This document shows positions 1 through 64,000 of a stretch of DNA of 64,000 bases, one piece after another; the first letter of the stretch is position 1, and each line of letters opens with the position of its first letter. The stretch covers positions 62,001-126,000 of the forward strand of contig CAMBMO010000001.1 in the NCBI GenBank assembly GCA_945868805.1, written 5' to 3'. The notes below the pieces were generated by a model, which saw only the letters and a program-made list of their open reading frames with translations, made no database searches and was not told where the DNA came from. The position numbers and the translations under genes are program-made. This DNA comes from Singulisphaera sp. GP187 (GTDB lineage Bacteria; Planctomycetota; Phycisphaerae; Phycisphaerales; SM1A02).

Positions 1-1248
1 ATCCACACCTACGGCGGTCGGAGTGGCGAAACAGCTGAGCGGAACGGGAGTACTTCCTGCGGTCGCTGCGACGAGCGTAAATGGCGTTGTGCCGATTCCT
101 ACGGCAATTGCCTGCGAACATTCGTCGTTCGTCGGAATGGGTGGCGAACACTGCGAAACGGCAAGGTCGACGCACTGTTGATCCCACGATTTCTGGCAGC
201 AGACTGGATCGATTTGGCAGACATTGGCACAGCAGAATGCATCTTGGCAGCCTGCGGTGGCGTGCTTGGCAAAGCAATCGCCCGCAGATCCGCATGGACT
301 CGAACACTGGTCATCCCAAGTTGCCTGGATGTTGTAGCTCTGGAGAGCCCCACATGCGAAGGCGAACGGTTCGGGCGTTGGAAATGTCCCCCTGGCGAGT
401 ACCAAGAAGGATGTGCCAGATGGAACGCACTGCCAAAGATCGATCGTTGCGCATCCAGTTGTTTGGACGACCATGATCGCTTGCGACAGATCGTCACATG
501 GATCCGACAAAAGCGCAGCGAAGACGGGTACCTGACCGCTCTCTTGAGTTCCTCTCTCCGCCTGCAACGAGAGGTTGAGACGTGCCAACCCGTCGCCATT
601 TCCATCGGGCAAAACCAACCGATAGGTGTCGAGATCTGGAGTTCCAGTCGTACCTCCGGGGAGGTATCGAAAGTCTCCACAGACGAACTTCGCATTCACA
701 ACAGTGAGGAGTGATGGATTCGCGGCACCGTCGATGCATGGAGAATTTCCAGGACCAGTGGCATTGCAAGGTTCGTTTTCAGCAGTGGACTGTGCGGGAC
801 ACACCGGTGTGCAGCTCGATTGACAAATCGCGAAGGCCGCGGAGACACATGTCTGATCCCACGCATTGGAGCAACAGAATGCGTAGACACTGCAGACGGC
901 ATCGCAACACGCAGCATCAGAGCAGGATGGGGTTTCGTGGATGACGATGCAAGACCCTGCTGAGGGCGAGCCGCACGGAGTGGGTGGAGGAACTTCGCAG
1001 TTGACGACAGCGATGAAGACGCACTGCCCATCCCAGGCAGTCATGCAGCAAAACGGATCGATCGCACAGACAACAGCACAGCAGACTTGATCGATGCACC
1101 CCGGGGTCGGGTGGGAAACCGTGCAGAGACCCGTGGCTGCGATTGGGCAAGTCTGGGCGGTGGCGGTCCGCGGAGTCGAGACGATTGTTGCAAGTGCGCA
1201 GAGGGTCAGTATGAAGATGGAGGATCGATACATCAACATGGTCACCAT
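1..1248 (-). CDS. Secreted Cys-rich repeat protein, 3'-truncated by the left window edge (at least 416 aa)
   Basis: Absent from the ORF track because it has no stop inside the window. Hand translation of the minus strand from ATG 1248 (or 1239) is open to base 1: M(VTM)LMYRSSIFILTLCALATIVSTPRTATAQTCPIAATGLC... It has a signal peptide and three CCxxVCxxDxxCCxxxWDxxC motifs (DQVCCAVVCAIDPFCCMTAWDGQC, DAACCDAVCSVYAFCCSNAWDQTC, DAFCCANVCQIDPVCCQKSWDQQC). Confidence 0.85.
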   Translation of the reverse strand, partial: MVTMLMYRSSIFILTLCALATIVSTPRTATAQTCPIAATGLCTVSHPTPGCIDQVCCAVVCAIDPFCCMTAWDGQCVFIAVVNCEVPPPTPCGSPSAGSCIVIHETPSCSDAACCDAVCSVYAFCCSNAWDQTCVSAAFAICQSSCTPVCPAQSTAENEPCNATGPGNSPCIDGAANPSLLTVVNAKFVCGDFRYLPGGTTGTPDLDTYRLVLPDGNGDGLARLNLSLQAERGTQESGQVPVFAALLSDPCDDLSQAIMVVQTTGCATIDLWQCVPSGTSFLVLARGTFPTPEPFAFACGALQSYNIQATWDDQCSSPCGSAGDCFAKHATAGCQDAFCCANVCQIDPVCCQKSWDQQCVDLAVSQCSPPIPTNDECSQAIAVGIGTTPFTLVAATAGSTPVPLSCFATPTAVGVD

Positions 1249-1299
1249 ACGGGATGGAGTGCGAGTTGCTTCAAACAATTCGACATTTGCACTAAAAGA

Positions 1300-1331
1300 A
1301 CACCCCCTCAGCCATGCGACTGAGGGGGTGT
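1300..1331 (-). terminator. Rho-independent terminator of the 889-aa gene
   Basis: Perfect 12-bp stem ACACCCCCTCAG/CTGAGGGGGTGT with an 8-nt loop, followed on the minus strand by TCTTTTAGT; 30 bp past the stop at 1361. Confidence 0.85.
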
Positions 1332-1360
1332 GTTTGATTGAAGCGAATCAATTCAGGACA

Positions 1361-4030
1361 TCAAGGGCATAAGCCCCAGCCACTGAGCAACATCGTGAGA
1401 TCGAAGCCATTGGTCGCTCCGTCTCCAGTGATGTCGCCACCTGGCGTGCCCCATGCCGAGAGCAAGTACGACATGTCTGCGCCGTCTCGATCACCGTCAT
1501 TGTCGTAATCACCATTGCAGATAGGTCCGCACGTTACAGGATTGGAGACGCTCACATTGAGCGTGCCCGTACCGAGTGGAGTTGTCGCCGAATAACCACC
1601 GAGAGCGATGATGTATTCGACCCCGCACTCGAGTTGGACGGTCATGATCGACGTGTATGCAGCACATCCAGCCCCATCGTCATTGCAACCAACGACGGTC
1701 GAAACGTCGCAGGTGGTCTGCGCCGAGAGTCGCGTGTCATGAGTCGCAAGATTGCAGGTCGAGAAGGTGTGCATTCCGCCGAGGGTCGGAGTGAATGTGT
1801 AGAAGATGCAGTTGTAATTGAAATCGGTTCCGAATGGACCCATGTCGCAGAGTCCCGCGAAATTGAGGTCAACTGTCGCACCAGCGCGATCGAACGCAGT
1901 GTCACCCATTGCCAATTCGACAGGGGTCGCGCAAGTGAGTCCTTCACCACCGCCACCACCGCCTCCAGCATCGGCGATCACCAGCGTGCCAGTGCCGAAG
2001 CTCCCGGCGCCGTAGCCGCCGATTCGAATCGTGTACGTCGCCCCCGCTGCTGCGACAAGGTCGACTTCGGATGCGAGTCCGCACGAATCATCGTTGCAAG
2101 CGACGAGAGCACCACCACAGCCATCGTAGATGTCGATGCGTGTATCAAAACCTGCGTCGCACATGGACATGTGATATGTCGTTGTCGCGGCAGCGTCGAA
2201 CGTGAACCAGACATCGTTATAGAAACCAGCGCCGAACGTACCGCAACTTGGATCCGTTGGATTAGGACCATCTGTCGACGATCCATTGGTATCAAATGGA
2301 GTCGAACCGACCATCGCAACTTCCGCGTCAGCGCAGTCGTCGTTGGGAGGTCCAACAGGAGCACCCTGTGTGATGTTCAACTCAGTGGCTCCAACCGCAC
2401 CATTCCAACCGCCGACGCGGATGATGTACGACGTTCCTCCAACAAGGTCGGCCGCAAGGAATGACGAGAAATTGACACATCCTGGACCATCGTCATTGCA
2501 AGCGATCATGACGCCACCCGCATCTGGGCAGCCTTCCCACACTTCAACGCCTGTGTCGAACGGAGCGCTCGAATCGCAGGTTTGGAGTGTGTATCCGTCT
2601 GTCGCGGGAGCAACGAAGGAGAAGAAGACGTCCTTGGTGATGGGCGCTCCTCCAAATCCGCATGTCACTTCGCCAAAGCTGGTTCCAGCGGTCGTGTTAT
2701 CGAATGGATTAGCTCCAATGGTTGCAACGACTGGCTTGCCACAATCATCGCCGGCAGGGGGCACGAACTCGCAAGTCACGGACGAAAGCTCGAGCGTGTA
2801 ATCGTTGCCAAGCGGACCTCCACATGGGAGATCAATAAACTGACTTGGGAGCGCCACAATGTAGTAGTTGCCTGGTCCGACGCAGAGGCTCGTCGTGCTA
2901 CTTGGGCAAGATCCGACGCTGACTGCCCCGACGATCGTGCAAGCCGCTTGATCAACAACCGCGCAGAAACAGGGCAAGTTGCTGAAGAGACTCATCGTGA
3001 TGATGGATCCTTCGGTGGTTGTGAACGCGTACCAGTCTGTGTCGCGCATCGCAGTGCTCGCCCAGAAGGTTCCGCCGATGGTGTTGTTCAGCGATGTTGG
3101 CTCGTTTGCGCCTCCACCGTTGCAACCACCGTTGGTGTCTTCGCCGCAGTACTCCAGCTCAGCCTGAGCGCCTGGCGGAATCGTGCAACCTCCTGCGCCA
3201 CATGCAGTGCAGAGTGTCGCCGCTCCGTTCGCGCAGATCAGATCCCATTCGGTTTCGCAGCAGTATGGGTCGGATGCGCAAACCGTATTGCAACATTCCA
3301 TGTCGGCGCAACCTACGGTGCCCGGGTTGGCAACGCAGCAGTCGCCACCGGAGCCACATCCGCCACCACCGCCGCCACCGCATTGAGCGCACATTGTCGC
3401 GGCTTGATTCGCACAAATCTGGTCCCACTCCGTTGCACAGCAATATGGATCGGCCGCACAAACGGTATCGCAACATGCTTGATCGGAGCAGCAGACAGTG
3501 CCCGGGTTGGCTACGCAGCAATCTCCGCCGCCACCACCGCCACCGCCACCCACGCTGATGGTGAATGTTCCAGGGCCACCAGTGGTGGTCGCCGAATAGA
3601 CGCCCACAGCGAGCTTGTAAGTTGTTCCTGCAGTTGCAGAAAAAGTCATGATGCTTGAGAAATTCGCGCAACCAGCGCCATCGTCGTTGCAAGCAAAAAC
3701 GGATGCAGCGGAGCAGTCGGTGTGCGCGGACAATTTGGTGTCAACATTACCCGCGGTGTTGCAATTTGACATGATGTAGGTGTCAGTCGCTGGGGCAGTC
3801 CATGTGAACCACACGACGTTGTAATTGATGTCGGTTCCAAATGGTCCTGGATCGCATAACCCCGTGTGATCCAGATCTTGAGTCGCCCCGGCATTGTTGT
3901 AAGCATTGTTCCCGTCAACAACCGGGACGGCTGCGGCGCAAGTCAATCCGCCCTGGGCGTAGACACTGGCCGTGGTACATGTTGCGAGAAATCCTGCCAC
4001 CACATACGTGAATTTTGAGGGACGCATCAT
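1361..4030 (-). CDS. Secreted multidomain protein: PPC-like beta domains, two Cys-rich WD-C motifs with poly-Gly linkers, C-terminal dockerin-like domain
   Basis: Signal peptide MMRPSKFTYVVAGFLATCTTASVYAQG; repeated 'DT.L..Y..C....V.CNDDGAGC' domains; DQACCDTVCAADPYCCATEWDQIC and DMECCNTVCASDPYCCETEWDLIC; C-terminus CNGDYDNDGDRDGADMSYLLSAWG...GDITGDGATNGFDLTMLLSGWGLCP. Confidence 0.9.
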   Translation of the reverse strand: MMRPSKFTYVVAGFLATCTTASVYAQGGLTCAAAVPVVDGNNAYNNAGATQDLDHTGLCDPGPFGTDINYNVVWFTWTAPATDTYIMSNCNTAGNVDTKLSAHTDCSAASVFACNDDGAGCANFSSIMTFSATAGTTYKLAVGVYSATTTGGPGTFTISVGGGGGGGGGDCCVANPGTVCCSDQACCDTVCAADPYCCATEWDQICANQAATMCAQCGGGGGGGCGSGGDCCVANPGTVGCADMECCNTVCASDPYCCETEWDLICANGAATLCTACGAGGCTIPPGAQAELEYCGEDTNGGCNGGGANEPTSLNNTIGGTFWASTAMRDTDWYAFTTTEGSIITMSLFSNLPCFCAVVDQAACTIVGAVSVGSCPSSTTSLCVGPGNYYIVALPSQFIDLPCGGPLGNDYTLELSSVTCEFVPPAGDDCGKPVVATIGANPFDNTTAGTSFGEVTCGFGGAPITKDVFFSFVAPATDGYTLQTCDSSAPFDTGVEVWEGCPDAGGVMIACNDDGPGCVNFSSFLAADLVGGTSYIIRVGGWNGAVGATELNITQGAPVGPPNDDCADAEVAMVGSTPFDTNGSSTDGPNPTDPSCGTFGAGFYNDVWFTFDAAATTTYHMSMCDAGFDTRIDIYDGCGGALVACNDDSCGLASEVDLVAAAGATYTIRIGGYGAGSFGTGTLVIADAGGGGGGGEGLTCATPVELAMGDTAFDRAGATVDLNFAGLCDMGPFGTDFNYNCIFYTFTPTLGGMHTFSTCNLATHDTRLSAQTTCDVSTVVGCNDDGAGCAAYTSIMTVQLECGVEYIIALGGYSATTPLGTGTLNVSVSNPVTCGPICNGDYDNDGDRDGADMSYLLSAWGTPGGDITGDGATNGFDLTMLLSGWGLCP

Positions 4031-4354
4031 TTACTCTCCAAGTTGATAATTTGACGATTCAATGCCGAAACTTATGGCAATCACTACCCGAACCAGATTC
4101 GTCAGCGTCATGCGTTCGAAATTCCAGACGGGTGAGAGTCACCTGGGGAAATGCAAACAATGCAGTTCCACGGAAGCAACATAACTCAAAAAGTCACAAA
4201 TCCAAATAAAAATTGAGTTTTCCGTCCAGTAACGAGGCCAAGTCCGTGCTATCGGACCATGCGCTTAGAGGAACAGGTTCGGCGCTTTGGCCTCAAATGT
4301 TTGCAAGTCGTTTATAACTCGCCACTTACTGACTCACAAGATCCAAACCGCACA

Positions 4355-6022
4355 TCAGTCAGAAAACCCATTTTTCGCTGTTACATTGCAGGTCCCGATG
4401 AGAGTTTTTCCAATTCGGATCCCTTGAATGACCGTTCCTACTGGAACGATGAACACCAGTTGAAGTCGGTGTTCGCCTGATTGCGGTTGGGGGGGCAGTT
4501 CCGAAATCTTCTTGAATGGTTTGGAGGGCTCGAAGCGGATCTCCACGTCGCTCTGCCGTTCCCAGACATATCCAACTGGTTTGTATGCCTTCTGGAGTGA
4601 GTCCACCAATTCAAGAGGAACTTCTTTTCCGAGTTCCTTGAAGGTCTTCGAACCGTCGCCCCACATGTCAATTTTCCCGCCTCGTGTGACATCCACCATC
4701 AGTACTTCTGTACCAGTGGGGTGATAAAATCCGCTCACCTTTTGTGTTCGAGAAAAACCGACCGCTGAGCCCTTCTTGTAAACACCTTTTCCGCTACCGA
4801 GGTAATTGCCGGAGTCGTTGGAAGTCACGGTCATCGTGTCTGCGAGATTGACATTCAACTGAACTGGCTGAACGGAATTCTTGATCCGAACGAATTCTGA
4901 AACGTCATTGAGATACCCACCGTCTGGACTTGCATCGCTCTGATCGGGCGACACGACACCGCTCTCCGCCGCAAACTGGGCTGCGAGGTTCGTCTCTTGA
5001 AGGGGGACCGCGAGCAAATAGCGAAGGCCTTTGAGGAAGAAGACCGTCGGCTTCGATATGCCACCGGCGAAATCGCTTGCAGGAAAGAACAACGTGACTT
5101 TCGCTTCTTGCTCTGCTGGTGCGCTGGTCGCAAAGTTCCCAATGTCCTCGAACGTATAAACCCTCGATTCGCCACCTTCGACTGGTTGTCGAAACTTTGT
5201 GGGGTAAGAGACACGGGGATTTCGATCGGTGTTGGCGAGCTTGGCTTGTGCACACGAGAGAATGAACTGTTCGCCGTTGTCGTAGCCACCAGTTTGCACG
5301 GTGATCTCGACTGCGTACGCGCCACCAATGGCACCATCAGCAGCCTGATAGTTCGCGTCGAAGATGAGATTTCCGATCTTGACATCCTTGGGAGCGATGC
5401 CGACTCTCCCATCGCCGTTTCGAAACGTATCGCGGTGAAGACTGAGCGCGGTCTTTGCCAAATCTGGGTAATGAGTTGCGAGCGAGAATGTTCTGGCAGG
5501 GGAGAGCGATCCAAGCGAAACTTGCTTATAGAAACTCTCAGTGATGTTTGGCGCCGGGATCCACATCTCGTTGAATTGCATCGGAGCACCCTTTGCATTC
5601 GGACCTCGCGCCCATCCGACATATCCCATGATTTCAGTGGGTCCTTGCATAAATCCGCAGGCGATCGCAGTCATTCCGATCGTGAGAACTCCCGCCGCAA
5701 ATCCGAAAATTCCGCCGCCAATTGCGCTGATTGCCGGTGGCAATGGAACGTCGAATGGGATGAGGAGATCTGCGGCGATCCGAAGGACGAAGAGCGCGAA
5801 AAAGAAAAGGAGTCCAAGAGCCATTCCCCACGCATAGTTGTCGAAGTCTCCCCCCCTGAGCAACAATCCAACCACAACTGGTTCCCAGAATGCGAATGCG
5901 ATCGCGCCGGCGAGTATGACGCAGATGCAGTGAATGATCGAACTGAACAACCCTTGATTCGACCACCAATATGCGATGAGAAGGATGAATGCGACGACGA
6001 TCGTATTGAAAGCAACGTTCAT
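4355..6022 (-). CDS. CvpA-like membrane protein with a large C-terminal extracytoplasmic region
   Basis: N-terminal four-helix membrane segment (MNVAFNTIVVAFILLIAYWWSNQGLFSSIIHCICVILAGAIAFAFW...AISAIGGGIFGFAAGVLTIGM) resembling the CvpA fold; overlaps the upstream gene by ATGA. Confidence 0.7.
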   Translation of the reverse strand: MNVAFNTIVVAFILLIAYWWSNQGLFSSIIHCICVILAGAIAFAFWEPVVVGLLLRGGDFDNYAWGMALGLLFFFALFVLRIAADLLIPFDVPLPPAISAIGGGIFGFAAGVLTIGMTAIACGFMQGPTEIMGYVGWARGPNAKGAPMQFNEMWIPAPNITESFYKQVSLGSLSPARTFSLATHYPDLAKTALSLHRDTFRNGDGRVGIAPKDVKIGNLIFDANYQAADGAIGGAYAVEITVQTGGYDNGEQFILSCAQAKLANTDRNPRVSYPTKFRQPVEGGESRVYTFEDIGNFATSAPAEQEAKVTLFFPASDFAGGISKPTVFFLKGLRYLLAVPLQETNLAAQFAAESGVVSPDQSDASPDGGYLNDVSEFVRIKNSVQPVQLNVNLADTMTVTSNDSGNYLGSGKGVYKKGSAVGFSRTQKVSGFYHPTGTEVLMVDVTRGGKIDMWGDGSKTFKELGKEVPLELVDSLQKAYKPVGYVWERQSDVEIRFEPSKPFKKISELPPQPQSGEHRLQLVFIVPVGTVIQGIRIGKTLIGTCNVTAKNGFSD

Positions 6023-7749
6023 TTCGGTTGCTCCTTCGAGGTAGCCGGAACGGTCGGAACCTTGGCTGGAACATCAGCTGGTTTCGTGGCGACGGGCGCC
6101 TTTGGGGCAAAGACTCGTGCGATTTCTTCAAGGCTGGTTTCGCCAGCCCGTACCTTCAAAAGTGCACACTCTTGTGTCATCGGACTTCGATGGGCACGGC
6201 GCATCTGCTGATATGCGTTGGGTACATCCCCAGCGACGAGCAGTTCTCGACTCCGTTCATCCGGTCGAACAACCTCGAAAACTCCGACAGTTCCGATGAA
6301 CCCTGTCCCACCACAGCTTCCGCAATCCACGATTTCGTTTTTTACTTGAATCTTGCCGCTTGCGCGGAAGAGCTGGAGCGGTTTCCCTGGAGCCCCACCG
6401 AGACGCTTTGCTTGTTCCGCCGAAGCTTGAAATGGTTGGCGACACTCGGTGCAGAGGGTGCGAACGAGTCTTTCAGAGACGACCGCACGTAGCGAATTCA
6501 CGGCCGCTTTCGAATCGCCGACAGCTTTCAGGTATGCGTAGATCGCGCTATTGACTGAGTCGGTTGGAATGAGGACATAGAACAAGGTTCCCTGGCTATT
6601 CGAGTGCACAAGGATTGGTCCGACGCCTGGATCCGTGAAATCAGAAACCATCATGACATTCGGCCCGCGCCTGACAATTGATTGGAGCATCGATGCGTAC
6701 TCGCTCGTCGATTCGCCCGCGATCCACGCGGTTTGGGTCACTCCTTCGAGACGACGATCGATGAACCGCTCGATCGTCTTGATATCGCTGGTGTATGGAT
6801 TGTGCTGCGACAACAGCGCGTATCCGAGAGTCGTGAGACCTTGCCCCGTCGGAGCGAGAACCAACACCACGCCACCTGGCACATCGCTTATGGCATCCTT
6901 GAGGGTTTGGATCTGGACTGGGAGCAGACCGAGCCGGTCGAACGGGATCGCCAATTGCTTCTCGCGATCGTGGTCGAGACGAAGAATCTGCCCCGCCGAA
7001 GTACCCCAAGTACTCAGCAAGAACTTTACTTCACCCTCTCCGATCTTCATTCCAAGCGTTGCAGTCTGGCGCTTGCGCCTTTCCTGAATATCTAATCCTG
7101 CGGCAGCCTTCAAATAGTTGATCATCCGGAGCGCCGCATCCGGCGGATATGTCTCGCGACGGGACTTCACTGTGTCAACTGTTTGGACCGTCAAGTAGTT
7201 CGCACCAGCGGGTGAGAGTTCAACTCGGCTTGCTCGTGCCGGGAGCGAAGGGACCAACATGCGCTCGGTGTTGATGTGAACTTCGAAGTTCGGAGCGTCC
7301 TTCGCGGGTGGAGTTTGAATGACCCCTTTGCCATTGTTGTACGAGGCGGTGACCTCATCAAATGCGCGCTTGGCCCTGCGACTCGCTTGGAAACTCTTCA
7401 GTTTCGTAGCAAGTATGTCGAACTTTTCAGACTCGGGGACGCGGCTGTCCCGGAACTTCCAGTATCCGTATGGAACTCCGGCATATGCCAACACCATGAG
7501 TGGCCAGCCAACCCAGAAAAGCGGGATTAAGAGAACCGCGACCATCCCCAAGACGAGCGTCCCGAGTCCTAACCCAGCCCAACGCTCTGGATAGAAGCGA
7601 TGCTTGCGACTGTCCATCTCGATGACTGTCGAGATCACCCACACATAGGGAAGCACGGTCAAAAAGACCAAAAAGGGTTTGTAGGTCGAAATGAGATTGA
7701 CCGCGGTGGGGTCGAGCGATAGAAGAATTGGGTTCGTGACGACGATCAT
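6019..7749 (-). CDS. Membrane-anchored GspE/PilB-like protein with degenerate ATPase motifs
   Basis: Two N-terminal hydrophobic segments, then GspE-like core: VLVLAPTGQGLTTLGYALL (Walker A position), YASMLQSIVRRGPNVMMVSDFTD (Walker B position), C-terminal CTEC...CGSCGGTGF zinc-type motif, RTGVFEV-like end (GTVGVFEVVRPDE). Confidence 0.8.
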   Translation of the reverse strand: MIVVTNPILLSLDPTAVNLISTYKPFLVFLTVLPYVWVISTVIEMDSRKHRFYPERWAGLGLGTLVLGMVAVLLIPLFWVGWPLMVLAYAGVPYGYWKFRDSRVPESEKFDILATKLKSFQASRRAKRAFDEVTASYNNGKGVIQTPPAKDAPNFEVHINTERMLVPSLPARASRVELSPAGANYLTVQTVDTVKSRRETYPPDAALRMINYLKAAAGLDIQERRKRQTATLGMKIGEGEVKFLLSTWGTSAGQILRLDHDREKQLAIPFDRLGLLPVQIQTLKDAISDVPGGVVLVLAPTGQGLTTLGYALLSQHNPYTSDIKTIERFIDRRLEGVTQTAWIAGESTSEYASMLQSIVRRGPNVMMVSDFTDPGVGPILVHSNSQGTLFYVLIPTDSVNSAIYAYLKAVGDSKAAVNSLRAVVSERLVRTLCTECRQPFQASAEQAKRLGGAPGKPLQLFRASGKIQVKNEIVDCGSCGGTGFIGTVGVFEVVRPDERSRELLVAGDVPNAYQQMRRAHRSPMTQECALLKVRAGETSLEEIARVFAPKAPVATKPADVPAKVPTVPATSKEQPK

Positions 7750-7777
7750 GTTTGAAGCCCTTGGTCAACCGCCGGGA

Positions 7778-8917
7778 TTAAGTGATTCCCTTGAGTCGCA
7801 TCTTCAGTTCTTCCGGCCGTGGAGTCGATTCAATGGCGACTTTCTGGTGAACCATTTCACTCTCGACCAATTCGACGAGTGCCGAAGTGAAGTCGATCAT
7901 GCCTTCTTCCTTGCCGTTCTTGATCACTTCGAGCAAATCTCCCTCGCGTCCATCCAAGATAAATTTTTGGACGGTCGGAGTGTTCAGAAGGATTTCGAGC
8001 GCGGGAACTCGTGCAATCTCTGGCTTGAGCGTCGGGAGCAATTTTTGATAGACGATCGCCCGCAGGTTGTACGCGAGGAGCTTTCGAATCTGATCACGCT
8101 CATTCTCGGGGAAGAGGTCGTAGATGCGACCAAACGTCTGCCACGCGCTGGATGCGTGAATCGTCCCAAAGACAAGATGCCCAGTTTCTGCTGCGCGAAC
8201 CGCGGCTTCGAATGTCTCGTAGTCGCGCATTTCGCCGACGAGACAGATGTCGGGGTTTTCTCGGACGAGCGCACGAAGCGCATCGTTAAAGTTTGTGCAA
8301 TCGATGCCGATCTCACGCTGGTTGATCGTCGCCTTCACATCCGTGAAGATGTATTCGATCGGATCTTCAATCGTCACGATGTGCACTTTCTTGCGTTCGT
8401 TCACATACTGCATCATTGCAGCGATCGAAGTGCTCTTGCCCGAACCTGTGACGCCTGAAAAAAGGATAAGTCCCTGCGCGAGCATTGCAATTTCGCCCAA
8501 ACTTGCGCGAAGTCCAAGTTCTTCAAATGTCTTGATTTTGCTCGTGATCAATCGAGCGGCGACTGCGGGTCTCCCACGAGCCATGAACAGATTCACTCGA
8601 AAACGGCGCCCGTTATCGAAGTCGAACGCAAAGTCCATCGATCCGTTGCGACGAAAGTGATCGAGCTGATTTGGGTCGAGGATGTCTTTGGCCAATTGAA
8701 ACATCAGTTCTTCAGTGACCGGAGGCGCCGCGAGGTCACGAAGCGCCCCACGGTGTCGGATCCGGGGCGGAAGTCCAGACTTCACGATCAAGTCGCTTCC
8801 CTCAATCTTGATAATCGCCGTGAGCCATGCGTACCAGGCCTTGCGGCCTTCGCCTGCTTGCGTTCCGCGCGTATCGGTCGCGACAGGTGTCAGGAGTTCT
8901 TCTCGTCCGTGGCTCAA
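7778..8917 (-). CDS. pilT: PilT/PilU-family ATPase (type IV pilus retraction type)
   Basis: GVTGSGKSTSIAAMMQY Walker A, HIVTIEDPIEY Asp box, DICLVGEMRDYETFEAAVRAAETGHLVFGTIHASSA Walker B/His box. Confidence 0.88.
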   Translation of the reverse strand: MSHGREELLTPVATDTRGTQAGEGRKAWYAWLTAIIKIEGSDLIVKSGLPPRIRHRGALRDLAAPPVTEELMFQLAKDILDPNQLDHFRRNGSMDFAFDFDNGRRFRVNLFMARGRPAVAARLITSKIKTFEELGLRASLGEIAMLAQGLILFSGVTGSGKSTSIAAMMQYVNERKKVHIVTIEDPIEYIFTDVKATINQREIGIDCTNFNDALRALVRENPDICLVGEMRDYETFEAAVRAAETGHLVFGTIHASSAWQTFGRIYDLFPENERDQIRKLLAYNLRAIVYQKLLPTLKPEIARVPALEILLNTPTVQKFILDGREGDLLEVIKNGKEEGMIDFTSALVELVESEMVHQKVAIESTPRPEELKMRLKGIT

Positions 8918-9023
8918 TGCGTTCCTTTTGTGGAATTCCGTGCGATCTGAGAGCGTAGCAAGGGATCGCGAATGTTGGGAACGACCGCTTGACGAGAATG
9001 CGAAATCGTCCGATCATCCCTCA

Positions 9024-10526
9024 ATGGAACTCAAGTTTTCCCAAGACGGAATCACCTTCGACGACGTCCTTCTCGTCCCGAGGTATAGCGAGGTGATCCC
9101 CGAATCTGCGGATACTGCCACCCGATTGACACGGAACATCTCGATCGGACTTCCATTGGTATCCGCCCCGATGGACACGGTGACCGAGGCGACGCTCGCA
9201 CGTGCACTTGCACAAGAGGGTGGGATCGGCATCATTCATAAGAACATGACCCCAGCCCGGCAAGCTGGCGAAGTCGCAAAGGTCAAACGGAGCGAAAACG
9301 GGATCATTGTCGACCCTGTCATTCTGAGCCCGAGCGAATCGGTTGCGCACGCCCTTGCACTCATGTCCGAGCAGGGAGTGAGTGGTTTCCCAGTGACTGA
9401 TGACGGCACTCGCCGAGGAAAGCTTGTCGGGATTCTGACACGTCGCGACATGAAGTTTGTCTCAAAGGACTCTCAGCAAACAACAGTCCGGGATGCAATG
9501 ACGAGCAAGAACCTCGCGACTGGAAAGCTGAACACGCCACTCGCCGAAGCTGAAATCATCATGATCCACGCGCGGGTTGAGAAACTTCCCCTCGTCGACG
9601 ATTCGGGGCGACTGACTGGCCTTGTCACGATGCGGGACATCGACAACACCCGGCGTTACCCAAGGGCATGTCGCGATCTTCGCGGACGACTTCGAGTTGG
9701 TGGATCGGTCGGAGTTGGGCAGTTCGAACGCATCGAAGCGCTCATCGCAGCCGAAGTCGACGTCATTGTCGTCGATACGGCTCATGGACACAGCCGTAAT
9801 GTCTTGGACACAGTCCGCGAAATGAAGAAGCGGTACTCGATCGAAGTGATTGCTGGAAATGTAGGAACCGCGGATGGTGCAAAGGCACTGATCGATGTTG
9901 GCGCAGATGCCATCAAGGTGGGAATTGGACCGGGGTCGATCTGCACGACTCGGGTTGTGACGGGCGTTGGAATGCCTCAGATTACGGCGATCATGAACGC
10001 AGTTTCGGTTGCGGAATCAGCCGGAATTCCAGTCATCGCAGATGGCGGGATCAGACTCTCTGGAGATATTGCAAAGGCGATCGCCGCAGGTGCGCACTCG
10101 GTGATGCTCGGAGGATTGTTCGCCGGTCTCGATGAAAGCCCAGGCGAACTCGTACTCCACAGTAACAGGCGATTTAAGTCCTATCGGGGTATGGGAAGCG
10201 AAGGTGCCATGAATGCCGGCAGTGCTGATCGCTACTCGCAAGCAGGATCACGGAAGTTTGTTCCGGAAGGGGTCGAGGGGAGAGTCCCTTATCGCGGAGC
10301 GCTCTCCGATTTTGTGTATCAGATGATCGGCGGATTGAGAAGCGCGATGGGTTACTGCGGGTGCGCGACAATCGAAGAACTTCGGCGAGAGTCGAGGTTT
10401 GTACGCGTGACATCTGCGACCGTAATCGAGAATCATCCTCACGACATCCAGATCACGAAAGAATCACCCAACTACTCTAGGGAATCGATGGGATCCAGAG
10501 GATCCATGGGATCCAGTGGTGAATGA
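9024..10526 (+). CDS. guaB: Inosine-5'-monophosphate dehydrogenase
   Basis: [27 protein letters not shown]-domain region; [23 protein letters not shown] catalytic loop. ATG at 9024 is more plausible than the ORF-track start at 8715. Confidence 0.96.
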
Positions 10527-10532
10527 TTTCAG

Positions 10533-10618
10533 TACCGGCGACAGGAATCGAACCTGCACGAGGTATTAGCCCCAATGGATTTTGAGTCCATCGCGTCTGC
10601 CAGTTCCGCCACGCCGGC
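10533..10618 (-). tRNA. tRNA-Leu (anticodon CAA)
   Basis: GCCGGCG...ATGGA CTCAAAA TCCAT...GCAGG TTCGATT CCTGT CGCCGGT A; 86 nt with a long variable arm. Confidence 0.93.
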
Positions 10619-10774
10619 TTGAACTGCGAAGAAGGATAACAACAGGAACCAGAACTGGTTGTGGATTGGTCGCCTCAGGAGGCGACGACCGATCGAAACG
10701 TCTCGAGAGACGGATCTTGGGTATCGTTTGCGCGTCGAGGATCGAACGAACAAATTCCGTCGAGATTTTTCTTG

Positions 10775-11854
10775 GTGAGCACTCGCACACTCTTCTGTTT
10801 TTCGATCCTCGTGATCGCTTGCATCCTCGAATGCGCCCAGTGCACCTTTGATGTGGGGAGCGATACGGTTGTGTGCGCACCCGAAACAGCTGCAATAAAT
10901 GCGGGGGATTTGAACATTTTCCATCCAGCCAGTCCGCCGGCGCGAGAGATTCGCGAGTTGGCATGGCTTGTCTTGGGAATCTGCGCCGTGATATTTGTCA
11001 TCGTCGAGGGCGTTCTGGTCTGGGCGATCATCCGGTATCGCAAGCGCATGGCCGATGCGGGTGAACCGGTGCAAGTCTTCGGCAGCAACCCGATCGAATT
11101 GGCGTGGACTGTGATTCCAACGATTATCGTTTTCGTTCTCGCGCTCGCCACGCTTCGGACCATTCGCGAAGTGCAGTTGACCGAACCACCCGAGGGATCG
11201 TTGCATGTCGATGTCATTGGTCACCAATGGTGGTGGGAGTTCCGGCTTCCGACGCTCAACGGTGAAGGGACGATCATCACCGCAAATGAACTCATTGTCC
11301 CGGTTGGGCGTCCGATCTGGCTGTCGCTTCACTCGGCGGATGTGATCCACTCGTGGTGGGTGCCTCGAATGAACGGCAAGACCGATGTCATTCCGAACCA
11401 CATCAACCACACTTGGTTTCAGGCCGACATGCCTGGAATCTTTCTCGGTCAGTGTGCGGAGTATTGCGGAACTCAACATGCCAACATGTTGATCCGCGTG
11501 CATGCGGTTCCAACTGCTGAATTCGAAGCGTGGTGCGTTGCGCAGTCGCTTCCTCCATCGCTCCTGACTGAGTCCGAGACGACAGCGCATTCTGGACGCG
11601 ATCTGTTTCTCGAACTGGCATGCATGAACTGTCACGCCATCGATGGTGTCTCGAACGGGGCGTTCGGTCCCAATCTGACGCATCTGATGAGTCGCACGAC
11701 AATTGGAGCGGGGGCGGCGATTCTGAATCCGCAGACACTTCGGGCGTGGGTTGACGACCCACAGAATTTGAAAGTCGGTTGCAACATGCCGAGTCTCAAA
11801 CTCGATCCCAATCAGCTCGATTCGATTGTCGCCTACCTTCTGACGTTGAAATAG
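10775..11854 (+). CDS. coxB: Cytochrome c oxidase subunit II (caa3-type, C-terminal cytochrome c domain)
   Basis: GHQWWWEFRLP, HSWWVPRMNGKTDVIP, GQCAEYCGTQHANM CuA site, C-terminal CMNCH heme motif. GTG start at 10775 followed by a hydrophobic signal. Confidence 0.93.
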   Translation: MSTRTLFCFSILVIACILECAQCTFDVGSDTVVCAPETAAINAGDLNIFHPASPPAREIRELAWLVLGICAVIFVIVEGVLVWAIIRYRKRMADAGEPVQVFGSNPIELAWTVIPTIIVFVLALATLRTIREVQLTEPPEGSLHVDVIGHQWWWEFRLPTLNGEGTIITANELIVPVGRPIWLSLHSADVIHSWWVPRMNGKTDVIPNHINHTWFQADMPGIFLGQCAEYCGTQHANMLIRVHAVPTAEFEAWCVAQSLPPSLLTESETTAHSGRDLFLELACMNCHAIDGVSNGAFGPNLTHLMSRTTIGAGAAILNPQTLRAWVDDPQNLKVGCNMPSLKLDPNQLDSIVAYLLTLK

Positions 11855-11862
11855 AGATCACG

Positions 11863-13545
11863 ATGACCACAGTCGACCAAACAACTGCAGTCCCTGACGA
11901 AGTGCGCCGAACTTTCGGCGCGCGGGTACATGCCTGGGTGGTATCGGTCGATCACAAGCGACTCGGGATGATGTATGTAGGGTTTGGATTGTGTTTCTTT
12001 ATTGTCGGCGGAATCGAGGCGGCGTTGATGCGTGCGCAGCTCGCTCAAGCCGCAGGAAAGATCGTCGATCCAGCTACGTTCAATCAGCTTTTCACGATGC
12101 ACGGGACGACGATGGTGTTTTTGGTTGGGATGCCGATTCTCTTGGGTATGGGCAACTATCTCATCCCGTTGATGGTCGGAGCGCGCGACATGGCGTTTCC
12201 GAGACTCAACGCATTTGGACTCTGGCTCTTCGTGTTTGGCGCAGGACTTCTCTATTACTCGTACATCGGCGCGCAGGGGTTGTATGGAACGTCCGCCGCT
12301 CCCGATGTTGGGTGGTTCGCATACGCGCCGCTGACATCCAAGACTTTTTCACCAGGAAACTCGACGGACTACTGGATCCTCGGAATTATGGTCAGCGGTT
12401 TCGGCAGCATCACGACTGCGATCAATCTCGTTGCGACCATTCTTGTCATGCGGTGTCCTGGGATGACGCTCATGCGCATGCCGCTGCTTTGCTGGATGAT
12501 GCTGATCGTCGGGATGCTCGTGATTCTCGCGATTCCAGTCCTCACCGGGGCGCAGGCGATGCTTCTGCTCGATCGATTCCTCGGAGCGCACTTCTTCGAC
12601 ACGCAGAATGGTGGCTCGGCGCTCTTGTGGCAACATCTCTTCTGGTTCTTCGGGCATCCAGAGGTCTACATCCTAGTGCTCCCAGCATTCGGATTTCTCA
12701 ATGAAGTGATTCCGGTCTTCAGTCGAAAGGTCATCTTTGGCTACTCACTGATGGTCGCTGCAACGGTTGCCATCGCGTTCATCTCTGTCAGCGTTTGGGC
12801 GCACCACATGTTTTCGGTTGGAATGTCACCGGAAATCAATTCGTTCTTTGCGGCGACGACATTTCTGATCGCCATTCCAACGGGCATCAAGATCTTTACT
12901 TGGATGGGGACGATGATCGGTGGCAAGATCCGTTTCGAAACGCCAATGCTCTGTGCGACGGCGTTTATCGGATTGTTTACCTTCGGCGGTTTGACCGGGA
13001 TCATGCTTGCCGTCGTACCGTTCGATTGGCAACTCGGCGATAGCTATTTCGTTGTTGGGCACTTTCACTATGTCCTCTTTGGAGGAACAGTCTTTGGAAT
13101 CTTCAGTGGTATTTTTTACTGGTTCCCGAAGGCGACGGGCCGGTTGCTCTCTGAAACGCTCGGCAAATGGTTTTTCTGGTTCTTGTTGGTCGGGTTTAAT
13201 TTGACATTCTTCCCAATGCACATTTCGGGGATTCTTGGAATGCCTCGCCGGATCTATATGTATCAGCCAGACCGAGGGCTCGAAATCTGGAATCTGCTCT
13301 CGTCGATTGGAGTGATCTTTCAGGGGGTCGCGGTTGCGCTCTTCGTGTGGAATGTCATTCGGTCGCTCCGAAATGGCAAGCCCGCGGGGAACAATCCTTG
13401 GAATGCTTGGACGCTCGAATGGGCGACATCGAGTCCGCCACCGGATTGGAACTTTGATCAAGTGCCGACGGTCGGATCGGCTCGGCCACTCTGGGATCAG
13501 CAGAACCCGCAGGATCCGGATTCGCGCCATGAGGAGCACCTATGA
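11863..13545 (+). CDS. ctaD: Cytochrome c oxidase subunit I
   Basis: HGTTMVFLVGMPILLGMGNYLIPLMVG, WQHLFWFFGHPEVYILVLPAFG, VWAHHMFSVGM, FHYVLFGGTVFGIFSG. ATG at 11863. Confidence 0.96.
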   Translation: MTTVDQTTAVPDEVRRTFGARVHAWVVSVDHKRLGMMYVGFGLCFFIVGGIEAALMRAQLAQAAGKIVDPATFNQLFTMHGTTMVFLVGMPILLGMGNYLIPLMVGARDMAFPRLNAFGLWLFVFGAGLLYYSYIGAQGLYGTSAAPDVGWFAYAPLTSKTFSPGNSTDYWILGIMVSGFGSITTAINLVATILVMRCPGMTLMRMPLLCWMMLIVGMLVILAIPVLTGAQAMLLLDRFLGAHFFDTQNGGSALLWQHLFWFFGHPEVYILVLPAFGFLNEVIPVFSRKVIFGYSLMVAATVAIAFISVSVWAHHMFSVGMSPEINSFFAATTFLIAIPTGIKIFTWMGTMIGGKIRFETPMLCATAFIGLFTFGGLTGIMLAVVPFDWQLGDSYFVVGHFHYVLFGGTVFGIFSGIFYWFPKATGRLLSETLGKWFFWFLLVGFNLTFFPMHISGILGMPRRIYMYQPDRGLEIWNLLSSIGVIFQGVAVALFVWNVIRSLRNGKPAGNNPWNAWTLEWATSSPPPDWNFDQVPTVGSARPLWDQQNPQDPDSRHEEHL

Positions 13546-14156
13546 ACGCCAGTATGAACGCCGGAGCGATTCATGCGCGACAGTCCACGGTTCGGCAGTG
13601 GCAGCCATCTCGTGGCAAGGTGGGGATGGTCTGCTTAATCGCAGCAGAGAGTTGCATCTTCCTGACATTCGTTGTGGCGTATTTGTTCTACATCGGCAAG
13701 AGTGCGACAGGTCCGCAGCCGAAAGACGTCATCGAAATGCCGCTCGTGATTGTCAACACGATCGCTCTCCTCTCAAGTTCATTTACGGTCGTGATGGCGG
13801 TCAAGGCACTTGAGCGAAAGGCGTCACGCGCATTCTTGGGGTGGCTCGGGGTGACGATCGCCCTCGGACTCTGGTTCATCGGTGGAACCGCTTGGGAGTG
13901 GAAGGGACTGATGGAAGAGGATGGGCTCTACCTCGGTACAAACCTTTTTGGAACAACTTTCTACTCGCTGGTCGGATTGCACCTGTTGCATGTGGTCGTT
14001 GGTCTGACGATGCTGGGACTCGTGCTCATTCTCGGTGCGCTTGGATTTGTCCGTGGCAAACACGCGCACGCATTTGACATGCTGAGCTGGTACTGGCACT
14101 TCGTTGATGCGGTGTGGATTGTGGTGTTCACCACCGTCTATGTGATCGGGCGTTGA
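13542..14156 (+). CDS. ctaE: Cytochrome c oxidase subunit III
   Basis: ATGA overlap with ctaD; GTAWEWKGLMEEDGLYLGTNLFGTTFYSLVGLHLLHVVVGL and YWHFVDAVWIVVFTTVYVIG. Confidence 0.92.
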   Translation: MNASMNAGAIHARQSTVRQWQPSRGKVGMVCLIAAESCIFLTFVVAYLFYIGKSATGPQPKDVIEMPLVIVNTIALLSSSFTVVMAVKALERKASRAFLGWLGVTIALGLWFIGGTAWEWKGLMEEDGLYLGTNLFGTTFYSLVGLHLLHVVVGLTMLGLVLILGALGFVRGKHAHAFDMLSWYWHFVDAVWIVVFTTVYVIGR

Positions 14157-14176
14157 GTCAGGAGCGACGCGATACT

Positions 14177-15016
14177 TTGAATAACCCTCACGAACAACCG
14201 CCGCTTGAAAACGAATCCTCGGAGCGTGAAATTCCGTACAGCAGGGCAATTCCGGAATCAACATCTGGGCCGATTGCGACCGCGTTCGGAATTGCCTTTT
14301 TGGGAGCCGGACTCGTCACCGATACGTGGGTGCTGATTGTTGGAGCGCTCGTCGCGATTGTCGGAATGGTGGTGTGGTTCCGAGATGTATTCCCGCAAGA
14401 GCGACTCGAAGAGATTCCGAGCGAGCTTCTTGCCAAAGCGGGACCGAATTACGAAGTTGCGGGCTCGGGGGTATTGACTCCACGCCCAATGTTTCCAGCC
14501 GTCATTCACCCATATCGATCTGGAGTCACGGGGGGGCTCGTGGGTGGAGTGGCAATGGCAATCGTCGCATGCGCATGGGGAATCGTCGAACATGACAGTG
14601 TCTGGCTCCCAATCAATTTGCTGACAGGCGCGCTTGTGCCGGATGTTGGAACAGCGGATCTCGACACTCTTCGAGTGTTTCATCCCGGTTGGTTCGCAAT
14701 CGCCGTCGGGATCCATGCGGCGATGTCAATGGGTGTCGGATCGCTCTACACAACCGCCTTGCCGATGATTCCACGACGACCGATCTTCGCTGGCGGAATC
14801 CTCGTTCCCGTCATCGTGACAGGGATGGTCTGGGCGACACTCGGAGTTGTGAACCCGGCGCTTGAGCGATACATCTCGTGGCCGTGGTTCATCGGAAGCC
14901 AGATCGCCTTCGGTTTGGTTTGCGGATGGTGGGTCGGTCGTGGCACGATGATCTCTGCGATGGGAAACCGCACACTGGCGCAACGGCTTCATATCGAGCG
15001 GGGAGGAGAGCAATGA
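14177..15016 (+). CDS. Membrane protein of the oxidase cluster, possible subunit IV-like plus extra membrane helices
   Basis: Probable TTG start (TTGAATAACCCTCACGAACAACCG); two N-terminal TM helices plus further hydrophobic segments; same-strand position between ctaE and a cytochrome c gene. Confidence 0.6.
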   Translation: MNNPHEQPPLENESSEREIPYSRAIPESTSGPIATAFGIAFLGAGLVTDTWVLIVGALVAIVGMVVWFRDVFPQERLEEIPSELLAKAGPNYEVAGSGVLTPRPMFPAVIHPYRSGVTGGLVGGVAMAIVACAWGIVEHDSVWLPINLLTGALVPDVGTADLDTLRVFHPGWFAIAVGIHAAMSMGVGSLYTTALPMIPRRPIFAGGILVPVIVTGMVWATLGVVNPALERYISWPWFIGSQIAFGLVCGWWVGRGTMISAMGNRTLAQRLHIERGGEQ

Positions 15017-15690
15017 TGCATCTTCGAGTTGCCTCGGTGTTCTTGTGCGCGATGCTGGCGATCGTTGTCGCGTGCGAACGCTTGCCAGGCGCGCCAAAGG
15101 CGTCCATACCAGTCGTTGTCGGTTCTCCTTCATGGACACTCGCGACATTCAATACCAACTGCAGAGGATGTCATTCGCAGGGAGCCGAAGGTGCGGCGCT
15201 TCCGCTCGTGAATCCGGGCTATTGGAAGATTGCAAACGACGATCAGATCACAAAGGTCATAGCGCTCGGGCAAGGTGTTTCGATGCCGGGGTACTTAGAC
15301 GAGAACGGCGGACCCTTCTCTGCGGATGAAATCGACGCACTCGTCAAGGGCATGCGATCGATGTGGGGTGGCGAGCCACACGATGGCAATCCGGTCTTAC
15401 CTGGAACGATTTCCCCGACGCTCGTGGTTGGAGACGCAGTGGCGGGAGCACTCGTTTTCGAGTCCGCATGTGCGAATTGTCACGGTGCGAATGGTCCGGC
15501 TGGAAGCGTTACGGATCCGATGTACCTGAGATTGATCTCCGATCAAGGGCTTTGGAGCGCCGTTGTCTACGGTCGGTCCGAACTCGGAAGCCCCCCATGG
15601 AATTCACCGATGCCGAATCATCCCAACGGATTGACTCCGACGGAAGTCGCCGATGTGGTGAGCTGGCTGGCGACGAAACGAACACAATGA
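15013..15690 (+). CDS. Di-heme c-type cytochrome, putative lipoprotein
   Basis: MMHLRVASVFLCAMLAIVVACER lipobox; CRGCH and CANCH heme motifs. ATGATG start at 15013 overlaps the upstream stop. Confidence 0.85.
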   Translation: MMHLRVASVFLCAMLAIVVACERLPGAPKASIPVVVGSPSWTLATFNTNCRGCHSQGAEGAALPLVNPGYWKIANDDQITKVIALGQGVSMPGYLDENGGPFSADEIDALVKGMRSMWGGEPHDGNPVLPGTISPTLVVGDAVAGALVFESACANCHGANGPAGSVTDPMYLRLISDQGLWSAVVYGRSELGSPPWNSPMPNHPNGLTPTEVADVVSWLATKRTQ

Positions 15691-16262
15691 ACGACAACGC
15701 CAATACACCTGAGAAGAAAAATGGCTGCGCAGGATGCGGGTGTGGTGAAGGCAATGGTGCACCCACAAGCCGTTCGGACGCACGGCGTGGGTTCATGTTT
15801 AAGTTGGGCGCGGGATTACTCGGCATCGGAGGAGCGCTCGCCGCGATTCCAATCGTCGGGTATGTCCTTGGACCAGCGCGAACTCGATACAAGAACGAAT
15901 GGGTCGATCTCGGAGCACTCTCGAAATTCCCGGGAGGGCAGACCCGGTTCGCGACCTTTCTCAATCCGATTCGACAACCAACGGATGGAGATTCGGCAAA
16001 GACTGCTTGCTGGGTCCGCTGTATCGAATCCGGCAAATTTCAAGTCTTCGCAATCAACTGTGCGCATCTTGGATGCCCAGTTCACTGGTTCGAACAATCA
16101 AAGCTCTTCATGTGCCCATGTCATGGCGGCGTCTACTACCAAGATGGTTCGCGTGCGGCTGGTCCGCCACCACGCGGACTCTTCGAATACAAGTGGAAAG
16201 TCGAAGGTGGCAAATTGCTCATCGACGCCGGACGATTGCCTGGATTGGAGGAATCGGCATGA
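15687..16262 (+). CDS. Rieske [2Fe-2S] protein
   Basis: MNDNANTPEKKNGCAGCGCGEG..., RRGFMFKLGAGLLGIGG TAT-like anchor, NCAHLGCPVHWFEQSKLFMCPCHGGVY cluster-binding motifs. Start 15687. Confidence 0.92.
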   Translation: MNDNANTPEKKNGCAGCGCGEGNGAPTSRSDARRGFMFKLGAGLLGIGGALAAIPIVGYVLGPARTRYKNEWVDLGALSKFPGGQTRFATFLNPIRQPTDGDSAKTACWVRCIESGKFQVFAINCAHLGCPVHWFEQSKLFMCPCHGGVYYQDGSRAAGPPPRGLFEYKWKVEGGKLLIDAGRLPGLEESA

Positions 16263-17767
16263 TTCTTGCCCGAATCCTTGCGCTCGCAAAGATCCCAATC
16301 GAGTGGATCGAGTTGCGCACCGGAGCGATTGCGTTTTCAAAGCCGATGCTCTTTCATCACGTGCCGCGAAGCGCGAAGTGGTGGTATGTCTTCGGAAGCG
16401 CGACGCTTATGTTTTTCACGATTCAGATCGTGACTGGAGTCTGCCTCGGCACGATGTACGCGCCGAGCGCGGCACAAGCCTGGGAGAGCTTGCGGTACAT
16501 CGACGAAGATGTCCCGTTTGGATGGATGCTGCGAGCGCTCCACGGCTGGTCCAGTACCGCGATGGTGGTCATGATGGTCATTCACATGCTTCAGGTTTTC
16601 TTGCATGGTTCGTTCAAGTTCCCGCGTGAACTGAACTGGATCACTGGAGTCTTTCTCCTCCTGACGGTTCTCGCACTCGCGTTTACCGGACAGGTCATGC
16701 GCTGGGATCAAGACGCATACTGGGGTCTTGGTATCGGCGCCGCGATTGTCGATCGTGTCCCTATCTTTGGCGACCAAATGCGCGGTCTCCTGCTCGGTGG
16801 TCCGATTATCGGGGGAGAAACGCTGAACCGATTCTTCGCACTGCATGTGTTCATTCTTCCAGGCGCAGCGATCGCGCTTGTGGGAGTCCACATGACGCTG
16901 ATCATCAAGAACGGAATCAGTGAGATGCCGAAGCCCGGCGCAGTCGTCGTGCCATCGACTTATCGAAAGGAATTCGAAGAGCGAATGGAAAAGACTGGTG
17001 TTCCATTCTTTCCCGACGCGGTTCAGCGAGACATGGTCTTTTGTGGCACGTGTCTAATCATTCTGATCATTCTTGCAGCTTCCTTTGGACCGTTTGGACC
17101 TGGCGGAATGCCGGACCCAACTCTGATCGACACGAATCCCCGTCCCGATTATCCGTTCATGTGGATTTTCGGTGCAGTGAGTTTGTTGCCTCCGGCATCC
17201 GAAACCGCGATCATGCTCATCACGCCTGCGATCGGAGTCTTGATTCTGATTGCGGTGCCGTTTTTGTCCAATTCGGGTGAGCGTGCGCCGAGTCGTCGTC
17301 CCGGAATGGTCTTGGTCGCTGTCTTCGTTGTCATGGCGATCGTGGCATTGACTTACGAAGGGGTGACGAGTCCGTGGTCGCCTGTCATGGACGCGTGGTC
17401 TTCGCTTGCAACTCCGGCGCAGTTCATCAAGGGTCGAACACCGCTCCAGGTGCAGGGCGCAGTGGTCTTTCAGTCTGTGCAGTGTCGCAATTGCCATGAA
17501 CTTGGTGGATTTGGTGGCAAGCGTGGGCCAGCGCTCGACGAGATTTCAACCAGACTCTCCCCGGATCAACTCGTCAGGCAGATTCAACAAGGTGGTGGCA
17601 ACATGCCAGCCTTCGGCAAGAATCTCAATAGTGCGCAGATGTCCGCGTTGGTGGCGTTTCTCGGCACGCTCCGACCAGAGAATGAACCCGATTCGAAAAT
17701 ACCGGGGGCAAATCTCCCGTTGCCGACGAGCATGTCGCCACCGGACCGTGGAGTTTTGACGCGCTGA
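16259..17767 (+). CDS. Cytochrome b (b6/subunit IV-type fused) with C-terminal cytochrome c domain
   Basis: ATGA overlap with the Rieske gene; ALHGWSSTAMVVMMVIHMLQVFLHGSFKFPRELNWITGV, FFALHVFILPGAAIALVGVHM heme ligands; C-terminal QCRNCHELGG...NMPAFG. Confidence 0.92.
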   Translation: MILARILALAKIPIEWIELRTGAIAFSKPMLFHHVPRSAKWWYVFGSATLMFFTIQIVTGVCLGTMYAPSAAQAWESLRYIDEDVPFGWMLRALHGWSSTAMVVMMVIHMLQVFLHGSFKFPRELNWITGVFLLLTVLALAFTGQVMRWDQDAYWGLGIGAAIVDRVPIFGDQMRGLLLGGPIIGGETLNRFFALHVFILPGAAIALVGVHMTLIIKNGISEMPKPGAVVVPSTYRKEFEERMEKTGVPFFPDAVQRDMVFCGTCLIILIILAASFGPFGPGGMPDPTLIDTNPRPDYPFMWIFGAVSLLPPASETAIMLITPAIGVLILIAVPFLSNSGERAPSRRPGMVLVAVFVVMAIVALTYEGVTSPWSPVMDAWSSLATPAQFIKGRTPLQVQGAVVFQSVQCRNCHELGGFGGKRGPALDEISTRLSPDQLVRQIQQGGGNMPAFGKNLNSAQMSALVAFLGTLRPENEPDSKIPGANLPLPTSMSPPDRGVLTR

Positions 17768-17769
17768 GC

Positions 17770-20085
17770 GTGGCGGCGGCCATCTTCAGTAGTTGGAACC
17801 TCGATCCATGGTTGATTGCGGGAATCACCATTGCAACGACTCTCTACTTGCGTGGCGCACGGGGGTTGACTGGTCGTGTCCGTGGATTTCCGCGGTGGAG
17901 GCCCAAATGTTTTCTGGCTGGCGTTGGGATCCTCTTTCTTGCACTCGCATCACCGATTGATTCGCTCGGCCATCTGTTGCTGTGGATCCACATGGCTCAG
18001 CACTGGTTGCTCATCATGGTTGCGGCTCCGCTCATCCTTCTGGGATCTCCGGGGATTCCACTCTTGCGTGGACTGCCTCGAATCGTGCGTAAGCAAGCTC
18101 TCGGCCCGTTCATCGCAAGCCCCTTCGTGCGTGGGTGCCTGAATGCGCTGCTCCATCCAGCAACAGGGTGGCTCGCATTCGCGATCGTGAATTGGATTTG
18201 GCACTACCCGCGTTTTTACGGAACGGCGCTCGAATCGCCGCTGGTCCACCGTTTTGAACATGCGTCATTTCTCATTGGAGCGATGCTCTTCTGGTGGCAA
18301 ATCATCGCGCCCTGGCCTTGGCGAGCGAGGCTTCCAGACGCAGCGCTCGTCGTTTACTTGCTCGCCGCAGATGTTCAGAACACGATTTTCTCGGCGATCG
18401 TCACCTTTTCAGACACAGTGCTTTATCCCAACTATCTCGCGACCGCACCCGCGCTCGGGTGGGATGCGCTACGCGATCAAAGGGTGGCGGGGGCGTTCAT
18501 GTGGACTGCTGGCCAGTTCGTCATGCTCCCCGTAGCGATCTTCCTGGTCTTGCGGGCTCTGCGAGGCGTACGACGATCGTCAATTGTTGCACCTGCTCGG
18601 CCGGCGACCTCGCCTCGGACGCGCGAGAGATTCGATCTTCTGAAGGTTGCTGGGATCGGCACCTTCTTGAGAAATCGTCAGATGCGGATGCTGGTGCGTT
18701 GGTCACTCGTGCTCGTCGCAGTTGTGATCGTCATCGACGGATTTTGGGGTCCGTCTGATGCGCCATCAAACCTCGCAGGGACACTTCCCTGGACCCACTG
18801 GAGAGGTCTGATTGTCATCGCTTTGCTCTTCGGGGGGAATTTTCTCTGCATGACTTGTCCATTGATGGCACCGCGCCATCAAATGCGCAGATGGATACGT
18901 CCCCGCTTTCGATGGCCTACTGCACTGCGTTCGAAGTGGTTTTCGGTGGTGCTGATTGTTCTCTGGCTCGTTTCGTACGAGGCGTTCGATCTCTGGTCGA
19001 GTCCCTTCGCGACTGCGATGTTGGTGGTGGGGTATTTCGTCGCAATCCTCGTCGTCGATGGACTCTTTCGCGGAGCGAGTTTTTGCAAGTGGGTCTGTCC
19101 GATCGGGCAGTTTCATATGACGCAAAGTTTGGTCTCGCCGCTCTCAGTCTCCATTCGAGACCCAACCGTCTGCGCGACTTGTATCGGGCACGAATGCATA
19201 CGCGGATCGCGATCGATCGAGCCAGTGGCGGGGACAATTTCGCTTCCACAGCTGGTTCCCGGATGCGAACTTGAACTTTTTCAACCCGTCAAGCGTGGAA
19301 ATCTCGATTGCACATTCTGCTTGGACTGCGTTGATGCTTGCCCACATGGAAATGTTGGAATTCTGGTGGCGCCACAGAGCAAGAGCCTCGCGGATCGGCA
19401 GTGGGGATCTTCGATCGCACGCATCGGCTCGCGCGCCGATATTGCGGCACTCCTGACCTTGCTGACATTCGGCGCGTTTGCAAACGCAGTTGGAATGACA
19501 TCGCCATGGCTTGATTTCGTCGATCAGACAACACTGCAATTCGGATTGAGATCGACAACGATCGTGGAGATTCTCTTCTTGCTCGTCGCCATTGTGGTCC
19601 TTCCCTCATTCGTGGTCGGTGCGACAGCTTGGCTCTCCGCACGCTACGCAAAGAGCAATTGGCGCGAATCATTATGCCGTGGCGCACATGCGCTCGTACC
19701 GATCGGTGCGGCTATGTGGTGCGTGCACTGGTTCTATCACTTGGCCACAGGCGCTGCGACTGGCATCCCTGTCGTTCAGCGTGCGATCAACGATGCAGGC
19801 GAATCGTGGTTCGGTATTGCCAATTGGGTCGGAATACCTCAATGGTCCGACTCGTGCTGTGGACCAACCCCGACCTGGTTGATCCCATTGGAGCTTGTCA
19901 TTCTGCAGTTGGGATTGCTGGTCTCGGGATGGATGGTTTGGCGCGGTCCTTCCGATCGTGCTGGAATGCGTGGCGTCCTCGTCGCGATTCCGTGGTGGGC
20001 ACTGGCATTGGGCTTGTGGATCGCAGGGGTCTGGATCGTTCTTCAACCCATGCAGATGCGGGGGAGTGCAACACCGTGGCCTTGA
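17770..20085 (+). CDS. Fusion of caa3-type CtaG-like assembly protein with a CcoG/NapH-like 4Fe-4S membrane protein
   Basis: N-terminal half: PIDSLGHLLLWIHMAQHWLLIMVAAPLILLGSP, FEHASFLIGAMLFWW (CtaG-like). C-terminal half: FLCMTCPLMAPRHQMR, CKWVCPIGQFH, LDCTFCLDCVDACPHGN. One continuous ORF with a GTG start. Confidence 0.8.
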   Translation: MAAAIFSSWNLDPWLIAGITIATTLYLRGARGLTGRVRGFPRWRPKCFLAGVGILFLALASPIDSLGHLLLWIHMAQHWLLIMVAAPLILLGSPGIPLLRGLPRIVRKQALGPFIASPFVRGCLNALLHPATGWLAFAIVNWIWHYPRFYGTALESPLVHRFEHASFLIGAMLFWWQIIAPWPWRARLPDAALVVYLLAADVQNTIFSAIVTFSDTVLYPNYLATAPALGWDALRDQRVAGAFMWTAGQFVMLPVAIFLVLRALRGVRRSSIVAPARPATSPRTRERFDLLKVAGIGTFLRNRQMRMLVRWSLVLVAVVIVIDGFWGPSDAPSNLAGTLPWTHWRGLIVIALLFGGNFLCMTCPLMAPRHQMRRWIRPRFRWPTALRSKWFSVVLIVLWLVSYEAFDLWSSPFATAMLVVGYFVAILVVDGLFRGASFCKWVCPIGQFHMTQSLVSPLSVSIRDPTVCATCIGHECIRGSRSIEPVAGTISLPQLVPGCELELFQPVKRGNLDCTFCLDCVDACPHGNVGILVAPQSKSLADRQWGSSIARIGSRADIAALLTLLTFGAFANAVGMTSPWLDFVDQTTLQFGLRSTTIVEILFLLVAIVVLPSFVVGATAWLSARYAKSNWRESLCRGAHALVPIGAAMWCVHWFYHLATGAATGIPVVQRAINDAGESWFGIANWVGIPQWSDSCCGPTPTWLIPLELVILQLGLLVSGWMVWRGPSDRAGMRGVLVAIPWWALALGLWIAGVWIVLQPMQMRGSATPWP

Positions 20086-20615
20086 CACGAGGTCTTGCGA
20101 GTGCGAGTCGAGCGATCCTCGTGGCGATCACGATTGGATGTGGCAGTTCTTCCCAAGCCGATGGTGGGGCGGTCGTCGATCGAGGGCGATATGGACCGTA
20201 CGACGCAACGGTGTTCATCTCACCAGTACCGCCTCGCGTTGGAGTCGTTGACTTCTCAGTGCTCCTGTCGAAAGGTGGCGAGCCACAATTGACAGTTCCA
20301 ATTCGGGTGCGAGCGGACGGCCCGGACGGAGCGTCTAGCGAATGTGAGATGCACGGCGCAGATTCTGGCAATCGACTTCTGAGGGCGGGCGATCTCAAGA
20401 TCAATTCTCCGGGAATATGGCGGATTGCAGTTGCATTTGGTGCGGAGAGTGCGACATTCGAGATCACTGTCGGTGCCGCACCGCAGAGATGGGAGTCGCT
20501 CCTGCCATGGCTGGGACTTTGGATTCCTGCCGCGCTCCTGATGATCGCGCGCGAAGTTCTCGCGAACCATCAGCGACAGCGCCGGAGCGCGTGGATCCGA
20601 CGCTCCGACTCGTGA
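20076..20615 (+). CDS. Putative lipoprotein/membrane protein at the end of the respiratory cluster
   Basis: GTG start overlapping the upstream stop; LVAITIGCGSSS lipobox; C-terminal TM helix LLPWLGLWIPAALLMIARE. Confidence 0.6.
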   Translation: MALTRGLASASRAILVAITIGCGSSSQADGGAVVDRGRYGPYDATVFISPVPPRVGVVDFSVLLSKGGEPQLTVPIRVRADGPDGASSECEMHGADSGNRLLRAGDLKINSPGIWRIAVAFGAESATFEITVGAAPQRWESLLPWLGLWIPAALLMIAREVLANHQRQRRSAWIRRSDS

Positions 20616-20640
20616 TCGGGTTCGCTATCCTCTTGCGACC

Positions 20641-21795
20641 ATGTCGACGAATGCGAAGGTTGAGGTGTTGGGCAAGTCAGACAATCCAGCTCCTGCTGAT
20701 CTCTCCACTGCCGCGCTTTCCGCTTTGTATCGCATCGATGAGTTCGAAGAGATCGCTCGCTCGAAACTCTCGGAAATGGCATTCGCCTATTACGCAGGAT
20801 CCGCAGGGGATGGGCGGACCTTGATGCGCAATCGATCAGCATGGGAAGAACTTTCGATCTGGTACCGAGTGATGGTTGATGTTTCCTCTCGCTCGACCGC
20901 GACAACGCTTTTCGATAAGTCGATGGCATTCCCGTTGCTATCGGCACCGACTGCGCTCCACAAGATGGCTCATCCCGACGGCGAATTAGCGACAGTTCGT
21001 GCCTGTGGATCCGCGGGAATTCCGATGGTTGTCAGCAGTTTGTCAACGACGACGATCGAGGAAATCTGCGCGGCTTCGACTGGCCCCGTGTACTTCCAGA
21101 TCTACATCGGTCAAGACCGAGGATTCGTCAAGGAACTCGTCCAGCGTGTGGAGCGAGCAGGTTGCGCTGGATTGCAGTTGACAGTGGATGCGCCAGTCTG
21201 GGGATTGCGCGAACGCGAGATGAAGACAGGATTCCGAGTTCCAGAGCACTTGACGATCGCGAATCTTCAACGAACTGACCACTTGGGTCCGACGGGACAT
21301 GTCGGCGTGGGCATCGCAGAGACTCTGGGATGGACAATCACGCCGAGTTTGAAATGGCAAGATCTCGAGTGGATGGTCGCATTGACGAAGCTCCCTGTCA
21401 TGCTGAAGGGAGTTTGCAGAGCCGATGATGCTGTGACTGCGGTTCGCCATGGCGCTCGTGGGATCGTCGTAAGCAATCATGGCGGTCGTCAGCTCGATGG
21501 AGCTCCAGCGACAGCGGAGGCGTTGCCACGCATCACGGAGGCCGTGGCGAGTCGGGTTCCAGTCATCGTTGATGGAGGGATCCGTCGCGGTCTCGACATC
21601 TTGCGGGCATTGGCGCTCGGCGCAACAGCAGTCCAGGTTGGTCGACCGATTCTGTGGGGGCTCTCGGTCGCCGGTGAGGCTGGTGTGCGGCGAGTGCTTG
21701 AGATTCTCTCAAGCGATTTCGACCGTTCGATGGCTCTCGCAGGTTGTTCGACGGTGGCGAGCATCACCCGCGATTTGCTACATCCTCGGGGGTAA
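20641..21795 (+). CDS. FMN-dependent alpha-hydroxy-acid dehydrogenase/oxidase
   Basis: AFAYYAGSAGDGRTLMRNRSAW, VKAVCRADDAV-type site VMLKGVCRADDAV, IVVSNHGGRQLDGAPA, VIVDGGIRRGLDILRALALGATAVQVGRP. Confidence 0.92.
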   Translation: MSTNAKVEVLGKSDNPAPADLSTAALSALYRIDEFEEIARSKLSEMAFAYYAGSAGDGRTLMRNRSAWEELSIWYRVMVDVSSRSTATTLFDKSMAFPLLSAPTALHKMAHPDGELATVRACGSAGIPMVVSSLSTTTIEEICAASTGPVYFQIYIGQDRGFVKELVQRVERAGCAGLQLTVDAPVWGLREREMKTGFRVPEHLTIANLQRTDHLGPTGHVGVGIAETLGWTITPSLKWQDLEWMVALTKLPVMLKGVCRADDAVTAVRHGARGIVVSNHGGRQLDGAPATAEALPRITEAVASRVPVIVDGGIRRGLDILRALALGATAVQVGRPILWGLSVAGEAGVRRVLEILSSDFDRSMALAGCSTVASITRDLLHPRG

Positions 21796-21910
21796 CGCGC
21801 TGTTGCGGCCGTCTTGAACGGTCCTTCGCGGTCCTATGCATTTGGGGTGGCGATGGTGGGTCGTGGGGAGAAACCCTTGACGATGTCATACGAACGCGTA
21901 CCCTAACAAA

Positions 21911-21924
21911 TACCGTACAGGTAC
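21911..21924 (+). promoter_or_regulatory. Candidate operator upstream of imuA (SOS-like regulatory site)
   Basis: TACC-GTACA-GGTA inverted repeat containing GTAC-AG-GTAC, 3 bp before ATG 21928; another GTAC at 21898. Position only; the family-specific LexA motif is unknown to me. Confidence 0.25.
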
Positions 21925-21927
21925 TAC

Positions 21928-22848
21928 ATGGGTCGAATTCCACTTGAAATACTGGAGAAGGTTTCGCTTGTTCTGCGACCGCCCGCACGGCGATTGCGCA
22001 TTGATCCGATCCTCGATCAAGCTTTGGGCAATGGCGTCGATGACGGCATTGCCCTTGGAGTGATACACGAGTGGATCACGGCTGAAGAAGTCGAATCGAA
22101 GTCGATCGTCGCAACATCAAAGGCGAAGAGTGCCGACGCACATTCGCGATGGTTCGCGCCGCACGGCGTTGTGCTCGCACTCGCATGGGGAATGTTGCGC
22201 GCCGACGATGGTGAGCAAGGGCGTCAGTGGGGCAGTCACACGGACGCTTCGCACGATGCAGTCGCGGGTCGATCGACAGCATGGATCGGTCGCCGTGTCT
22301 GGCCATCGCCACGCGCAATGCTGGGTATCGATGGATCGCGAGCGTTGCTGGCACGGTCGATCTTTGTGGACACAGATGTCGGTGGACCGCGGCGCGAATT
22401 GGCGAATCGATTGTGGGCGGTTCAGCAATCACTGGCATGCGATGGCGTCATGACCGTCGTATGGGATGCGAGTCACTTCGATCTTGTGGCAACACGGCGA
22501 TTGCAATTGGCGACCACACGCGATATCCACGATGCGACTCTGCTTGCCTGTCATGCCTGTCATGCCTGTCATGCCTGTCATGCAGAACGCCCTCCTGTTC
22601 TCGCACTTGCGGTGCGCCCGTGGCATGAACGGCTGGTGACGAGTGCCGCCACCACGAGATGGATCGTGCGCAATCATCGCGATTCGAATACGGACGATCC
22701 GGCGCCACACTGGCAAGCTGAATTGGTGCGTGGTCGTGGCGCTTCTGGTTCTCGCGTCGGGCAGTGCGCTTTCACCGTCCGAGCGAGTTGGTCTTGGAAT
22801 GGCGGAAGAAACCCCCCGTCTCAGCGTGACGGTTGGAGCGATGAATGA
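21928..22848 (+). CDS. imuA: ImuA-like (RecA/SulA-related) mutasome component
   Basis: GVVLALAWGML...SRALLARSIFVDTDVGGPRRELANRLWAVQQSLACDGVMTVVWDASHFDLVATRRLQLATT resembles the ImuA core; immediately upstream of imuB with ATGA overlap. Confidence 0.75.
   Translation: MGRIPLEILEKVSLVLRPPARRLRIDPILDQALGNGVDDGIALGVIHEWITAEEVESKSIVATSKAKSADAHSRWFAPHGVVLALAWGMLRADDGEQGRQWGSHTDASHDAVAGRSTAWIGRRVWPSPRAMLGIDGSRALLARSIFVDTDVGGPRRELANRLWAVQQSLACDGVMTVVWDASHFDLVATRRLQLATTRDIHDATLLACHACHACHACHAERPPVLALAVRPWHERLVTSAATTRWIVRNHRDSNTDDPAPHWQAELVRGRGASGSRVGQCAFTVRASWSWNGGRNPPSQRDGWSDE
22545..22583 (+). repeat. In-frame 9-bp tandem repeat (TGCCTGTCA x4 + TGC) in imuA
   Basis: Direct reading: ...CT TGCCTGTCA TGCCTGTCA TGCCTGTCA TGCCTGTCA TGC AGAA; encodes ACHACHACHACHA. 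Confidence 0.97.
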
Positions 22849-24371
22849 AACGCCGCATTCTGGCGATCGTGCTACCCCGATGGCAGGCAGACTGCGCGCG
22901 GAAACTTGCGTACAGACAAGACGGCAAGCGTCCGCGGCCAAACGACGAGTCTGCACCGCCATTGCTCGTCATTTGCACTGAGCACGGCACGCGCATCGTG
23001 AGGGGGTGTTGCGCGCAGGCGACTCGACGAGGCGTGTATGTCGGGATCACATTGGCGCATGCGCGAGCACTCTGCCCACCACCGATCATTGAAGTTGAAT
23101 CGCAACCCGAGCGCGAGGTTGCGATGCTGCGAGCCGTTGCTCGGTGGTGCCAGCGTTACGCACCCATCACGGCGCTCGAACCATCGGCGGGACCAGTCAC
23201 GATTCTGGTGGACATCACGGGATGCGAACGAGTCCATCGATCGGACACGGACCTGTTACGCCGAGTCGTCGATGAACTCTCCGCACGCGGAGTGCATTCT
23301 CGTGTCGCCATCGCCCCCACGGCTGTTGCGGCGGTGGCACTCGCGCAGAGTGCGAAGAAGAACCTTTTGGATTGCCCCGTTCGCGCGTTGCGTATCGACG
23401 GAAAGGCCGTTACAGGGTTGTTGGATGTCAATGTGCGAACGATTGGCGAATTGCTGGCCTTGCCGCGTCCGAGCATTGCGCAGCGATATGGCGCGGAAGT
23501 TCTGCACCGAATCGACATGGCGCTCGGCGATGCGTTTGAAACACTGACCCCAGTTCGGTCCAACCCACTCCCCACCGCAGAGCGCATCTTCGATGGACCA
23601 GTTTCAAATCTTGAAGCGATTGCTTTGACGGCGATGCAGTTGATCGAAGGAGTGTGTGCATCTTTGAGAGAGCGCGATCGTGGTGGTTGTGAGTTTGAAC
23701 TGACGGCTCTCTGCGCTGACGCCCCAACCTATCGCCACCGCGTGATCCTCGGGACGCCCAATGCACGCGCCGCTCATCTGGTCAAAATTCTCGCTCCCCA
23801 TATTGAGAGGATCCCGATGGGAATGGGTGTCGAATCCATGCGACTCTCTGTCCTGCGCATGGGCCGGTTCGCAGGCTCTCTAGATGGCACGAGAGGTGGC
23901 ACGACGAGCGCGGCGTTGCGGGGCGCTGTCGGCGAATGGGTCGACACGCTGACGGCTCAGTTAGGTGATCGTTCCGTCTTTCGTGGTGGATTCGTTGAAC
24001 ACCACCAGCCAGAGCGATCTTCTCGCTGGATTCCAGTTGCTCGTCATGGTCTTTCAACGCGAAACGCGTGGCGCGACGCCAATGTGCGCGCAGTCGAGGC
24101 CTGGCGACCATCTTCGTGGTGTGAGCGGCCAGAGCCAATCATCGTGGAATCTCCTCATACCCCGACCATTCGTTGGCGTACTCAAGAACAACGGATCACG
24201 CAGTGGATCGGCCCGGAACGAATCGCAACACCGTGCAGACGAGCGGGGGAAGAAACAGTCGATGGCCGGATGTCCAACGTGGATTACTGGCGAATCGAAC
24301 TCGAGCAGGGCACATGGTTGTGGATTGCACACGATGCCCGCGGTTGGTCGCTTGTCGGTCTCTGGAGTTGA
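22845..24371 (+). CDS. imuB: ImuB, inactive Y-family polymerase homolog
   Basis: MKRRILAIVLPRWQADCARK; YAPITALEPSAGPVTILVDITGCERVH replaces the catalytic S-x-D-E site; NVRTIGELLALPRPSIAQRYG helix-hairpin region. Confidence 0.88.
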   Translation: MKRRILAIVLPRWQADCARKLAYRQDGKRPRPNDESAPPLLVICTEHGTRIVRGCCAQATRRGVYVGITLAHARALCPPPIIEVESQPEREVAMLRAVARWCQRYAPITALEPSAGPVTILVDITGCERVHRSDTDLLRRVVDELSARGVHSRVAIAPTAVAAVALAQSAKKNLLDCPVRALRIDGKAVTGLLDVNVRTIGELLALPRPSIAQRYGAEVLHRIDMALGDAFETLTPVRSNPLPTAERIFDGPVSNLEAIALTAMQLIEGVCASLRERDRGGCEFELTALCADAPTYRHRVILGTPNARAAHLVKILAPHIERIPMGMGVESMRLSVLRMGRFAGSLDGTRGGTTSAALRGAVGEWVDTLTAQLGDRSVFRGGFVEHHQPERSSRWIPVARHGLSTRNAWRDANVRAVEAWRPSSWCERPEPIIVESPHTPTIRWRTQEQRITQWIGPERIATPCRRAGEETVDGRMSNVDYWRIELEQGTWLWIAHDARGWSLVGLWS

Positions 24372-27300
24372 ACCGTTGCGCACTCTTGCCACATATGCCG
24401 AACTCGATGTCGCCAGCAATTTCTCTTTCTTGGAAGGAGCGAGTCATCCCGAGGAACTTGTTTCGTGTGCGGCGCAATTGGGATTGCGTGCAATCGGACT
24501 AGCCGATCGTGGCACGATGGCGGGAATGGTTCGTGCTCATGTCGCTGCAAAGGAGCATGGAATCGATCTCTGCGTCGGGGCACGTCTGGAATTGGATGTC
24601 TCTTCTTTCTTCGAGCAGGATTGTCATGGCGACCGAGATGGTCAGGCGTCCGAGCGACCGCCAAAGCGAATGGAGATCTTGGCGTATGCGACCGATCAAG
24701 CGTCCTACGGACAGTTGTGCCGAGCGATCACAATGGGACGAATGCGGTGCGAGGGGGAAGAGAGTCTAGGTCGTGGTCAATGGTCATTGACCTTGCATCA
24801 GTTCCTGGACTTATCGCAGGGACTGGAAATCATCGCGCAACCACCGCAGGGCCGAGCTTTGCTTTCCCATCGTGTCGTCGAGGTTCTGCGGGGATTGCGT
24901 CATGCGGTTGGGAAGCATCTTTCTCTGGCGGTGGTGCGCGTCGGTGAGCCGGAAGAATCACTGCGAATCCGTCAGATCCAGTTCTTGGCGGATGCGTGTT
25001 CCGTGCCGATTGTCGCCACGAATGGCGTTCGATTTCATGTGCCAGCGCGACGCCAATTGCACGATGTCTTAACCGCCATCCGCAATGGCACGACAGTGGG
25101 GGCCTCAGGATTCGATGTCTTGCCGAATGCCGAGCGACACTTGCAGGGAGCGGAGCGCATGCATGCTCGGTGGCGCGACTTTCCCGCTGCGATCGCCCGA
25201 GGCATTGACATCGCGGAGCATTGCCGAGGATTTTCCCTTGCGCAACTGCGCTACACCTATCCATCGGAAGTCATTCCTGCGGGAGAGACCGCGATGGGGC
25301 ATCTGCGTTTCCTCGTGGAGGAAGGAGCGAATGAGCGATACCCACAAGGCGTACCCGCGAGCGTCCACAAGCAGTTGGCGCACGAGTTTTCGTTGATCGA
25401 CGAGTTGAAGTATGCAAATTACTTTCTGACCGTTCACGACATCGTGCGTTTCGCCCGTGCACGCGGCATTCTCTGTCAGGGTCGTGGTGCGGCCGCCAAC
25501 AGCGTTGTCTGCTTCTGTCTTGGGGTGACGGCGGTCGATCCCGAGCGCATCAATGTGCTCTTTGAACGATTTATCAGCCGTGAACGAAACGAGCCACCCG
25601 ACATCGATATCGATTTCGAACATGAACGCAGAGAAGAAGTCATGCAATACATCTATGCGCGCTATGGTCGCTTTCGTGCGGCCTTATGCGCCGAAGTTGT
25701 TTGCTACCGCCGACGGCTCGCCATACGTGAAACAGCCAAAGCGCTCGGGTTTTCATTGGACGCAGTGGATCGCTTGGCGCGTGGGTTGTCGTCCACCGCG
25801 TCCATTCATGAGATTCGCGCACTCGGATTTGACCCAACGAGTTTTTCGATAAGAGCGCTCCTGCGCCTTGCTGGAGAGTTGGAAGGATTTCCGAGGCATT
25901 TGTCGCAGCACAGCGGAGGATTCATCATCACGGAGGGACCGCTGTGTGAATTGGTGCCGATTCGCGAGGCAACGATGGATGGGCGAACGATGATCGAGTG
26001 GGACAAGGACGACATTGACGCGATGGGGATGCTCAAGATCGATGTGCTGGCGCTTGGCATGCTGACATGCATTCGCAAGGCACTTCATTCGGTCCAACTC
26101 GCTCTGCACACGATCCCATCCGAGGACGCTCAAACCTATGCGATGATGACTCAAGCGGACACCGTTGGAGTCTTTCAGATCGAAAGTCGTGCGCAAATGT
26201 CCATGCTGCCAAGACTTCGGCCCGCGTGCTTCTACGATCTCGTGATCGAAGTCGCGATCGTCCGACCTGGACCGATCCAGGGCGACATGGTGCATCCGTA
26301 TCTGCGCAGACGATGCGGCGAAGAGATTGCGACATATCCGAGCGAAGCGGTCAAGACGATTCTCGCGCGAACTCTGGGCGTGCCTCTCTTTCAGGAGCAG
26401 GCGATGGCACTCTCGATCGTGGCAGCGGGATTCACCCCCGGCGAAGCAGATCAATTGCGTCGAGCGATCGCATCTTGGAAACGTAGCGGGAACCAGATTG
26501 TGCAATTTCAAGAGAAGCTCGAAAGTGGCATGATCGCACGTGGCTATTCGATGACCTTCGCCAAACAAGTGTTCATTCAGATTCAAGGGTTTTCTGGTTA
26601 TGGATTTCCCGAGAGTCATGCAGCGAGTTTCGCGCATCTGGTCTACGCATCGGCATGGTTGAAGTGTCATCATCCAGCGGCCTTCACCTGTGCGCTCTTG
26701 AATAGTCAGCCGATGGGGTTCTATGCCCCCGCGCAACTTGTCATGGATGCACAGCGCCATGGCGTTGCGGTTCTCCCCATTGACGTGCTTCACAGTGACT
26801 GGGATTGCACGCTCGAGGGAGAGGGGAGTACACCGAGTTTGCGCCTCGGTCTTCGCATGGTTCGCGGGTTGGTCGATGAAGAAGGTCGACGCATCGCAAC
26901 AACGCGCTTCGAATGCAAGGCATACACGTCCGTCGAAGAACTCTGGCGTGCAAGTCGCGTCAGTCTTCGCACTATGCGTCAACTCGCACGTGCCGATGCG
27001 TTTCGTTCCCTCGGTCTGGATCGTCAAGCGGCGCTCTGGCAGGCTCAGCGCTTGCGGGACGAAGATGCGCCACTTTTTACGCACTCTTCACCACCGGATC
27101 GAACCAACCGTCTCCCACCGATGAGCGCGATTGCGCATGTTGCGGCGGATTACGAACACAACGGTCTGTCGCTCAAAGCGCATCCCATGTCGTTCGCTCG
27201 AGCATGGCTCTCCAAGCGCGGAATCGCAACCTGCGAAGATCTCCAATCAGAACTGGCGTTCCCATTGGGAAGTCGCACCGCGATCGCAGGATTGGTTCTT

Positions 27301-27576
27301 GTCCGTCAGCGTCCTTCGACCGCCAAAGGGATCGTTTTCATCACAGTCGAGGACGAAACAGGTTCGGCCAATCTGATCGTTCGTCCGAAGGTGTGGGAAC
27401 GAGTTCGATCCGTTGGGCGGCATGCTTCGACGGTGATCGCATACGGAACAATTGAACGAAGGAACGAAAGCACGCACCTGATCATTTCGAATCTCGAAGC
27501 GTTTGGTGGACTCCGGAGCGGAAACTTTACGATCCGCCGCGCCCTCGACCTCGGCTCACCAGCATCGTCTGAATGA
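24334..27576 (+). CDS. dnaE2: Error-prone DNA polymerase III alpha subunit, DnaE2
   Basis: [23 protein letters not shown] PHP start; [86 protein letters not shown]. The exact start is uncertain (ATG 24334 or TTG 24376). Confidence 0.92.
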   Translation: [1080 protein letters not shown]

Positions 27577-28750
27577 GAATGTCGGTCGGCCCCTGCCCAG
27601 GTTGATCCAGCTTGGCTTTCAATCTGCAGAGGGTTGCAAATGACGCAGTCCTCCCCGCGTCAGAGCCACTGGGTGTGCGGATATCAAGCTCGTGCGAAAT
27701 TGGAACTCTCTCGTTCAAGTCACTATCACTACCGAAACCCTTCCACGGCTGGTTCAATTTGCTTCCAGCGGAGATCCCGCCACGAATTCGATCAGGATCG
27801 AAGGGGATCCAACCGCACTTTGGAAGATAAACCTCTCCCCACATACCAAGCTCTTTCGTCGACGAACCCGCCCCAGGGCGAGCCTTGCGATCCACGAGAC
27901 CGATGACCGGGCGCGCAGGAAATCCCATCGATCGAAGCAGTGCGACACAAATGCACGCAACATCCGCTTCGCTCCCGACTTCCCTCGAGAGTGCCTGAGA
28001 GACTCCCCAAAGTTCGATCCCTCGAGATCTCAGTCCAAATGGATTCCCTTCCTGGTGATTGCCACTGCGAAGGGACCGACTCGCAGTCCTGATGATCTCC
28101 TTCGCCACGTACAAAGGAGGTGTGTCATTTGAAATGACCGTCATGACTTGTCGCTTCAACGCTTGAATGTTTGGACCAGCTGGATCCAATCCAGGGCTTG
28201 CGTGTCGCCATCGCTCCACCTCATCGGGCCAACTCGTCGGCCACTTCAAAGCCGCTGCCACATCCTCATCGAGCTGACACGACCACGATTCGACAACCCA
28301 TGAAACTTCAGCTCGAAGTCGATCCTCAACAACAGGTGGAAGCGAGACTTCGGCGCGCGAATCGCCACGTCTGCCCTGCGAAACTGTCAGCGAAGTCAAC
28401 GCGTCCGGGACAGGAACCATGTCCGCCGAGACTCGTGCCCGGAAGGAACGCGGATCGACCTGCCACCATGTGTCGAGGATGCTCACCGGAACGATCAACG
28501 CCTCCGCGACATCATCGCCCTTGTGGAATGCAGGCAGATCGATCGCAAGCGTGATCTCCCACTTGCGAGAGTCCGTCCGACGGAGCGGTCCAGTCGGGGG
28601 CCGACCCTCTGGGGGGGGAGCGACTCCTGTCTCGACCGAAGACTGATCACTCGGCTGGGCGTTCGACAATTCAGCAAGAGTCAGCGCAAGAACTGGGATG
28701 AGCGAGACGAGCGCAATGCCCATCTTCGCAATCGCGCCCGACTTCTTCAT
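27527..28750 (-). CDS. Transglutaminase-like domain protein, catalytic residues apparently lost
   Basis: MKKSGAIAKMGIALVSLIPVLAL signal; SEADVACICVALLRSMGFPARPVIGL...LGMWGEVYLPKCGWIPFDPDRI. Start 28750 overlaps the mlaE stop. Confidence 0.65.
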   Translation of the reverse strand: MKKSGAIAKMGIALVSLIPVLALTLAELSNAQPSDQSSVETGVAPPPEGRPPTGPLRRTDSRKWEITLAIDLPAFHKGDDVAEALIVPVSILDTWWQVDPRSFRARVSADMVPVPDALTSLTVSQGRRGDSRAEVSLPPVVEDRLRAEVSWVVESWSCQLDEDVAAALKWPTSWPDEVERWRHASPGLDPAGPNIQALKRQVMTVISNDTPPLYVAKEIIRTASRSLRSGNHQEGNPFGLRSRGIELWGVSQALSREVGSEADVACICVALLRSMGFPARPVIGLVDRKARPGAGSSTKELGMWGEVYLPKCGWIPFDPDRIRGGISAGSKLNQPWKGFGSDSDLNERVPISHELDIRTPSGSDAGRTASFATLCRLKAKLDQPGQGPTDILIQTMLVSRGRGRGGS

Positions 28751-29580
28751 CGCAACAAACCAGCGCCTTTGCCGTTGACGAGTTCGTAGACCGTGCCGAA
28801 GAACTGAGCCATCACCAGATTCATCAAGATGATCGCCAAGAAACTCGCGACGAATGCACTTGTCGCCGCACGTCCGACTCCGCTTGCTCCCGCAGAGCAG
28901 GTAAACCCTTTGTAGCAAGAAATGAATCCAATCGCCGCGCCAAATGCGACAGACTTCACCAACCCTGAGACTGGATCTGTCCAATCGAGTGCCATCGCAG
29001 TGAAGTACCAGTAGTCAGCACTGCCGACACCGTAGATCTGAACGGTCACGAACCACGCGCCCCAAGCACCAAGAAGATCGGAGTAGATGGTCAGAAGTGG
29101 AGTCATCACGATGCATGCGATGACTCGAGGAGCTACAAGAATGCGCAGCGGATCTGCATCCATTGCACGCATTGCATCAAGCTGTTCGGTCACCGCCATC
29201 GTTCCCAACTCCGCCGCGAGTGCGCATCCGACGCGTCCAGCCACCATCACAGCAGCGAGCACTGGCCCAATCTGCTTCGTCACCGAGATATTGATCACGC
29301 TCCCGAGTCGCGATTCTTGCCCGAGCGCCGCAAACTGGTCGAATCCCTCGAGTGCGAGAATCATGCCAATAAAGGTTCCTGTGATCGCCACCACCGGAAT
29401 GCTTGCAACCCCCACCGCGTAGAACTGCGGTCCGAGCAATGTCCATTTGAGACAACGGAGCGGGTGGGTTGCAAGACGCGACAACACGTCTAAAACAAAC
29501 TTGGTGAATTTTCCAAACTCACAGATACGGTCGAAGACAAACCAACCGAAGCGAGAGATCTCTTGGACTGCTTGAGTCAC
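28747..29580 (-). CDS. mlaE: MlaE-family ABC transporter permease
   Basis: GTFIGMILALEGFDQFAALGQESRLGSVINISVTKQIGPVLAAVMVAGRVGCALAAELGTMAVTEQLDAMRAMDADPLRILVAPR. Confidence 0.92.
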   Translation of the reverse strand: MTQAVQEISRFGWFVFDRICEFGKFTKFVLDVLSRLATHPLRCLKWTLLGPQFYAVGVASIPVVAITGTFIGMILALEGFDQFAALGQESRLGSVINISVTKQIGPVLAAVMVAGRVGCALAAELGTMAVTEQLDAMRAMDADPLRILVAPRVIACIVMTPLLTIYSDLLGAWGAWFVTVQIYGVGSADYWYFTAMALDWTDPVSGLVKSVAFGAAIGFISCYKGFTCSAGASGVGRAATSAFVASFLAIILMNLVMAQFFGTVYELVNGKGAGLLR

Positions 29581-29634
29581 ACTCGTCAGAGTATCAGGCG
29601 AAGAGTTCGACAGGACGATGCGAAGGATGCGCGA

Positions 29635-31887
29635 TCAGATGCACTGTCCCCAGTTCGCAAGGACTGCCGAAAGGTCCGCTCCGCCAACGGTGCCATCGCC
29701 GTTCACATCGCCAGAACCGGATCCATTCCAATTCGCAAGAACTGCGGAAAGATCCTGAGCATCGACGAAGCCGTCGAGATTGATGTCGCCGGCACAAGGG
29801 AATCCGCAATTGATATTGGCGACCCCTGGGGTGTCGTCGTGCGGAGCAACGGTGTCGAAGAGCCCGATGTTCCAGCAACCGGTGTCTTCGCATCGCCAGA
29901 TATGTCCGGGGACGAAGGCTCCATCCGGTCCAATCGTGTTTGGACCGTAATACCACTCCGTCCCCGTCGGAGGCAGGGTGGTCGTCTTGATCAATGCGAT
30001 TGAATCAAGGATCGATGTCCACGGCATCACATCAAGGACGCCATCGTTGTTGAGATCCAAATCCTGGGCGTCGGAGCCGACAAACCCGCTTACCAGCATA
30101 AATGTGACATTGTCGCTGTTTTCGAAATTGAGCGGGTTCGTTCCAGGCAGAACGAGATCGATGTTGGATGTTCCCCATGCAAATGTGGATTCGGCGACCG
30201 CGAAGTGCTCGTCAGATGGAATCGAATGACCAACGAGTCGCACAATCGCCTCAATCGGACCGCTTCCAAGCGCTGCGCTGCCATCACCAATGACGATGAT
30301 CGTCAGATCGTTGAGGCTCGTTCCAGCAGCTCCGACGAGTTCAACCCATTCGTTGAAGTCGGTTCCAGTCTCGTCAATGCGAATCTCGTTAAAGGCGACC
30401 AAGCCTTTGATGCAGGACGCGCTTGAACCTTGGTTGCACGATTCAGCCGCCGCAGCAACGCATGCAGAGTCCCATGTCACGGAGCAGCAAGTCGGCTGGG
30501 TCGAACAGATCAGCGTGCAGCAAATCGAATCAGAACAGTAGCCATTTGCATGTGCGACGGTGCACAATCCGGCGGTCACCTCGCCGCACTCAAGCACAGG
30601 CGGTAATCCGCATGCGCGGTTCTGGGCACCCGGGGTGTCGCCACCGGCAAGGTGATTGAACGCTCCGATGCTCCAAGTTCCATCAGAGAAGCAACGATAT
30701 GCATGCGCGGTGGTGTACGGGGAGTCGGGGCCGGCGATCGATGTCGAATAGATGCATGTCGTATCCAACCCAGTCAATGCGACCGAGTCGACGATCGCGC
30801 CCCAAGGCACAACGGCATCGAGCATGCAATTGTTGTCGGCATCGACATCGTCATTGAGGAGTCCGGTGAAACCTGTGACGAGAAAATGAGTCACATTGTC
30901 GCTGTTCTCGAAGTTCATACTTGCAGTACCCACAATGAAGTCGGGCACAGCAATCAGCATCGTCGCCTTTGCGATCAACAGGTATCCCGACGATGGGATG
31001 ATTGCGCCATCGAGTGGCGTGATGCTCTCAATTGACCCAGCGAGGTCGACCGCGCCTGTCGTGTTGTTGTCGCCAATCACAACATACGCATACCCATTCA
31101 TATTGAATCCCGGTGGTCCTTGGATTTCGATGTATTCGTCGTCGTCGTTTCCAGGTTGATCGATTCTCACTTCCGATATGCGAATCGCCACAGTGCCACC
31201 ACAAACTGGATTTGGCGCACCTGGGGTGTCGCTTCCCGCTGTTGTGTCCGACGATCCGACGCGCCATGCACCCGAATCCTCGCAGCGCCAAACTTGCGAC
31301 GGCGATGTTGCGCCGTCGGGACCAACTCGGTTCATCGAGTAGACAAAATCTGATGTCACTCCATCGGGTGTCGCGGTTGAGACGATGGCGACCGAACTCT
31401 TAATGGCAGTCCACAGAACAATGTCTATAACACCGTCGTCGTTCGGATCCACATCGTCTCCGACCGCACCAACAAAATTGCTCACCAGCAGAAACGTGAG
31501 ATTGTCTGGATTTTCAAAGTTCAGAATCGCGACTTGGTTTGGGATTCCGAATTGAAATGACGATTCGGCAACGACGAATCGGCCGTTTGAAGAGACGATG
31601 CCCGTCAGTGCGACCACTGCCTCGATCGTTCCGTTCTGCGCCGGTGGTGAAGCCGCGTCGTTGTCTCCGATGACGAGCAGAGTGAGCCCATCGATGGAAG
31701 CTCCTGGGACGCCGCGTATCTCGATGTACTCGCTGAGATCGATGCCTGGTTGGTCTACGCGCAACTCGCTAATCATCCACGACGCTGGATCAGCCCATTC
31801 ATTACCCGCGAGGGCGATCGAACCCAGAGCGATCGACGACGTGATGGCAGACAAGTTCGCAAACAGCCGAATCGTTCGGATCGTCAT
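29635..31887 (-). CDS. Secreted protein with three lamin-tail-like repeats, one Cys-rich WD-C motif and a C-terminal dockerin-like domain
   Basis: Three copies of 'hsElRhDqpGxDxxEYhEhxGxpGxxhxGhxhhVIGDxxA...NFEN.DN.T..LV.GF.G...DD.D.N.DG.hD'; DSICCTLICSTQPTCCSVTWDSAC; C-terminus CAGDINLDGFVDAQDLSAVLANWNGSGSGDVNGDGTVGGADLSAVLANWGQCI. Confidence 0.88.
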   Translation of the reverse strand: MTIRTIRLFANLSAITSSIALGSIALAGNEWADPASWMISELRVDQPGIDLSEYIEIRGVPGASIDGLTLLVIGDNDAASPPAQNGTIEAVVALTGIVSSNGRFVVAESSFQFGIPNQVAILNFENPDNLTFLLVSNFVGAVGDDVDPNDDGVIDIVLWTAIKSSVAIVSTATPDGVTSDFVYSMNRVGPDGATSPSQVWRCEDSGAWRVGSSDTTAGSDTPGAPNPVCGGTVAIRISEVRIDQPGNDDDEYIEIQGPPGFNMNGYAYVVIGDNNTTGAVDLAGSIESITPLDGAIIPSSGYLLIAKATMLIAVPDFIVGTASMNFENSDNVTHFLVTGFTGLLNDDVDADNNCMLDAVVPWGAIVDSVALTGLDTTCIYSTSIAGPDSPYTTAHAYRCFSDGTWSIGAFNHLAGGDTPGAQNRACGLPPVLECGEVTAGLCTVAHANGYCSDSICCTLICSTQPTCCSVTWDSACVAAAAESCNQGSSASCIKGLVAFNEIRIDETGTDFNEWVELVGAAGTSLNDLTIIVIGDGSAALGSGPIEAIVRLVGHSIPSDEHFAVAESTFAWGTSNIDLVLPGTNPLNFENSDNVTFMLVSGFVGSDAQDLDLNNDGVLDVMPWTSILDSIALIKTTTLPPTGTEWYYGPNTIGPDGAFVPGHIWRCEDTGCWNIGLFDTVAPHDDTPGVANINCGFPCAGDINLDGFVDAQDLSAVLANWNGSGSGDVNGDGTVGGADLSAVLANWGQCI

Positions 31888-32094
31888 TTTCTTTCTCCAA
31901 GTTCAAACAGGCGGGGACGAAACATCTCAGTAGGCGCCATGAGTCTAATCCAACTGAAGGACAAATCCAATATTATTTGCCAGAAAACGGGGGTTTGCGC
32001 GAATTGACCGATCCTGAATGTGGAATCCGATCGATTTCACGATACGGCTTGAAACTGGGGCCCCTGTCATTGGATCCTGATGCAGAAAAAGAAA

Positions 32095-32123
32095 GATGCC
32101 GCACGAGCTTCTCGTACGGCATC
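32095..32123 (-). terminator. Rho-independent terminator of the OmpA-family gene
   Basis: GATGCCG-C-ACGAG-CTT-CTCGT-A-CGGCATC hairpin followed on the minus strand by TTTCTTTTTCTG; 27 bp past the stop at 32150. Confidence 0.8.
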
Positions 32124-32149
32124 GGGTTTCGAAGAGTGTTGTCGCCTGG

Positions 32150-33022
32150 CTACTTCGTCGGTTCGTTGTCGGCCGGCGCGGTATTCGTAGCGGGGATGAT
32201 CGGAGTCGAGTACTCGATCGATCCTTCGGGAACCGCAATCCCCACCGCCATCGAAACGAAGTAGGGCATCAGATAGAGATCGACTCGACGGTTTTGAGCC
32301 GCACCATTTGGTCCATTTGCAACCATCGGTCTGAACTCGCCGTAGCCTGCAACAAGAAAGCGAGTCGCCTGAACTCCATCCGCATTCAATGCATCGCGAA
32401 CCGCAATAGCTCGATGGGCTGAGAGATGCATATTGGTTGGATGCAACGCAGCGGACTTGCGGATGGGAACATTATCCGTGTGCCCGACAACAACAACTTC
32501 AAACGACTGCGCCGCACTCGAATTCAGAATCGTTGCGAGCTGATCGAGCACCGAGAGCGCGCTGGCTTTCAGACCAACTGAACCCGGATCGAATGTGAAA
32601 TCGGCGGCGAATCGAATCATGCCACGTCGCTCGTCGAATTGCAAGACATCTGGATATTGCATCGCGAGCTCGGCAAGCGCAAGATTGACTTCGGCAGGAA
32701 GTGGGCCGCCATTCATGTTGCCAACCTTTTGCAGGAGGGCCTCATAGTCAGCGAGGAGTTTGTCGACATCGACATTCTGTCCCATTCGCAAAGCTTCAAG
32801 ACTTGAGAGATCGCCCGCGGCTTGCGCCAATTGCGATCTCAGTCTCGATTCATTCGCTCGTGTTGTTTCGAGATCTCCTTGCGTTCGAAGCAGTTGTTGC
32901 TGCTGAGAACGAAAGGCCAGCTCGAGGTCGTTGTATTTTTCCTGGGGGACGCAAGCAACACTAGTGACAGTGAGAAGTCCGAGAAGTGTTGTGCGACGAA
33001 AAGACGCTTCCAATGCGTTCAT
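32150..33022 (-). CDS. OmpA/MotB-domain lipoprotein
   Basis: TVTSVACVPQEKYNDLE lipobox, coiled coil, then VVVVGHTDNVPIRKSAALHPTNMHLSAHRAIAVRDAL...VAGYGEFRPMVAN...NRRVDLYLMP. Confidence 0.9.
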   Translation of the reverse strand: MNALEASFRRTTLLGLLTVTSVACVPQEKYNDLELAFRSQQQQLLRTQGDLETTRANESRLRSQLAQAAGDLSSLEALRMGQNVDVDKLLADYEALLQKVGNMNGGPLPAEVNLALAELAMQYPDVLQFDERRGMIRFAADFTFDPGSVGLKASALSVLDQLATILNSSAAQSFEVVVVGHTDNVPIRKSAALHPTNMHLSAHRAIAVRDALNADGVQATRFLVAGYGEFRPMVANGPNGAAQNRRVDLYLMPYFVSMAVGIAVPEGSIEYSTPIIPATNTAPADNEPTK

Positions 33023-33168
33023 AGTTAGTACCTCCGTGTACGCATCTAATGTACCGATTCTCCAGTCCGTGGGAAGGGGGTTGCCAATAAAATCTCGAAA
33101 AAAATCACGCCAGCTCAGTTGCTAGACTTTTTTCGATGATCGGGGTCGATTGCCGATAAACTGCGTAG

Positions 33169-33636
33169 ATGCCCTCCAAGGAAAAACGAGACCAGTTGCT
33201 CGCTCACCACAAGTTGGCGAAAGGACCTTACCCATACGAGGCCCTGACCTTTGTCCACGCTGGATTTGGCCATGCCTCGAAGTCGGCGCTCTCGGCCGGG
33301 GGGCAGTTGGCGACCGATGACCGCCACCTCAGCGGACAGCAACTTTGTCTTGGTTTGATGGAATTTGCCATCGATCAGTATGGAATGATGGCACCTGTAG
33401 TGCTCAAACGCTGGAATGTTCAGCGAACCGATGATTTTGGGCAGATCGTGTTCGCATTGATCGAACTCGGTGCACTGAGCAAGTCTCCAAATGACTCGAT
33501 CGAGGATTTTAGATCAGTCTTCGACTTCGCGGAGGTGTTTTCGCAAGATCGGCTCCGCAAGCACATTCTTGGATCTCGGAATTCGACTGGTGGGTCCGAA
33601 TCCAGGACTGGTCACCAGATGGGTTCGAATGGGTAG
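33169..33636 (+). CDS. Minf_1886-family conserved protein
   Basis: GPYPYEALTFVHAGFGHASKS...HLSGQQLCLGLMEFAIDQYGMMAPVVLKRWNVQRTDDFGQIVFALIELGALSKSPNDSIEDFRSVFDF. Confidence 0.8.
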   Translation: MPSKEKRDQLLAHHKLAKGPYPYEALTFVHAGFGHASKSALSAGGQLATDDRHLSGQQLCLGLMEFAIDQYGMMAPVVLKRWNVQRTDDFGQIVFALIELGALSKSPNDSIEDFRSVFDFAEVFSQDRLRKHILGSRNSTGGSESRTGHQMGSNG

Positions 33637-33639
33637 TCG

Positions 33640-34956
33640 ATGACTTTGGGGAGCAAAGACCCCGCAGATACCGACTCGACGCCCTCCCAGCAGCCATCTG
33701 GAGGTGCGGCCTTCGCCCGCCTCCACATCTGGCAAGTTCAAGCATTTCGTGATCTGTTGATCGTCGCCGTAGTCATCGGCGCGATTTGGGCTGGGTATGC
33801 GCTGCGCTTCGTCACTGTACCGCTCCTGCTCGCCTTCGCGCTTGCGTACCTCGTTGAACCGCTCGTCGGGTGGCTCTGCCGAATTCTCCGGCTTTCGCGG
33901 CAAGTCGCGGTCAGCGCGATTCTCGGGACGTTTGGGTTGGCGATCGTCATCGCAGGGTTGATATTCGTTCCGACGATCGTCCGGCAGACGTCCGACTTCG
34001 TCGCAAATGCGAGAGCAGGGCATTTCGATCGATGGATCAATCGCTTCGACGATGTGCTTCCACCTGAGTACCGCCAAGAGGTAAATCGAGTGCGCGATTT
34101 GCTTGGCATCCGTTCGGAAACAAACAATCCAGCTTTGGATTTATCGAAACCGACCGCTGAAGTTCCAATCGTCCACGCGACAGAGCCGAGTGCGGTCCAA
34201 GCGGAGCGCTCGAGCGAAGTGGCATCGAAGGGATCGGATTCCATTACGAAGACACTGATGAGCCCAACGACACAATCGGCGCTCTGGAAGTTGCTCGACT
34301 TTTCGAGCCTGCTTTTTGCGGCAGTTCTGATCCCGTTTTACTTCTGGTTTTTCAGCGTGGGATTCCCGTCGGCGATCAAATTTCTTGGAGACCTTGTTCC
34401 GACATCGCGCAAGCCGAAGGTCTTTCAACTCGCGCAGGAGATGGACCGGGCAGTCGCAGGATTCGTACGCGGTCGCATTGTCATTGCCGCAGCCATGGGC
34501 GTCATGTTCGCCGGCGGATGGTGGATCAACGGAGTGCCGTACGCGCTGACATTGGGATTGCTCGCGGGAACGCTCTCGATCGTGCCCTATCTTGGGTTGG
34601 TCGTCCTGGTCCCGGCAATTGCATTGCTCGCGGCGAGCCAGCTGGCTCTTCCGGAAGTCGATCGCCTTGCGTGGTACTGGATCATCGGAGGACCTCCACT
34701 CGTGTTTGTGATCGTCCAGTCGATCGAGGGGTACATGTTGACTCCCATATTCGCTGGTCGAGCGACGAATCTTGGTCCAGTCTCGATCTTCGTGGCGGTG
34801 CTTGCGGGGGCAAGCGTCGCTGGACTTTACGGCATGCTGTTGGCGATTCCGGTTGCCGCGTGCGCGAAGATCTTGATCCGCGAAACAGTCATGCCATCCG
34901 TGCGCAACTGGGCTTCGGGAAAGTCAGTTGATCCGCTCCCTCTTGATCGTGGCTAG
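33640..34956 (+). CDS. AI-2E family transporter (PerM-like)
   Basis: N-terminal VVIGAIWAGYALRFVTVPLLLAFALAYLVEPLVGWL; GRIVIAAAMGVMFAGGWWINGVPYALTLGLLAGTLSIVPYLGLVVLVPA; EGYMLTPIFAGRATNLGPVSIFVAVLAGASVAGLYGMLLAIPVAA. Confidence 0.88.
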   Translation: MTLGSKDPADTDSTPSQQPSGGAAFARLHIWQVQAFRDLLIVAVVIGAIWAGYALRFVTVPLLLAFALAYLVEPLVGWLCRILRLSRQVAVSAILGTFGLAIVIAGLIFVPTIVRQTSDFVANARAGHFDRWINRFDDVLPPEYRQEVNRVRDLLGIRSETNNPALDLSKPTAEVPIVHATEPSAVQAERSSEVASKGSDSITKTLMSPTTQSALWKLLDFSSLLFAAVLIPFYFWFFSVGFPSAIKFLGDLVPTSRKPKVFQLAQEMDRAVAGFVRGRIVIAAAMGVMFAGGWWINGVPYALTLGLLAGTLSIVPYLGLVVLVPAIALLAASQLALPEVDRLAWYWIIGGPPLVFVIVQSIEGYMLTPIFAGRATNLGPVSIFVAVLAGASVAGLYGMLLAIPVAACAKILIRETVMPSVRNWASGKSVDPLPLDRG

Positions 34957-35007
34957 GACCCACCGCACCCCCAACACCCGCAAATCGAATCGACCGATCA
35001 AAAGCGA

Positions 35008-36462
35008 TCAGCGACGCGGTCGCTGTTTAAATTTACTCTTCGCGGTATCTGGTCTTGCCATCGCTCCGCCTGGGGCGCCGGATCCGCCGGCCATTTCGCG
35101 CAGTGCGTTCATCTTGCCCAGCATTGCGCCACCACTCATCTGCTTCATCATTTTTTGCATCATCTCGAATTGCTTTGTGAGACGGCCGACCTCGACAGCA
35201 TCGGTCCCGCTCCCAGTGGCGATTCGCTTGACGCGACTCCGATCGATAAGGGTTGGCGTCTGTCGCTCGCGCTTCGTCATCGAGTGGATCATCCCTTCGA
35301 TGCGGGTGAACTGTCCGTCGTCGATGTCGATGTCCTTGACCATCGATCCAACGCCGGGGAGCAAGCCGAGAATCTGCTTCAGTGGGCCCATCCGCCGAAT
35401 GGAACGCAATTGGCTGAGAAAGTCGTCCATGGTCATGCGACCTTGCGCCATCTTCTGGGCGAGTTGCTCGGCTTCTTTCTCGTCAACTTGCCCTTGGGCC
35501 TTCTCGACGAGCGAAACGACATCACCCATTCCGAGAATCCGTCCTGCCATGCGCTCTGGATCGAACTCGTCCAGCCCGTCCCAGCGTTCACTCACACCCA
35601 CGAACTTGATCGGAGCACCAGTGACACGTCGAACGGATAAGGCTGCACCACCGCGCGTATCCGAATCGAGTTTGGTCAAGATGACGCCATCGATGTTGAG
35701 CTTCTGGTGGAACGCCTTCGCGCTCATCACCGCATCCTGACCCGTCATCGCATCGACAACGAGCAAGATTTCGTGAGACTCAATCGAACGGTCAATCGAC
35801 TGAAGTTCGCGCATCAGCGCGTCGTCGATGTGCAAACGACCCGCAGTGTCGACGATGATGACATCGAACCGCTCGTCTTTCGCCCTCTTGAGTGCGCGCT
35901 GTGCGACAGCGACGGCGTTGCCAGGTTTCGATCCTTGCTGATCGGCACATTGATCGGGCTCGCCGTGAAAGACGATGCGACTGCCCGAGGCTGCCTCGGC
36001 AGCACCCTGGACGACAAGGCGCAGCTGCTCGACGGCAGCCGGACGCTGGAGATCGCACGCCGCAACGAGAACGCTCTTCCCGCGTTTGCCGAGCCAAGCA
36101 GCGACCTTCCCGCAGGTTGTCGTTTTCCCTGCGCCCTGAAGCCCGCACATCATGATCACAGTCGGTCCAGGTTCGACGAATGACAACTTGGTCGCGGTCG
36201 ATCCCATGAGGCCTACGAGCCGCTTATGAACGATGCCAATCATCTGTTCGTCGGGGCGAAGGCTTCGCAGAACTTCGGAACCTAATGCATCCTGAAGCAC
36301 TTCAGCGCAGAAGTCGTTCACGACTTCCCGGTTGACATCCGCTTCGAGGAGTGCCGTCTCGATCGCCGCCATCGATTCGCGCACATTTGATTCAGAAATG
36401 CGTCCGCGCCCAGCCAGATTCCGCAGTGCACCTGTGAGATTGTCCGTCAGTGATTCAAACAT
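35008..36462 (-). CDS. ffh: Signal recognition particle GTPase Ffh
   Basis: MFESLTDNLTGALRNLAGRGRISESNV; GLQGAGKTTTCGKVAAWL; DTAGRLHIDD; LTKLDSDTRGGAALSVRRVTGAPIKFVGVSE; C-terminal M domain. Confidence 0.96.
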   Translation of the reverse strand: MFESLTDNLTGALRNLAGRGRISESNVRESMAAIETALLEADVNREVVNDFCAEVLQDALGSEVLRSLRPDEQMIGIVHKRLVGLMGSTATKLSFVEPGPTVIMMCGLQGAGKTTTCGKVAAWLGKRGKSVLVAACDLQRPAAVEQLRLVVQGAAEAASGSRIVFHGEPDQCADQQGSKPGNAVAVAQRALKRAKDERFDVIIVDTAGRLHIDDALMRELQSIDRSIESHEILLVVDAMTGQDAVMSAKAFHQKLNIDGVILTKLDSDTRGGAALSVRRVTGAPIKFVGVSERWDGLDEFDPERMAGRILGMGDVVSLVEKAQGQVDEKEAEQLAQKMAQGRMTMDDFLSQLRSIRRMGPLKQILGLLPGVGSMVKDIDIDDGQFTRIEGMIHSMTKRERQTPTLIDRSRVKRIATGSGTDAVEVGRLTKQFEMMQKMMKQMSGGAMLGKMNALREMAGGSGAPGGAMARPDTAKSKFKQRPRR

Positions 36463-36494
36463 TGCGAGGCGATCCTAGCGTGGGAATCCAGTCA

Positions 36495-38264
36495 TTACAT
36501 CGACCGCGGTGAGCCCCGTTTGCTCGCGAGCCACCCGTGGAGCTTTGACTCGTTCCACGTGTTCACGCAATCGGCCGCGACGACCCCTCCTCGGCGAGCG
36601 GTGGCGATCCCATACCGCAGATTGTCCGCGTCGTCTGCGGAATGAATGTCGCAGTCGATTGCGATCATGCATCCGATCTGGGTTGCCACGCGAACATGCG
36701 TATCTCGAAGGTCGAGCCTGGACCAGTGACAGTTGATTTCAAGGGCCGTTCGAGATTCCATCGCCGCATTGCAGAGCGCTTCCATGTCAGGCGATAGTCC
36801 TTCGCGACCCTGAATGATGCGTCCCGTCGGATGACCGAGTATGTGGACGAGCGGATGACGAATCGCGCAGAGCAATCGCCGAGTAGCCACTTCGGGCGCT
36901 TGTCTCAGAGCGGTGTGCGGACTGGCGACGACGACATCCAGTTTCTCTAGAGTCTCGTCGTCGTAGTCAAGTCGACCGTCCGCGAGAATGTCCACTTCGC
37001 TTCCTGCAAGAACTCGAATGCCACCGACTCGAGCTTCGACCTCTCGGATCGCATCGATGTGACGGAGCAGTCTCTCGACCGTGAGTCCATTGGCTTGCGC
37101 ACTCGCGCGACTGTGGTCTGTGATGGCGATCGTGTGAAATCCGCGCGACTTTGCGAGTCTGACCAACTCTTCAATCGTGAGATTCCCGTCACTCGCTGTG
37201 GTGTGGGTGTGGAGTTCTGCGCGAATATCCGATTGTTCGATGAGGCGGGGAGGTGGCTTTGTGAGGTCCGCGCCATTGAGTTCGCGCAGTTCGGGTGGCC
37301 AGACGGGCAGGTCAAGTGCTTCGTAGATCGAATCCTCACTCTTGGATGCGATGGGAGGTCGTTCGGAATCATCTTTCGGATCCTTGGCGATCTGAAAGAT
37401 TCCGTACTCATTGAGACGAAGTCCGCGTGCGATCGCGCGCTCTCGCAAGCCGATGTTGTGATCTTTGCTTCCAGTGAAATACACCATGGCAGCTCCGAAG
37501 GCATCATCCTTGACAATACGAAGGTCAACCTGAATCCCCGAGTTCAACTGCACTGCGCACTTTGTAGCTCCGTTGGCTAACACCTTTTTGATGCCCGGGA
37601 AACTTAGGAATGCCGTGCTCGCCGCGGTCGGATCATCGGACGAGACGAGAATGTCGAGATCCCCGACCGTGTCACGACCTCGCCGAGCGCTGCCTGCAAA
37701 CGCGACCCGCACCGTACCACGCGCCGTGCGCAAGTGCTCGACCACCGCATCTGCGATGGGAAGCGCTTCACCAAGACGAAATCGAATCGGCTGGGATCCA
37801 CTCGCATCGTGAGCGGCAACTGCCTCGCGAAGATTCGCAACTGCTTTCTCGCCCATCCGAGGAATCGTCGCAAGCGATCCGTTCTCGATGGAGGCGCGCA
37901 ATTCGTCGATGTTGGTGACGTGAGCCAGATCCCAGAGAAGTTTCACTGTTTTCGGGCCGATACCCTGCAACGAGAGGAGCAGAGGAAGCCCCGCAGGGAC
38001 TTTCAGTCGCAGAGCTTGCAGTTCTGCGATCTGGCCAGTTTGCACGAACTCGACGATCTTGGCTGCGGTGCTCTCGCCGATTCCTTCAATTGCGCGAAGT
38101 TCGGCCGGAGCCTCTCGAGCCAACTTCCCCAACTCCTTCGGTTCGTTTTCGCAGGAACGAGCCGCCTTGCGATACGCATTCACCTTGAAACCATTCGCAC
38201 CGGTGATCTCGAGCAAGTCTGCGATTTGCGAAAAAGCGGTTGCGCAATCTTGATTCGTCGCCAC
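36495..38264 (-). CDS. polX: DNA polymerase X family with PHP domain
   Basis: GTG start 38264 (VATNQDCATAFSQIADLLEITGANGFKVNAYRKAARSC); VAFAGSARRGRDTVGDLDILVSS; DIRAELHTHTTASDGNLTIEELVRLAKSRGFHTIAITDHS. Confidence 0.93.
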   Translation of the reverse strand: MATNQDCATAFSQIADLLEITGANGFKVNAYRKAARSCENEPKELGKLAREAPAELRAIEGIGESTAAKIVEFVQTGQIAELQALRLKVPAGLPLLLSLQGIGPKTVKLLWDLAHVTNIDELRASIENGSLATIPRMGEKAVANLREAVAAHDASGSQPIRFRLGEALPIADAVVEHLRTARGTVRVAFAGSARRGRDTVGDLDILVSSDDPTAASTAFLSFPGIKKVLANGATKCAVQLNSGIQVDLRIVKDDAFGAAMVYFTGSKDHNIGLRERAIARGLRLNEYGIFQIAKDPKDDSERPPIASKSEDSIYEALDLPVWPPELRELNGADLTKPPPRLIEQSDIRAELHTHTTASDGNLTIEELVRLAKSRGFHTIAITDHSRASAQANGLTVERLLRHIDAIREVEARVGGIRVLAGSEVDILADGRLDYDDETLEKLDVVVASPHTALRQAPEVATRRLLCAIRHPLVHILGHPTGRIIQGREGLSPDMEALCNAAMESRTALEINCHWSRLDLRDTHVRVATQIGCMIAIDCDIHSADDADNLRYGIATARRGGVVAADCVNTWNESKLHGWLASKRGSPRSM

Positions 38265-38289
38265 GGTGCCTCCTATAGGAAATGGTAAG

Positions 38290-38363
38290 CGCGGCCAGCA
38301 GGACTCGAACCTGCAACCCCGAGCTTCGTAGGCTCGTGCTCTATCCAATTGAGCTATGGCCGC
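38290..38363 (-). tRNA. tRNA-Arg (anticodon ACG)
   Basis: GCGGCCA TA GCTC...CGAGC CTACGAA GCTCG...GCAGG TTCGAGT CCTGC TGGCCGC G; 74 nt. Confidence 0.93.
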
Positions 38364-38433
38364 GAGATTTCGCATCATAGCAATGCAACAAATTCATGGG
38401 CAGCAACGGGAGGGTGTCGACAGAAACCTCGTC

Positions 38434-40065
38434 TCAGCGAGCGCCGAGAACGGTCGATCCTTCTCCGGGTTCTGGCGCAGAGTGCGTCGGAAGCTCGATC
38501 GCGGTCGAGAGCGGAGCCGCGGGGCTTGCCGACTTCTTTGCCGAATCGATCAGCATGCCGGCGACGACTGGGAGCACGATCGTGCCCACTCCGCAGATCA
38601 CTGCCGCGATGTATGGCCAGCGAGTGGGCAGCGATGTAATTTCTTCCGACCGCGCCGAAGGAGCCGAGACGAGCGGAACGATCGCCAGTCGTAGGTAGTA
38701 CAACCCGCTGATGGCACTATTGAGCACCGCGAACAAAACCAACCCGAATTGATCCGCTTCAAACGCAGCGATGAACAAGTAGATCTTGCCGAAGAAACCG
38801 ATGAATGGTGGAAGTCCCACCAACGATGCTGCCGAAAGGGCAAGCATCCATGCCATCACTGGGTGTCGAACTCGTAGCCCTGCAAGGTCAGCGAAGGAAT
38901 TGATTTCCTCGCCACGTCGTTCGATCGATGCGAGAACAGCGAATGATGCGGTTGTCATGACCCCATAGGCAAGGAGATAGAAGTAGACAGCTTCGATGCC
39001 TGCCGTTGCCCCTGCAATCAGGCCGAGAATCAAATAACCAGAGTGTGCAACTGAGCTATAAGCGAGCATTCGCTTGACCGAAGTTTGGAGGAGCGCGCCA
39101 ATATTCCCGAGCGTCATCGTGAGAACCGCGATCATCCAGAGGATCGCAGAGATGGAAGTCGGTAGCCCCGAATAGGGAATTCGAACTCCATCCGAATCGA
39201 TAAGCGTGTGCCCAGTCCATCCGACGCAAGTCAGAATCAAGATGAGCGCGGTGAATCCTGCAGTCTTTGGGACGAATGCGAGGAATGCGCTGACATGCGT
39301 CGGGGCGCCTTCGTACACATCCGGCGCATAAAAGTGCATAGGAACCGCGGTGATCTTGAAACAGAACCCGAGCACGACGAGAACGATTCCGATGATCGCG
39401 ATGGTGTCGATGCCACTGCCGGCCGACTGGGTCGCAAAGGCGTCGCGAATCTCCAGAAATGCAAGCGAGCCGGTCGATCCGTAAATCAATGCGAATCCGT
39501 AAAGGAAGACCGCCGTGCTCATTGCGCCAAGGAAAAAATACTTAACCGCCGCCTCTTGATTGCGTGATCCCGAACCGCCTATGGCCACCATGATGTAGGT
39601 CGGAAGCGAGACCAGTTCGATCGCCAGAAAAAGCCAGATGAGGTCCTGAGCGTTGCAGATCAACATCGCGCCGGTCAAGCTCAACAGAAAGAACGCGTAA
39701 AACTCGCCTCGCACAACACGTTGCGGATCGAATGCAAATCGACCACGTGCAACTCCTTCTTCCATCCGGCGATCGACCGAACCAACGGAGACGAGAACGA
39801 GCAAGACGCCGATCCCAGCGATCAGTGGTTTCACAAAGCGACCGAGCATTGGAAGGAGCAGATTCGCTGCCTGCGCATTTTCGGGTGTCCAGGTCAGCCC
39901 GACAGCCACGATGGACGCGATCAATGCGACGCATGTCACAAAGGGGAGCGATGCGCGGACCCCGTGATTCTTGGAGAGTCCCATGATCGCAACAAGGACT
40001 GCGGCCACGAAAAGGATCATCTCGGGGGCCAACAGAATCAGTTTTGGTGCGAGAGCTTCGGTCAT
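38434..40065 (-). CDS. nuoN: NADH-quinone oxidoreductase subunit N
   Basis: Proton-translocating antiporter-like core: EAAVKYFFLGAMSTAVFLYGFALIYG...FCFKITAVPMHFYAPDVYEGAPTHVSAFLAFVPKTAGF. Confidence 0.92.
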   Translation of the reverse strand: MTEALAPKLILLAPEMILFVAAVLVAIMGLSKNHGVRASLPFVTCVALIASIVAVGLTWTPENAQAANLLLPMLGRFVKPLIAGIGVLLVLVSVGSVDRRMEEGVARGRFAFDPQRVVRGEFYAFFLLSLTGAMLICNAQDLIWLFLAIELVSLPTYIMVAIGGSGSRNQEAAVKYFFLGAMSTAVFLYGFALIYGSTGSLAFLEIRDAFATQSAGSGIDTIAIIGIVLVVLGFCFKITAVPMHFYAPDVYEGAPTHVSAFLAFVPKTAGFTALILILTCVGWTGHTLIDSDGVRIPYSGLPTSISAILWMIAVLTMTLGNIGALLQTSVKRMLAYSSVAHSGYLILGLIAGATAGIEAVYFYLLAYGVMTTASFAVLASIERRGEEINSFADLAGLRVRHPVMAWMLALSAASLVGLPPFIGFFGKIYLFIAAFEADQFGLVLFAVLNSAISGLYYLRLAIVPLVSAPSARSEEITSLPTRWPYIAAVICGVGTIVLPVVAGMLIDSAKKSASPAAPLSTAIELPTHSAPEPGEGSTVLGAR

Positions 40066-41696
40066 TCGCTCCTCAGTTCATTGACAGGTTCTTGGTCGTT
40101 CGAAGCAAGGGGAGCTGCGCTGGTGTGAGACATGTGTCGTTCGATCTCTTTGGGGTAGTTCGCGAGCATTTTCTCTGCGCACGGTGCAATTGCATCGAGC
40201 ATCGGCTTCGGTTGCAACCCGAGCCACACGCATGCGACTGCCAACGGAGTCAAGATCACGATTTCTCGTAGGCAGAGATCGCGCGGAAGTCGCGTTGCCT
40301 CGCCACCGTGCGAGGTACTCGAAGAAATGTGTGGCGGTTCTCGGTAGACCCCCCAGACAATCTTGCCGAGCAAGATGAGGAGGTACATCGCTGCGAATAT
40401 CAATCCGAGTCCTGCGACCACTGCGTACCACGGTCCCAGGACGCCGGGATATCCGGTCAATCCATCGTGTTCCGAGATAAAGGTTCCACCGAGACAGAGA
40501 AATTCGCCGACGAACCCATTGAGTCCGGGGAGGCCGATACTCGAGAGCGTAAAGAGAACCATGAAAGAGGACCAGACGGGCATTCGTTTCGCGAGACCGC
40601 CGAGCACGTCCGTGTCCTTCGTGTGATACCTCTCGTAGAACATGCCGATGCACAAGAAAAGTGCACCAGTGGAGAGTCCGTGATTCACCATATAGAAAAC
40701 CGCGCCTTCCGCGCCAACTGGATTGAGCGCGAATAATCCGAGCATGCAGAGCCCCAGATGGGCGACAGACGAGTACGCAATCAGCTTCTTTGCGTCAGTT
40801 TGCACCCAGCAGATGAGTGATGCATAGATGATTGCGATGATCGCAAGCACAGCCACCAAGCTCATGAGTTCGGCACCACCAGCGGGTGCCATCGGTAAGG
40901 CGAATCGGTAATTGCCGTAGGTTCCCAGTTTCAGCATGGCAGAGGCCAAGATGACTGAACCTGCGGTGGGAGCCTGATCGTGCGCAAGGGGAAGCCAAGT
41001 GTGGAGCGGAAAGAGCGGAATCTTGACAGCGAATCCCACCATGAGCGCGGCAAAAAGCCAGTACTGAATCGCGCTTGGTAAGCGAATTGCAGTTTTCGTC
41101 AATGTGTCGATATCGAAATCCCACGCGCCCGAAACGAGCCGATGCTCCCAACCGAGATACAGGAGCGCAGCAAGCATGAACATCGATCCAAGAAACGTGT
41201 ACAGGAACATCTTCGTCGCGGCGACTCGTCGTTCGCTCCCACCATAAATTGCGATGATCAGCGTCATCGGAACGAGCGTGAATTCGTAGCCGATGTAGAA
41301 GAGGATCGCGTCACGCGCCGCAAATGCGAGAATGATCGAGGACCCGAGGACGAGGAACCAGGCGTAGTACTCCTTTGTTCGTTCGGTGATCGCGCTGAAC
41401 GAGCCAAGGATGCAGAGTGGCATCAGAAAGGCGGTCAAGAGGGCGAGGAGGAGCGACACCGTATCGAATCCGACGGAGAGGGTCGTGCCGGCGTCCTTGA
41501 TCCAACTCGGACCGACGTCGGAGGGGAAGTGTTGCGCGTTGTGCCACGCGGGAAAGTTCCAAGCAAAGATCGTGAGCGCACCCAGCGAGACGAGGGTGCC
41601 GAAAAACGCGACCCAACGCGCTGATTTCGAAGGACCGACCGCGATGACTACCGCCGCGACAAGTGGAAACAGAATGCTGACCCAGATCAAATTCAT
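40062..41696 (-). CDS. nuoM: NADH-quinone oxidoreductase subunit M
   Basis: FYIGYEFTLVPMTLIIAIYGGSERRVAATKMFLYTFLGS; KIPLFPLHTWLPLAHDQAPTAGSVILASAMLKLGTYGNYRF. Confidence 0.94.
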   Translation of the reverse strand: MNLIWVSILFPLVAAVVIAVGPSKSARWVAFFGTLVSLGALTIFAWNFPAWHNAQHFPSDVGPSWIKDAGTTLSVGFDTVSLLLALLTAFLMPLCILGSFSAITERTKEYYAWFLVLGSSIILAFAARDAILFYIGYEFTLVPMTLIIAIYGGSERRVAATKMFLYTFLGSMFMLAALLYLGWEHRLVSGAWDFDIDTLTKTAIRLPSAIQYWLFAALMVGFAVKIPLFPLHTWLPLAHDQAPTAGSVILASAMLKLGTYGNYRFALPMAPAGGAELMSLVAVLAIIAIIYASLICWVQTDAKKLIAYSSVAHLGLCMLGLFALNPVGAEGAVFYMVNHGLSTGALFLCIGMFYERYHTKDTDVLGGLAKRMPVWSSFMVLFTLSSIGLPGLNGFVGEFLCLGGTFISEHDGLTGYPGVLGPWYAVVAGLGLIFAAMYLLILLGKIVWGVYREPPHISSSTSHGGEATRLPRDLCLREIVILTPLAVACVWLGLQPKPMLDAIAPCAEKMLANYPKEIERHMSHTSAAPLASNDQEPVNELRSE

Positions 41697-41697
41697 G

Positions 41698-43869
41698 TCA
41701 GTTGAACCCCCGCAACCAGATCCAAGTCACCCATGCGAGAACCAACGCAACTCCGCCTGTCATCGTGATCGCATAGCTCTGGAGAGCACCACTGTAGAGC
41801 GGACGGAAGACCTTTCCAACGGCGATCGGAAACTTCGCAAGTCCATCGACGAGCACGCCATCAAGAAAGTGTCGATCACCGAAGTTCAAGATTTGCGCGC
41901 CAATCCACATCGGAAGTCGGAAACAGGCGAGATAGATCTCGTCGACATACCACCTGTTTTCCATGCAGATCGGAACCCAGCGAATCCACCAGCGTCGAAG
42001 AAGAGCGGCGCGAAGCTGATCAGCGGACTTTCTTGAGTAAAGATGAAAGTACCAAGCGATGAGGATGCCACCAATCGACGCGGTTGATCCGACAATCGTC
42101 AGGCCGGTGTGAGGGTCCAACCCAAGAACTGTTTGGGTATGGACTGCAGCGCCAGTCCCATGGTCGCTCTCCAAGCAGGCACCTTGGTATGCGCTTGAGC
42201 TGGCCATCATTGCCTGTACCCAATTTTCTTTGTGTGCGAAAACATGCCCGTACGCAGGAAAGCCGACCACGACCGCACCAATGGCGAGAATGACGAGGAC
42301 GCCATTGATCGCCCAACGAGGAGCGTGCGGATGAAAAGCCCCATGCGACTCACCTTCTGGCGTCGGATCGGGTTTCCCTTTGTCATGGCTCTGGTCATGG
42401 CTCTGGTCATGGCTCTGGTCATGGCTCTCTGGTCCAGCCTCGTAGTGGACCGGTCCTGCGCAGATGCGAAACCAGACACGGAATGTGTAGTAAGCGGTCA
42501 GCCCAGCAGTCGCGAGCCCGACCCATCCAAGGAAACGGAAGTCACCTCGTTCACTCGTCAATGCTTTGAAAAGGATCGCGTCCTTCGAGAAGAACGCGGC
42601 GGTGTACGGGAAGGCCGAGAGCCAGAGGCACCCAACCAGCATCGTCCAGGAGACGATGCGCCAGCCTGGCATCTGACGGAGTCCGCTCAACTTTCGCAAG
42701 TCGAGTTGTCCAGCGAATCCATGCATGATCGCCCCCGCGGTCAGGAAGAGCAGTGCTTTGAAAAATGCGTGAGTCAGCGTGTGATAGCACGCGCCAAATG
42801 TTGTTCCCACCCCAAGTCCTAGAAACATGTACCCCAACTGAGAAATCGTTGAGTAGGCGAAGACACGTTTGAAGTCGTATTGCGCCATTCCAATCGTCGC
42901 GGCGACCAAAGCAGTCGATCCGCCGACCCAAGCGACCGTTGCGAGCGCCTGGGGATGCAATTCGAAAAACGGATACATGCGCGCAATCAGAAAAACGCCT
43001 GCTGTCACCATCGTCGCCGCGTGAATGAGCGCGGAGACCGGCGTTGGTCCCTCCATCGCATCCGGAAGCCAAGTGAAGAGCGGGATCTGCGCGCTCTTGC
43101 CGAATGCTCCAATCATGAGCAAGAACGGAATCACTGAGAGGTCCCAGTCCACCGAGGTCTGCCCACCATCTTTCATTGCGGCGAAAAGTTCGCCGTACTG
43201 CAGCGTGCCATAGTTGCACCAAAGCATAAAAATGCCAAGAGCCAACCCGAGGTCCCCGATGCGGTTCATGATGAACGCCTTCTTTGCCGCCTCGACGGCA
43301 CTCGGGCGTTCGTAGTAATAACCGACGAGGAGGTAGCTCGCCAAACCAACGCCTTCCCAACCGAGATAGAGCATCACGAGGTTGTCGCCCATGACGAGCG
43401 CACCCATCGAGAAGAGGAAGATGCTCATACCAAAGAAGAACCGCGAGTATCCCTTCCCGCAATCTTCTTCCATGTACTCGCTCGCGTAGATCGTGATGAG
43501 CGTGCCAAGCCCAGTTACGAAGAGCATCCAATAGAGCGTCAACGAATCGATGTAGAGCGCGCAATCCGCGGTGAAGGACTGAAACTTCCCATCACCCCAC
43601 TCAAAGGTGATCCACTGAAAGATCGGGACTTCGACCGGACCGCTATACGCGAAGTAGGCCTTCACGATGACGAAGCACGAACCGGCAAGCGCAACAGTCG
43701 TAATGAGCGCCGGGAGCTTGCTCTTGACCCGAAGCGCGGCGCAAAGTGCGCAGAGAATCGCCGAGAGCAATGGGAGCAGAATGGCCAATCCAACCCATGC
43801 AAGTTCAGGTGCGATCACTGCCTGCGGAATGGAACCAGCTGCAGTCATGAATACCTCGTCATGATTCAC
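41698..43869 (-). CDS. nuoL: NADH-quinone oxidoreductase subunit L
   Basis: MLYLGWEGVGLASYLLVGYYYERPSAVEAAKKAFIMNRIGDLGLALG; QIPLFTWLPDAMEGPTPVSALIHAATMVTAGVFLIARM. Confidence 0.95.
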   Translation of the reverse strand: MNHDEVFMTAAGSIPQAVIAPELAWVGLAILLPLLSAILCALCAALRVKSKLPALITTVALAGSCFVIVKAYFAYSGPVEVPIFQWITFEWGDGKFQSFTADCALYIDSLTLYWMLFVTGLGTLITIYASEYMEEDCGKGYSRFFFGMSIFLFSMGALVMGDNLVMLYLGWEGVGLASYLLVGYYYERPSAVEAAKKAFIMNRIGDLGLALGIFMLWCNYGTLQYGELFAAMKDGGQTSVDWDLSVIPFLLMIGAFGKSAQIPLFTWLPDAMEGPTPVSALIHAATMVTAGVFLIARMYPFFELHPQALATVAWVGGSTALVAATIGMAQYDFKRVFAYSTISQLGYMFLGLGVGTTFGACYHTLTHAFFKALLFLTAGAIMHGFAGQLDLRKLSGLRQMPGWRIVSWTMLVGCLWLSAFPYTAAFFSKDAILFKALTSERGDFRFLGWVGLATAGLTAYYTFRVWFRICAGPVHYEAGPESHDQSHDQSHDQSHDKGKPDPTPEGESHGAFHPHAPRWAINGVLVILAIGAVVVGFPAYGHVFAHKENWVQAMMASSSAYQGACLESDHGTGAAVHTQTVLGLDPHTGLTIVGSTASIGGILIAWYFHLYSRKSADQLRAALLRRWWIRWVPICMENRWYVDEIYLACFRLPMWIGAQILNFGDRHFLDGVLVDGLAKFPIAVGKVFRPLYSGALQSYAITMTGGVALVLAWVTWIWLRGFN
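42382..42429. repeat. In-frame 12-bp tandem repeat (GTCATGGCTCTG x4, last copy imperfect) in nuoL
   Basis: Direct reading; encodes SHDQSHDQSHDQSHDK on the minus strand. Confidence 0.96.
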
Positions 43870-44203
43870 CCAATTCTGACCAAGCGTCCGAACTCAGTGT
43901 TTCGCGTCGACGGTAAAGCAGGACCACCAATCCCAGTGCGAGCGCTGCTTCGGCAGCCGCAACCGTCAAGATGAAAATCACAAAAACTTGCCCCGACACA
44001 TCCATGCGCATCCGAGCGAACGCGATCATTGCAAGCGCGGCCCCTTGAAACATCAGTTCGGTGCAGAGAAACATGATGATCATGTTGCGCCGGCAGAGAA
44101 ACCCCACGAGGCCGATGACGAAAAGCAATGCACTGATCGCCAGTGCCAGAGAAATCTGGCTACCCGCAACAATCGTGAAACCGCTCGCAAGTTCACCGCT
44201 CAA
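43859..44203 (-). CDS. nuoK: NADH-quinone oxidoreductase subunit K
   Basis: GLVGFLCRRNMIIMFLCTELMFQGAALAMIAFAR...GQVFVIFILTVAAAEAALALGLVVLLYRRRET. Confidence 0.93.
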   Translation of the reverse strand: MSGELASGFTIVAGSQISLALAISALLFVIGLVGFLCRRNMIIMFLCTELMFQGAALAMIAFARMRMDVSGQVFVIFILTVAAAEAALALGLVVLLYRRRETLSSDAWSELGES

Positions 44204-45189
44204 CGACTCGACCTCACGGAAGGATCGTCTGCGAGGGTGCCAAGTCCAGCCAGTGTTCGGCGCTCGTCGTCGGCAAGGTCCGTTTGTTTGCGCGCCAGCA
44301 CGACCGCTCCAAGCATCGCCATGAGGAGGATCACGCCCGCCAACTCCAGACTCACTGGAAACTTCGTCACGAGAGCCATCCCAACACGGGAAGTATTGTC
44401 AGGCAGCATCGATGGAGAGAGAATCATGTCCATCGGAGCCGTTTGGGTTGCCCTCTCGACGGAGATGATCGCGGTGCTATCCGAACGGACATCGATCATT
44501 CGTCCATCAGCCCGGGGAACAACACGAGCAACGGTCGGATCGGTTCGCTGCGCTTGTTGAAGGAGGAGTTTCGGCATGGATGCGAGATCGCGCCATCCAT
44601 TGCGAACCGATCGCTCCTGATCGAATCGCGCCGTCGTCGCCGAATCTTGCACCGAAAAGATGCTGCCACCGAGAACTGCAATCAGGACGAATCCCGCAAT
44701 GACCGCGCTCGCAGGCTCGCGAGCAATGCGGTCGTAATCGACCGCGTCAGCGGAACCGATATCGGTGGGGGACTGTTGTGCCAGCATTAACACGAACAGG
44801 TACGTGATGAGAATCGCGCCGGCGTAGACGATCACGAGGGAAAATGCCACGAATTCCGCAGATAGGAGTACGTAGATCGCAGCACCGCTGATCACCACGA
44901 GCACGAAGTACATCGCGGAAAAAACCGGGCGATGGTGTGTGATCACACGGACGGCCGAGGCGACCGACACGAGTGCGCACAGAACCATAAGTCCAAGAGG
45001 GCCAACTTCGGACATTCCAGTCGGAATCGCCCCAATAACAAGCACGAGGATCCAAGCCACTCCAGCGAGACCCAGCACGGTCGCGCCCAACCGAACTTTA
45101 TGTCCAGTCGGCATGAGTATGAGTGCGAGTCCCATGGCGGCAATCGCGCACGCTGCGTAAAAAAGGGTCGGCACCATTACGGCTCTCAT
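44200..45189 (-). CDS. nuoJ: NADH-quinone oxidoreductase subunit J
   Basis: PVFSAMYFVLVVISGAAIYVLLSAEFVAFSLVIVYAGAILITYLFVLMLAQ. ATG 45189 (MRAVMVPTLFYAACAIAAMGLALILMP); ATGA overlap with nuoK. Confidence 0.9.
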   Translation of the reverse strand: MRAVMVPTLFYAACAIAAMGLALILMPTGHKVRLGATVLGLAGVAWILVLVIGAIPTGMSEVGPLGLMVLCALVSVASAVRVITHHRPVFSAMYFVLVVISGAAIYVLLSAEFVAFSLVIVYAGAILITYLFVLMLAQQSPTDIGSADAVDYDRIAREPASAVIAGFVLIAVLGGSIFSVQDSATTARFDQERSVRNGWRDLASMPKLLLQQAQRTDPTVARVVPRADGRMIDVRSDSTAIISVERATQTAPMDMILSPSMLPDNTSRVGMALVTKFPVSLELAGVILLMAMLGAVVLARKQTDLADDERRTLAGLGTLADDPSVRSSR

Positions 45190-45266
45190 GTCTCCGATGC
45201 AGTTTTCGATGCACAAGCGAATCCGATCACATCCGTGTGTCGGGTGAGAGGGGAAGATAATGCCGA

Positions 45267-45932
45267 TTGCGATTGCCTGCAACGACCGAAATGGATTCGT
45301 ACAATCGCACGCTGATGAGCGAACTCCGCAAGACGTTACCCAACTCAATCACCGTCGGGCGACTTGTCTTGGCTGTGGTGTTCTTCTGGCTCATTTCGGG
45401 CGTCGCTTGCACGCCTGGCGAGGATCCGTCGCGCGCCTGGTGGGCCGTGTGGGTTTTTATCGTCGCTGCAGTCACCGACATACTCGATGGTTACCTCGCG
45501 CGGAAGTGGAAGAGCGTCTCACCATTCGGCAGAATCCTCGATCCAGTTGTCGACAAAGTCTTGGTGTTGGGCGGGCTTGTGTTTCTCGCCGCTCCTCCGT
45601 TGCAGGAGGGAAGTGGAATCGTCGCCTGGATGGTGGTGGTCGTGATCGGTCGAGAACTGCTCGTCACCAGCGTGCGTGCGGTTATCGAAGCCACCGGGAG
45701 TCCCTTCGGCGCCGATTGGGGAGGAAAGATCAAGATGCTCGTCCAGTGCGTGACTGTGCCTGTGTGCTTTGGTAACGCAGCAATCGAGTCGAGACGAACT
45801 TCGCCGACCTTCAACCAGTTCGCTGAACTCCTGCTCTGGGGAATGCTTGTGATCACCATCGCAAGTGCGATTCCTGCGCTCATTCGAGCGGTTGCGTTCT
45901 TCAGAAATCACTCCCCGAGGAGCGCAATTTGA
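45267..45932 (+). CDS. pgsA: CDP-diacylglycerol--glycerol-3-phosphate 3-phosphatidyltransferase
   Basis: DILDGYLARKWKSVSPFGRILDPVVDKV matches the CDP-alcohol phosphotransferase motif; LPNSITVGRLVLAVVFF. The start may be 45291 or 45315. Confidence 0.9.
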   Translation: MRLPATTEMDSYNRTLMSELRKTLPNSITVGRLVLAVVFFWLISGVACTPGEDPSRAWWAVWVFIVAAVTDILDGYLARKWKSVSPFGRILDPVVDKVLVLGGLVFLAAPPLQEGSGIVAWMVVVVIGRELLVTSVRAVIEATGSPFGADWGGKIKMLVQCVTVPVCFGNAAIESRRTSPTFNQFAELLLWGMLVITIASAIPALIRAVAFFRNHSPRSAI

Positions 45933-46501
45933 CGAGCGGACGACGAATGCTCGCACGGTTGCCTGAAGGGCAAGCGGGCGGACTGTCGAGGCTGGGTGTT
46001 TTCGCCTTGACCGTTGGGGGACTCGGCTTCTTGCGACCGGCATCTGGTTCGTGGGGGTCACTTCCTCCAGTTGCGATCGTGATGGTAATCGTATGGATGG
46101 GATTCCCATGGTGGGTGATTGTCTGTGCGCTTGCAATGACGGCGTTCCTCTCAACGATCGCGTGCATTGCTTATGGAGAGCAAGCGGAAGCGTCCTTCGG
46201 AGCAAAGGACCCATCGTCTGTCGTTGCCGATGAGACGGCTGGTTGCGCGGTGACTTTGCTTGTCGCGCCGTGGTGGATGATCGCCGATGGGGGAGAGAGT
46301 GTGGTCGCTCGCGCTGCGATCGTGTGCGCGACAGGGTTCTTCTTTTTCCGGCTCTTTGATGTTTGGAAACCTGGATATGTCGCAGACCTGCAGAATCAGC
46401 CATTCGGATGGGGAATTGTTCTCGATGACCTTGCGGCTGGCGCTTGGTCGTGGCCCCCCGTCCTACTCTCAGTTGCTTTGGCGCTCCGGAGCTACCCATA
46501 G
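45929..46501 (+). CDS. pgpA: Phosphatidylglycerophosphatase A
   Basis: LGFLRPASGSWGSLPPVA; DPSSVVADETAGCAVTLL; RLFDVWKPGYVADLQNQPFGWGIVLDDLAAGAW; ATGA-type overlap with pgsA. Confidence 0.9.
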   Translation: MTSGRRMLARLPEGQAGGLSRLGVFALTVGGLGFLRPASGSWGSLPPVAIVMVIVWMGFPWWVIVCALAMTAFLSTIACIAYGEQAEASFGAKDPSSVVADETAGCAVTLLVAPWWMIADGGESVVARAAIVCATGFFFFRLFDVWKPGYVADLQNQPFGWGIVLDDLAAGAWSWPPVLLSVALALRSYP

Positions 46502-46521
46502 ACGGTCGACAGATCGGTCCA

Positions 46522-46983
46522 CTAGAGCGGTCGTACGGTCCGCATGTCAACGCGCGCTTCGAAAACCGTTCGCAAATTGCAGAGGTACCAGCGCCAGCTC
46601 TCGGCATCTTCCGCCATGGCCATGAGTGACTCCGGTTCGATGCCGACTGGACCCATGCGCAACACGACCTCGCTTCCGTTCTCGACAGACGGCTGAACCG
46701 TCCATTCAATGCGGACGAACTTGTCATCGACGCGAGAGGGCCAGTGCCAAGTCACTCGTCCGCCTGCGTCGAACTCCTCGATACCGATCGTCAAGGTTCG
46801 CTTAAACTTCCGATCCCATCCGAGTACGACCGATCCACCAGCGCGCAAGTCGACTTGGGCCGCAACTGGAAACCAGCGGATGAGTCCTGCTTCAGTCGTC
46901 AGCGCCGCGAAGACTTCTTCGGGATGCGCTGCGACTGTCTCCCGCAGGACTGTCCAAACTCCTTCTTTGTCGCGAATGACCAT
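46522..46983 (-). CDS. SRPBCC/AHSA1-type domain protein
   Basis: VAAHPEEVFAALTTEAGLIRWFPVAAQVDLRAGGSVVLGW...GGRVTWHWPSRV. Confidence 0.8.
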   Translation of the reverse strand: MVIRDKEGVWTVLRETVAAHPEEVFAALTTEAGLIRWFPVAAQVDLRAGGSVVLGWDRKFKRTLTIGIEEFDAGGRVTWHWPSRVDDKFVRIEWTVQPSVENGSEVVLRMGPVGIEPESLMAMAEDAESWRWYLCNLRTVFEARVDMRTVRPL

Positions 46984-47002
46984 TGGGCGGAATTCCTATG
47001 AA

Positions 47003-48292
47003 CTATCGGTGTTCGTGGCGAACGAGATCGTCGTAGGTCTCGCGTTCTCGAATTAGTCGGAAGTGGTCTCCGTCGACGAGCACCTCGGCCGGAAGAGGAT
47101 GGCTGTTGTACCGGCTCGCCATCGCCATCCCGTACGCACCAGCAGTGAAGACCGCGAGAAAGTCTCCTCGATCGAGTGGGGGAAGCATTCGATCCTCTGC
47201 AATGAAGTCGCCAGTTTCGCAGAGTGGACCGACCACTTCGGTTCGTTCGAGACCAGCCATGACCAACTCGCGGGCGCGTCGAGGCGGAACCAATGCGCCG
47301 ACCGGATCGGTCGGCCAAACGAAGTGAAATGCACCGTAGTGACTCGGTCGGAGCAATGTGTGCATTCCAGCGTCACAAATTGCGAAGTTGCGATCACCGG
47401 ACTTCTTGACATACTCAACCTTGGTCAAGAGGACTCCGGCATTCGCCGCGATCGAACGACCCGGTTCGAGAATGATGCGCAAGCCTGCGTCGACGCGGGC
47501 TTGAAGAAGCGGAACGATCACCCGTGCGTAGTCGCTCGCGAGCGGAGACTGATCGCTCTCGTAATCCGCGCCAAATCCGCCACCGAGATCGAGCGTGTCG
47601 ACATGAAAACCCTTCGATTCAAGTTTGTCGATGAGCGCAAGCGCCTTCCGCACGCTTTCAAGATACGGGTCTGTCGAATAGACCGGCGAACCGATGTGAA
47701 GGTGGATTCCCCGAAGCGCGACCAGTGGATCATGACCGTACGCATCGAAGAATGCGAGGGCTCTTTCGAGGTCAACCCCAAACTTGCTCTCACGCTTTCC
47801 AGTCGTGGTGTACCTGTGCGTCTTGGGGTCAACATCGGGGTTCACCCGAAGTGCCGCGCAAGTGCTCATGCCAGTCTCATGAGCGATCCGGGAGAGTGTT
47901 TCGAATTCCATTTCACTTTCGACATTGAAAAGTCCGATTCGTTGTTGGAGCGCATAGCGGATCTCCTGGTCCGACTTGCCAACGCCCGCGTACACGAAGT
48001 TCTTCGGATCTCCGCCAGCCCGCAACGCGCGAAAGATTTCGCCTCCTGAGACGACGTCCATCCCAGCCCCGCATTCAATCAAGATTCGAAGAATTGCAAG
48101 ATTCGAGCAGCATTTGACCGAGTAGCAGATCAATGGATCCACAGGAGCGAAGGCGGTGCTGAGGCGCGTGAAATGCTGTCGCAATGTGGACGCCGAGTAG
48201 ACATAGCACGGAGTTCCGAAAGCCTGCGCGAGATCGTGCATCGCGACACCTTCGCAGAAGAGAGAACCACTTTGATATCGAAATTCATCCAT
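47003..48292 (-). CDS. lysA: Diaminopimelate decarboxylase
   Basis: FGTPCYVYSASTLRQ, CYSVKCCSNLAILRIL, GAGMDVVSGGEIFRAL, LGGGFG, EPGRSIAANAGVLLTKVEYVK, CETGDFIAEDR. Confidence 0.95.
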   Translation of the reverse strand: MDEFRYQSGSLFCEGVAMHDLAQAFGTPCYVYSASTLRQHFTRLSTAFAPVDPLICYSVKCCSNLAILRILIECGAGMDVVSGGEIFRALRAGGDPKNFVYAGVGKSDQEIRYALQQRIGLFNVESEMEFETLSRIAHETGMSTCAALRVNPDVDPKTHRYTTTGKRESKFGVDLERALAFFDAYGHDPLVALRGIHLHIGSPVYSTDPYLESVRKALALIDKLESKGFHVDTLDLGGGFGADYESDQSPLASDYARVIVPLLQARVDAGLRIILEPGRSIAANAGVLLTKVEYVKKSGDRNFAICDAGMHTLLRPSHYGAFHFVWPTDPVGALVPPRRARELVMAGLERTEVVGPLCETGDFIAEDRMLPPLDRGDFLAVFTAGAYGMAMASRYNSHPLPAEVLVDGDHFRLIRERETYDDLVRHEHR

Positions 48293-48374
48293 AGTGCCTT
48301 CGTGGAAATCCTCAGGAGCGTTTTAGGATAGTCGTTCCGTCCAACGGCGACGGTCAATTGGGTCACAGGAGTCG

Positions 48375-49244
48375 TCAGCGATTCGTCGACGAGGACTGCT
48401 TCGCCGATTGCACCCGGCGCATTTGAAATGCCCACCCTGCCAGAGTTGTGGCGCCACCGATGAACAACCATGCGGCGGGGGATTCTGGGCAACGAAATGA
48501 CGGCACAATCATCTCGAGGAGTGGCATTCCGCATCCGAGCAATAAGAGCGATCCGAGAGTTGCCGCAGCGCCAGCGAGCGCCCAACGAGAGAAGAGGATG
48601 CCGAGTGCAAACCCCATAATCGCTCCACACGCAGTTGTCGCAAACAAAAAGGTCTGGGTCGCTTGAGGAACGAGCGCCCAGCGGCTCTTGATGAGCGCGG
48701 TCGTGCGACTTCCTAAACCGGCAAGGCGCGAAAGTGTATCGGTTGTCGCACTGGTGGTCGCAGTCGCGTGCGAATCAGTGGATGTCTCGGAACGCGGAGG
48801 AGTCGAAGCAATTCTGGACTCTCCAAGTATGGTCACGATTGCTGCGGTCAATCCACTGCGCGCTGAACGCACGGATGCAGCTGGAGTCGCTTCGTTGTCA
48901 AGGACTCCCGTCGCTGGTACCAGTGGAATCTGAGCCGTTGGGGCAATCCCTCGCTCGACGAGCAACCCGCCGAAGAGGAGCCCGATGAGTGTGCCAGCGA
49001 CTCCAAACCCGATCGCGACAGCTGGCCTTACAAAGAGCGCCGCGATTGCCGCAAAGGCCACGCTCGCCGTTGCGGCACAAAGAGCGGGGGACCACTCAGG
49101 GACGACTGTGTCATGTACGACTCCTCCGAGGCACCAACCGAGCACACCACCGGTCAAAGCGGCGATCAATCCAATCAGTCGAACTCCCGCGATGAGCAGA
49201 AGCAATCCGAGGCTCGCGAAAAGCGCGAGGAGCAACATCGTCAT
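48375..49244 (-). CDS. Multi-spanning membrane protein of unknown function
   Basis: MTMLLLALFASLGLLLLIAGVRLIGLIAALTGGVLGWCLGG... several TM helices separated by a Ser/Thr-rich loop. Confidence 0.6.
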   Translation of the reverse strand: MTMLLLALFASLGLLLLIAGVRLIGLIAALTGGVLGWCLGGVVHDTVVPEWSPALCAATASVAFAAIAALFVRPAVAIGFGVAGTLIGLLFGGLLVERGIAPTAQIPLVPATGVLDNEATPAASVRSARSGLTAAIVTILGESRIASTPPRSETSTDSHATATTSATTDTLSRLAGLGSRTTALIKSRWALVPQATQTFLFATTACGAIMGFALGILFSRWALAGAAATLGSLLLLGCGMPLLEMIVPSFRCPESPAAWLFIGGATTLAGWAFQMRRVQSAKQSSSTNR

Positions 49245-49354
49245 GTGCGCTACGGTATCCGACTTGTTGCACTCGAAGCACGGCAATGGCGTCCTAGGCA
49301 ACTCGTGCGACCAATGTCGATGCCGAACCTGGTGAACCCGAATAACCTGCACCG

Positions 49355-49885
49355 ATGTTCAAAGTCCTGCTCATTTCAACTGGCGGCACGATCGAAAAAA
49401 CATACGACGAGTTTGCCGGGGTCTTGTCGAACCACGCAAGCGTGCTCGATGTCATGCTCGGTTCTCTCGAACTTCAAGGCGTGACGATTACGCGGTGCCC
49501 GCTGATGAATAAGGACAGCCTCGAAATGACCGAGAACGATCACCGTCATATCGCTGAAGTCGCCATCGACGGCGCACGGAGTCATGACGGAGTCGTCATA
49601 GTTCACGGCACTGATCGGCTTGCGCGAACAGGGGAGGCTGTCTGGTCGCGATGGTCCCAACCGGATGCCCATCAGAAGTCGATTGTGCTCACTGGTGCAA
49701 TGCGACCGTATGAGATGCGCCGAACAGATGCGATTCAGAATCTCACCGAAGCCCTCCTCGCAGTCCAGATCTTGGAAGCGGGGGTCTACGCCGTTATGCA
49801 CAACAAGATTTTGAAGTTTCCCGACGTGACAAAAGACTTGGTGAACGGGACATTCGTCAAGAGCACGACTTCGGGTTCGACCTAG
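49355..49885 (+). CDS. Single-domain asparaginase-like protein
   Basis: LLISTGGTIEKTYDEFAGV; DGVVIVHGTDRLARTGEAV; IVLTGAMRPYEMRRTDAIQNLTEAL; 176 aa only. Confidence 0.8.
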   Translation: MFKVLLISTGGTIEKTYDEFAGVLSNHASVLDVMLGSLELQGVTITRCPLMNKDSLEMTENDHRHIAEVAIDGARSHDGVVIVHGTDRLARTGEAVWSRWSQPDAHQKSIVLTGAMRPYEMRRTDAIQNLTEALLAVQILEAGVYAVMHNKILKFPDVTKDLVNGTFVKSTTSGST

Positions 49886-49925
49886 CGGTTGCGTGGCAGT
49901 CCCAAACGACCGGCAATACCGACCA

Positions 49926-52900
49926 TCAGTTGTTCGTCAAGACAGGTGAAACGCCTGAGTTGACGGATTGACTGGCGGCTTGACTGGCAGAGGTGTCTTG
50001 CTGTTGCTCTTCAGCGAGGGCCGAGTCGGCGATACGCCCTCCTGCGCCAACTTGCTCGAATCGCACCGTGACTCGCTTTGATACCCCACGCTGGGGCATC
50101 GTCACGCCGTGAAGTCGGTGGCATGCTTGCATCGTGCGTTTGTGATGCGTGATGACGATGAAGTGGCTTTGATCAAGGAATCCGTTGAGGGCATTGCAAA
50201 ACCGTTCGACATTCGATTCGTCGAGCGCGGCATCGACTTCGTCGAGGATGCAGAAAGGGGCGGGTTTGCTCTTGAAGATCGCGAGCAACAATGCGACGGT
50301 CGTCATCGACTTCTCGCCACCGGACAACTGGGTGATGATCCGCGGTTCCTTGCCAGGTGGCTTCGCTCGGATCTCGATCCCGGACGCAAGCCAGTCAATC
50401 GTGCCATCTTCGAGCGGAATGAGATACATGTCCGCGCTTCCTCCACCGAAAAGGCGTCGGAACATGCCGTTGGTGCCACCGAAGTTTTCGCGAACCATGT
50501 TGAATGTCTCTTCGAACTGCACCCGACTCGTCGCATCCAGTTCAACGACGAGTCGCGCCAGATGCCCCTTGGCAGAGTCGATGTCGGTCAACTGATTCGC
50601 AAGTTCCTGAGTCCGGTTCTCGAGATCCGTCAGTTCGGTCATCGCATCCAAATTGACATTTCCGAGAGCGCGAATCTCGTCACGGAGTTGGTCCGCCTCG
50701 AGCGAGGCAGTTGCGCGATCTCCGAGCACGAAAGTCCCAGCCTCTCGCTCGGCGAGATGATCCGTCCAGAGTGTCTCAATCTCTGTGCCGAGCTCCTCCC
50801 GCGCCTGGGCGACGAGTGTTTCGATCCGCATCGTGCACTCACGCCTCGCAAGTTCGGATTCGCTCCAAGCACGTTCGGTCTCGGTCGCGGATTCGCGTCG
50901 CGCACGCAGGGCTTCACCGGCCGCGTCATTTGCGACGACAGCGAGAGACAATGCCTGCGCGAGATCCGCAAGTGCGACGGCAATGGCATCATGCTTCTGC
51001 TGAGCTCGCTGGATCAACGACCGTGAATCTGAAATCGACTCTTCAAGAGTCTCGACATGTGCCTCGCGACGCCTCAAGTGATCCTCAGCAGTGACACGCT
51101 GACGACGGGCCTCGAGCAACGCCGTCTCGATCAAGGTGTGCTCTCTGCGCGCCACCTGCGCGCGACTGGTCGTGTCGCCAAGCGCCAATCGCGCCAGCGA
51201 AAGCGCCTCCTGAGATTGATTCAACACAAGTTGCTGAAGGGCGGCCCCTTCACGTGCACCTGTCGCATTGGCATCCGCCGTCGCAAGCGCTTGTTCCGCC
51301 GTTGTGAGGCGTTCACAAATCGAAGAGTGCTCTTCCCTCGCTGACTGCGAGCGGCGCTCGATCTCGACGGCCTCGAATCGAAGCGCGAGCTTCTCACGCT
51401 CGATTCTCGTAATGAATTGTTCCGTGCGATCTGCCTGGAACTCGCATTCAATCGATGTCCGCCGTGCCGCTTGGAGCGCAACATCACGTTCTCCATGTCG
51501 TACGCGCGCAGCGCTTCCCAAGGCGGCAATCCGTGTCGCATCATCTTCGACCGCCTGAATTCGCTCGCTGAGGAGTTGAGCCGATGAGGTCAACTCGGTG
51601 AGTTCGGCTCGTCGGATGACGGAGCCTCCGCTCCCACCGCGCAATCGTCCGACCGTCACCGTCCTCATGCCATCGACGACTTCACCCGCCAGAGTGACAA
51701 ATCTGGAATGAGTGCGGGACTGCGCCGAGAGTTCGAGCGCAGTTTCGAGATCATCGACCAACCATGTACCTCTGAGCAAACCATCGACGACGCCTTGGAC
51801 GCCTCCCGACACTCGTAGCGTCGAGACCAAGGTCCTCGCGCCCTGCGGGCACGGAGACGATGGCGCATCGCTCGATGCTTCCACAAGAGCCGATGCAAAG
51901 GTCACCCGACCGTCCAGTTCGCATGCGTGAGCAAGAAGTCGGCTCGGCGCATCGGCAAGATCACCAGTGGGAGTCATTTCTGTCGCCTTCGTAAAGGTCA
52001 ATGCCTCCTCGACCACAAGACACTCGAGCCAACTTCCCAATGCTGCTTCGACCGCAACCGCATGCGCCCGATCCGTCGACACGAAGTCGCCAAGTGCACC
52101 ACGGACCCCGGGGAAGCTCGCCGAATCGTTCAGTACCACGCGCACCGCGCTTGCGAGACCTTCTCTCGCCGACTCCATTTCTTCCAGCACCAACCGCCGA
52201 CTTTCGTCGCGAGTGCGCTCGTCGCGCAAGGCAGTTAAGCGACCGCTGATCAGCACGCCCTCTTCGCCAAGCGACTCCATGCTTCGAAGTTCATCCGAGA
52301 CCTCGGACTCGATGCGTTGAGACATCACCTGCGCTTCTGCACGCCGAGATGCGACGAGATTCCTTGTTTGGAGATGCGTCTGAAGTTCGCGGTCTTGTTC
52401 GGTCGATCGCGCCGTTACCTTGGTTGACTCCAAAGCGATTGAAGCGAGTCTCTCTTCGGCGGCGTGCTTTCGAGCGACGAGTCTCGCCATTTCGCGCTCG
52501 AGCGCAAGGTGCTCTTCGCGCCAGCGCAGATCTGCGTCGCGGGCTTCCGATGCACTTACGGCGCATTGGGCGCGCGACTCTTCGGCTTCAGCGTTTCGCT
52601 CTTCCGCATCGACCACCGCCTTCGCAGCGTTTTCGACCGCTTCGATGAGTTCGCAGAGCTGATGGGAGTACTCGGCAACCCGAGCATCGAGTGCACCGAT
52701 CGCCGAAGCGTCCTGCTCAAGCGCGCTCCGAGTTTCGCCGAGCGATTGCTCGGTGAACTCGATGCGCTGTTGCACCTGCTTGACCGCCGACGCCGCTTCA
52801 AGACGCTCACGCTCGAGCGACTGTTGATTCTGCATTACGAGGTCGCGTTCGGATTCTCTCAATCGTTTCTCGTGCTCCGACGCTTCGAGTGATTGCGAAA

Positions 52901-53825
52901 GGGCGTCGCGAGCCGACACTGCCGCGGCGACCGCCAGTTCGCATTCCGCAAGTTTGGAGCGGTGTTCGTGGTATTGATCGATCGTGAGCGCGGATCTCAG
53001 TGCCCGACGCCTCGAATCAAGCTCGACGTAACGCTTCGCCTTTTCCGCTTGACCTCGCACGATCCGAAGTCGTCGCTCCGCCCCTGACAGTTGCTCACGC
53101 AGTACAACCAGGTTTTTCTCGGCAAGCTCTAGCTTGCGCGCCGCTTCTTCTTTGCGGGCGCGAAACTTCGCCACGCCGGCCGCCTCTTCCAAGATCGCGC
53201 GGCGTTCGGCAGGGTTGGCCTCGAGGAGTGCGGCGACTTTTCCTTGCTCGATGATCGAGTAAGCATCCGTTCCGATCCCCGTGTCCATGAACAGTTCTTT
53301 GATATCTCGCAATCGAACTTTTCGTCCATTGATGAGGTACTCGCTGCGCCCATCGCTGTAGAGTTTTCGTGTCACGTCTACCTCGTCCGATTCCACGGGC
53401 AAGGCACGGTGACGATTCTGTCCACGGCTGACGAGCGCGTGGACTTCTCCAGTTGAATGCGCCGAATCGTCCGTCGAGTCAACAATATCGTCGTTCTCGG
53501 TCGCATTGTTGCCGTCCGGATCTTCGACCCGCCGAGTCACGGGGGAGTAGGGGGCATCCAACAATGGGTTCGTAAAGACAAGCGATACCGAGGCGCATCC
53601 CATTGGCTTGCGAACAGCGCTTCCCGCAAAGATGACATCCACCATCGCGCCCCCACGAAGGCTCTTCGCGCTGCGCTCCCCAAGCACCCATTTGATCGCG
53701 TCGACGACATTGCTCTTGCCACAGCCGTTCGGTCCGACAATGCCGATGATCGGCTCGTCAAATCGAAACTCCGTGTGGTCAGCGAAACTCTTAAATCCGT
53801 TGAGAATGAGTTTAGAAAGGCGCAC
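49926..53825 (-). CDS. smc: Chromosome segregation protein SMC
   Basis: [94 protein letters not shown]; long coiled coils. GTG start 53825. Confidence 0.95.
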
Positions 53826-53909
53826 TCCGACCTCCTGTCGCAACTCTGAACGACCTCTCATCCGTAAGAGGTTTGCCCGATGGGGCCGAAGGCCAATCGG
53901 CCTCAAACA

Positions 53910-55778
53910 TTATCGAGGCACGGTACCTGTTTTCGACACATTTGGATTGGAAACACTTGTGGAATTCGATGTCGCACCGAGCCGAGGGGTCAAACCTGGA
54001 ACAACTGCTCCCGCGATAGATGGCTGAGCCGCTGCGCTCTCTTCGTCTTCGATGAACTCTGGACGATCGATCCGCTCAGCTTCGGCGCCCGCCTTCGCGA
54101 TCGCGGCGAGAATTCGATCCTGTTCGATCTTGAAGTCGCCCGCAAGGAAGCCGTTCGAAGAGAGCGCGTAGAGAGCGCCAATGGTTTGGCTGTACGTCAT
54201 TCCCAGACCGGGCGCGGGGTTCGCAACGTCGGTGGTATGTCCAAGAAAACGTACGAGTTCGGGAGCCTTCACGCCAACCTTGTCAATGACTGGTGGAGCG
54301 TTGTCGCTCCGGCGATAAAACACGCTCAAAGTCCCTTCGTTTTCCTCCCCCTTGAAGAGGAGATCGCCATTCCACGCGCGCAAGCTCATCGGCGTTTTTA
54401 CTTTCATTTCGTCATCGAAAATGGTGATCGCCGGTTGCCCAGACTGGCTGACATAGACCATCGGATACTTGCTCGGCACGACATCAATCCTGAATTTTTT
54501 CCCGACCATCTGGCTCTGCACGATCAAGTCCTGACGGGCGCGCAAAACCTCGTAGGCGGCAAGTCGTACATCGATGTCGCTGTCGTCAAGAAGGGGTCGC
54601 AATCCCAGATCGATCGCGGGGTTGATCTTCATTCGCTCGAGCAGACGGATCGAAGGGACGCGAAGCTCGGTGCTCCCCGATTGAGCCATCGCGAGAAGAT
54701 GCGGAACGACGAGTGCATCATCCAATCTGGCACCTGCCTGCAGAGCAGCAAACCTCGGCTGCTCTTCGGGATAGTCGTAGAGCGGTCGAATCGCAATCGT
54801 GCTTTTCGGTCCGAGCGCCTGCCAGCGAAGGCTTGCAGAGTTCGCCGCGCCAGGGTTGTTCATGAGCGCTCGAGCGATCGAGGTCGCTGTCGCATCGATT
54901 GGACCGACATTGATCGATGTGTGGCGCAAGAGCTCGACAAACTCGTCCGAACGCGAATGCCATGATGGGGGTACTGCGACCATCACCAACTCCCCCGACA
55001 TTCCAGTTGCCGTATCACCCCGCTGAGTCGGTTCGCGCGGATAGTTCGAATTGATTGCGCTCGCGATCAACCGAGCGCGCGAGTGGCTCGGTGTTGCCAT
55101 GACGAGCTTGATCGGCAATTGCCGTGTTGACTTGCCTCCATTTAGGATTCGCCCGCTGAGCTGATTGACCATCGTCTGACTCCGATTCGCTTCGTCGGAG
55201 AATGGATTGATGATGATCGGACCCTTGGCCTGCGCCATCGACCGAACCTCTCGGCTTCCGACTAAGAGCACGCCCGGACGCAAATCGGTTGTCCACAAGG
55301 TCCCACCCTCGAGACTCGTCGTGCTTGTTCCAGGCGCTGCGTACACACGGACATCGAACTGAGTTCCGCGTGGCGCTCCCGCGGGGATGAGTGCTTCGAC
55401 GATGACGATCGCGGTGTTGTCCGAATTCAGCAACGCTTCAGGTTGGAGTTCCATTCCATTCCCCGACGACTCGGCGATTCCGTACCGCATCATTTCTCGA
55501 AGGATGTACTGACGAACCTCGGCGGGCGCAGTGCGGCTACCCGTTCCCTTGAGACCGGCAACAAATCCGTATCCACGAACAACAACGGGCTGGTACCCCA
55601 TGACGATCGTCTCGCTCGCAACAGTGCCGCGCATGATCGGATCGACATCCATGGGAATCGGCGGTCGTTCGGCACGCTTGGGCGCAAGAGTTGGATCTGC
55701 CTTCTCGATGTTTGAGCACGATGAGAGTGCGAGAGTGCAACTGACCATGAGGATGGTGGAGTACAAGGAAGGGCGCAT
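53910..55778 (-). CDS. FlgI (P-ring)-related lipoprotein with divergent C-terminal half
   Basis: Lipobox CTLALSSCSNI; VVVRGYGFVAGLKGTGSRTAPAEVRQYILREMMRYGI, NTAIVIVEALIPAGAPRGTQFDVRVYAAPGTSTTSLEGGTLWTTDL and VNQLSGRILNGG resemble FlgI; C-terminal half includes a HEAT-like segment (LDDSDIDVRLAAYEVLRARQDL). Confidence 0.8.
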   Translation of the reverse strand: MRPSLYSTILMVSCTLALSSCSNIEKADPTLAPKRAERPPIPMDVDPIMRGTVASETIVMGYQPVVVRGYGFVAGLKGTGSRTAPAEVRQYILREMMRYGIAESSGNGMELQPEALLNSDNTAIVIVEALIPAGAPRGTQFDVRVYAAPGTSTTSLEGGTLWTTDLRPGVLLVGSREVRSMAQAKGPIIINPFSDEANRSQTMVNQLSGRILNGGKSTRQLPIKLVMATPSHSRARLIASAINSNYPREPTQRGDTATGMSGELVMVAVPPSWHSRSDEFVELLRHTSINVGPIDATATSIARALMNNPGAANSASLRWQALGPKSTIAIRPLYDYPEEQPRFAALQAGARLDDALVVPHLLAMAQSGSTELRVPSIRLLERMKINPAIDLGLRPLLDDSDIDVRLAAYEVLRARQDLIVQSQMVGKKFRIDVVPSKYPMVYVSQSGQPAITIFDDEMKVKTPMSLRAWNGDLLFKGEENEGTLSVFYRRSDNAPPVIDKVGVKAPELVRFLGHTTDVANPAPGLGMTYSQTIGALYALSSNGFLAGDFKIEQDRILAAIAKAGAEAERIDRPEFIEDEESAAAQPSIAGAVVPGLTPRLGATSNSTSVSNPNVSKTGTVPR

Positions 55779-55832
55779 CGAAGGTCGGTAGATGAGAGGT
55801 GAGGTGGTTCGACGAGGCGTGAAAGACGAGAA

Positions 55833-55906
55833 TGAGCGCTACAGGATTCGAACCTGTGACACCTGCCATGTAAGGGCAGTGCTCTAGCCAGCTGAGCTAA
55901 GCGCCC
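55833..55906 (-). tRNA. tRNA-Val (anticodon TAC)
   Basis: GGGCGCT TA GCTC...CTGCC CTTACAT GGCAG...ACAGG TTCGAAT CCTGT AGCGCTC A; 74 nt. Confidence 0.93.
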
Positions 55907-55987
55907 GAAGCGTCGAATGATAGCGCATGAGATCCCAAATCAGCGTGGTCTCACGGGCTTCGCATAACGCCCGAGGCCGGACTCGCC

Positions 55988-58900
55988 TCACACTTTGGGG
56001 AAGACGCGATCAAGCCACTCATCGAGCGGCCATGCGTATGGTCTGAACTTCTCTTGGGTACCTGATTCTTCGCTGTGCAGGATGACTCTTTGCGGTCCCA
56101 GTCTGCTCGCGATCGGAGAATCGATCAAGGTGCTCGAATCGGAAGCGCTGACTTGGAAGAGGAGTCGCCACTCAAATTCCCGGATCGCATTGCGATCGAA
56201 CGCACGTGCCAGATTCGTCGCGCCATCGCAAGTAATCATCACATGGATTCCGAGAGGCGGTCCCTCCCGCAGAAGCATCGCGAGCAGGCGGTCTGCAGTC
56301 GCAGGCGTGTCGGTCGTCGTTGAAAAACTGAAATCATCTTCATTGCGACGGAGCGAACGAAACCGATGGATTGCGTGCACGAGTACGAGGCACACAGGAG
56401 CCTGAGTGCGTTGGTCGGATTGCCGGCGCGAAAGCTCGGCGGTCGCGGACTCGAGGATCGTTTCTGCATCCCGAAGACCGCCCGATCCACCAGACAGGCT
56501 CAATCGCTTTTGAAGTCCAGCAAGCCGACCATGATTTTCGTCATCCGGCGGAGTTCCATCCAAAAGATAGAGCAAGCAAGCGCCGGGGAGAAACTGAGCG
56601 GCGAGGGAGACGAGCGCACCGGCCGAAATTCCCAACGCGGCATCCTCGCGTTGACCGACGAGCATGATGTTCGTTCCGGATTGCCTACGAAGTGCGACCG
56701 CTGTCGGATCCTTGATCGAAATTGCGTCACCGAACCAGAGGAGCGGTACCGTCGACTGTTCACGATGATCGCGATGATCCACATGATCCACATAATCCAC
56801 ATAATCCACATGATCCAGACGAGCTCGCGCACTCTGCAGGCGCTGATTCGAATCGAGGAGTGCCGGAGCGCTGCCTTCAAAGACGATCATCGGCGGGCGT
56901 TGAGAGGGCGGAGCGATCGCATTTCGAGCGCGAACTCGCGCGAGCATCCGATCTCTCTCGTCGTCGGGCAACCAGACGACTTGGAATGGATTGTTTCCTT
57001 CGACGAGTCCCCCCGCATCGTTGTAGATGGCCTCTCCAGGTCGAGAAAGGAGTCGTGCCGAAACATTGTCGTCCGAAAGAATGAGCTGAGAGTCCGCCTC
57101 GTTGCATTGCAATGCGATTCGAACCGCCATTTGCCCCATGGTTGCGCGGGCAATTGAGTAGGCGCCACCGAGAGTCTGCGAGCCAAGAATCACATGAATT
57201 CCGAATGCACGACCTTGTCGGACCAGTCGATCGAGCAGCAACGCGGACTCCTCTGAGACCTTGTCGTCTTCCGTGAAGAGTTCCTGAAATTCATCGACGA
57301 TCAGCAGAGTGCGCGGAATGCATTCGGTCGCTCCCAGGCGGCGGTATCCAGCGAGATCCTGAACAGATCGATCACGAAAGATCTCTCCACGTCGACGAAG
57401 TTCGACATCCAGTCCACGGAGAACCGAGAGACCGAATTCGCGGTCGCTCTCGACCGCCACGGCTCGCGCATGGGGGAGTCGATTCGTCGCGTAGGTGCGG
57501 AACTCGACGCCCTTCTTAAAATCGATCAGCCAGAGTTCGGCTTCATCTGGGCTGTACCGAAGTGCGAGATTCGTGATCAACGCGTGAAGGAGCGTTGACT
57601 TTCCTGAACCGGTCTTTCCCGCGATTAATGCGTGTTGACTTGTTCCCACACCGAGGGTGATGCTTTGAAGGCGAGTCGCTCCCGATCGCCCGAGCGGAAC
57701 CGAAATCGATTTGGATGTCGATTCCGACCACATCTCGCTGTCTAGCGGCGCAATGGCTGAAAACGGCACTTCAACGCGGCGAGAGTTCTTGGCCGTGAGG
57801 GCGATCCGGCGGAGCATCGCCATTGTCATCTCGTCGTCAGGCATCAGTCCCGCGGTGAATCCGAACCGGTCGAACAACTCCCACTCGACTGCAAATCTGT
57901 CGCCTTTCCAACTCAAGCACAACGAGCGACTCCGAATATCTGCGATATCGATTTCCGGCGGCATTGGTTGGCGGGTGTCCCGGAGGAGTACGGTGAAGAC
58001 CCCGCAACGAGCACCGCTGTTGACAATGCTCGCCAATTTTCGAGCCGCGATATCAGACAATCCAGTCGGGAAGTCCGCCATCACCAGAAATCGATAGGGC
58101 TCGGCGATCTCGCCTGCCTGAAGGTTGTATGCGTCGAGATCGGCGAACTCGTTTCGGAGAAACTTCTGGATGACCGTCTCCATGTGGTCGCAGAGGTCGG
58201 AAAGTCGATGTTCGATTTGTCGCGAATCGGTCCAGATCCGCTCGCCGATGAGAAACTCCGCTTCGTCGGCGAGGTGCATGAAGGCGGCAAACCCCTCACC
58301 CAGTCCAACCGGGTCGAGAATCGTGAATCGCGCCCGCCCGGGAGGAAGGGCGGTCAGGATGCGCAGAATCGTTTCGCGGAGTAAGGCGATCCCTTGCTCG
58401 CGACCTTCTTGCCCGGACTCGATGAGCAATGATGCTCGCGTTGGAAAGTTCAGTGTCAGTGGCAGGTGGATGAGCCTCGCCGAACCCGCAGGCCAGGCGA
58501 GATCGTGGTCGACTGGTAACGCCCCGGGTATCAAATTGAGCGAGACCGTGACCACGCCGATCTTCGCGGCGCCGATCGATGCGTCCTGTCCACGAAAATT
58601 CGACCAAGAAGGATCCGACCAAGGGGGGAAGAGTCGGCGATCCAAGTTCATCACGGTCTTGGTTTGCGCATAGATCTGGTCGCGTGCCAGCTTCCACTGC
58701 GTTCGAAGCACTTGATCGCGGGCTGCACCGACTGCCGCGATCTCCGCGACTCGACCCTCATGACGGACCTTTTCTTCGTCCATCGATCGGTCGTACTTTG
58801 CATGGGCTTCCTCGAGAGACCGTGCCGTGGTTTGTTCGATCTCGGCGATGGAACTCTCGAGTTGCGCGATTGAGTTTCGGCGAAGTCGCGTGGCGGTCTC

Positions 58901-59947
58901 CAGCATCTCCGCACGACGGCGGGTCACATCGATCTCGATGGCGCCAAGCTTTGGGTCCATGGCGTCTTGAGCTGACTGACGTTCGGCGCGATGCTGATTG
59001 CGAAATGTTTGCTCTTGATTCGCACGCCTCTTCGATGCAGAATCCACTGCGATCCGGCTCGCTTCTTGCGAGTGCGCGCGCGCAGATGCCAATGTCTCTG
59101 CGAAGATTCGCAGACGCGTTCCAGCCCATGTCCAGAGCGCGAATTGAAAAAGCACGGCAACGACCGCAACAGCGCCCATCGCTCGCGGATCCCGCGCGGT
59201 CGCAACTCCCGCGATCATGGAGATCGCCGAGAAAGCCACCACCGACAGAAGGAGTACAGCGCCGATATTCGCAGCCCAGTTTCGCAGGATGAGATCAAGA
59301 GGTCGCTTGCGGAGTTGCTCGAGCGCTTGGCGAACGAGCGCGCGCTGTTCAGCCAAATAGGCCTCGGTTTGGGTGATCGACCGAACCAGTTCCACCGCGA
59401 GCGAAAGAGTAGTGGTCGAGCGACCGACATGCGCTTTGCGAAGGAGCGCTTCTAACTGCACGGCAATTTCCTCGAAGTCGTTCTTGGACGATTCCATTGA
59501 TATGCGAACGAGATCAAACTCCTCGCGCGGGCGAGGCTCAAGCGCTTCGTAGACTGCATCAGCGGTCCATGCGGACTCTTCGGCGTGCCGTTCTATCCGT
59601 TCGATCTTCTCGTCACCGAATGATTGCAATGCGTGGAGCACCACCCGTTCTCGCTCTTGCAGATTCGCGATCTGCCTCTTCGAACGATTCTGCACCGATT
59701 CCATTCCGGTCACATGCGTTTGCGAGATCGACTCACAGAGGGCTTTTCTCTCCTCGCCGATCCTCTTGAGTTCAGCACGGTGGCGCAACTCCTCGGGTCC
59801 CTGTGAGTCCGAATAGAACTTGGCGAGGGACTGCTCTGATTCGAGGCGTCTCGATGGTTCGGTGAGAAGCAACTGCAGTATTCGTTGGCAGAATCCCGGC
59901 AGATCCTGTCCTCGCTGATTCACTTCATCGGTTGTCGACGGCGACAT
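55988..59947 (-). CDS. FtsK/SpoIIIE-type (EccC-like) ATPase with N-terminal coiled coil, two TM helices and tandem ATPase-like domains
   Basis: ALIAGKTGSGKSTLLHALITNLALRYSPDEAELWLIDFKKGVEF Walker A; TLLIVDEFQELF Walker B; GSQTLGG sensor; TM segment IGAVLLLSVVAFSAISMIAGV...AVVAVLFQFALWTWAG. Start 59947 (MSPSTTDEV) or 59989. Confidence 0.85.
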   Translation of the reverse strand: MSPSTTDEVNQRGQDLPGFCQRILQLLLTEPSRRLESEQSLAKFYSDSQGPEELRHRAELKRIGEERKALCESISQTHVTGMESVQNRSKRQIANLQERERVVLHALQSFGDEKIERIERHAEESAWTADAVYEALEPRPREEFDLVRISMESSKNDFEEIAVQLEALLRKAHVGRSTTTLSLAVELVRSITQTEAYLAEQRALVRQALEQLRKRPLDLILRNWAANIGAVLLLSVVAFSAISMIAGVATARDPRAMGAVAVVAVLFQFALWTWAGTRLRIFAETLASARAHSQEASRIAVDSASKRRANQEQTFRNQHRAERQSAQDAMDPKLGAIEIDVTRRRAEMLETATRLRRNSIAQLESSIAEIEQTTARSLEEAHAKYDRSMDEEKVRHEGRVAEIAAVGAARDQVLRTQWKLARDQIYAQTKTVMNLDRRLFPPWSDPSWSNFRGQDASIGAAKIGVVTVSLNLIPGALPVDHDLAWPAGSARLIHLPLTLNFPTRASLLIESGQEGREQGIALLRETILRILTALPPGRARFTILDPVGLGEGFAAFMHLADEAEFLIGERIWTDSRQIEHRLSDLCDHMETVIQKFLRNEFADLDAYNLQAGEIAEPYRFLVMADFPTGLSDIAARKLASIVNSGARCGVFTVLLRDTRQPMPPEIDIADIRSRSLCLSWKGDRFAVEWELFDRFGFTAGLMPDDEMTMAMLRRIALTAKNSRRVEVPFSAIAPLDSEMWSESTSKSISVPLGRSGATRLQSITLGVGTSQHALIAGKTGSGKSTLLHALITNLALRYSPDEAELWLIDFKKGVEFRTYATNRLPHARAVAVESDREFGLSVLRGLDVELRRRGEIFRDRSVQDLAGYRRLGATECIPRTLLIVDEFQELFTEDDKVSEESALLLDRLVRQGRAFGIHVILGSQTLGGAYSIARATMGQMAVRIALQCNEADSQLILSDDNVSARLLSRPGEAIYNDAGGLVEGNNPFQVVWLPDDERDRMLARVRARNAIAPPSQRPPMIVFEGSAPALLDSNQRLQSARARLDHVDYVDYVDHVDHRDHREQSTVPLLWFGDAISIKDPTAVALRRQSGTNIMLVGQREDAALGISAGALVSLAAQFLPGACLLYLLDGTPPDDENHGRLAGLQKRLSLSGGSGGLRDAETILESATAELSRRQSDQRTQAPVCLVLVHAIHRFRSLRRNEDDFSFSTTTDTPATADRLLAMLLREGPPLGIHVMITCDGATNLARAFDRNAIREFEWRLLFQVSASDSSTLIDSPIASRLGPQRVILHSEESGTQEKFRPYAWPLDEWLDRVFPKV
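56765..56818. repeat. In-frame 9-bp tandem repeat, six units, in the FtsK/EccC-like gene
   Basis: Units ATGATCGCG ATGATCCAC ATGATCCAC ATAATCCAC ATAATCCAC ATGATCCAG; encode (L)DHVDYVDYVDHVDHRDH on the minus strand. Confidence 0.95.
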
Positions 59948-60007
59948 GTTCGAATCATAAGTCAAACGGGGTCCGATGATCGCAGTCACCCTCTGCGAAT
60001 CGCGGGT

Positions 60008-60226
60008 CTATCCCGCGTCGCAATCTCTGCGTGCTCTCGCGATGGACTCCGCAAGCTGATCGAGCGCCAGAACGGCCATCCGAACCGCATTGTCGGCTGG
60101 TTCGACTGCCTCTCGTTCGATCGCATCGCTTGCGGCATCTCTCCACTCATGGCGGAGCGAAGCCCACTGTTCGTGCAAGACTCGGAGCGTGTCCTTGAGC
60201 TTCGCCTTGCTCGTCGCGTCACTCAT
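60008..60226 (-). CDS. Small helical protein with a WXG100-like W-R-D turn
   Basis: MSDATSKAKLKDTLRVLHEQWASLRHEWRDAASDAIEREAVEPADNAVRMAVLALDQLAESIARARRDCDAG; start 60226 overlaps the stop of the upstream gene. Confidence 0.65.
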   Translation of the reverse strand: MSDATSKAKLKDTLRVLHEQWASLRHEWRDAASDAIEREAVEPADNAVRMAVLALDQLAESIARARRDCDAG

Positions 60227-60845
60227 TGGGTCGTTCCTCTGGAACCGGATCAGTTCCGGCCCGACGCATGGAGTCCCCAGAATCTGTCCCGAGCGATCCG
60301 TCAGGGCGTCGCTCGCCGATCTCCAATCCTGGGTCGACCTTTCCAGGCGAGGTCGAGAGGTACCCATCGATCGACTGTGCCATGCGATTGAGCGAGGCGA
60401 CCGCTTCCGGAACGATTTGGTCGACATAGGTCGTCAGCGGACCAAGACCGGCTCGAAAGAGTGCGACAACCCTCTGATACTCGATCGCCCACCTTCGAAG
60501 ATTTCTGAGGCAGTCGTCCGCGTGTTGAACCGCCCGTTCGGATCGCAACACGGCCTTTCGTTCATCAACGGTCGAAGGTGGTCGACCGTCGGCAGTGGGT
60601 TGAATCTGCTTTCGAAAGAGGGCTGCGCGGTCGGCGTTGAGTTTTTCGGTGAGAATCCGACGCTGCCTTGTCCAATGGGCGGGGCCTTCGCCGTTCAACC
60701 ACATCCCGAATCGCTCAGCATCCGACTGGGCTTCTTCGATCGCCGTTGCAAAACTGCGCCCGGCTTTCGTCAGGGTTGCCTTCGCTGCCATCAACGTTCT
60801 CGTGTCTCGAAGATTTGCGCCCGAATCCATCGAGTATCCGTTCAC
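60219..60845 (-). CDS. Helical protein of unknown function in the WXG100/FtsK operon
   Basis: 208 aa, helix-rich, W/R-rich; ATGA overlap with the upstream WXG100-like gene (60842-60845) and overlap with the downstream 72-aa gene. Confidence 0.7.
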   Translation of the reverse strand: MNGYSMDSGANLRDTRTLMAAKATLTKAGRSFATAIEEAQSDAERFGMWLNGEGPAHWTRQRRILTEKLNADRAALFRKQIQPTADGRPPSTVDERKAVLRSERAVQHADDCLRNLRRWAIEYQRVVALFRAGLGPLTTYVDQIVPEAVASLNRMAQSIDGYLSTSPGKVDPGLEIGERRPDGSLGTDSGDSMRRAGTDPVPEERPNE

Positions 60846-61114
60846 CGTTGCTGCAGATACTCGTCGATTCGGTCGGCCTTACGGAGCAAGAACGGAATGT
60901 GCTCTTCGCTTGATTTCATCAATCGCTGGAGGACCTTGAGTGTTTGATCAAACTCTTCCGCGAATTTTTGCTGTTCCTGATCACGCCATGTCTGAGCAAG
61001 CGTGTTCATTCGACCTCCGATCGTCGAGATACCGGACTGAAGGTCCTGATTGAACTTGCGAAGATCGCCTGCAAACCGTCGGAGTTCATTTGGATCGACA
61101 ACTGCCCTGGCCAT
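60842..61114 (-). CDS. WXG100-family-like protein (ESX/type VII substrate type)
   Basis: 90 aa: MARAVVDPNELRRFAGDLRKFNQDLQSGISTIGGRMNTLAQTWRDQEQQKFAEEFDQTLKVLQRLMKSSEEHIPFLLRKADRIDEYLQQR; helix-(TWRD)-helix with length and pattern of WXG100 proteins. Confidence 0.82.
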   Translation of the reverse strand: MARAVVDPNELRRFAGDLRKFNQDLQSGISTIGGRMNTLAQTWRDQEQQKFAEEFDQTLKVLQRLMKSSEEHIPFLLRKADRIDEYLQQR

Positions 61115-61150
61115 GCCCGAAGTGTAGCGGTGCGGTGCTAATCTGAATCA

Positions 61151-62590
61151 ATGGAGACTCGAAACCTCATTGGCGGTCACTGGTGTTTGGCGCAAGACAA
61201 TCGGACATTTCCGGTCCACGACGCAGCGACTGGGGAGGTGCTCGCTCAGGTTCCCGACTGCGATGTAGCGGATGCACGCGATGCCATTGATGCAGCGAGC
61301 GCGGCACTTGATGGGTGGCGTTCGCGCCACGCGCCAGAACGCGAGGCGATCCTGCGCTCAATCGCCGCTCGACTCCGCGAGCGCAAGCGAGAATTTGCCC
61401 AGATCATCACCGCAGAGAATGGGAAACCGCTCGATGAGTCCGCGGGGGAGGTGGAGTACAGCGCCGACTACTTCGATTCGGCAGCAGACGAAGCGATTCG
61501 ACTCGGCACGGAAGTGATCCGATCGCGCAGAGCAGACCGTTCACTTCGCGCGATCCCTGAACCAATCGGGGTCGTCGCCGCGATCACGCCCTGGAACTTC
61601 CCGCTCGCGATGATCGCCCGCAAGACTGCCCCTGCGCTCGCAGTCGGGTGCACGCAAGTCGTGAAGCCAGCGGAATCGACGCCACTCACTGCTCTGGCAT
61701 TCGCTCGTCTGCTGATTGAGATCGACTTGCCTCCAGGTGTCGTCAATATCATCACTGGGGCTCCTGATGCAATCGGATCGACCTGGCTCAGCGATGGTCG
61801 CGTCCGCAAATTGTCGTTCACTGGATCAACGGCGGTCGGTCGACATCTCATGAGATCTGCGGCAGATCAAGTCGTGCGGCTCTCGCTCGAACTGGGTGGG
61901 CACGCGCCGTTTGTGGTTTTCGCGGATGCGGATGTCTCTGCCGCGATCGCAGGGGCGCTCACAGGTAAGTTTCGGGTTTCCGGACAGACATGCGTTTGCC
62001 CAAATCGATTCATCGTCGAGGCGCCGGTCTACGACGAGTTTGTCGCTGGACTCGCGTCGCTCGCGAGCGAGCTTCGCGTTGGTTGCGGCAGAGATGAGGG
62101 CGTTCGGATCGGACCATTGATCGACGATCGAGCCATCGAGCGGGTCCGCAGTCAAATCACAGACGCCGTGGCGAAGGGGGCTTCCATCGTGACCGGCGGA
62201 AAATCGGTGGCGGTCGCAGGATGCCTTGACCGGTTCTTTGCGCCGACCATTCTTGCGAATGCGACGAGAGAAATGCTCTGTTTTCAGGAGGAAACCTTTG
62301 GACCAGTCGCTCCCGTCGCGCGCTTTACGGGGGAGGCAGAGGCGATCGAATTCGCCAACGCCACGCCATTCGGACTCGCGGGATATGTCTACTCCCGTGA
62401 CGAAGAAAGGATCGAGCGAATGGTTCGATCGATGAACTGCGGAATCGTTGGCACGAACACAGGAATCATCAGCGATGCATATGCACCCTTTGGCGGTCGA
62501 GGTTGGTCTGGATTCGGTCGCGAAGGCGGTCGATGGGGGCTCGAGGAGTACACCTCATGGAAATACGTTTGCTCGGCGGTCACAACCTGA
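61151..62590 (+). CDS. gabD: NAD(P)-dependent succinate-semialdehyde dehydrogenase-type aldehyde dehydrogenase
   Basis: TPWNFPLAMIARKTAPALAVGCTQVVKPAESTPLTA; FTGSTAVGRHLM; LELGGHAPFVVFADAD; SGQTCVCPNRFIVE; CFQEETFGPVAPVARF. Confidence 0.88.
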   Translation: METRNLIGGHWCLAQDNRTFPVHDAATGEVLAQVPDCDVADARDAIDAASAALDGWRSRHAPEREAILRSIAARLRERKREFAQIITAENGKPLDESAGEVEYSADYFDSAADEAIRLGTEVIRSRRADRSLRAIPEPIGVVAAITPWNFPLAMIARKTAPALAVGCTQVVKPAESTPLTALAFARLLIEIDLPPGVVNIITGAPDAIGSTWLSDGRVRKLSFTGSTAVGRHLMRSAADQVVRLSLELGGHAPFVVFADADVSAAIAGALTGKFRVSGQTCVCPNRFIVEAPVYDEFVAGLASLASELRVGCGRDEGVRIGPLIDDRAIERVRSQITDAVAKGASIVTGGKSVAVAGCLDRFFAPTILANATREMLCFQEETFGPVAPVARFTGEAEAIEFANATPFGLAGYVYSRDEERIERMVRSMNCGIVGTNTGIISDAYAPFGGRGWSGFGREGGRWGLEEYTSWKYVCSAVTT

Positions 62591-62647
62591 CCAACCCCAA
62601 CAACATAGATCGACGATACGAAGGTTCGTCGCCGTGGCTGAAGTCGA

Positions 62648-64000
62648 TCACTCCGCCGTCGGTGGCACTTCGATGTCGCCATCTCCGTCGCCTTCCATGA
62701 AACTCGTGAGGCGTTGTCGTCGAACCGGATGCTGCAATTTGCGCAGTGCCTTGCTTTCGACCTGACGAACTCGTTCGCGCGTGACCTTGAAAATTCGACC
62801 GACTTCTTCGAGCGTGTATGTGTAACCGTCACCGATGCCGTAGCGAAGCTTCAAGATCTCGCGCTCTCGGTAGGTGAGGGTTTTCAGAACATCGTTGATC
62901 CGGGTCCGAAGCATTTCGCTCGCGGCGGAGATGCTTGGAGCTTCCTGTCGTTCGTCTTCGATGAAATCGCCGAAGTGCGAATCTTCGCTTTCGCCAACGG
63001 GTCGATCAAGGGAGATCGGATGGCGGGAAATCTTCAAGACCCGCTTCACTTCTTCGACTGGCATCTTTGCCTTTGCGGCGATCTCGTCGTGATTCGGCTC
63101 GTGGCCGAGTTCCTGAAGAAGGTGCTTCTGGATGTTGCGCAGTTTCGACATCGTTTCGATCATGTGAACGGGGACACGGATCGTGCGCGCATGATCCGCA
63201 ATCGCTCGCGTGATCGCCTGCCTGATCCACCAGGTCGCGTACGTCGAGAACTTGTATCCACGCTTGTACTCGTACTTGTCGACCGCGCGCATAAGTCCCG
63301 TATTGCCCTCCTGAATGATGTCCAGGAATGGCAACCCTCGGTTTCGATACTTCTTCGCGATCGACACAACGAGTCGCAAATTACCACCCGAAAGCGCACG
63401 CTTGGCAAGTTCGTGTTCGACGAAGATCTGTCCGATCGATCGAACTCGTTTCCCGAGATCAATCGGATTCTCGAGAACCAAGTTCTGCAGTCCCGACAAC
63501 TCCTCGCGCTGAACCTGCGTGTCTTCGGCTTCATACCGTTCTGGATTCTTCTCGGCGCGCTCGATCAGGCGACCCAGCTCTTCGCATTTTCGATTCACGC
63601 TGTTGAGCTTTCTCATCAGTGGCTGAATTCGACCGGTTCGAAGACAACACTCCTCGATCAGCGTCGAGATACGACGGCGATTTGCCCACATCTTCTGGCG
63701 AATGGACTCGATGCGATCCTCGGTCAGATCGCCCGAATCCAATTGGCTCCACAGCTTGGCGTTCTGCTCGAGCTTGATGCGAATCGTTCCCAAGTTGTAT
63801 GGAATTCGTGAGGCAATGCGCTCCTTCGCGTTCGATTCCGCTGTTGAGATTCGCATCGTTCGATCGAATGGCAGAGTGCCCTCGTGCACCTGTTGGAGAA
63901 TCTCAACCGCTTGCGAAGCGCAATACTCGCTCTCAAGAACCATCCGCCGAAAAATGTAACGACTCATCTCGATCTTCTTCGCAAGACGAATCTCTTCTTC
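62648..64000 (-). CDS. rpoD: RNA polymerase sigma-70 factor (RpoD/SigA-type), 5' end beyond the window
   Basis: Open frame continues upstream of ATG 63967 as [11 protein letters not shown] (region 1.2), so the true start lies beyond base 64000; [98 protein letters not shown]. Confidence 0.92.

What the first reader, a model, noticed from the sequence alone, without database searches (positions are those of the whole stretch)
55988..61114. Compact WXG100/FtsK operon: candidate minimal type VII-like secretion system
Four tightly coupled minus-strand genes: a 90-aa WXG100-like protein (61114-60842), a 208-aa helical unknown (60845-60219), a 72-aa helical protein (60226-60008), then a ~1320-aa membrane FtsK/EccC-like ATPase (59947-55988). 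WXG100 plus an FtsK/SpoIIIE ATPase is the hallmark pair of ESX/T7SS (established). In this locus I see no EccB, EccD, EccE, mycosin, EsaA/EssA/EssB or FHA domain. That suggests a stripped-down or lineage-specific version (inference).
Basis: partly seen in the sequence, partly recalled or inferred. Interest (0 to 1): 0.75.

Follow-up and report, generated by a model that had tools for sequence, protein, structure and literature searches.

The report
Toxin-free relative of type VII secretion
A freshwater planctomycete carries a very conserved four-gene set (two tiny hairpin proteins, one long hairpin protein and a motor ATPase) related to the engines bacteria use to export toxins, but with no toxin attached and without the known export-channel parts searched for, so it may be a weapon motor turned to another use.

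Summary
In detail: four coupled minus-strand genes encode a true WXG100 protein, a helical protein, a 72-aa helical protein and an EccC/EssC-like FtsK ATPase. The same order recurs in 40 named loci from Planctomycetota, Lentisphaerae and Verrucomicrobia bins. The 72-aa protein is a second WXG-like hairpin, and the 208-aa protein is one long helical hairpin. [quoted passage not shown] No EssB/YukC or YukD was found in the genome, and the WXG100 proteins lack the C-terminal YxxxD/E export motif. This class was already noticed (Zhang 2012; the 2024 CoCoNuT paper) as a mobile, stand-alone WXG100/EssC-like module. On plasmids the long-hairpin slot holds larger proteins: in Helicobacter a nuclease toxin with an immunity gene; in Rhodococcus an N-terminal domain that matches the hairpin. 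Here the hairpin carries no toxin. The operon is in about 83% of sampled family genomes, in a housekeeping neighbourhood, and its WXG100 protein is more conserved than the main sigma factor. Best reading: a domesticated, LXG-Lap-like three-hairpin complex worked by an EssC-type motor. Secretion itself is not shown. New variant of a known kind.

The parts
60842..61114 (-). WXG100 protein (90 aa, W-R-D motif at W43), first gene of the operon
   Evidence: Pfam PF06013 35.7 bits, over cut-off; profile's best solved match H. pylori HP0062, E 1.5e-10; 16 invariant columns across 26 relatives
60219..60830 (-). MID: 203-aa protein, one long helical hairpin (helices 10-76 and 88-160) plus a disordered tail; LXG/PPE-like position; no toxin domain
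   Evidence: AlphaFold2 mean pLDDT 85; no Pfam family; conserved start; hhalign to N-terminus of a Rhodococcus plasmid protein in the same slot 93%, E 3e-7
60008..60226 (-). SML: 72-aa second WXG-like hairpin (W28-R-D30)
   Evidence: TIGR03930 E 6e-4 (below cut-off); 16 of 27 relatives match PF06013 at E<0.1; hhalign to the WXG100 family 81.8%, E 1.1e-5; W21, W28, D30 invariant
55988..59947 (-). EccC/EssC-like FtsK ATPase, 1319 aa from ATG 59947 (1333 aa from GTG 59989)
   Evidence: Pfam FtsK_SpoIIIE 107.6 bits; best solved relative EccC 4nh0 by sequence (E 2e-35) and fold (Foldseek 7.6e-32)
59117..59278 (-). two predicted transmembrane helices (residues about 238-266 and 269-291, counted from GTG 59989) between coiled-coil-like stretches
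   Evidence: hydropathy; same pair in most relatives, absent in a subset of the Planctomycetota loci and in the Caballeronia, Rhodococcus and Deinococcus plasmid relatives
57770..58642 (-). first ATPase-like unit without Walker motifs (residues about 450-740)
   Evidence: single Walker A in the protein, at 791; conserved block DPVGLG...FMHLAD
57173..57712 (-). active FtsK unit: Walker A GKTGSGKS (791-798), Walker B D899-E900, catalytic residues invariant in 36 relatives
   Evidence: Pfam stretch 760-939; invariant columns of A5
55991..56737 (-). C-terminal third ATPase-like unit without Walker A (residues about 1085-1333)

Best explanation
A chromosomal, toxin-free version of the stand-alone WXG100/EssC-like ATPase module. 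SHOWN by sequence or model: a WXG100 protein, a second WXG-like protein, a long helical hairpin, and an EccC-type ATPase with one active unit. INFERRED: the three hairpin proteins pack side by side, as LXG-Lap1-Lap2 or PE-PPE do, and this complex docks on the ATPase, which is held at the inner membrane by its two helices. The middle FtsK unit forms a hexamer and, using ATP, pulls on or remodels the long hairpin and whatever hangs from its C-terminus. In plasmid relatives that slot holds a toxin; in this lineage it is a bare tail (or, in a few genera, an Imm33-like domain), so the module has been kept for a non-toxic, housekeeping-like job, most simply export or assembly of the hairpin complex itself. 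LEAST CERTAIN: whether anything crosses the membrane.
For: Families and folds. Fixed order in 40 loci. Present in 125-127 of 151 family genomes; WXG and MID co-occur in 38 of 39 phylum genomes, in 5 of them unlinked. Plasmid relatives with the same layout: Helicobacter WXG100, WHH nuclease protein, SMI1/KNR4 gene, 77 aa, FtsK; Caballeronia WXG100, 436 aa, 113 aa, 76 aa, FtsK. In a 61-genome sample the only Imm33-like domains found (4 of 4) are fused to MID. WXG100 protein 90-98% identical where RpoD is 83-94%. LXG-Lap1-Lap2 precedent: PMC9600955.
Against: No conserved C-terminal YxxxD/E or FxxxD signal in any of the three hairpins; no pore or EssB/YukD partner found; the TM pair is missing in a subset of the Planctomycetota loci; hhalign did not link MID to the Helicobacter or Caballeronia slot proteins, nor SML to their small proteins, so equivalence there rests on position and size; two loci have the ATPase without the other three nearby.
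Confidence: 0.5

Rival explanations
1. A true minimal secretion system: the ATPase's own two helices, or an unrecognised envelope protein such as the downstream FlgI-domain protein, form the channel, and WXG100/SML/MID are secreted substrates.
For: EccC-like motor plus WXG100 proteins; two TM helices; FlgI-domain protein gene 210 bp downstream and syntenic in many same-family loci.
Against: No C-terminal export motif; TM helices absent in some lineages; the FlgI-like gene lies 4-6 kb away in some relatives and was not seen next to the operon in other lineages.
Confidence: 0.25
2. Not export at all: a cytoplasm- or membrane-facing conflict or stress device in which the hairpins regulate an EssC-like motor acting on nucleic acid or on other proteins, as proposed around CoCoNuT/TerY-P systems.
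For: The same kind of ATPase plus two WXG100 proteins sits in CoCoNuT/TerY-P operons, and that paper argues for a mechanism different from EssC because TM helices are missing (PMC11090510); Caballeronia locus L123 shows this context.
Against: No TerY, PP2C or nuclease gene in the window's operon, and no such family common beside related loci apart from four kinase-domain neighbours; TM pair present here; no defence family other than FtsK/HerA-type matches over the ATPase domain.
Confidence: 0.2
3. A decaying remnant of a mobile polymorphic-toxin system that has lost its toxin.
For: The MID slot carries a toxin in a plasmid relative.
Against: Strong purifying selection with intact catalytic motifs in all sampled lineages, and presence in most of the family.
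Confidence: 0.03

Closest known systems
[quoted passage not shown] 2012, PMC3482391; Anantharaman 2012 as cited in PMC11090510)
   Same: Same ATPase type, WXG100 partner, and planctomycetes and verrucomicrobia named as carriers
   Different: Described in a table footnote as mobile; the fixed four-gene operon, the MID family, its vertical retention and the membrane helices are not described in the passages read
EssC-like ATPase + two WXG100 + coiled-coil-nuclease cassette of Type III-A CoCoNuTs (PMC11090510)
   Same: ATPase with N-terminal coiled coil and only the central unit active; two WXG100-like proteins; a coiled-coil protein beside them
   Different: Here: no nuclease on the helical protein, no DNA-mimic gene, no McrBC/TerY genes, and two TM helices in the ATPase
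H. pylori HP0062/HP0066 (3fx7; PMC3397514, PMC4978471)
   Same: W-R-D WXG100 hairpin; gene cluster with FtsK ATPase; diderm host
   Different: HP0062 is a crystallographic homodimer; its partner genes could not be compared here
T7SSb LXG-Lap1-Lap2 complexes (PMC9600955)
   Same: One long helical domain plus two small WXG100-like hairpins serving an EssC-type ATPase
   Different: Lap1 has FxxxD, the LXG protein carries a toxin, and the other T7SSb membrane components are present there

Membership tests
Canonical T7SS (ESX or T7SSb) | EccC/EssC-type FtsK ATPase | tested here: met
   Sequence and fold best matches EccC/EssC, though below the NCBIfam equivalog cut-offs
Canonical T7SS (ESX or T7SSb) | WXG100 substrate protein | tested here: met
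   PF06013 over cut-off
Canonical T7SS (ESX or T7SSb) | EssB/YukC and YukD/EccD, EccB | tested here: not met
   PF10140 and PF08817 absent, B. subtilis control rings; EccB absent but without a positive control; EsaA, EssA, EccE and mycosin not searched genome-wide
Canonical T7SS (ESX or T7SSb) | C-terminal YxxxD/E (or FxxxD) export motif | tested here: not met
   No conserved C-terminal motif in WXG100, SML or MID
Canonical T7SS (ESX or T7SSb) | Demonstrated secretion | not testable with these tools
   needs experiment
Stand-alone WXG100/EssC-like module | Three FtsK/HerA units with only the middle one active | tested here: met
   One Walker A, in the middle unit, in the PVC relatives scanned
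Stand-alone WXG100/EssC-like module | Long N-terminal coiled coil on the ATPase | tested here: inconclusive
   Charged, helix-like residues 20-230 and 300-440 around the TM pair, read by eye; no coiled-coil predictor was run
Stand-alone WXG100/EssC-like module | Two WXG100-type proteins and one coiled-coil/helical protein | tested here: met
Stand-alone WXG100/EssC-like module | Mobile, toxin-linked | tested here: not met
   Syntenic with housekeeping genes in the family, in 125-127 of 151 genomes, no toxin on MID
LXG-Lap1-Lap2 type complex | Physical complex of long and short hairpins | not testable with these tools
   No multimer prediction available
LXG-Lap1-Lap2 type complex | Sequence homology of MID to LXG (Pfam) | tested here: not met
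   No LXG match for any of 33 members
FtsK/SpoIIIE DNA translocase | Being the genome's cell-division FtsK | tested here: not met
   A separate, much stronger FtsK match exists elsewhere (C2:202137, 204.5 vs 96.4 bits)

The most novel reading that the evidence does not exclude
A polymorphic-toxin delivery motor was domesticated in PVC bacteria into a toxin-free, vertically inherited machine, with a WXG100 subunit constrained more tightly than the primary sigma factor, that moves or assembles its own three-hairpin complex at the inner membrane without the known T7SS channel parts.
Probability: 0.4. Interest if true: 0.72.

Novelty: new variant of a known kind. Interest (0 to 1): 0.52.

Why it matters
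It would be a natural test of how little is needed for an EssC-type motor to act on WXG100 hairpins, in a diderm that lacks the T7SS membrane partners searched for. It links a plasmid-borne toxin module to a conserved chromosomal one, and gives planctomycete biology a strongly constrained, unstudied, probably membrane-bound ATPase. It also corrects the view of these modules as only mobile.

Tried and rejected
Rejected: chance ORFs (conservation). Rejected: cell-division FtsK (separate gene). MID fold search against PDB gave only generic coiled coils, best E 0.1, and its PDB profile search gave nothing. MID homology to WXG100 or SML by hhalign: weak or none. Weak MID hits G401, G429 and G393:C125 looked like toxin fusions but, judged by eye, are an efflux-adaptor-like protein and an unrelated secreted protein. 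A possible MID-SML fusion in L088 was discarded because its ATPase is split, so a sequencing frameshift is likely. A neighbour survey of 117 ORFs from other lineages gave mostly unrelated families, top count 5. The relatives search could not be centred on the Verrucomicrobia locus.

Full report
CHECK OF THE OBSERVATION. The genes are between 8 bp overlapping and 60 bp apart. No promoter-like site above chance was found.

WHAT EACH PROTEIN IS. The 90-aa protein is a WXG100 protein by Pfam (35.7 bits, cut-off 27.3) and its 25 sampled relatives match the same family at E<0.1. Its motif is W-x-D, not W-x-G, in every relative. Its profile's closest solved structure is H. pylori HP0062 (E 1.5e-10), which also has W-R-D and clusters with an FtsK gene (PMC3397514). 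The 72-aa protein matches WXG100 weakly (E 6e-4; 16 of 27 family members at E<0.1), and its family aligns with the first by hhalign (81.8%, E 1e-5), with invariant W21, W28 and D30: a second, shorter WXG-like protein. The 203/208-aa protein (MID) has no Pfam family and is predicted as one long helical hairpin, residues 10-76 and 88-160, mostly pLDDT over 90, with a disordered tail. The ATPase has one canonical FtsK unit (760-939), a degenerate unit before and one after it, only one Walker A, and two TM helices at about 238-291. By sequence and by fold its nearest solved relatives are EccC and EssC. Which EccC unit the active one descends from is unsettled: it scores best against the first ATPase unit (68.6 vs 56.3 bits in 4nh0), whereas the CoCoNuT paper calls the active unit D2.

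HOW CONSERVED. Forty named loci hold all four genes in the same order; most other loci are cut by contig ends, and two (L063, L074) have the ATPase without the others nearby. Record titles name Planctomycetota, Lentisphaerae and Verrucomicrobiia. In the window's family, MID is in 125 and WXG100 in 127 of 151 genomes. In a phylum sample, 39 of 294 genomes have the WXG100 protein and 38 of these have MID, 33 adjacent and 5 (all one family) at distant places or other contigs, so the partners stay together even when unlinked. The MID search scored at most 10 candidates per genome, so absences are soft. Inside the family the operon sits beside a sigma-70 gene, SMC and a FlgI-domain protein in many loci, which points to vertical descent. 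Against six same-family loci the WXG100 protein is 90-98% identical while RpoD is 83-94%, SMC 64-77% and the ATPase 55-72%; dS is saturated, so only strong purifying selection can be claimed, not a ratio.

WHAT IS MISSING. The own genome (95.8% complete) has one WXG100 gene by Pfam, no YukC/EssB and no YukD; the EccB search was negative but lacked a positive control. EsaA, EssA, EccE and mycosin were not searched genome-wide. The hairpins lack a conserved C-terminal YxxxD/E.

RELATIVES THAT SPEAK TO FUNCTION. Plasmids carry diverged copies. Helicobacter sp. NHP19-012: WXG100, a protein with a C-terminal WHH nuclease domain (44.6 bits), an SMI1/KNR4 immunity-type gene, a 77-aa gene, then FtsK. 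Caballeronia: vWA, WXG100, 436 aa, 113 aa, 76 aa, FtsK, then CARF, vWA, PP2C and kinase genes. Rhodococcus: FtsK, 314 aa, 73 aa, WXG-like, whose 314-aa protein aligns at its N-terminus with MID (93%, E 3e-7). For Helicobacter and Caballeronia the equivalence rests on position and size, as hhalign saw nothing for MID or SML. In several genera related to the window's, MID carries a C-terminal Imm33-like domain, and in a 61-genome sample all four Imm33-like matches lie in MID genes. So the MID slot is a carrier of toxin- or immunity-type payloads elsewhere, and empty here.

MECHANISM. The LXG-Lap1-Lap2 work (PMC9600955) shows one long helical domain and two small WXG100-like hairpins forming a pre-secretion complex for an EssC-type motor. 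The anatomy here is the same in outline: one long hairpin, two short ones, one motor. I infer a complex of WXG100, SML and MID handled by the ATPase at the inner membrane. The step of crossing a membrane is not supported by any pore gene, and the TM pair is absent in a subset of the Planctomycetota loci, so remodelling or assembly is as likely as export.

NOVELTY. The class was recorded in a footnote of PMC3482391 and described in CoCoNuT operons in PMC11090510, and HP0062/HP0066 were called a minimal T7SS in PMC4978471. What I did not find described is the toxin-free, vertically kept four-gene PVC form, the MID family with its Imm33-like variants, and the membrane helices. Searches covered open-access papers only. 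Hence: new variant of a known kind.

Noticed in passing
53910-55778 (-): Lipoprotein-like protein with a FlgI (flagellar P-ring) domain (84.7 bits) and weak HEAT repeats, next to SMC rather than in a flagellar cluster; syntenic with the operon in many same-family loci.
   Followed up: partly
56774-56817: A 9-bp tandem repeat (4.9 copies) encodes a DHVDYVDYVDHVDH run in the linker between the active and third ATPase units.
   Followed up: no
L129:6904-7968, L131:1188-2225, L132:6820-7950, L107:1495-2634: MID proteins with a C-terminal Imm33-like domain (PF24719 over cut-off). In a 61-genome family sample the only Imm33-like domains found are fused to MID.
   Followed up: yes
L138/L139 (G247), L140/L141 (G172): In one other planctomycete family WXG100 and MID are at distant chromosomal places yet still co-occur; the ATPase was not seen beside either.
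   Followed up: partly
L102: Rearranged order MID, SML, WXG100 in one genus of the window's family.
   Followed up: no
L142:8042-11631 (G233): WXG100 followed by an ATPase without recognisable MID or SML; a 119-aa membrane-like ORF lies between.
   Followed up: no
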